Below, one piece after another: positions 1 to 23,894 of a stretch of DNA of 23,894 nucleotides. The notes under the pieces are model-generated. The model had not been told where the DNA came from. It did not search any database and worked only from the letters and a program-made list of their open reading frames with translations. Origin of the DNA: a virus; IMG/VR virus record IMGVR_UViG_3300044638_001561, positions 1 to 23,894 of that record; one strand, 5' to 3'. Position 1 is the first letter of the stretch; each line of letters begins with the position of its first letter. The translations under genes were made by a program, and so were the position numbers.

Positions 1-1079
1 GAGAAGACATAGGCGCAGAAAAGAAGCCAGTTACGCCTACAGATAAAGTTAAAAAGAAAGCGGAATCCGCTACCCCCAAAGCTAAAGACATGTACTCAGA
101 GTACGACGAGTCTATGAAAGCTGCGCAAGAGGGCGCATTTTCTGATACTAAAAAACAATTAGTAGAACGAGAAAAAGCATTACCAACACTCCAAGCTGAA
201 GCCGATAAAAGTATCGCAACTCGCGTTGCCGATATGAGGCAGACTAATAAAGACCTTGGCATCAAAGATGAGCATACAAAAAAACTACGCGACTCTTTCG
301 AGCAACAGATAGCCTCTAGTGCGGAAGAATCTAAAGAAGAAGCTAAGCTACGCAAGGCGCAAGCATGGGCGGTCTTTGGCTCTACTCCGGGGCCTTTACT
401 CAAAGTAGGTTTGCAAGCGCTTAGCGGTTACATTGACGACAAGATTGCAGATGAGTCTAAACGCAAGAAGATGCAGAACGAACTTAAAAAGTCTTTGTAT
501 GAGTTAGACCGTTCTTCGTATTTAGAAAGTGTGGGCATGGCTAAAGAAGCTAGGGAACACCACCTAACTGCGTTTAATACGGTAAATAACTTACGCGATA
601 AAATAGCAGATGACCGCCGAGCTTTAGAAACAAAAGACTACGAATTTAAAAAAGGCGCGGCTGAAACTAAGCTCAAAGCTAAAGAACGTGAACAAGAAAG
701 AAAACTTACGTTAGAGGCCGCTAGGATTACTAAAGGCGGTAATTTAAACGAAGAAAAACTTGATACTAAGCAGACGCAATTAGCTAGAGCGGCGTTAGAA
801 GCCTTTGATAAAGGTAAAGATGGCGAAAAACTTTCTAATTATGAGAGTATGAAATCGCTTGCGCCTGAAGGATTTAAAGCTGTTGAAGCGGACTATAATC
901 GTTTAAAGAAAAAACAAGACGACCTCAAAATTGCATTAAAAGAATCTTACAGTCGTGCAAAAGGTTTAGACGCTACTCCTGCGCCTAGCGCTGCGCCTTC
1001 TGCGGCGGATATATCGTTTACTGCTAAAAAATATGGTATTACCGAGGACGAGGTTAAAAAACGGTTAGGGGTTAAATAA
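1..1079 (+). CDS. Charged helical virion-associated protein, 5' end outside window
   Basis: The reading frame is open from the first codon in frame (position 3) through the ATG at 90 to TAA at 1077-1079. There is no convincing Shine-Dalgarno before that ATG, so the gene very probably begins upstream; 358 codons are visible. The protein is rich in Lys, Glu and Ala and looks mostly helical or coiled-coil. A short less polar stretch (FGSTPGPLLKVGLQALSGY) starts about 95 residues after the internal ATG. The C-terminus, after a Pro/Ala linker, ends in FTAKKYGITEDEVKKRLG, a short HTH-like tail that I associate with phage virion proteins. It directly precedes and is coupled to the giant protein by a TAATG overlap, so the two are probably made together. 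By position it may be a second internal virion protein, similar in role to T7 gp15; this is inference from context only. Confidence 0.75.
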   Translation, partial: EDIGAEKKPVTPTDKVKKKAESATPKAKDMYSEYDESMKAAQEGAFSDTKKQLVEREKALPTLQAEADKSIATRVADMRQTNKDLGIKDEHTKKLRDSFEQQIASSAEESKEEAKLRKAQAWAVFGSTPGPLLKVGLQALSGYIDDKIADESKRKKMQNELKKSLYELDRSSYLESVGMAKEAREHHLTAFNTVNNLRDKIADDRRALETKDYEFKKGAAETKLKAKEREQERKLTLEAARITKGGNLNEEKLDTKQTQLARAALEAFDKGKDGEKLSNYESMKSLAPEGFKAVEADYNRLKKKQDDLKIALKESYSRAKGLDATPAPSAAPSAADISFTAKKYGITEDEVKKRLGVK

Positions 1080-4000
1080 TGCCCCGTGATCTTTTTGCTG
1101 AACAAGAAGAACGTAAAAAATCTGAACCTAAAGATTTGTTTGCGGAACGTGGTATATCCATTACCCCGGAAGCACCTGCCGAACCCGAAGGCAGCGACTT
1201 AATTCGTGGTTTTACTAATTATGGGCCTCAATTAAAAGAAACATTTGGCGGGGCTAAAGTACTAGCTGGTAAAGCGCTTGGCTCTGAAGCTCTGATGAAG
1301 AGCGGTATTGAATCTATGGAAGAGGCTAAGCACGCTCTTCGTTCTAAATCTAAACCTACTGACTCGTTTACTACCGCGCTTGATAAAGGTATGGGTGCCG
1401 TATTAACTGATTGGCTTCCATATCAAATAGGTTCTGGTGCAGCTAATATTCTTGAGTCTCTTGCTGTCATGGGCGCTGGCGCTGCGGTTGGTTCGGCTGT
1501 CGGCTCCACAGTTCCCGTTGTAGGTACAGGAGCAGGTGTAATTAGTGGTGGTATCTTTGGCCTTGTTGAAAAAGAACTTATAAAGACGGGCGTTAGAAAA
1601 GCCGCTAAAGAACTTCTTGAAAAAGAAGGCGAAGAAATAGCTAAGAAATTTGTAGAAGAAAAAGCCGCAATAGCGGCTAAAAAGGTAGCAAGAAATGTAG
1701 CAGCTACTAGCGCGCTTGCCGCTCAAGCCGGATTCCACGGTGCAGGTGAGACTACATCCCGTGCCGTTGAAGAAGCGCAACGCTTGGGTAAAGAGGCTAC
1801 TGACATTGAGATGGGGCGTGTAGTGCCTGCTGCCATCGTGCATGGTGTTGCTGAATTCATTGGAGATAAGATAGGTCTGGGCGCGTTTAATAAGCTTGAC
1901 CTCAACCAGAAGAATCTCTTATTAAACTTTGGTAAAAACTTAGTAGTAACAGGCACTAAAGAAGCGCCTGTTGAGGCGATTCAAAGCGCCGCCGAGCGTT
2001 TTGGTGCAGAGCTTTCTTTAACAGACGCTGAAGCAATTAAAGAATACGTTGATAGCGCAGCGGCTGCTTACGCCATGTCGGTTGTTCCTGCGGCTGGCGG
2101 TGCGGTTAAGAGCCGTGGTATGGCTGGTATAGAAGAACGCAATAAAGAACTTGAGAGCCAGTTCCGTCAAGACATACAACAAGAAGAAGCCGAGGCCGCC
2201 GCTGCTTCACAGAAAGCAGAAACCGCTGCACAAAATATAACTACGGTAGGAGTGCCTGATGCGCAGGGTAATGTAGCGCCGCTTCAGCCAATTAGTTTTG
2301 ACGTGATGGCACCTAATGAAATTGCCGCCGCTGAAGCCGCTACCGCTGCTCAAGATAAAGATGTAACGGCTGCTATCCCAGAGCAAACTGTTCCTAAAGA
2401 AAACCAAGCTATTACTGAATTAGTGGGTGATGCTTATGCAGAGCATGGCACCGGTAAAAAAGTATTGGAGACATTAAAACCTCAACTTGAGGCTATGGGC
2501 ATCCCTGTTGAGGAACATAAAAAGGTAATTGAAGAAGCGCGTACAGCTCTTAATATTCCTAGAAACGATACTAAAGAAGGGCGCGCTGCCATGCCTGTAT
2601 GGGCGCAACAGTGGCCTACGCAGAAGGAGTCGCTAAATGTCCCTACAACAATTAACGCAGCAGCAGATCAGTCTAGCATTACTGGCGCTCCACCAGCAGT
2701 GGGAGGAACCCCCACCGGAGCTAAAACATCTGACGTATCTGGAATGGTCGATACTGGAAGGGATGCTACAGCAGATAATGTGGCAAAAGCAGCACAGCCA
2801 GCTGCACTAACTGAAGACCAAGTAAAAGTTCATTACGACAACCTAATAGGTGAAGTTGCTAGTGCGCACAATCTTCAATTACCTTCTTGGGAAGAACTCA
2901 CTCCCGCAGAAAAAGAAGCCATAACTAAAGAGGCGGGAGAAGCCCAGATAACTAAAGGCATGACGCCGTCTAAGGGCGAGCAAAAAGTTAGTTTTATATC
3001 CCCCGCCATAGCTGCGATTTATAAATCGCGCATGGATGCTGCACGCAAAGAAGAAACAAAAGAAGTAGATCAAACCCCTACATGGGTAGTAGAAGGTTAT
3101 GAAGATGCGCGTGAAGGTTGGGAAACAGAAAACGAGTTAGCTAAAGAAACTGTTCGATGGAGCGATCTTAACGCTGACGAACGCGCTGTAGTAAATAATA
3201 TAGTTAAAAACGGAACGCAAGAAGAATTTGATAACGCGCTTGATACTTTGCATGAATACCGCAAAAGCAAACCTGAAAGCGGCGCGTCTTATTACGAAGT
3301 AAATCGTCAGATATATAACCGCGAACTCCCACGCTGGGAAGACTTAAACCTTGATGAGAAGAAAGCGTTCTTAACTGAACTTAAACCGGGCGGGGACTTT
3401 GTTCGTAAAGGGAAACAACGCCAACGTGTAGTATCCACCGAACAAGTGGATGCTGGATTTAAAGCTGTTGTTGAAAAAGTTAACGCGCGCCTCAAAGAAA
3501 AAGCCGAAGTAGAAACAAAGCAAGAACAAGAACAAAAAGGTAAGGCGCAGCGCGTTGCCAAAGAAGAGGAAGCCGCTGCCAAAGAAGAAGTTGAAGTAGG
3601 TAAAGAATTACCCGCGTTAGTTAAGATGATGCTAGGCGAAGGCGGCGTTAATAATGTGCTTGCTTATATTGCTAAGAAAGCTGGCGGTATACGCATTGGC
3701 AAGAAAGATTCCCCACGCTCTGAAGCTATACGCAACTATGAGAAACGCTACGGTGCGTTGTCACGCGCTATATTTAAGAACATAGCGTCGACTCTTAATA
3801 CAATCAACTTCTCTAAATCTAAAGTAGTTGTTGACCCAAAAGATAAAGTAATACAACAGCTACAAAAAGAAGGTAAGTTAGCGGCGTACGACCCTAAGAC
3901 AGATACGTTCTACTTTACCAAAGACGGCATGGATGAGATGACCGTCCTGCATGAGATTGTACACGCAGGCACAATTAAGATTCTCTACGCTTATAAGAAT

Positions 4001-7000
4001 AATCCAAGTAGCTTAACGCAGGAACAGCGTGCCGCCGCTGAACAAATTAATAAGGTGTATGAGTTTGCTAAAGGTAAGCTGTCTGGAAAATATCCAAACC
4101 AGATGGAGAACGTCTATGAGTTTGTTAGCTATGCGCTGACTGACCCGCGTTTCCAAGAAGAACTATCCCGCATCCAAGCGCCATCGCTTGCTAAGTACAC
4201 GTTAGCACCGAAGCCCGCTACTGCTGGAATGCAAAGTATTTGGTCGCACTTCACTAAAGTTTTAATGAAGCTGTATGGACTTACTAAAGCAGCGGCTAGA
4301 TTCTTTGAAATCAAACCCGACTTGTATGACGATGTAGCTAAAGCATTTGGCGGCGAGAAATACACTAAGCAAAAACTAGAAATAGACAAGACTGCGCAAC
4401 GGGAAGTTAATAACTATATTGCTAAAGAAGGTGATGTAGATACTAGCGCACGTTTAACTTTTGAATCAGTTAGCGGGCTGCGCGATACCGTTGCGCCTCG
4501 TTTAGAAGATAATTACCCTGAAGCATTTAGTGATACGTCTGACCAAGGCGTTGCGGATTTTGTAGAAACATATCTTAACAACAGAACATTTGCTGAAGAA
4601 GTAGATAAAACTGCTGCTGATACTTACAAGCAAGCCAAGATCGGTTTAACTAAACAAGCTGGCTTTGAAGGTAACGCGCTGCTTGAAGTTACTCAGGCGT
4701 TCCAAGGAATACTTGCCGCACCTGAAGCTGGCATAGACATTGAAGCTTTACCTGCTAGGAAGCCAAAGGCAGCGCCTACTACTGACCGTTCTTTAGAAGA
4801 ACTAGAGTCGGAGATGAAAACAGGCAAGCAACCTGCCGCACCTTCAAAAGTATGGAGTGCCGTACTGTCCGGTAAAACTGGCCCTTGGCTTGAAAAGAAA
4901 TTTGCTAACGACCGTGCGCCTATAAAACGCTGGCAGAAACAGTTGGCTGACGCCGGGCGCGTCATTGCGTATGGCGTGGGTATGAATAATATCTACGATC
5001 AGATTGTTCTGTCGTCTGGCAACGCTCACTACATATACACACAGTACGTACAAGCTGGCACAGAAGGTTTGCGCCAAGAGATAGCCGCCTATGCGGATAA
5101 AAATAAAATATCTGTAGAGAAAGCTTTGGAAAAGCTGGCGATGTATTCAATAGCGCGTCACTTGCCTGAACGCCGTGAAGTGTTGTACATGAGAGAAGTG
5201 CCGTTAAGTTCTTCTCCTATTATTAAATTTACCAACGCGCAAGGCCAAGCTTCAAACATATCCCCTGCGCAAATGAGGGATGAAATATTTAAAGAGCTTG
5301 ATACTAATAAGAATCTTACAGAAGCTGAAATAAAATATTTTAATAAAACTCTGCGTAGTATTACGTTCGACAAGAGCCAGACATTCCTTGACCCTAAAGT
5401 AAAGGGCAAAGACTTAGCCAATATAAACAGCAGCAAGTACAACGTGGCTGGTGCATTCTCTGACGCTGAAGTTAAAACCATGATGGATGCGTACAACGCT
5501 AACAAAGCGGAAGTGCAGCCTATATTTGACGTGGTAGATAAACTAAACAAGACTACACTCAAGCTAAACAAAATGTCCAATTACATGTCGCCTTACGCTG
5601 ACAATTGGATTAAGTTCTATGGCTGGGAAAACTACGTTCCACTTAAAGGTAAGCACTTGTCGGATGAAACCGACATGTTGAATTTTGACAGCCGCCGCTT
5701 GGGAGGTGAGTTGCAAGAGAAGGTGCATACCTTTGAAGGTAACCAAGAGATACCAGACAACCCTGTTCTTCAGGTGATGGCTGACGCCGCGTTAGCGTCT
5801 ATGCGTGTTGGACGTAAGAATATTACTGAAACTATCTATAACTCTTCTAAGAAAAGCAAAAACAATCCTAACGGCTCGGGGCTATTACCGACTGCCGAAG
5901 TCATGAAGGTTGTGGATTTTGAAGACCGCCGCGATCAGAAGTTTTTGGACTCATTGGGCGGCGAAACTAAAATCTTCCACTACATGCCAGACGGTAAGGT
6001 TGCGGTTATAAGTATTAAAGATAAAAATTTGTTAGAGGCTATACGCAGGTCTTACAGAGAAATTAACCCTTTCATAGACTTCCTTAACAAAGCCACTGGA
6101 GTTGTTGGTCAATTCCATACTCGATTTAACATTGCATTTGCTCCTATTAACTTCGCCCGTGACGTGCTTACTAACGCGTTTACTATTGGCGCGGACATGG
6201 GGCCGCTAAAAGCCTTTAACTATTTAGGCTCTGTCGCTAAAGATGTAGCTACAGGAAAGCTTTGGAAAACAGTTAGATTTAATTATCTATATTCCAAAGG
6301 TGAAGTAGGCGCGCTACGCACTCTTGCTGCAAAAGACCAATACTATAAAGACTTGCTTGATCTAACTAAAACAGGCGGTCGCGTGTCTTGGTTAGCGGGT
6401 ATTGCTAACAAAGGGCAGTTTAATGAACTGAACAAAGAAGTTGGCACGACCGGTATCTTGTCGCCTAAACAAGCAATTAAATTCTTTGACGGTTACATTG
6501 AAGCATTTGAAATGGCGTCACGCGTTGCTGCTTTCCGCATTGCTAAACAAACAGAACTTGCTGAATTAAAGCGTCAGAACATAACCGGTGCTGAAGCTGA
6601 AAAAACTGCTAACACTAAGGCCGCGTCTTACACTAAAGAACTTGCTAACTTTGAACAGTCTGGCGAGTGGGGTAAGACGATGGGCGCGTGGTTCATGTTC
6701 TTCCGTCCGTCTGCCACAGGCGCAGTAAGAGCTATAGATGCAGTTGCTCCAGCAATTATGAATGCTGAACAAGCTAGGATGAGGCAACCACAGTTTGCTG
6801 AAGCCGCTATGCTGCGTGAAAAGTTAAAAGATAAATCGATCACGGGCATTACTCGCACTAAGATGGAAGCGAAGTTAAAGGACGCGGAAAAAGCTATACA
6901 GAACTTTGATGAGAAGTTTGCTAAGAATAAACAGAACGCGCAAGTTATGGTTGCGTGTCTAATTGGTATGGGGTATTTGACCTACCAGATGGCTCATGCA

Positions 7001-7972
7001 ATGGCAGATGATGACGACAACAAAGATGAGCTAGGACGCAATAAGATTGCTACTGACGACATGTCACGTTGGACTAAGTTTGCGCGCTTCTATATACCCG
7101 GCATTGAGCGTCCTCTTCAGATACCTTGGGGTTTCGGTCTTGGTGCGTTCGCCGCTATGGGTGCGCAGATAGGCGCTATGTTCAATGGCAATATTAAGCC
7201 GGGCGAGTCTTTAAGTAACATGGTTCCTATTGTTCTCGACTCTTTCTTGCCGTTGCCTGTTTCGCGTATTCCTGTAGGAGAGAAGCCGCTAGAGTACGCC
7301 ATAGATTCTGCGTTACCGTCCATCATTAGGCCGTTTGTAGAATACGCTATGAATGTAGACGCGCTAGGCCGTCAGATATATAACAATCGTCAGTCACGGT
7401 TTGGAGAAGCTTATACTGGTGGGGACAATATTCCTGAGTTATATAAAAAAGCGGCGCGCTGGTGGTTTGATACTACTGGCAATGACGTAAGCCCCAACTC
7501 TTTATATTTCTTCGCCAACTCATACGCAGACGGTGCGTCTAGAGTAATGCACAACGGCACAAATATATCGCTTTGGTTGGCAGGTAAAAAAGACTTCGAC
7601 CCTAAAACAGACACAATATTCTTTGATAGTTTTGTTGGCTCTAAGTCTAACTACGATGCCCGTCAGTGGCAGCGCATTGAAGATGATTTAAAAGAGCGTG
7701 AGCAAAAAATAAATATGCTGAAGAATAATAAGCCAGATCAATATCTAGCTTATCTATCTAAAAACCCGTTAGACGAAATGCTTGCTGACATGTACAACCA
7801 TGACGTTAACGGGCACTTAAAAGACTTGCGGGAACAAGCTAACAAGTACCGCGCTATGGATACCCTATCGCCAAAAGAACGTAAAGAGATTGTAGATGCC
7901 ATAGTTCTACAACAAAACTTTGAAAAATATCGGCTTGTACAAATGTACAAAGCGTTCGGAGTCAAACCCTAG
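1079..7972 (+). CDS. Giant polyvalent internal virion protein with zincin motif and LPD38-like region
   Basis: This 2297-residue protein starts at an ATG one base into the upstream stop, with AGGGG about 8 nt before it. Visible parts in order: a duplicated short motif PRDLFAE/PKDLFAE at residues 2-8 and 17-23; a Gly/Ala-rich hydrophobic patch at about 128-163; Ala/Glu-rich helices; a zinc-protease-like HEIVH at 958-962 with a possible third ligand Glu in YEFVSYALTDP (about 1014); long helical regions; a segment at about 1664-1702 containing FAPINFARDVLTNAF; a hydrophobic helix at about 1954-1976 followed by an acidic run; and a PWGFGLGAF block near 2013-2024. The last three resemble the LPD38 'large polyvalent protein' region of phage and conjugative-element proteins thought to enter the host with DNA. 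It ends the virion module. Ejection and protease activity are inferences; the metallopeptidase call rests on the HExxH and its spacing. Confidence 0.8.
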   Translation: MPRDLFAEQEERKKSEPKDLFAERGISITPEAPAEPEGSDLIRGFTNYGPQLKETFGGAKVLAGKALGSEALMKSGIESMEEAKHALRSKSKPTDSFTTALDKGMGAVLTDWLPYQIGSGAANILESLAVMGAGAAVGSAVGSTVPVVGTGAGVISGGIFGLVEKELIKTGVRKAAKELLEKEGEEIAKKFVEEKAAIAAKKVARNVAATSALAAQAGFHGAGETTSRAVEEAQRLGKEATDIEMGRVVPAAIVHGVAEFIGDKIGLGAFNKLDLNQKNLLLNFGKNLVVTGTKEAPVEAIQSAAERFGAELSLTDAEAIKEYVDSAAAAYAMSVVPAAGGAVKSRGMAGIEERNKELESQFRQDIQQEEAEAAAASQKAETAAQNITTVGVPDAQGNVAPLQPISFDVMAPNEIAAAEAATAAQDKDVTAAIPEQTVPKENQAITELVGDAYAEHGTGKKVLETLKPQLEAMGIPVEEHKKVIEEARTALNIPRNDTKEGRAAMPVWAQQWPTQKESLNVPTTINAAADQSSITGAPPAVGGTPTGAKTSDVSGMVDTGRDATADNVAKAAQPAALTEDQVKVHYDNLIGEVASAHNLQLPSWEELTPAEKEAITKEAGEAQITKGMTPSKGEQKVSFISPAIAAIYKSRMDAARKEETKEVDQTPTWVVEGYEDAREGWETENELAKETVRWSDLNADERAVVNNIVKNGTQEEFDNALDTLHEYRKSKPESGASYYEVNRQIYNRELPRWEDLNLDEKKAFLTELKPGGDFVRKGKQRQRVVSTEQVDAGFKAVVEKVNARLKEKAEVETKQEQEQKGKAQRVAKEEEAAAKEEVEVGKELPALVKMMLGEGGVNNVLAYIAKKAGGIRIGKKDSPRSEAIRNYEKRYGALSRAIFKNIASTLNTINFSKSKVVVDPKDKVIQQLQKEGKLAAYDPKTDTFYFTKDGMDEMTVLHEIVHAGTIKILYAYKNNPSSLTQEQRAAAEQINKVYEFAKGKLSGKYPNQMENVYEFVSYALTDPRFQEELSRIQAPSLAKYTLAPKPATAGMQSIWSHFTKVLMKLYGLTKAAARFFEIKPDLYDDVAKAFGGEKYTKQKLEIDKTAQREVNNYIAKEGDVDTSARLTFESVSGLRDTVAPRLEDNYPEAFSDTSDQGVADFVETYLNNRTFAEEVDKTAADTYKQAKIGLTKQAGFEGNALLEVTQAFQGILAAPEAGIDIEALPARKPKAAPTTDRSLEELESEMKTGKQPAAPSKVWSAVLSGKTGPWLEKKFANDRAPIKRWQKQLADAGRVIAYGVGMNNIYDQIVLSSGNAHYIYTQYVQAGTEGLRQEIAAYADKNKISVEKALEKLAMYSIARHLPERREVLYMREVPLSSSPIIKFTNAQGQASNISPAQMRDEIFKELDTNKNLTEAEIKYFNKTLRSITFDKSQTFLDPKVKGKDLANINSSKYNVAGAFSDAEVKTMMDAYNANKAEVQPIFDVVDKLNKTTLKLNKMSNYMSPYADNWIKFYGWENYVPLKGKHLSDETDMLNFDSRRLGGELQEKVHTFEGNQEIPDNPVLQVMADAALASMRVGRKNITETIYNSSKKSKNNPNGSGLLPTAEVMKVVDFEDRRDQKFLDSLGGETKIFHYMPDGKVAVISIKDKNLLEAIRRSYREINPFIDFLNKATGVVGQFHTRFNIAFAPINFARDVLTNAFTIGADMGPLKAFNYLGSVAKDVATGKLWKTVRFNYLYSKGEVGALRTLAAKDQYYKDLLDLTKTGGRVSWLAGIANKGQFNELNKEVGTTGILSPKQAIKFFDGYIEAFEMASRVAAFRIAKQTELAELKRQNITGAEAEKTANTKAASYTKELANFEQSGEWGKTMGAWFMFFRPSATGAVRAIDAVAPAIMNAEQARMRQPQFAEAAMLREKLKDKSITGITRTKMEAKLKDAEKAIQNFDEKFAKNKQNAQVMVACLIGMGYLTYQMAHAMADDDDNKDELGRNKIATDDMSRWTKFARFYIPGIERPLQIPWGFGLGAFAAMGAQIGAMFNGNIKPGESLSNMVPIVLDSFLPLPVSRIPVGEKPLEYAIDSALPSIIRPFVEYAMNVDALGRQIYNNRQSRFGEAYTGGDNIPELYKKAARWWFDTTGNDVSPNSLYFFANSYADGASRVMHNGTNISLWLAGKKDFDPKTDTIFFDSFVGSKSNYDARQWQRIEDDLKEREQKINMLKNNKPDQYLAYLSKNPLDEMLADMYNHDVNGHLKDLREQANKYRAMDTLSPKERKEIVDAIVLQQNFEKYRLVQMYKAFGVKP

Positions 7973-7999
7973 GCAGTTCGCCACACGCGAATGCCTAGG
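7968..7999. terminator. Hairpin over the two convergent stop codons
   Basis: CCTAGGCA at 7968-7975 pairs with TGCCTAGG at 7992-7999, and TTCGC (7977-7981) pairs with GCGAA (7987-7991). This leaves a single bulged G at 7976 and a 5-nt CACAC loop, giving a 13-bp stem. The stop of the rightward giant gene (TAG 7970-7972) and that of the leftward small gene (7969-7971) share CTAG in the foot of the stem. The symmetry means it can fold in either transcript. Neither side has a clear T-tract (the + side continues TGTCCTTCCTT), so termination efficiency is uncertain; it may instead protect 3' ends. Confidence 0.6.
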
Positions 8000-8214
8000 T
8001 GTCCTTCCTTCTCACAGGTAAATATCTTTACCCTGACGCGTGCTTTCTTAGCGGCGATGTCCGCTGCGTACATCATCTGGGCAGGGCGCAGTGTAGGGAT
8101 AAAGAAGCTCTCCCCAACCGCCATATAGTCATACGGGAAAATCCACTCTGGCTCTTCAGTCAGTTTCTCCATCTCCGCTGAAGAAGGTATCTGGGATTTC
8201 GGTGGCAAAGACAT
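7969..8214 (-). CDS. Small conserved phage protein (YDYMxVGESFFIP type), last gene of the replication unit
   Basis: This 81-codon frame overlaps the end of the primase-helicase gene by 59 nt if the ATG at 8214 is used. An internal ATG at 8172 (residue 15, MEKLTEEPEW) would reduce the overlap to 17 nt. Neither has a well spaced Shine-Dalgarno: 8214 has none, and 8172 has GGAG immediately adjacent. The start is therefore undecided. The body contains PYDYMAVGESFFIPT and a basic stretch before a C-terminal IRVWRTA. This resembles short phage proteins of unknown function with a 'VGxSFFVP...RVWR' pattern, which I recognise only loosely. It runs to the convergent stop hairpin, and its last codons form part of that stem. 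No function is assigned. Confidence 0.7.
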   Translation of the reverse strand: MSLPPKSQIPSSAEMEKLTEEPEWIFPYDYMAVGESFFIPTLRPAQMMYAADIAAKKARVRVKIFTCEKEGHLGIRVWRTA

Positions 8215-11014
8215 AGGTGTTCACATTCATATTTTTATCAAGGATACTCAACGCTTGCTTCCACCCTGCGTCAAGGCGCGACTTCTTAACTTCAATAAGA
8301 ATATTTCTTTCTTTCATGTTTTGTTCAAACTCTCGTGAACTAACATTCTTATCCGTCAGGTACTTTTTAAACTCAGTGGTAGATATAGTTACTAACCCTG
8401 TCGCTAGATCAATTCTCCCTACAAGGCTAGTGCGTGGCTCCATCGTAACTTTGCCGTCGTTAATACCAAGAAAGCCTGTGTAGTATTTATTGATAAAGTC
8501 ACCGACCAACGCTGAGTGATCTGTCTCGCCCAGAGTAACCACCTTGTCGCGTATGTTAATCATCTCGCTGCATACCTTGTCGTAGATGCGGTTCAGATCG
8601 TAGTCAATGATGCCGAACTCATTAGCTATAGTGCCGCCTGTCATAGCTGCGCCAATGATGTTTTCGTAGAAACGGTAGATTGCGTCGTTGCCAAAATCTT
8701 TCTTAAACCGTTCAATCCACTCTTTCACTATGTCCGTCAGTGCCGCTTCACCTGTTGAGAAGTAAGCTGGAATAAGTTTGCGTCCTGCATGACCGTAGTT
8801 GTACTTGAACGCATCAAACACCTTTGGGCCAAAATCTGGTTCTTCAACCAACAGCCGTGGTTTCATTACAAGAAACTCAATCATACGTGCCATCTCACCT
8901 GTAGCCATAGAGTTGTTGGACATAATCATATCCAGTAACGGCATGTTACAAGTCATCATGGCAATGGCTGACGCTAAAAGTTCATGCTCTCGCTCAGCGT
9001 TAATCGACCCCTGCATCCTGATCTTAGCTTTACCCTGAGAGATAGCGTGAACCATCTTGCTTAACTCTTCTATCTTGCGGGTATGCGCTTCATCAACGCC
9101 GAACGCTGCGTTCTTTAATGTGACGTACCGCTGATTCAAACCATTGTTTGTCGCATCGAACACTGAGATACCAACCGGATTACACCAAACACTTAAGTTG
9201 GCGTACAGCGCGCCCGTCTTACCGTTGCCTGATTTGCCTGTATAACTAACGATAGCGCCCGGCGTAGATGTCAACGGCATCAACGGTGAACCCAATCCAA
9301 TCAACGTACCAAACGCGTGCATCTCCATCGATGGGCGGTTCAACTGTTGCGCGGACTCCTGCCAGCGCTCAAAGGTTCCCTTCGGCTCAAAGTGTTTTGA
9401 TACACTCTTAACCATAGGTGACGCGGGCGTTTGAACAATTGATCCGTTTGATCTAATTAAATGATTGCCGATGACATACTCTCGGCCCAGCCGCTCGTCG
9501 CCTATTACTTCTGTCCAGCCCATCTGCATCTGCATTAACTCGGCTTCTGCCTGTGTCTGTAAGTAGTGCCCCCACTTCATGATATACCCCATGATATGCA
9601 CCAATTTATCTGCGTTACCTGTAACGCCCATAAACCCAATAGCTTTCTTAAACTCGTCAGACGCATTCAAACTCCTAGTAGTCACCATAAAATCGCGCGG
9701 CGCATCTTTAGGCAACAGAAGACGCATCATTAATATTTCGCCGTCAGCTTTGCTAAACATCCTACGTATAGGAAACAACTCATGCGGATAGATAAGCTGC
9801 GGGTCTTGCTCTTTCTTATTACCTTTCTTGTCTAGCTTGGGTGGCGGCTGGTAGTAGATACCGCCTGACTCACCTCTAAAGTATGGGTATAACGCTTGTG
9901 GATGGTCTGGTATTACGTTTGACGGAATACTTTCGGTATTCGTTTGCTCCCAAACTGCGTCCTCTTTAGGAGCTTGCGCGATTTTGATAATTCGTCCAAG
10001 TGCGAGTGGGTTGGTAATCTTTCCTCTGTGTTCGCAGGTGTCGCAGATTCCGGGGTTTTCATTGTCAAAGGTGATGCAAGAATATGGCTTTCCTTGGCGT
10101 AGTGTTGCCTTGCGTTCCGTATCTGAAAATGAATATTTGGGGTAGTCTTCGGATAGCTTGTGGATTGATTCATCGCGGTCAACGCAATGTTGGGCAATAG
10201 AGAGTACGGCAGTCCACATTGGTTCTGGTAGCACCGCAGAGTTTTCAATAGCCCATCTAATCTGTCCGCATCCATCTCCTTCGAGACTTCTAATTGCGAT
10301 TTTTTCAAAGCGTGTCTCCTGATTGTCCAGCTTCATCAATGCTTTAGTGTCATCGTCCAAACCTTTGGGCAGGTTCTTTAAGATTTCTGCTGGCGACTCT
10401 TCTACTATGCCTAAGAACTCTTTGAACTCATCGAACGAATATACCGGCAGATCGTCCGATATAGCCTCACATTTACTCGGTGGAGTTGTCTTATAGTTAA
10501 ACGTATCAGGACAGCGCATGATTCGCGCAGCGTCAGCAGTAACCACAGGGTCGATGTACAACTCGTTTCCAATGCAGAGCGCTTTGAACTTCTCAGCGTA
10601 AGGCTTCCACTCCGCAACGGGGATGTCCCGATCAAATAGCCAGTAGGCGTGTATGCCTGTACCGGAATCGATGATAACGGGGGGAGGTAAATCAACTCTT
10701 GGGATGAAAGAATGTAATGCGACAAGAGCATCCCCTTTACTATCGTATCCTCTTCCGAGAGCTGCCTTACCCGCCCCAACGTCGAGATCGATGAAAAATG
10801 AACGTAGGAATTGCGCGTCCTCTGCCTTGCGGCTATAACCATCGAAGGAAGCAAGTGCCACGTAGACATTTGCTTCTTCCAATTCAAACTGTCTTGCAAT
10901 AGCTTCAACATCATCTATAGACTCCGCAAATTTCTGTGTAATTCTTTTATCTAACTTAGCTACACAGTAAACGCCCTGCGAAGGCAATGCTTTCTCGTAA
11001 AATTGTTTTATCAT
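8156..11014 (-). CDS. Primase-helicase: AEP/RepB-like primase fused to DUF927-type helicase
   Basis: This 952-residue protein fits a phage replicative primase-helicase. The N-terminal part shows archaeo-eukaryotic primase signatures: FIDLDVG (D76, D78), SGTGIHAYW (117-125, H122) and DPVVTADAARIMRCPDTFNYK-like sequence from D155 through R164 to K175. A Cys cluster follows (C313, C324, C327, H329), suggesting a metal-binding linker. The C-terminal half is a P-loop helicase: Walker A GKSGNGKT (593-600), Walker B FGVDEAH (D641, E642), the GKAKIRMQG segment and a sensor-like TCN (N690), as in DUF927-family phage helicases. It would prime and unwind DNA for the family A polymerase encoded upstream. 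The start lacks a Shine-Dalgarno; a 9-bp hairpin lies just before it. Catalysis is inferred from motifs. Confidence 0.88.
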   Translation of the reverse strand: MIKQFYEKALPSQGVYCVAKLDKRITQKFAESIDDVEAIARQFELEEANVYVALASFDGYSRKAEDAQFLRSFFIDLDVGAGKAALGRGYDSKGDALVALHSFIPRVDLPPPVIIDSGTGIHAYWLFDRDIPVAEWKPYAEKFKALCIGNELYIDPVVTADAARIMRCPDTFNYKTTPPSKCEAISDDLPVYSFDEFKEFLGIVEESPAEILKNLPKGLDDDTKALMKLDNQETRFEKIAIRSLEGDGCGQIRWAIENSAVLPEPMWTAVLSIAQHCVDRDESIHKLSEDYPKYSFSDTERKATLRQGKPYSCITFDNENPGICDTCEHRGKITNPLALGRIIKIAQAPKEDAVWEQTNTESIPSNVIPDHPQALYPYFRGESGGIYYQPPPKLDKKGNKKEQDPQLIYPHELFPIRRMFSKADGEILMMRLLLPKDAPRDFMVTTRSLNASDEFKKAIGFMGVTGNADKLVHIMGYIMKWGHYLQTQAEAELMQMQMGWTEVIGDERLGREYVIGNHLIRSNGSIVQTPASPMVKSVSKHFEPKGTFERWQESAQQLNRPSMEMHAFGTLIGLGSPLMPLTSTPGAIVSYTGKSGNGKTGALYANLSVWCNPVGISVFDATNNGLNQRYVTLKNAAFGVDEAHTRKIEELSKMVHAISQGKAKIRMQGSINAEREHELLASAIAMMTCNMPLLDMIMSNNSMATGEMARMIEFLVMKPRLLVEEPDFGPKVFDAFKYNYGHAGRKLIPAYFSTGEAALTDIVKEWIERFKKDFGNDAIYRFYENIIGAAMTGGTIANEFGIIDYDLNRIYDKVCSEMINIRDKVVTLGETDHSALVGDFINKYYTGFLGINDGKVTMEPRTSLVGRIDLATGLVTISTTEFKKYLTDKNVSSREFEQNMKERNILIEVKKSRLDAGWKQALSILDKNMNVNTYVFATEIPDTFFSGDGETD

Positions 11015-11030
11015 AATCGCAGAGACAAGA

Positions 11031-11052
11031 AAGGCAGGATTTCTCCTGCCTT
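11031..11052 (-). promoter_or_regulatory. 9-bp GAAA-loop hairpin just upstream of the primase-helicase start
   Basis: AAGGCAGGA (11031-11039) pairs perfectly with TCCTGCCTT (11044-11052). In the leftward transcript the loop is GAAA, a GNRA-type tetraloop, and the stem is followed by the weakly T-rich TCTTGTCTC. The primase ATG lies about 16-17 nt downstream. The transcript's only good Shine-Dalgarno core near that start (AGGAG) lies inside the 5' arm and loop, so folding would hide it. It could be a weak terminator or attenuator, or a translational switch. Confidence 0.55.
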
Positions 11053-11055
11053 GTG

Positions 11056-11178
11056 TTAATGGGTGGGGTACTCATGGCGCTGGACAAAACAAAGTATCTC
11101 CGCTCCACTATGCCTAGTTCCATTTTCCCCCGTAGAGGGTGAGGTACTCGCTACTTCTGTGAGTTGAGCGCCGTGCAT
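11056..11178 (-). CDS. Possible 40-aa small ORF in the gap before the primase gene
   Basis: This frame starts at an ATG and ends at TAA, with a weak GAG five nt before the start. The product begins MHGAQLTEV and ends QRHEYPTH. A second frame, GTG at 11200 to TAG at 11114 (28 codons, ending LTLYGGKWN), overlaps it. I see no domain. The sequence is less AT-rich than the flanking small genes, and the segment (about 11053-11218) also contains repeated elements: ACGGGGGAAA twice and GAGTACC(C/T)CACCC twice. A structured RNA is therefore as likely as a peptide. Comparison of relatives for frame conservation would settle it. Confidence 0.25.
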   Translation of the reverse strand: MHGAQLTEVASTSPSTGENGTRHSGAEILCFVQRHEYPTH

Positions 11179-11218
11179 CCGCACTCGGTTCAGAGTTCAC
11201 AGCATCCGCTTTCCCCCG

Positions 11219-11533
11219 TTAAATCGGCTTGCCTATCATGTCTTCTATGTAGGCTTTGGCTTCCTTCACAGTCTTAGCAGGTAATACTCCTTCTGCTAAA
11301 TCTTTCTCTACTAGCCTGATGAAAGCCAAAGCTATATCTTCATTCTTACCACGCAGAACCGCGCCGCGAAACCAGTTGTGAACTGTCGCTCTAGAAACTT
11401 CTAACGCTACAGATACGTACTTAGCAGGAAGGTTTGCTTGCACACAAAACTTTGCCAATCTGTAGCCGATGCGATAGGTGTCGTCCGCTTCGTCAAGTCC
11501 ACTTAAAAACTTAGTGCTGTAAGGCCGCGACAT
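11219..11533 (-). CDS. Helix-turn-helix DNA-binding protein
   Basis: This 104-residue protein contains a clear helix-turn-helix at about 36-58 (AKYVSVALEVSRATVHNWF), in which VSRATVHNWFRG is the recognition helix. The N-terminal YSTKFLSGLDEAD and the general plan match a small phage HTH protein often found beside ssDNA-binding genes. Its start is well supported by AAGGGGG a few nt upstream, and the gene begins 8 nt after the ssDNA-binding candidate ends. It is probably a transcriptional regulator or replication accessory factor of the phage. The target is unknown; the repeated elements in the gap just downstream and before the SNF2 helicase are candidate sites. Confidence 0.75.
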   Translation of the reverse strand: MSRPYSTKFLSGLDEADDTYRIGYRLAKFCVQANLPAKYVSVALEVSRATVHNWFRGAVLRGKNEDIALAFIRLVEKDLAEGVLPAKTVKEAKAYIEDMIGKPI

Positions 11534-11541
11534 AATCCCCC

Positions 11542-12381
11542 TTATTTCTTAGTCCACTTCTTAACTACTTCAGAAGCATCAGTTGCTTGCGCAGGAGCGC
11601 GCTTGGTAGTCTCTCTAACGGTAGGCTCTGCCACCGCTATGTCTTCCTCTGTTGTTGCTGTCTCTTTCTTCTTGTAAACAGAAAGTTTAATAGCAGATTC
11701 AGCGGCAGGAGTTTTACCCTGTGCGGTAACAGAGTCATAGTCTGCGGGGTCAACTGCACCTGCTGGACTAAACAATACTTTAGGGAACTGCACCTTAGTA
11801 TCGAACTGCACCTTAGTTACTACACGCCCTTTACTGACGTTGTTATTGGCGAGCATTCCTATGTAGGACTTGAAAGGCCAACGACCATTCTCTTCTTTAC
11901 CAAAAGTCGAAGCTGCGGGGATAACGAATTCCAATACATCACCAGACGGGTCTTTTGGGAGAACAACAGCGGTACGCCATGACAGTTTGCATTTCGCGCC
12001 AACACCGGAATCGTTCGAGCCTTTCGCGGAATTGGGACACACATCGCACGTAGGTGCACAAGGATGCTCAACATCATCGTCAGGCTTAACGGAGTCGTTT
12101 GACCAACAGACGGGGGATGCAATTTTTCCTTCTTCATACGTACCCTCATAGCATTGACGTGACGCGCTGTGTGCCATACGAACGAAAATCACATTCATGT
12201 GACGGTCTTCAATACTGCCTACTTCTTTACCGCCTACCATCTTACGGAATACACCGCCTTTGATAGAGAGACGCTTAGTTTGATTTGCACTGCCGCCAGC
12301 AACCGCTGCCGTGTCTTCATCGACACCGGTCTGAATCATCAAGGGGTTGTTGGCGAGAATGGTTGCGAGTTCTGTACTCAT
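11542..12381 (-). CDS. Cys-rich replication-module protein, candidate ssDNA-binding protein
   Basis: This 279-residue protein sits between helicase and primase genes, where phages commonly encode a single-stranded DNA-binding protein. The core RLSIKGGVFR (about 37-46), RHMNVIFVRMA and later beta-strand-like segments fit an OB-fold-like body. Six cysteines (C77, C92, C108, C112, C115, C131) with CDVCPNS suggest a zinc-binding insertion. The C-terminus (about 225-279) is low-complexity and ends WTKK, basic rather than the acidic tail of E. coli SSB or T7 gp2.5. The start is supported by AAAGGA 8-9 nt upstream. The ssDNA-binding role is inference from position and loose family resemblance. The abundant phage relatives I recall are annotated only as hypothetical or SSB-like. 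Confidence 0.6.
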   Translation of the reverse strand: MSTELATILANNPLMIQTGVDEDTAAVAGGSANQTKRLSIKGGVFRKMVGGKEVGSIEDRHMNVIFVRMAHSASRQCYEGTYEEGKIASPVCWSNDSVKPDDDVEHPCAPTCDVCPNSAKGSNDSGVGAKCKLSWRTAVVLPKDPSGDVLEFVIPAASTFGKEENGRWPFKSYIGMLANNNVSKGRVVTKVQFDTKVQFPKVLFSPAGAVDPADYDSVTAQGKTPAAESAIKLSVYKKKETATTEEDIAVAEPTVRETTKRAPAQATDASEVVKKWTKK

Positions 12382-12398
12382 GATTATTTCCTTTAACT

Positions 12399-12797
12399 TT
12401 ATTTGACTGTGGGTTTCTTAACTGTGATGGTAAATTCACGCATCACGTTCACACCGGGGGGCAAACCTTCATGATGCCGCTCGGACATGAATTCTTTAAA
12501 ATTACTTTGGTGCAACATAGCGGAAAACAATTCAACAGCGCCCGTTTCTATTACGAACTTGTTGAAGTTATCGCGGTCTGAACAGGTGAACCTTTCTTTT
12601 AAATTTTTAATGATGGTGCCATGAGGCGTTCTAATACTGTCCGCTTTAATCTCATTGCACCCCGCTAACATCTCTTGTTCGAGTACAGTCATCTCAGCCT
12701 TTAAAGCTTCGTCTTGCAACTTGAACTCAGACTCAATCCTGTCACGCTCGTTTCTAATAGTCAAGTAGGTTTTAACTAATTCTTCCATGTCATTCAT
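12399..12797 (-). CDS. Conserved coiled-coil protein of phage replication modules
   Basis: The start is placed at the ATG at 12797 (MNDMEELVKTYL), because AGAGG lies 7 nt before it. A longer frame from 12821 would use that Shine-Dalgarno as codons. With this start the gene overlaps the helicase stop by 8 nt and encodes 132 residues. The N-terminal half is helical and charged (about 5-50). It is followed by ADSIRTPHGTIIKN, a conserved block with FNKFVIETGAVELF, and LPPGVNVMREFTITVKKP. I recognise this arrangement from phage proteins next to ssDNA-binding genes, all of unknown function. Coupling to both neighbours suggests a replication or recombination accessory role. Confidence 0.75.
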   Translation of the reverse strand: MNDMEELVKTYLTIRNERDRIESEFKLQDEALKAEMTVLEQEMLAGCNEIKADSIRTPHGTIIKNLKERFTCSDRDNFNKFVIETGAVELFSAMLHQSNFKEFMSERHHEGLPPGVNVMREFTITVKKPTVK

Positions 12798-14367
12798 AGA
12801 TTTCCTCTTTATATAAATCAACTAACTTTTCGTGTGAATCAACTTTATTTTGCAACATTTTGTACATCTTCCGTTCTACTTCTGAACCCTGCAAATGAAC
12901 TACTGTCATACTATTCTTCTGCCCCATACGATCTATTCGGGCTATACACTGTAGATACGTTTCTACACTCATAACAGGCGACCAAAATACTATAGTGTCA
13001 GCAGCGGTCAACGTGACACCGTGCGATGCAGCTTGAGGTTGTATGACCAACACTCGTGGCTCTTGTGTAGTCTGAAACTTATTAACGATGCGTTGCCTTT
13101 CACCAGCAGACACAGCGCCGTTAATAATCTCGCTACTAACTCCGAGTCCTGTAAGAAACTTACTAACCACTTCAATCGTATGCGTGTAAGGTACGAACAC
13201 TAAAATCTTGTGGTCAGTCTCATCTATTACTTCCTCCAACGCTTTCAACCGTGGCGATATATCAAACTCGATTACTTCCCTAGTGTCGGTATATACCGCG
13301 CCGCCTGATACTTGAAGGAGCTTGCTTAGCATTGCTGCTGCATTTACTGCCGAGACTTGTTCGCCAGAAGCTTCAATCAGCATGTCGTCTTTTAGTTTCT
13401 TATAGTATTTAGCAGCTTGTTGAGTAAGCGGTACTTCTCGTGTCTGATAGAGAACATCTGGCAGATCAAGACACTCTGCTTTCGTGAACCTAACTGCGGG
13501 TTGCAGCGCGTCGTATACCATTTGTTTGGAAGACGGTTTCGGCACCCACTTGAACCGTGTAAGTTGCTGCATTACTTTATCCCGCCACGCTGTTGCGTAC
13601 TTAGGAACCTTGCTTGGTGAAACCAAACGCGCTAAACCAAACGCATCGACGGGAGACTGAGATGCGGGAGTACCGGTTAACATCCATAGCCGTGTCTCAG
13701 GTTTAATTAACTTAGCAAGTATCTTCCAACGTATGGTGCTTGTAGACTTGTAAGCGTTCGCTTCATCAACCACTATCAAATCAAAGTTACCGCGATTTAT
13801 ATCGTCAGCCAATATGCCCACGCCATCGTAGTTGGTGATGACGAAGTCATACTCTCCGTTAAGAATCTTCTTACGCTTGGGTGCGGGGCCATACGCTACA
13901 CCTGCTGACCTGTGCATAGCTGTTTTAAACACATCGGCTTGCCACGCTGAATACATAATTGTCAGAGGGCATATAACAAGCACGCGTTTGACCACTCCCA
14001 AGTTCATTAGATAGTCAGCCGCCCATATCACGGAAGATGTCTTACCTGTACCCGCCTCGTTGAAACAGAACGCGCGCCGTCTGCTTGCTAGGAATGAGGC
14101 AGTAGTTTTCTGGTGGGCGAACGGCGTATAGAGGCCGGGCCACTTGTAGTCACGTAGTATGGGTGATGGGAGATTGTTATAGCTAAAAGACTCGGCTATG
14201 AATGTAGCTTCGTCCTGTCCCCAATAAACAAGAAGCTCTGTCTCGTCATCGGTTCGGTCAAGAATCTCACACTTCTCGACGTAGGTGAGGATGTGGTCGG
14301 CATCTGTGTTGGACGCTCGAAACCGTAAAGCAGCGTTATCTACGACTGTAAACTTAATATCACTCAA
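12790..14367 (-). CDS. SNF2-type superfamily 2 helicase/ATPase
   Basis: This 525-residue protein has complete SF2/SNF2 motifs: Walker A GTGKT (106-110), motif II DEAN (201-204), motif III TGTP (231-234), motif V-like QAASHGVTLTAAD (about 445-457) and motif VI QCIARIDRMGQ (473-483). DEAN replaces the common DEAH/DEGH. The start is a TTG at 14365-14367 with GAGG 5 nt upstream; no ATG fits better. It is preceded by a promoter and a leader of about 150 nt, so it heads a transcription subunit that also includes the coiled-coil, ssDNA-binding and HTH genes. It likely remodels or unwinds phage DNA during replication or recombination. Strand specificity cannot be told from sequence. Confidence 0.88.
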   Translation of the reverse strand: MSDIKFTVVDNAALRFRASNTDADHILTYVEKCEILDRTDDETELLVYWGQDEATFIAESFSYNNLPSPILRDYKWPGLYTPFAHQKTTASFLASRRRAFCFNEAGTGKTSSVIWAADYLMNLGVVKRVLVICPLTIMYSAWQADVFKTAMHRSAGVAYGPAPKRKKILNGEYDFVITNYDGVGILADDINRGNFDLIVVDEANAYKSTSTIRWKILAKLIKPETRLWMLTGTPASQSPVDAFGLARLVSPSKVPKYATAWRDKVMQQLTRFKWVPKPSSKQMVYDALQPAVRFTKAECLDLPDVLYQTREVPLTQQAAKYYKKLKDDMLIEASGEQVSAVNAAAMLSKLLQVSGGAVYTDTREVIEFDISPRLKALEEVIDETDHKILVFVPYTHTIEVVSKFLTGLGVSSEIINGAVSAGERQRIVNKFQTTQEPRVLVIQPQAASHGVTLTAADTIVFWSPVMSVETYLQCIARIDRMGQKNSMTVVHLQGSEVERKMYKMLQNKVDSHEKLVDLYKEEIYE

Positions 14368-14389
14368 TTTAGCCTCACTGTAAACTTAA
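14345..14389 (-). repeat. 13-bp direct repeat bracketing the helicase start codon
   Basis: TTAAGTTTACAGT (minus-strand sense) occurs at 14345-14357 and exactly at 14377-14389, 32 nt apart. The upstream copy ends at the Shine-Dalgarno; the downstream copy lies in codons 4-8. The TTG start lies between them. The period is not a multiple of three, so an in-frame coding duplication does not explain it. It could be a paired operator or a site for translational repression. Confidence 0.5.
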
Positions 14390-14520
14390 ACTGTGGCCCC
14401 TTACGGGGGCTAATCGGTTACATCCGTGCCCTAGTGGTACTCGAAAGGTCGGACACTAAGTAACTGATGCAGTTTATGGGGGAAAAACCTTTAGCGAGAA
14501 GAAAACCCCCGCCCACTTGC
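14368..14520 (-). promoter_or_regulatory. Structured 5' leader of the helicase transcript
   Basis: No gene is seen in these 153 nt. On the minus strand the region has a G5...C5 pair spanning about 23 nt near 14480-14512, a short AACTG-CAT-CAGTT hairpin near 14461-14473, and a GCCCC-CGTAA-GGGGC hairpin around 14396-14410, about 30 nt before the start codon. A GAGTACC element near 14436-14442 matches elements in the 11.05-11.2 kb gap. A cis-acting leader is plausible, but no known riboswitch is recognised. Confidence 0.4.
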
Positions 14521-14549
14521 ACCTTACGGCATGAAATTATTAATGTCAA
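14521..14549 (-). promoter_or_regulatory. Sigma-70-like promoter upstream of the SNF2 helicase
   Basis: A perfect -35 box TTGACA (14549-14544 on the minus strand) is followed by a 17-bp spacer and TAAGGT (14526-14521), which matches three of six -10 positions. It sits directly after the stop of the HNH-like gene. This is the only intergenic place in this part of the arm with room for a promoter, and it points at the helicase operon. The weak -10 box keeps this provisional. Confidence 0.5.
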
Positions 14550-14557
14550 CTAAAACT

Positions 14558-14812
14558 TTACTTCATTGATCCGTCGGGCTTACGTTTGAAGCTACGATTC
14601 TTGGCGGGGGATTCTAAACGAACTCCGTCTGCATTGCTGCCGCCTTTAGATAACGCTTTGACGTGGGCAACATCTTTACCCTTTCGGCTAACGCCTTTCT
14701 TGTCCATCTCCCGCCTAGCCTTCTGGCGTTCCATACGGTTATCGTGTTCGCCCCGAGCCAACTCTTGTTGGTATTCTTTCTTATAGGGTCTTGGTGTCTT
14801 CGTGTATGCCAT
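14558..14812 (-). CDS. Small basic HNH-like protein
   Basis: This 84-residue, strongly basic protein has the core KGKDVAHVKALSKGGSN (D47, H50, N60) followed by a conserved N72 in KNRSFKR. The order and spacing resemble the short phage HNH-endonuclease family (DVDHxxPxSKGG...NxRSF). There are no cysteines, and Ala replaces the usual Asp before the His, so activity is uncertain. It starts with GAGGT five nt upstream, supplied by the tail of the preceding 53-aa gene (coupling copy C). The gene is last before the helicase promoter. Confidence 0.65.
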   Translation of the reverse strand: MAYTKTPRPYKKEYQQELARGEHDNRMERQKARREMDKKGVSRKGKDVAHVKALSKGGSNADGVRLESPAKNRSFKRKPDGSMK

Positions 14813-14942
14813 GTTTTACCTCGTGAATTTTGTCGTTCTGTTCTTTATTACGGTATGTATACAAGCTTCTAGCCAAAGCTTCAGTTAATTCTTTCTTTGT
14901 TTGTTGCATCGATTCTGCTAGTGCTTTGGTGTACTCGTTCAT
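14781..14942 (-). CDS. 53-aa small protein
   Basis: The frame runs from ATG 14942 to TAA 14781-14783. AAGGGA lies about 8 nt upstream and the previous gene ends 20 nt away. The product (MNEYTKALAES...) is charged and helical, and its end QNDKIHEVK lies in the repeated junction cassette that also provides the Shine-Dalgarno of the HNH-like gene. The gene extends 32 nt into that next gene. No homologous domain is recognised. The repeat pattern and Shine-Dalgarno support translation, but the function is unknown. Confidence 0.5.
   Translation of the reverse strand: MNEYTKALAESMQQTKKELTEALARSLYTYRNKEQNDKIHEVKHGIHEDTKTL
14810..14840 (-). repeat. Junction cassette family 1, copy C
   Basis: This 31-nt segment encodes NDKIHEVK of the 53-aa protein and carries GAGGT and the ATG of the HNH-like gene. 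By eye it differs from copy A at about 8 of 31 positions. Confidence 0.55.
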
Positions 14943-14962
14943 TAGTTAATCCCTTATCCTTC

Positions 14963-15139
14963 CTACCCAACTTCTGTAGTTTGCTCCAAACTTTCTTCAC
15001 CAATCTCTTCGTTTCTTCTTTTGTTGGCGCAGTGTATCTCTGCGTTAAGTTCTTTTGGGCGTCGGTATTCATGTTTAAAAATATCATCTAATATTTTAAG
15101 CGTTTCTGTTTTAAACGCGCTCGCTGTCAGTATCGGCAT
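14963..15139 (-). CDS. 58-aa small acidic protein
   Basis: ATG 15139 to TAG 14963-14965, with GGAG and a 7-nt spacer (junction cassette copy A). The product begins MPILTASAFKTETLKILDD and ends EQTTEVG. A longer alternative frame (15087-14881, starting MIFLNMNTDA) covers the same DNA but has no Shine-Dalgarno and would collide with the next gene. I therefore prefer this one. The sequence suggests a helical, charged peptide; no family is recognised. Confidence 0.5.
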   Translation of the reverse strand: MPILTASAFKTETLKILDDIFKHEYRRPKELNAEIHCANKRRNEEIGEESLEQTTEVG

Positions 15140-15299
15140 CTTTTACTCCGTGTATCTGATCGTTGTGTATATTCACTTGGTTAAACTCAACAAAACTGTC
15201 ATAGTCCTTAGTAATATTTAACCATATAGTTCTTTCATGGTTAGGCACAAAATTAGGCATCCTCGGGTCAGTCCAACCGTAAGAATAACTATTTTTCAT
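15111..15299 (-). CDS. 62-aa small protein
   Basis: ATG at 15299 lies 7 nt after GGAG in junction cassette copy B. The product MKNSYSYGWTDPRMPNF... has many aromatic and Asn residues and ends with IHNDQIHGVKD plus a short tail. The end overlaps the following 58-aa gene by 29 nt. The same C-terminal peptide ends the upstream 65-aa protein, although their N-terminal parts are unrelated. Function unknown; the start is well supported. Confidence 0.6.
   Translation of the reverse strand: MKNSYSYGWTDPRMPNFVPNHERTIWLNITKDYDSFVEFNQVNIHNDQIHGVKDADTDSERV
15137..15167 (-). repeat. Junction cassette family 1, copy A
   Basis: This 31-nt segment encodes NDQIHGVKD of the 62-aa protein and includes GGAG and the ATG of the 58-aa gene. 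It differs from copy B at three positions. The similarity extends some 20 nt further into the upstream gene (GAGTTTAA...CCA). Confidence 0.7.
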
Positions 15300-15486
15300 C
15301 TTTCACTCCGTGTATCTCATCGTTATGGACTTCATGGTTTAAACTCCAAGAAGACGCCGCTCGTATATGCGCGGGTTCCCATTTGGAAGCGGCTTCCTCA
15401 TTCATGCCTCCGTGCGTTATAGCCCTTTCCGGCATCATCGCCGACCGCACGCGCCCTTTTACTTTCATAAGTTTTATTATGTTCAT
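15289..15486 (-). CDS. 65-aa small protein following the RecB-like nuclease
   Basis: The frame starts at ATG 15486, overlapping the nuclease stop (ATGA). Internal ATGs at residues 7 and 28 are possible starts, and none has an ideal Shine-Dalgarno. The N-terminal 20 residues are basic. The middle (MNEEAASKWEPAHIRAA) is followed by the shared tail VHNDEIHGVKD, which carries the Shine-Dalgarno and start of the next gene. No domain is recognised. Confidence 0.5.
   Translation of the reverse strand: MNIIKLMKVKGRVRSAMMPERAITHGGMNEEAASKWEPAHIRAASSWSLNHEVHNDEIHGVKDEK
15297..15327 (-). repeat. Junction cassette family 1, copy B
   Basis: This 31-nt segment encodes NDEIHGVKD of the 65-aa protein, with GGAG then ATG of the 62-aa gene. 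It is 160 nt from copy A and almost identical to it. Confidence 0.7.
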
Positions 15487-16139
15487 CTACTTCTGTGATG
15501 CTCACATGTAGTAACAGGACACCATCCACATAGCGGCGTAGGATTCATCTGCCATGTGTCATTCTGATAGGACAACTGCAAACGCTCTAGGTCTGGTGTG
15601 AAGTTAGTCCAAAGCGTCTCCATGTTGTCTCGCACGTACTCTTCCGGTATGAAGTTATTATGCAATATAAACATCAGTCCAGCCTTGACCCGATTAACTT
15701 CTGGAAAGTGCGCGAACGTCATCAGTGCCATCAGTCGTAACTGTTTTAGATCAGGGTACTTGTCGCTACCTGTCTTGTAGTCAACGATGAACGCTGTGTC
15801 TCCTTCTATAACCATGAAGTCAACGATACCGCGCACCCAATAACCTTTACCCCATGAACAAGGCTGCTTGTTCTCGTCTAGCGCCATTCGATGCTCGATA
15901 TACCGCGTACCGTCGATCTCCAACAGCGGGTCAACCATACTCGCAAACCGCTTGTAGTTGTGGGGTAACGCTGTACCGTCCTTCGCGTAGTTCTCCAACG
16001 CGCTATGTACATCTGTACCGTAACGCATCTGCTGTGTAGGAATCGTTTCATATTTTTTAAGTACTTTGACTTCTTGATATTGTTTAGGGCAATTAATGTA
16101 TTGTTTAAGACTTGAGAAAGACCACTTGACTGTATCCAT
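15483..16139 (-). CDS. PD-(D/E)XK nuclease, RecB/Cas4-like, with four-cysteine cluster
   Basis: This 218-residue protein has the RecB-family order: YGTDVHSALE (H45), RGIVDFMV (D107), FIVDYKTG (D120, K122) and a downstream Gln in LKQLRLMA (Q133). One cysteine near the N-terminus (C17) and three near the C-terminus (C204, C207, C212) match the C...CxxCx4C layout of iron-sulfur nucleases such as Cas4 and AddB. The start has AAAGG 7 nt upstream and lies 14 nt after the polymerase stop. It probably processes DNA ends during phage replication or recombination. The iron-sulfur cluster is inferred from spacing. No CRISPR array or cas1/cas2 is present, so it is not a CRISPR gene here. Confidence 0.82.
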   Translation of the reverse strand: MDTVKWSFSSLKQYINCPKQYQEVKVLKKYETIPTQQMRYGTDVHSALENYAKDGTALPHNYKRFASMVDPLLEIDGTRYIEHRMALDENKQPCSWGKGYWVRGIVDFMVIEGDTAFIVDYKTGSDKYPDLKQLRLMALMTFAHFPEVNRVKAGLMFILHNNFIPEEYVRDNMETLWTNFTPDLERLQLSYQNDTWQMNPTPLCGWCPVTTCEHHRSR

Positions 16140-16153
16140 TGGGAACCTTTAAG

Positions 16154-18031
16154 TTAACATTCTCCATAACTATGCCCATATTTCGCCTCACATGCAACAG
16201 GCAGAGTCTTGCCCCAATCGGGTGGTGTGGACATCTTCTCAATGATGAACTCCATAGCGCGCTCGCGCTCAATCTCTGGAACGACGATCACTGCTGCGTC
16301 ATGCACAGTCAACACGACTCGATAGCGTTCATTGATAGCCAACATCTGTTCGCCTACAACTATTCTAGCCAACGCTTGGACTACGTTCTCAACGACTGCC
16401 CCACCCCAAATACTTATCTCACCACGCCTAGACTTGTACTTGTACTGGGACTTCTCTTCTTCTGTATCCAACCGTAGGTTGGGGTAACGAATCATTAGAC
16501 CATTGGGTAGCTCGATGCCTTCCTTCTTAACCCGCAACGCTTTGTGTTCGCCCAAGTAATACTCTTTACTCTTAGCATTCCAACTACATAGAGCGTCCAA
16601 TACGTTATCGGAGTCTTTCCATAGCTGAATAATATCGCTGTTAACATCTCGATAAAGTTTAACTATGTTCTGACACTCCTCATCATCTATCACAGCCCCG
16701 GGCGGTTGTGTCTTTAGCGTGTGCTGTAACTTTCTCCAGCCAGTGCCATACCCTAGCCCCAGCACGCATGTCTTGCCAACAAATCTCTCAACAGGGTCAG
16801 TCTTAGTTATGGTTCGGTTGTAGACTTTGGAAGCAAAGATTGAATATACGTCTTCACCTGAAGCGAACTGTCGTACAACATCGTCTTGTCCTGCCAACCA
16901 AGCCAACACCCTTGCTTCAATTTGGGAGGAATCACAGTTAATAACCACGCTTCCTCTGGGCGCGAGTACCGCATTTTTAAGTGTCTTCTTCTTCTTATCT
17001 CGACTAGGAAGGTTTTGGAAATTAACCTTATCACTACCGCTCCACCTTCCTGTGTGTGCGCCATAATATTTAAGGGGGATGGGGAGTAGCCCTCTATTTC
17101 TTTTTCCGATGTCAATGAATCGTGCGATGCGAGATTCTTCCAAAGTTGATTTAGTTCCAAGTCTGACAGCGCAGAGCTGCTGAACGAGTGGATTCTCATG
17201 TTCCGAAAGTGAAATAAACCCTTCGTCGTTTTTTGCCAGTGCAAAAGTTTCTCTTCCTGTAACTGGGCTAATCTTGAGTGGGGCAAATACTGGTGGGTCA
17301 AGCTTACTAAGTAGTTCAGCAAACTGCTTATTGCTTGCCAACTTTTTCCTAACAGCTTCTTCATCATCACATTTCAACTCTTCTTTTAGGGTGGCTAGGA
17401 GATCGTTCTTCTCTTTCTTCAAGTCTTCTAAGCGTTGTACTAGCAACGCATCATCTACCTCAAATCCCGGGATTATGAACATCCTTAGCGTCATATCAAT
17501 AAGTTTTGCCTCATCCTCTGGGAACTCTGGCCCCATGATGCTGAACAGTTTATGTGTCAGCTCACAGTCATTCTTGCAATACTCGCCGTACTGTTTAAGA
17601 TCAGTCGCCGTGAAGTCTTCAAGTCGCTTACCCTTGGCATCATCAACCTCTGTTCCTTTCTTACCTATCTCATAGCGCTCAGCCAACGCTTTCAAAGAAC
17701 CGCCTGAATCAACACCGTGGAGCGCGCGTGCCATGCTCAGTGTGTCCAAGTAGAAGGCGGGGTACACCCCGAACCGCCAACCAAGAATCGCACCATCAAA
17801 GATAGTGTTATGGCATAGCAATGCTGAGTCCGTCCAATCAGTAAGACCCTCTAGGTGTTTCTTTAACACTTCATGCGTACCTGAAAGCCAATACGCCGGT
17901 GCATCATCGATCTTGATACCTACACCTATCTCTTGAAATTCTTTTCCACGAATGTATTCTTCAGTCGTCAGCGTTCTAAACCCAAAGTCGTTTGAGTAGT
18001 ATGTCTCGAAATCTAATGTGATTAAACTCAC
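16154..18031 (-). CDS. Family A DNA polymerase with 3'-5' exonuclease
   Basis: This 625-residue replicative polymerase starts at GTG 18031 with AAGGA 8 nt upstream, overlapping the preceding stop (GTGA). The exonuclease domain shows DFET (D7, E9), CHNTIFDGAI (N75, D79) and YCKND (Y151, D155). The polymerase domain shows GRWSG...NFQNLPS (about 328-343), motif A CDSSQIEARVLAW (D367, E372), motif B RFVGKTCVLGLGYG (K420, Y428) and motif C VLTVHDAAV (H577, D578). Motif C reads HDA rather than HDE. All main catalytic aspartates are present. No 5'-3' exonuclease domain is present, as usual for phage enzymes. With the primase-helicase it forms the replisome core. Confidence 0.93.
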   Translation of the reverse strand: MSLITLDFETYYSNDFGFRTLTTEEYIRGKEFQEIGVGIKIDDAPAYWLSGTHEVLKKHLEGLTDWTDSALLCHNTIFDGAILGWRFGVYPAFYLDTLSMARALHGVDSGGSLKALAERYEIGKKGTEVDDAKGKRLEDFTATDLKQYGEYCKNDCELTHKLFSIMGPEFPEDEAKLIDMTLRMFIIPGFEVDDALLVQRLEDLKKEKNDLLATLKEELKCDDEEAVRKKLASNKQFAELLSKLDPPVFAPLKISPVTGRETFALAKNDEGFISLSEHENPLVQQLCAVRLGTKSTLEESRIARFIDIGKRNRGLLPIPLKYYGAHTGRWSGSDKVNFQNLPSRDKKKKTLKNAVLAPRGSVVINCDSSQIEARVLAWLAGQDDVVRQFASGEDVYSIFASKVYNRTITKTDPVERFVGKTCVLGLGYGTGWRKLQHTLKTQPPGAVIDDEECQNIVKLYRDVNSDIIQLWKDSDNVLDALCSWNAKSKEYYLGEHKALRVKKEGIELPNGLMIRYPNLRLDTEEEKSQYKYKSRRGEISIWGGAVVENVVQALARIVVGEQMLAINERYRVVLTVHDAAVIVVPEIERERAMEFIIEKMSTPPDWGKTLPVACEAKYGHSYGEC

Positions 18032-18183
18032 TTATCTTTTCCTTGTGCTTGATGAACTTCTTCGGCACGTAGCCTACTATGTTTTAATAAGTGTTCTTTC
18101 ATGTCTCTTTTAAATTTAGCGTTGCTTACCTGTACAGTCTTGGCTAATCGCGCGTTTGCTTGTGTTCTAGCTGCTTGTCTCAT
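18028..18183 (-). CDS. 51-aa basic small protein coupled to the polymerase
   Basis: ATG 18183 to TGA 18028-18030, with GGAGGG 7-8 nt upstream. The product MRQAARTQANARLAKTVQ... is basic and helical, ending QGKDK. Its stop overlaps the GTG of the polymerase (GTGA), so translation is probably coupled. No domain is recognised. The strong Shine-Dalgarno makes translation likely. Confidence 0.7.
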   Translation of the reverse strand: MRQAARTQANARLAKTVQVSNAKFKRDMKEHLLKHSRLRAEEVHQAQGKDK

Positions 18184-18345
18184 TTATTTACCCTCCGCTT
18201 GTTCGCGTAGTTTCTTTATTTCCTCCGCCGCTTCCTGACATAGCCCTGAGTAAAAAGCATTTGCCCTCATAGCCGTTTCAAAGTTCGCTGGATAGAACTT
18301 CCACGGCTCATTCAGTACATCAACGATGTCATACTTGGGGTTCAT
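18184..18345 (-). CDS. 53-aa small protein
   Basis: ATG 18345 to TAA 18184-18186. GGAGG lies 8 nt upstream, within the end of the preceding gene. The product begins MNPKYDIVDVLNEPWKFYP, and its C-terminal half (NAFYSGLCQEAAEEIKKLRE) is helical. The TAA abuts the ATG of the next gene (TAAATG). Function unknown. Confidence 0.7.
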   Translation of the reverse strand: MNPKYDIVDVLNEPWKFYPANFETAMRANAFYSGLCQEAAEEIKKLREQAEGK

Positions 18346-18685
18346 TGTTTTTTCCTCCATCGTATATATTGCTTCGCCAAAGAGTAACGCTAGGCATGTG
18401 GTTGTGAGATTGTTCTGGCGACACTTTTTGCATTGGGTGTATCCATCCCATGATACCTAAAGCTCTTACACCAGAAACCCATACGTTCGGGTGCAACTCT
18501 GCGGGACGCGCTAAACCATGCTGATGGCAAAACGATCTGAACTCATCGCCACGCACGTAAGGCTTGGACGTTAATAGTTTTTCTGCGTATTCCAGATACT
18601 CTTCTACAAATTCTGGGGAACTGCTGTTCGCTTTCTTCCAACACTTGTCTGCTAACTCAAGCGCGTTTTTCATTCGATCACTCAT
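18329..18685 (-). CDS. 118-aa hypothetical protein with winged-helix-like C-terminal half
   Basis: The start at 18685 overlaps the previous stop (ATGA) and has AGAGGAG 8 nt upstream. The first 50 residues are helical (ALELADKCWKKA, VEEYLEYAEKLL). Residues about 57-110 (VRGDEFRSFCHQHGLARPAE, NVWVSGVRALGIMGWIHPM, SHNHMPSVTLWRS) resemble the small winged-helix protein that phages and prophages encode near replication genes. This resemblance is by eye and the function is unproven. Confidence 0.65.
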   Translation of the reverse strand: MSDRMKNALELADKCWKKANSSSPEFVEEYLEYAEKLLTSKPYVRGDEFRSFCHQHGLARPAELHPNVWVSGVRALGIMGWIHPMQKVSPEQSHNHMPSVTLWRSNIYDGGKNNEPQV

Positions 18686-18828
18686 GTGTTTTTCTCCTCT
18701 GCTTCTAAAACGCGCAAGTCATTAGCGGCATCAGATACGCCATGCCAATCTCCCCTCGCTATCATCACACGCATGTACTCAATTAAAATCAGACGTTGTG
18801 TATCTAAATCATTGTAATTGCTATCCAT
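18682..18828 (-). CDS. 48-aa conserved phage small protein (DWHGVSDAANDLRxLEA)
   Basis: ATG 18828 to TGA 18682-18684. It starts within junction cassette family 2, which gives it AAAGGAG 7 nt upstream. The product contains LIEYMRVMIARGDWHGVSDA and NDLRVLEAE, a pattern I recall from many small phage and prophage proteins of unknown function. It overlaps both neighbours, consistent with coupled translation. Confidence 0.7.
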   Translation of the reverse strand: MDSNYNDLDTQRLILIEYMRVMIARGDWHGVSDAANDLRVLEAEEKNT

Positions 18829-19033
18829 TGTTCTTCTCCTTTAGCTTGGCTTCAATTGCTAAATAAAATGCAAACCAATTTTTACTTTCTATGTCTCCAC
18901 CAAGCGTTGCAAAATCACACCCTATGTCATCTACTTCATCATCCGTTAACGCAACCCATTCTCGCTTCGGCTCCCACCCTAGCTGCGTAGCGATACGCTT
19001 AGCCATTGATTTGTCTATGACAGGGTCACCCAT
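18821..19033 (-). CDS. 70-aa REWxxLTDDE-type small protein
   Basis: The start at 19033 is set by AAAGGAG in junction cassette copy 2. The protein has KREWVALTDDEV at 23-34, a motif shared with two upstream neighbours, and ends EAKLKEKNNG, the same tail as the 113-aa neighbour. The stop overlaps the next start by 8 nt. Similar small proteins occur in betaproteobacterial phages (family memory, not checked). Function unknown. Confidence 0.7.
   Translation of the reverse strand: MGDPVIDKSMAKRIATQLGWEPKREWVALTDDEVDDIGCDFATLGGDIESKNWFAFYLAIEAKLKEKNNG
18825..18852 (-). repeat. Junction cassette family 2, copy 1
   Basis: This 28-nt segment encodes AKLKEKNNG at the end of the 70-aa protein and carries AAAGGAG and the ATG of the 48-aa gene. 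It is identical to copy 2 over the whole length. Confidence 0.75.
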
Positions 19034-19367
19034 TGTTCTTCTCCTTTAGCTTGGCTTGTAATGTTTGTAGCAGTTCTAAATCGTTTGCATAAGCCATATC
19101 TGCTAAGTCTAGTAATTCCTCATCCGTCAGCCCTACCCATTCGCGCTCTGGAACCATTCTTTTACCGTCAGACACACGTTTTACCCTGCCTGCGTTCCAA
19201 TCTTGATAAAACGCGGCTTCGTAATCTGTTCCCCGCAACACCGGCTCCGGTTCAGGTTGCTCAAGTCGGGCGCGGAGGGTTTCAATGGTGTCGCTGTAAA
19301 TTTCCTTAGCATCGCCAACATAAGTCAACGCCTCAAGCGCCGCTTTCATCAGTTCTTTATCAGTCAT
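19026..19367 (-). CDS. 113-aa REWVGLTDEE-type protein
   Basis: The start at 19367 follows GAGGAAG in junction cassette copy 3. The N-terminal MTDKELMKAALEALTYVG and LRARLEQPEPEPV form a helix plus Gln/Pro/Glu linker common in phage and prophage small proteins. A second part has REWVGLTDEELLDLAD (75-90), and the tail QAKLKEKNNG matches the downstream paralogue. It looks modular: a helical head, a linker, then the REW domain. Function unknown. Confidence 0.7.
   Translation of the reverse strand: MTDKELMKAALEALTYVGDAKEIYSDTIETLRARLEQPEPEPVLRGTDYEAAFYQDWNAGRVKRVSDGKRMVPEREWVGLTDEELLDLADMAYANDLELLQTLQAKLKEKNNG
19030..19057 (-). repeat. Junction cassette family 2, copy 2
   Basis: This 28-nt segment encodes AKLKEKNNG of the 113-aa protein and provides AAAGGAG and the ATG of the 70-aa gene. 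It is identical to copy 1, 205 nt away. Confidence 0.75.
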
Positions 19368-19876
19368 TGGTTTTTCTTCCTCAAGTGTGCGTCCACTGCT
19401 CGCAGTACGCCCTTGCCTAGCTCACCCAGACCTAACTCATTACCCCAGAAATATAAATCAGCATAAGTCAAGCCCCGCCATTCGCGCTGTGGTGGGGCGT
19501 TGTCAATCCCGCACAGTTTCGGCTTGTCAATACAATTAGTGCCGCCTTTTCCTAAGCAATAATAGCCACACACAGGACAGCTTTCCTCTGTGTATTTCTT
19601 TTCCTCCGGTTCAGGCTGCGCTTCTGCATCCATCAACCGAATGCCTTGACTTGTAACCAACTGCGTCAGTTCCTCAATACGCTTTGCCATGCGTTGCTGT
19701 TCTTCAACCATCACAGCCATTGCGTCCCAATCAGGGTTGAATTCGTTTTGCTGCGGTGGGGCGGTGTACAGCGGTACTTTATCCATCTTCACTATTGTTG
19801 GCGTTTCCCATTTAATAGGCGTTGCCCATTCAAGTGCGCGTTTTTCTACGTTGATGTACGCTACTGGCTCATTCAT
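19364..19876 (-). CDS. 170-aa modular accessory protein with Cys cluster and REW motif
   Basis: The start at 19876 overlaps the previous stop (ATGA) with GGAGGAG just upstream. Order of parts: EPVAYINVEKRALEW...DKVPLYTAPPQ (3-42), a cassette recognisable from many proteobacterial phage proteins; a helix (55-80); the linker AQPEPEEK; a Cys-rich segment (C100, C103, C107, C115, C122) with CPVCGYYCLG, probably metal-binding; and APPQREWRGLTYADLY (127-142). It ends DAHLRKKNQ, the family 2 tail. It appears to be built from interchangeable small modules. Function unknown. Confidence 0.7.
   Translation of the reverse strand: MNEPVAYINVEKRALEWATPIKWETPTIVKMDKVPLYTAPPQQNEFNPDWDAMAVMVEEQQRMAKRIEELTQLVTSQGIRLMDAEAQPEPEEKKYTEESCPVCGYYCLGKGGTNCIDKPKLCGIDNAPPQREWRGLTYADLYFWGNELGLGELGKGVLRAVDAHLRKKNQ
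19365..19390 (-). repeat. Junction cassette family 2, copy 3 (divergent)
   Basis: It encodes AHLRKKNQ of the 170-aa protein, with GAGGAAG and then the ATG of the 113-aa gene. The layout is the same as copies 1-2 but the sequence is diverged. Confidence 0.5.
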
Positions 19877-20103
19877 AGCTCCTCCCCATTCTTCTCGACT
19901 TCTTTGTTTAAGTTGTACAACTTCTCTTGTCCTGCGCCTTTGAAGTACATGGGATTAAATTCTTTTGCATCAATCCAACCTTTCCTTCCGTCACCCATTA
20001 ATTCCACGAGAATACGATCACCGTCAATCTCAATAATCGTGCAGTTGTTAACAGGTGTAGTGCCGCCAAACCAACCTGTGTACCCAACCACAACGCCTTT
20101 CAT
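19873..20103 (-). CDS. 76-aa beta-rich small protein
   Basis: The start at 20103 lies in the GAATGA overlap with the previous stop, with AAGGGGG just upstream. The N-terminal two thirds (VVVGYTGWFGG, CTIIEIDGDRILVELM, GRKGWIDAKEF) suggest a small SH3-like beta barrel; the end is charged and helical. No named family is assigned. Function unknown. Confidence 0.65.
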   Translation of the reverse strand: MKGVVVGYTGWFGGTTPVNNCTIIEIDGDRILVELMGDGRKGWIDAKEFNPMYFKGAGQEKLYNLNKEVEKNGEEL

Positions 20104-20297
20104 TCCTGCCCCCTTGCTTTCATCATCGCGTCAGCCATTTTGTAAGAAGATTTGGCTATGCGTTCAGGCCAATCAATTTCCCATCCTTGACTGCTAGCTT
20201 CTTGCGCGTACACAGAGTAAATTGCTTGCATAGCCTTCGCCGCAAAGTAGTCCCTTAGTTCCATACCTTCGCTTCTATGATTTGGAAATGCTTTCAT
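20100..20297 (-). CDS. 65-aa conserved small protein (GMELRDYFAAKAM type)
   Basis: The start at 20297 is fixed by AAGGAG in junction cassette copy 4. The protein carries GMELRDYFAAKAMQA (11-25), a tryptophan-containing middle and a C-terminal SYKMADAMMKAR. This is a very common pattern among small phage and prophage proteins (GMTLRDYFAAxA...ADAMLxAR), whose role is not known to me. Confidence 0.75.
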   Translation of the reverse strand: MKAFPNHRSEGMELRDYFAAKAMQAIYSVYAQEASSQGWEIDWPERIAKSSYKMADAMMKARGQE

Positions 20298-20514
20298 CGT
20301 TCTTCTCCTTCAATTTTTTAATCTCGTCAAGTAAATCGCTTATGATCTTTAAATGTTCTTTATGACGCGCTTCCATTACGCCTACTACCCTATCAAACTC
20401 TAACTGCCATTGGTTCATCTTGTTGGTGAGAAGTTTTGCTTGATACCAAACGTAATCTGCTGTTATACCTTCAACTCGATTCACACTTGCCATGTCTTCA
20501 ATAAACTTATCCAT
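20275..20514 (-). CDS. 79-aa coiled-coil small protein
   Basis: I place the start at ATG 20514 (MDKFIEDMASV), which overlaps the previous TAA (TAATG) and has AGAGGAG 6 nt upstream. An upstream GTG at 20532 would read through that Shine-Dalgarno as codons. The C-terminal half (FDRVVGVMEARHKEHLKIIS, LLDEIKKLKEKN) is a long charged helix, likely coiled-coil. Function unknown. Confidence 0.65.
   Translation of the reverse strand: MDKFIEDMASVNRVEGITADYVWYQAKLLTNKMNQWQLEFDRVVGVMEARHKEHLKIISDLLDEIKKLKEKNDESISKS
20295..20316 (-). repeat. Junction cassette family 2, copy 4
   Basis: It encodes KLKEKND near the end of the 79-aa coiled-coil protein and provides AAGGAG and the ATG of the 65-aa gene. Here the upstream frame continues a few codons past the ATG. 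Confidence 0.55.
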
Positions 20515-20720
20515 TAAATTCTCCTCTGGCACATAAACGCTTGTTGTTCTACGCGAAAGGCTCCTGCGTATTTACAGTCACCAATGATGCGGCTCTCGGT
20601 TTGCACTTGGCCTATCGCCCACCCAATAAAGAACATAGCCACAGCCGCTAATGATCTAGCCCATGTGTCCTGTATCCAATCGAGTACATGCTTATACGTA
20701 ATGGTTTCTAATATCATCAT
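20514..20720 (-). CDS. 68-aa single-span membrane protein
   Basis: The start at 20720 overlaps the previous stop (ATGATG; the second ATG is also possible). Residues about 23-39 (SLAAVAMFFIGWAIGQV) form one membrane helix. After it comes a Cys-containing segment IGDCKYAGAFRVEQQAFMC. The helix plus DCKYxGAFR pattern recurs in phage early regions, as far as I remember. One span and the short length could suit a holin-like or inner-membrane accessory role, but the position in the early operon argues against a classical holin. Confidence 0.65.
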   Translation of the reverse strand: MMILETITYKHVLDWIQDTWARSLAAVAMFFIGWAIGQVQTESRIIGDCKYAGAFRVEQQAFMCQRRI

Positions 20721-20920
20721 TTGCCTAATTTACCTTCAAATGTAGGCACACCAAGCAGCATGAAATACTCAGCGGCAATCTTCGCTTCGTCGTCATCCAT
20801 GTTAGTCAAATCAATGTGCTTGCCTTCGTTAGTCATGATGGCTTCGATCTTGCCAATCAATGGCTCTTGTTGTGCTAAGAACTTAGCAATGTATTCGCGG
20901 TGCGGTAGTATCTCTGACAT
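20717..20920 (-). CDS. 67-aa small acidic protein
   Basis: The start at 20920 has GGGAGAG 5-6 nt upstream and sits right at the end of the previous gene. The product (MSEILPHREYIAKFLAQQEP...) is acidic, with a DDDEAKIAAEYFMLLGVPTF segment. No domain is recognised. Confidence 0.6.
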   Translation of the reverse strand: MSEILPHREYIAKFLAQQEPLIGKIEAIMTNEGKHIDLTNMDDDEAKIAAEYFMLLGVPTFEGKLGK

Positions 20921-20921
20921 G

Positions 20922-21146
20922 TTATCTCTCCCTTTTAGTTGATGTTCTACGCCATAAATATTCTAATGTGGGGGTAGCCCCTAAACAAAGCAACTCCATC
21001 TCAGAATATTCAGTCCAGTTTGATTGTCCGTAAGCGGGTGACACAAAATTTTTGTTTGTACTTCCTTGGTAATGTGGCAGATACGTAATTCCTTTTAAAA
21101 CATACACGCGCTGCATTTCTTTCTCTGCTATTGAATCATTACTCAT
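20922..21146 (-). CDS. 74-aa small protein
   Basis: I place the start at ATG 21146 (MSNDSIAEKEMQ) because GAGGAGG is six nt upstream. The longer frame from 21188 lies inside the NrdR-like gene and has no Shine-Dalgarno. The product contains RVYVLKGITYLPHYQGSTNK and many aromatic residues, ending in a basic RRTSTKRER. Function unknown. Confidence 0.6.
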   Translation of the reverse strand: MSNDSIAEKEMQRVYVLKGITYLPHYQGSTNKNFVSPAYGQSNWTEYSEMELLCLGATPTLEYLWRRTSTKRER

Positions 21147-21417
21147 CGTAGTCCTCCTCAATATAATAACTAGACACGCGATCTTCATTAGCCCTTCGCG
21201 TGTTAACCTTCTTCATCTTCGCTGTGCTAATTTCTTTTGGCGTAAACAACTCCTTCTTTTCAACAACTGGTTTCAAAATAGGGACGTTGGTGATAATTGA
21301 TTCCATCGTCTGAAACTGTCTCTTACAGTCAACGCACTTACGATAGCGTTTAACTCCGTCATATAACTTTATACTTGTGACGACGGTAGATTTCCCATTG
21401 CAATGCGGACATAGCAT
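21139..21417 (-). CDS. NrdR-like zinc-ribbon protein without the ATP-cone
   Basis: The N-terminus MLCPHCNGKS...RYRKCVDCKRQFQTMES carries four Cys in two CxxC pairs (C3, C6, C28, C31), spaced as in the zinc ribbon of NrdR, the repressor of ribonucleotide reductase genes. The protein is 92 residues rather than about 150. The remainder is a charged, disordered-looking tail, so the nucleotide-sensing ATP-cone is missing. AGGTGAG lies 7 nt upstream of the start. It may be a DNA-binding regulator or an interfering mimic of host NrdR; both roles are inferred. Confidence 0.7.
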   Translation of the reverse strand: MLCPHCNGKSTVVTSIKLYDGVKRYRKCVDCKRQFQTMESIITNVPILKPVVEKKELFTPKEISTAKMKKVNTRRANEDRVSSYYIEEDYDE

Positions 21418-21440
21418 TTAAATACTCACCTTGGATAGAG

Positions 21441-21476
21441 AAAAAAATAGCGATTCAGGCGAACCTGAACCGCTAT
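21441..21476 (-). terminator. Rho-independent terminator
   Basis: On the minus strand ATAGCG-G-TTCAGG pairs with CCTGAA-T-CGCTAT (21447-21476): 13 pairs including one G-U, around a TTCG loop. Six to seven T follow directly (21441-21447). It lies 6 nt after the HTH-DUF3310 gene and 24 nt before the next start. In the opposite direction the wobble becomes an A-C mismatch and no T-tract follows, so it is directional. Confidence 0.85.
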
Positions 21477-21481
21477 ATAAA

Positions 21482-21886
21482 TTATTTGATGTGTGCTGAG
21501 AGAATCTCACGCTCGATGTACCAACGCGCTTTCTCCAAGTCTTGCACTCGATTGTCTTTGTGATCTGCTCGGGTAATATACTTCACAGCATTACCCAAGT
21601 TGTAATTGAGATTCTTTGCTTCGATGAAGTCGATAGTCTCTATCCCGCCTACTCTATAGTGCGGGGGGCTATTAACAAGATCAACATTGGACGCACCGAA
21701 CTCTGGCTTAGCGGATTGCATCCTTGTTTTAACAACACGCTCGGGTGTCACGTTTATTTTCTTACGCATAACCCTACGCACGCCATATACAGCGTTGATT
21801 GATACACCTAACTCGGTCGCCGCTGCTTTTGGTTTGGCGAACGGATACTTCTTGAAATACCTTCTGATTTTTTCTGTTTGTTTCAT
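21482..21886 (-). CDS. HTH-DUF3310 protein (phage nucleotide kinase-like, SaV family)
   Basis: This 134-residue protein has a helix-turn-helix-like N-terminus (about 4-43, KAAATELGVSINAVYGVRRV). It is fused to a clear DUF3310 domain (71-127: VNSPPHYRVGGIETIDFI, NLGNAVKYITRADHK, DLEKARWYIEREI). The DUF3310/SaV family includes phage nucleotide-kinase-like proteins related to T7 gp1.7. The start at 21886 has GAGG 10 nt upstream. It is followed at once by a strong terminator, so it ends a transcription unit. Kinase activity is inferred by family. Confidence 0.85.
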   Translation of the reverse strand: MKQTEKIRRYFKKYPFAKPKAAATELGVSINAVYGVRRVMRKKINVTPERVVKTRMQSAKPEFGASNVDLVNSPPHYRVGGIETIDFIEAKNLNYNLGNAVKYITRADHKDNRVQDLEKARWYIEREILSAHIK

Positions 21887-21888
21887 GA

Positions 21889-22089
21889 TTATTTAACCTC
21901 TCTGTTACGTTGAAAAAGATAATCGTTGCGAACCTCTGAAGGAGGAACCCATCCATGTTTGCGCCACTTCGCCTGCACGTTTGCACCTGCTGTCCATTTA
22001 AAGTTGTCTAGCGCATCTATATGTTGCCTATTGCCTTGGTAAACGTCGGGTGCTATAAGATTCTCTTCACCTACAATTTTGAATTTCAT
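21889..22089 (-). CDS. 66-aa small basic protein
   Basis: I place the start at ATG 22089 (MKFKIVGEEN); GAGGAG lies 10 nt upstream. A TTG at 22107 would use that signal as codons. The gene overlaps the VRR-NUC gene by 23 nt. The segment NFKWTAGANVQAKWRKHGWVPPSE (in two halves WTAGANVQ and WRKHGWVPPSE) resembles a short phage domain I have seen in hypothetical proteins. Function unknown. Confidence 0.6.
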   Translation of the reverse strand: MKFKIVGEENLIAPDVYQGNRQHIDALDNFKWTAGANVQAKWRKHGWVPPSEVRNDYLFQRNREVK

Positions 22090-22366
22090 GATTAATAATC
22101 TCCTCAAGTTGATCTACGTTCTCCTCGTTAACAACAAGCGGTATCCCGCCACACTTACCTATCTCGTTTAAGTTCTTTACCTGAAGCGCAGTAGTACGTC
22201 CTCCACCTGCCTTGCACTCGATACCTATGAATCTGCCTTTGTAACAAGCAACGATGTCTGGTACTCCTGCTGTACCGTACCCCGCCATGAACGGCATGAA
22301 GTAATAGGCTTTTAACTTATCAAGTGTTTCCTTAACCTTCTTCTTTACCTTCGCTTCAGGTTTCAT
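22067..22366 (-). CDS. VRR-NUC family nuclease
   Basis: This 99-residue protein shows the PD-(D/E)XK core of VRR-NUC nucleases: GYGTAGVPDIVACYKGRFIG followed by IECKAGG, with D37, E50, K52 and Q62 as likely catalytic residues. The length is typical of stand-alone phage VRR-NUC enzymes, which may act on branched DNA or junctions. The start at 22366 overlaps the previous gene by 11 nt and has AAAGGGA upstream. A role in resolving replication or recombination intermediates is inferred. Confidence 0.85.
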   Translation of the reverse strand: MKPEAKVKKKVKETLDKLKAYYFMPFMAGYGTAGVPDIVACYKGRFIGIECKAGGGRTTALQVKNLNEIGKCGGIPLVVNEENVDQLEEIINHEIQNCR

Positions 22367-22778
22367 TATTCCCTTTCAAAGATTCAAGCTCATCATTAGA
22401 TAAGATAACTATGAACATAGAAGGTGATGCTTGCCAGCCGGTGTTCGGCATGTCTCCTCTCGTTTGATATAGTTTCAAACGAGTCAGTAAGTCATCTCTT
22501 TCTAACAGTTGAGCGCTACCTGTAACGATAATCATCGCAAGCTTGTGTTTAAGAAAAGCGGGGAGGGTGTCAGCATCAAATATCCGTAGATGGTTGTCGC
22601 CAACATATACCGTATGCTTTTCGCTTTCGATGCGTACTGGCACACGATATGTCCCTTCCCCAAACTCGCTAGCAATTGGTGTAATGTTTAATTGTTTGAG
22701 AGAAGCCAATGGTGCGCTGTTAAACTCAAACAAAAATTCATCCCACTCAACTTCTAAATTTGGCTTTCTCATACTCAT
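22356..22778 (-). CDS. 140-aa unrecognised protein
   Basis: The start at 22778 overlaps the previous stop (ATGA); a second ATG two codons later is possible, and no Shine-Dalgarno is seen. The protein has beta-rich segments (GTYRVPVRIESEKHTVYVGD, LAMIIVTGSAQ, PSMFIVILSND) and no catalytic motif that I recognise. It is coupled with the 336-aa gene upstream, so the two may act together. Function unknown. Confidence 0.65.
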   Translation of the reverse strand: MSMRKPNLEVEWDEFLFEFNSAPLASLKQLNITPIASEFGEGTYRVPVRIESEKHTVYVGDNHLRIFDADTLPAFLKHKLAMIIVTGSAQLLERDDLLTRLKLYQTRGDMPNTGWQASPSMFIVILSNDELESLKGNNET

Positions 22779-23785
22779 GAAGGCATAAATATAAATGATG
22801 GTTTAAGTAACGATGTGTTACCCCAAGAATCTCTCTTGTTGAATGCCATTACATTTAGTTCTTTGATGATTCCCTTAAATGATTCAGGATAGAACCCGCT
22901 GTCACCTGAGAACTCCATGTTGGGATACAACTGTTGCAAGTGTGTCTTCAGCATAGCCATAGTAGTGATAACGTCCTCCACTTCCACCACATCATTGACG
23001 CGCTTGAACGGCTCCGTTATGTTCATCTTATAACTCACCAAATCATTCATATCATCGCCGTACCCCCATTGAGGCTGCAAATGTATCTTGCCCACTATGA
23101 AGGAACCTAATTTGTCACTACCTACAACGCGCATGGGCTGAGCAAAAACCTCTCGTATTTCTTCCGCACGTTTAGCTCTCATACTATCAACCACCTCGTA
23201 TTTGTCAAGAGTAACTTTAACTTTATCCATTGATTCTTTTGATAGGGTATCCACACTTTGATTGTTTAAAACTATCATTAACAACCTGTGAACTTCTTCG
23301 CCCGATAACATGTTGTGCTTACGCACCTCACCCAATGTATTTGAAAATTGATTTAACATTGAATAAATGTCTGAACTAAAAACATGCCTGAACATATCGT
23401 CAGTAGTTTCGGGTATCAATTTCTTTTCTTCAATAACCTTCATTAAGAAATTTACTCGCTTACCAAAGAAAATTAGTTTGTCCTCATGGTCACGTCCACG
23501 ATCTTTAGCCACTATCACATTACGAATCGCATACGCTTCTTTGTTCTTCATCCAATACACTCTGCATACAGGGATGCCATCAGCGCGGGACATATAGATG
23601 TTAGCTCCCTCGATAGTTTCTCCGCTGATGCCTAGCACCTGAAGGTCGTACTTGTGTGCCAACTCCCGCACAAGCGGGAACGCTTTGTTATCTGTTACTC
23701 GATGCGCTTCATCGGCTGTGAGCGGAAACTTTTCCTCCCCATGCTCAGTCATTCTGTAAGCGGCGTGTGTATGTAGGATTTTCAT
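22775..23785 (-). CDS. 336-aa unrecognised phage protein
   Basis: The start at 23785 has AAAGG six nt upstream. The N-terminal part (about 1-125) is alpha/beta, with VTDNKAFPLVRELAHKYDL and VCRVYWMKNKEAYAIRNVIV. The middle is helical and charged. The C-terminal third contains GSFIVGKIHLQPQWGYGDD and DVVEVEDVITTMAMLKTHL. I find no nuclease, kinase, methylase or helicase signature. Base composition matches the neighbours. It starts the visible leftward early unit together with the coupled 140-aa gene. Confidence 0.7.
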   Translation of the reverse strand: MKILHTHAAYRMTEHGEEKFPLTADEAHRVTDNKAFPLVRELAHKYDLQVLGISGETIEGANIYMSRADGIPVCRVYWMKNKEAYAIRNVIVAKDRGRDHEDKLIFFGKRVNFLMKVIEEKKLIPETTDDMFRHVFSSDIYSMLNQFSNTLGEVRKHNMLSGEEVHRLLMIVLNNQSVDTLSKESMDKVKVTLDKYEVVDSMRAKRAEEIREVFAQPMRVVGSDKLGSFIVGKIHLQPQWGYGDDMNDLVSYKMNITEPFKRVNDVVEVEDVITTMAMLKTHLQQLYPNMEFSGDSGFYPESFKGIIKELNVMAFNKRDSWGNTSLLKPSFIFMPS

Positions 23786-23813
23786 GTTTAACCTTTCAGG
23801 ATAGGGTGAATCG

Positions 23814-23894
23814 TTATTTATTAAATTTAACCAACTTGCCTTTCGGCGGTTTAAAATTTCTATTCTGCGTCACTAGCCACAGAGTATCGATGCC
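23814..23894 (-). CDS. C-terminal end of a gene cut by the window edge
   Basis: A frame open from the right edge encodes 26 residues (beginning GIDTLWLVTQNRNFKPP) and ends at TAA 23814-23816, 28 nt before the next start. The basic PPKGKLVKFNK end and the spacing fit an upstream operon member. It is too short to identify. Confidence 0.4.
   Translation of the reverse strand, partial: GIDTLWLVTQNRNFKPPKGKLVKFNK

Follow-up and report, generated by a model that had tools for sequence, protein, structure and literature searches.

Between 18.7 and 20.5 kb of the window (the whole stretch analysed here, 23,894 nt of the IMG/VR virus record IMGVR_UViG_3300044638_001561), small genes on the minus strand are joined by a short recurrent sequence that ends one protein and starts the next. 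What is this sequence, and do phages exchange genes at it? The original prediction described a junction cassette, consisting of a KLKEKNNG tail, a Shine-Dalgarno sequence and an ATG, and proposed that the accessory region grows by recombination at such coupling sites. We find this reading largely right, except that the unit proves to be a mobile C-terminal module, the end of which also serves as the junction boundary.

Repeated junctions in the small-gene operon

The sequence AAGCCAAGCTAAAGGAGAAGAACAATGG is present exactly twice, both times on the minus strand, at 18825–18852 (tail copy 1) and 19030–19057 (tail copy 2). The copies are identical at 28 of 28 nt, whereas the chance expectation for an exact 28-nt repeat is zero (100 shuffles). 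As predicted, they link three consecutive minus-strand genes. Copy 2 comprises the end of gene B (113 aa; 19026–19367), a Shine-Dalgarno sequence and the ATG of gene A (70 aa; 18821–19033). Copy 1 comprises the end of gene A (KLKEKNNG), a Shine-Dalgarno sequence and the ATG of g1 (48 aa; 18682–18828). The genes overlap by 8 nt at each junction (ATGGGTGA, ATGGATAG). The small gene g1 has a tail on both sides, its own end (EEKNT; 18682–18699, minus strand) forming an additional tail, GAGGAGAAAAACACATGA, that overlaps the next gene by 4 nt. A homologue of g1 in locus L305 ends in IKEKNT with AAGGAGAAGAACACATGA. An open frame of 2297 aa occupies the plus strand at 1079–7972, running opposite to the operon.

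Two further copies had been proposed as diverged members with the layout kept, and only the first of them holds up as a firm member. At copy 3 (19364–19390, minus strand), the end of gene C (170 aa; 19364–19876, minus strand; last residues VDAHLRKKNQ) overlaps the start of gene B by 4 nt, so that the layout is retained with different bases. It is counted as a family member because gene C has the same C-terminal module as A and B. Copy 4 (20295–20311, minus strand) was the third site found in a search with a 17-nt core, with two mismatches (15/17), and it lies inside the end of gene F, at the start of gene E. Gene F is without the module, and its counterpart in locus L286 has a natural end (DEIKELKKEKE, then stop) without a KEKN tail. 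Following this comparison we dropped copy 4 as a firm member; it is doubtful and, given the L286 counterpart, may be a look-alike. The alignment to L285, the nearest relative (polymerase 98% identical), breaks at 20308, within copy 4.

These 28 nt terminate a longer module common to A, B and C, whose upstream REW.GLT block is repeated in all three with 72–77% DNA identity. We rejected a recent tandem duplication of whole genes as the origin of the repeat, as A and B can be aligned only over the C-terminal module.

A C-terminal module ends in the tail

A C-terminal module of about 43 aa closes with the tail in genes A–C; it is made up of REWVGLTDEE (block 1), a variable middle of varying length and AIEAKLKEKN. 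The module spans 18821–18967 in gene A, 19026–19148 in gene B and, in diverged form, 19364–19489 in gene C. Its first block forms the DNA repeat family D1, at 18932–18970 (REWVALTDDE), 19113–19151 (REWVGLTDEE) and 19454–19492 (REWRGLTYAD) in A, B and C, respectively, all on the minus strand. The relatedness of A and B is confined to the C-terminal ~45 residues (local score 97 versus a shuffle maximum of 49). The similarity between B and C is weaker (score 52, with shuffles averaging 30 and reaching 55); gene C was among the profile seeds, and its membership rests mainly on the D1 repeat. The cassette was thus not the stand-alone unit first proposed, because in genes A–C the tail ends a domain that spreads as a unit.

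When genes A, B and C were used to seed a profile, it matched 339 ORFs in about 200 fetched loci, and 323 of 330 profile matches end at the protein C-terminus. The module occurs in hundreds of IMG/VR contigs and is nearly absent from public phage records: annotated phages searched at the DNA level with the region gave no match, and at the protein level only 1–4 uncultured phages matched. Pfam, PHROGs and NCBIfam gave no significant match over the module, the best weak hits being phrog_35213 (E = 0.016) and phrog_24238 (E = 0.035). It is also found in ten bacterial contigs belonging to nine metagenome-assembled genomes, mostly of betaproteobacteria, with one labelled Armatimonadetes. A Cohnella match (L212), of a 13-residue segment only, was disregarded. 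In the predicted structure of protein B, whose overall fold is of low confidence (pTM 0.37), helices are placed in the module at residues 82–91 and 96–111, and the module is probably two-helix. Our guess would be that it binds a common partner.

The N-terminal part of gene B (MTDKELMKAALEAL..LRARLEQPEPEP; 19148–19367) is itself a recurrent module, and that of gene C (PVAY...PLYTAPPQ; 19490–19876) also resembles one. Across module proteins, a single linked cluster takes in 126 of 214 N-terminal parts, which gives these proteins the look of mosaics built from several small modules.

One could read these features as an ordinary small C-terminal domain having been spread by duplication and horizontal transfer. 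The domain would require KLKEKN, codon choice would have fitted the ribosome-binding site to it, and breakpoints would sit at gene ends only through the loss of recombinants that break genes. That the tail is mostly the end of a true module speaks for this explanation, which we follow through the results below.

Start signals and codon choice

The tail consensus, of about 18–32 nt, is (GAAGCCAARCT)AAAGGAGAAGAAC followed by ACATGA or AATGGNTGA. We compared 228 non-redundant module genes, from loci not fetched by the DNA tail pattern, with control genes of the same loci; the loci fetched by that pattern (L082–L201) were excluded from the coupling, codon and breakpoint statistics. The next start codon lies at the stop in 96% of module genes versus 75% of small same-strand controls, and a Shine-Dalgarno sequence is present at the tail in 89% versus 50%. 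Overlaps of 4 nt (59% versus 32%) and of 8 nt (25% versus 6%) are both more frequent, together accounting for 84% of module genes and 38% of controls. The junctions thus have the two marks of coupled genes, a start that overlaps or adjoins the upstream stop and a Shine-Dalgarno sequence. Only 9 of the 228 module genes are without a coupled start, and several of the nine still have AAGGAG.

Codon choice supports the predicted triple use of the same bases as protein tail, Shine-Dalgarno sequence and start. Lys-Glu is encoded as AAG-GAG at 159 of 186 occurrences in the tail versus 9 of 117 elsewhere in the same ORFs. Control genes likewise show a raised share of AAGGAG at their ends, in 94 of 225 terminal Lys-Glu codon pairs. 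A few genes (L014, L033 and L280) keep KLKEKN with codons, such as AAAGAA, that give no Shine-Dalgarno sequence, so selection on these residues also exists at the protein level, as a spreading domain that requires them would have it. Synonymous codons are also fixed beyond background in the GLTD of block 1 (GGG 86%, CTG 81%, ACG 72% and GAT 96%) and in the GAA and GCC upstream of the Shine-Dalgarno sequence. Block 1 contains no start signal, so coupling leaves its synonymous conservation unaccounted for. Conservation in block 1 and GAAGCC might come from recent common descent by exchange or from some DNA constraint.

Tail and module between unrelated genes

Module genes adjoin 65 N-terminal and 129 downstream protein clusters, with 150 combinations among 203 genes (single-linkage clustering). 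Of 76 pairs of modules from different contigs whose middles are nearly identical, 63 are flanked on both sides by unrelated DNA. In such pairs, identity is at background no more than 1–2 codons past the start of the next gene, and at the upstream border it is lost about 12 nt before the conserved Trp.

Tails are also found on genes that lack the module, 48 of them in 31 families (strict criteria; the count includes loci fetched by the tail pattern), which speaks against the spread of a domain as the whole explanation. Canonical tails lie directly 5' of homologues of a PD-(D/E)XK nuclease gene that is present in the window (L334:6345, L338:5066 and L359:3340), so the genes to which tails are coupled include ones for replication or recombination.

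Alignment breakpoints at the tail

The original prediction had proposed mapping recombination breakpoints and expected them to cluster in the cassettes, and this expectation was borne out in part. L285 aligns with about 92% identity up to 18842, inside tail copy 1. Genes A, B, C and D and the end of gene E (18843–20228, minus strand) are missing from L285, with about 80 nt in their place; its gene E homologue ends in DAMMEARKEKNNG, fused to the tail, and g1 follows. On the aligned sequences, this case suggests that the tail was acquired directly by recombination. In L286, a different module gene, ending in KLKEKNT, precedes the homologue of the gene at 18184–18360. Homologues of g1 come after different module genes in L297 and L305, and L299 and L300 have the same downstream gene behind different module genes.

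Gene E (20100–20297) matches phrog_2201 (E = 3e-20); many relatives retain its N-terminal ELRDYFAAKAMQ stretch but vary at the gene end and in the neighbours. Elsewhere in the window, the exonuclease–polymerase block (15482–18034) is a constant core with variable genes on either side, and alignments to most polA relatives stop at 15482–15511 and 18030–18042.

Among alignments of at least 150 nt that reach a tail, 82% break there, versus 41% at coupled junctions within 2.5 kb; a conserved sequence extends alignments up to itself and so sharpens apparent breaks. Over all loci, the within-locus mean break fraction is 0.73 at tails versus 0.45 at coupled junctions (p = 0.0002). In the polA group, whose loci were fetched without regard to the module, alignments of at least 150 nt give 0.80, against 0.32 at the coupled junctions nearby (within-locus permutation, p = 0.0002), and 0.68 versus 0.19 for at least 300 nt (n = 14 and 90). 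The excess over all loci is present for alignments of at least 120, 150 or 200 nt. At 300 nt or more there is no tail excess over all loci (0.29 versus 0.23, p = 0.30), and it is confined to the polA group, with its 14 tail junctions. Ordinary gene junctions are also favoured over random sites (0.36 versus 0.11; random positions, 5–11%), so selection for intact genes accounts for part of the pattern.

Pairs of phages that share a downstream gene give a second view. Where both carry a tail before it, the upstream sequence is unrelated in 35 of 43 pairs, versus 429 of 1061 at other junctions, and identity in the tail pairs extends to about 32 nt before the start and is random beyond. L007 and L064 are identical from AAGGAG onward and have unrelated upstream DNA. 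Among the 156 partners in breaks at a tail with a shared downstream side, an ordinary junction is present in 73 and a tail in 66, so much of the exchange needs no homology between tails.

These data bear on the spread of an ordinary domain as an explanation. It would account for breakpoints favouring all gene junctions, as well as for the module ends and the KLKEKN residues kept in other codons. Against it stand the tails without modules in 31 families, the within-locus excess over neighbouring coupled junctions, and pairs such as L007 and L064 that are identical from AAGGAG on with unrelated DNA before it. We regard it as unlikely, though a serious competitor.

Convergence on a strong ribosome-binding site, with AAGGAG and an A-rich spacer as the best start signal for the hosts that happens to read KEKN in frame 0, would explain why AAGGAG is raised at control gene ends too, and an A-rich spacer is plausible for initiation. 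However, in non-module genes the AARAAY spacer after AGGAG depends on frame (18% in frame, 2% and 7% out of frame). Even in the polA-group loci, AAGAACAC is far more common than any other 8-nt spacer from AGGAG to ATG (18 of 62), and conservation reaches upstream to GAAGCC, beyond any ribosome contact. Convergence is thus very improbable. A dedicated mobile element or site-specific recombinase that acts on block 1 and the tail and moves the module with its variable middle is hardly credible: it would suit the conserved–hypervariable–conserved layout, the synonymous conservation in both blocks and the identical modules with sharp borders in unrelated contexts, but the tail is asymmetric, exchange between tail and non-tail junctions is common, and no recombinase gene was noticed linked to modules, although without a systematic search.

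Discussion

We consider it probable, from the sequence comparisons above, that the tail is a frame-preserving recombination boundary that also couples translation, and that many tails end a mobile C-terminal module. One stretch carries the final residues of the protein before it (KLKEKN-T or KLKEKN-NG), the Shine-Dalgarno sequence (AAGGAG) and the next start, with a 4- or 8-nt overlap. The ~43-aa module would transfer between genes and phages as a unit. Recombination between two tails, over roughly 16–32 nt of identical or slightly diverged homology, would exchange the gene on either side (step 1). The upstream stop would stay in frame, and the new downstream gene would gain a coupled ribosome-binding site (step 2). 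In the simplest account, tails recombine with one another or with any gene end, and in both cases the products would be strongly retained, because the tail brings stop, Shine-Dalgarno sequence and start together. We infer that the overlaps couple translation in the cell and that homologous recombination is the process at work. Lambda Red recombines diverged DNA efficiently (PMC2327257), so an annealing recombinase or host functions could carry out exchange at tails; of the window genes tested, none was recognised as a single-strand-annealing recombinase.

The generality of this mode of growth had been argued from the presence of two unrelated cassette families in one operon, an argument that proved weak. 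The first family, at 14770–15340 on the minus strand, is made up of successive small genes whose HNDxIHGVKD tails are combined with GGAG and ATG, and the L285 and L286 alignments both break here. We rejected the idea that it is equally widespread, having found it in only four IMG/VR stretches (one the L285 contig, one with two copies). Generality rests instead on the spread of the KLKEKN-tail family itself.

The original work on boundary sequences was reportedly done on lambdoid phages. The tail resembles such sequences in being short, conserved and common to the borders of otherwise unrelated, exchangeable genes, with breakpoints within it. Short conserved boundary (linker) sequences have been proposed as sites of homologous recombination underlying phage mosaicism, although they could not be found at most mosaic borders (PMC3029335). 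The tail differs from them in being coding, as it combines the upstream C-terminus with a Shine-Dalgarno sequence and a start codon, and in its presence at hundreds of junctions that join unrelated genes.

Start-Associated Sequences (SAS) of Cluster K mycobacteriophages are 13-bp repeats, GGGATAGGAGCCC, found mainly before genes with gaps of >50 bp (PMC3203893). Like the tail, they are repeated in one orientation, with an AGGAG core a few bases before the starts of non-structural genes of different families. In contrast, the tail consensus is AAAGGAGAAGAAC rather than the 13-bp GGGATAGGAGCCC, and the typical tail has a 4- or 8-nt overlap (84% of junctions at module genes) in place of a >50-bp gap. 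The tail also encodes KLKEKN and coincides with breakpoints, whereas no conserved protein tail is described for SAS.

Translational coupling by termination–reinitiation at overlapping genes is a familiar phenomenon (PMC6728339, PMC10666635). The tail junctions share with those genes the 4-nt (ATGA) overlaps and the common direction. They differ in that one coupling sequence is reused between unrelated genes, whereas the known cases are gene pairs in general. In the literature searched, with incomplete coverage of subscription papers, we found no description of the tail or the module.

It is possible, though rather unlikely, that the recombination boundary is also a selected adapter, a "splice site" for operons. 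Freshwater betaproteobacterial phages would then keep a common boundary that preserves the frame and binds the ribosome, so that any captured gene could be inserted between any two others and expressed at once, and the hypervariable middle of the module would be diversified by recombination between its two conserved blocks.

The assembly of mosaic accessory regions in phages is a long-standing question, and the tail offers an abundant and recognisable boundary with which to address it. A junction that carries its own stop, Shine-Dalgarno sequence and start shows why exchanges there would be viable, and the boundary idea becomes directly testable on hundreds of public contigs. The module, an uncatalogued C-terminal module common in freshwater phages, is useful for their annotation.
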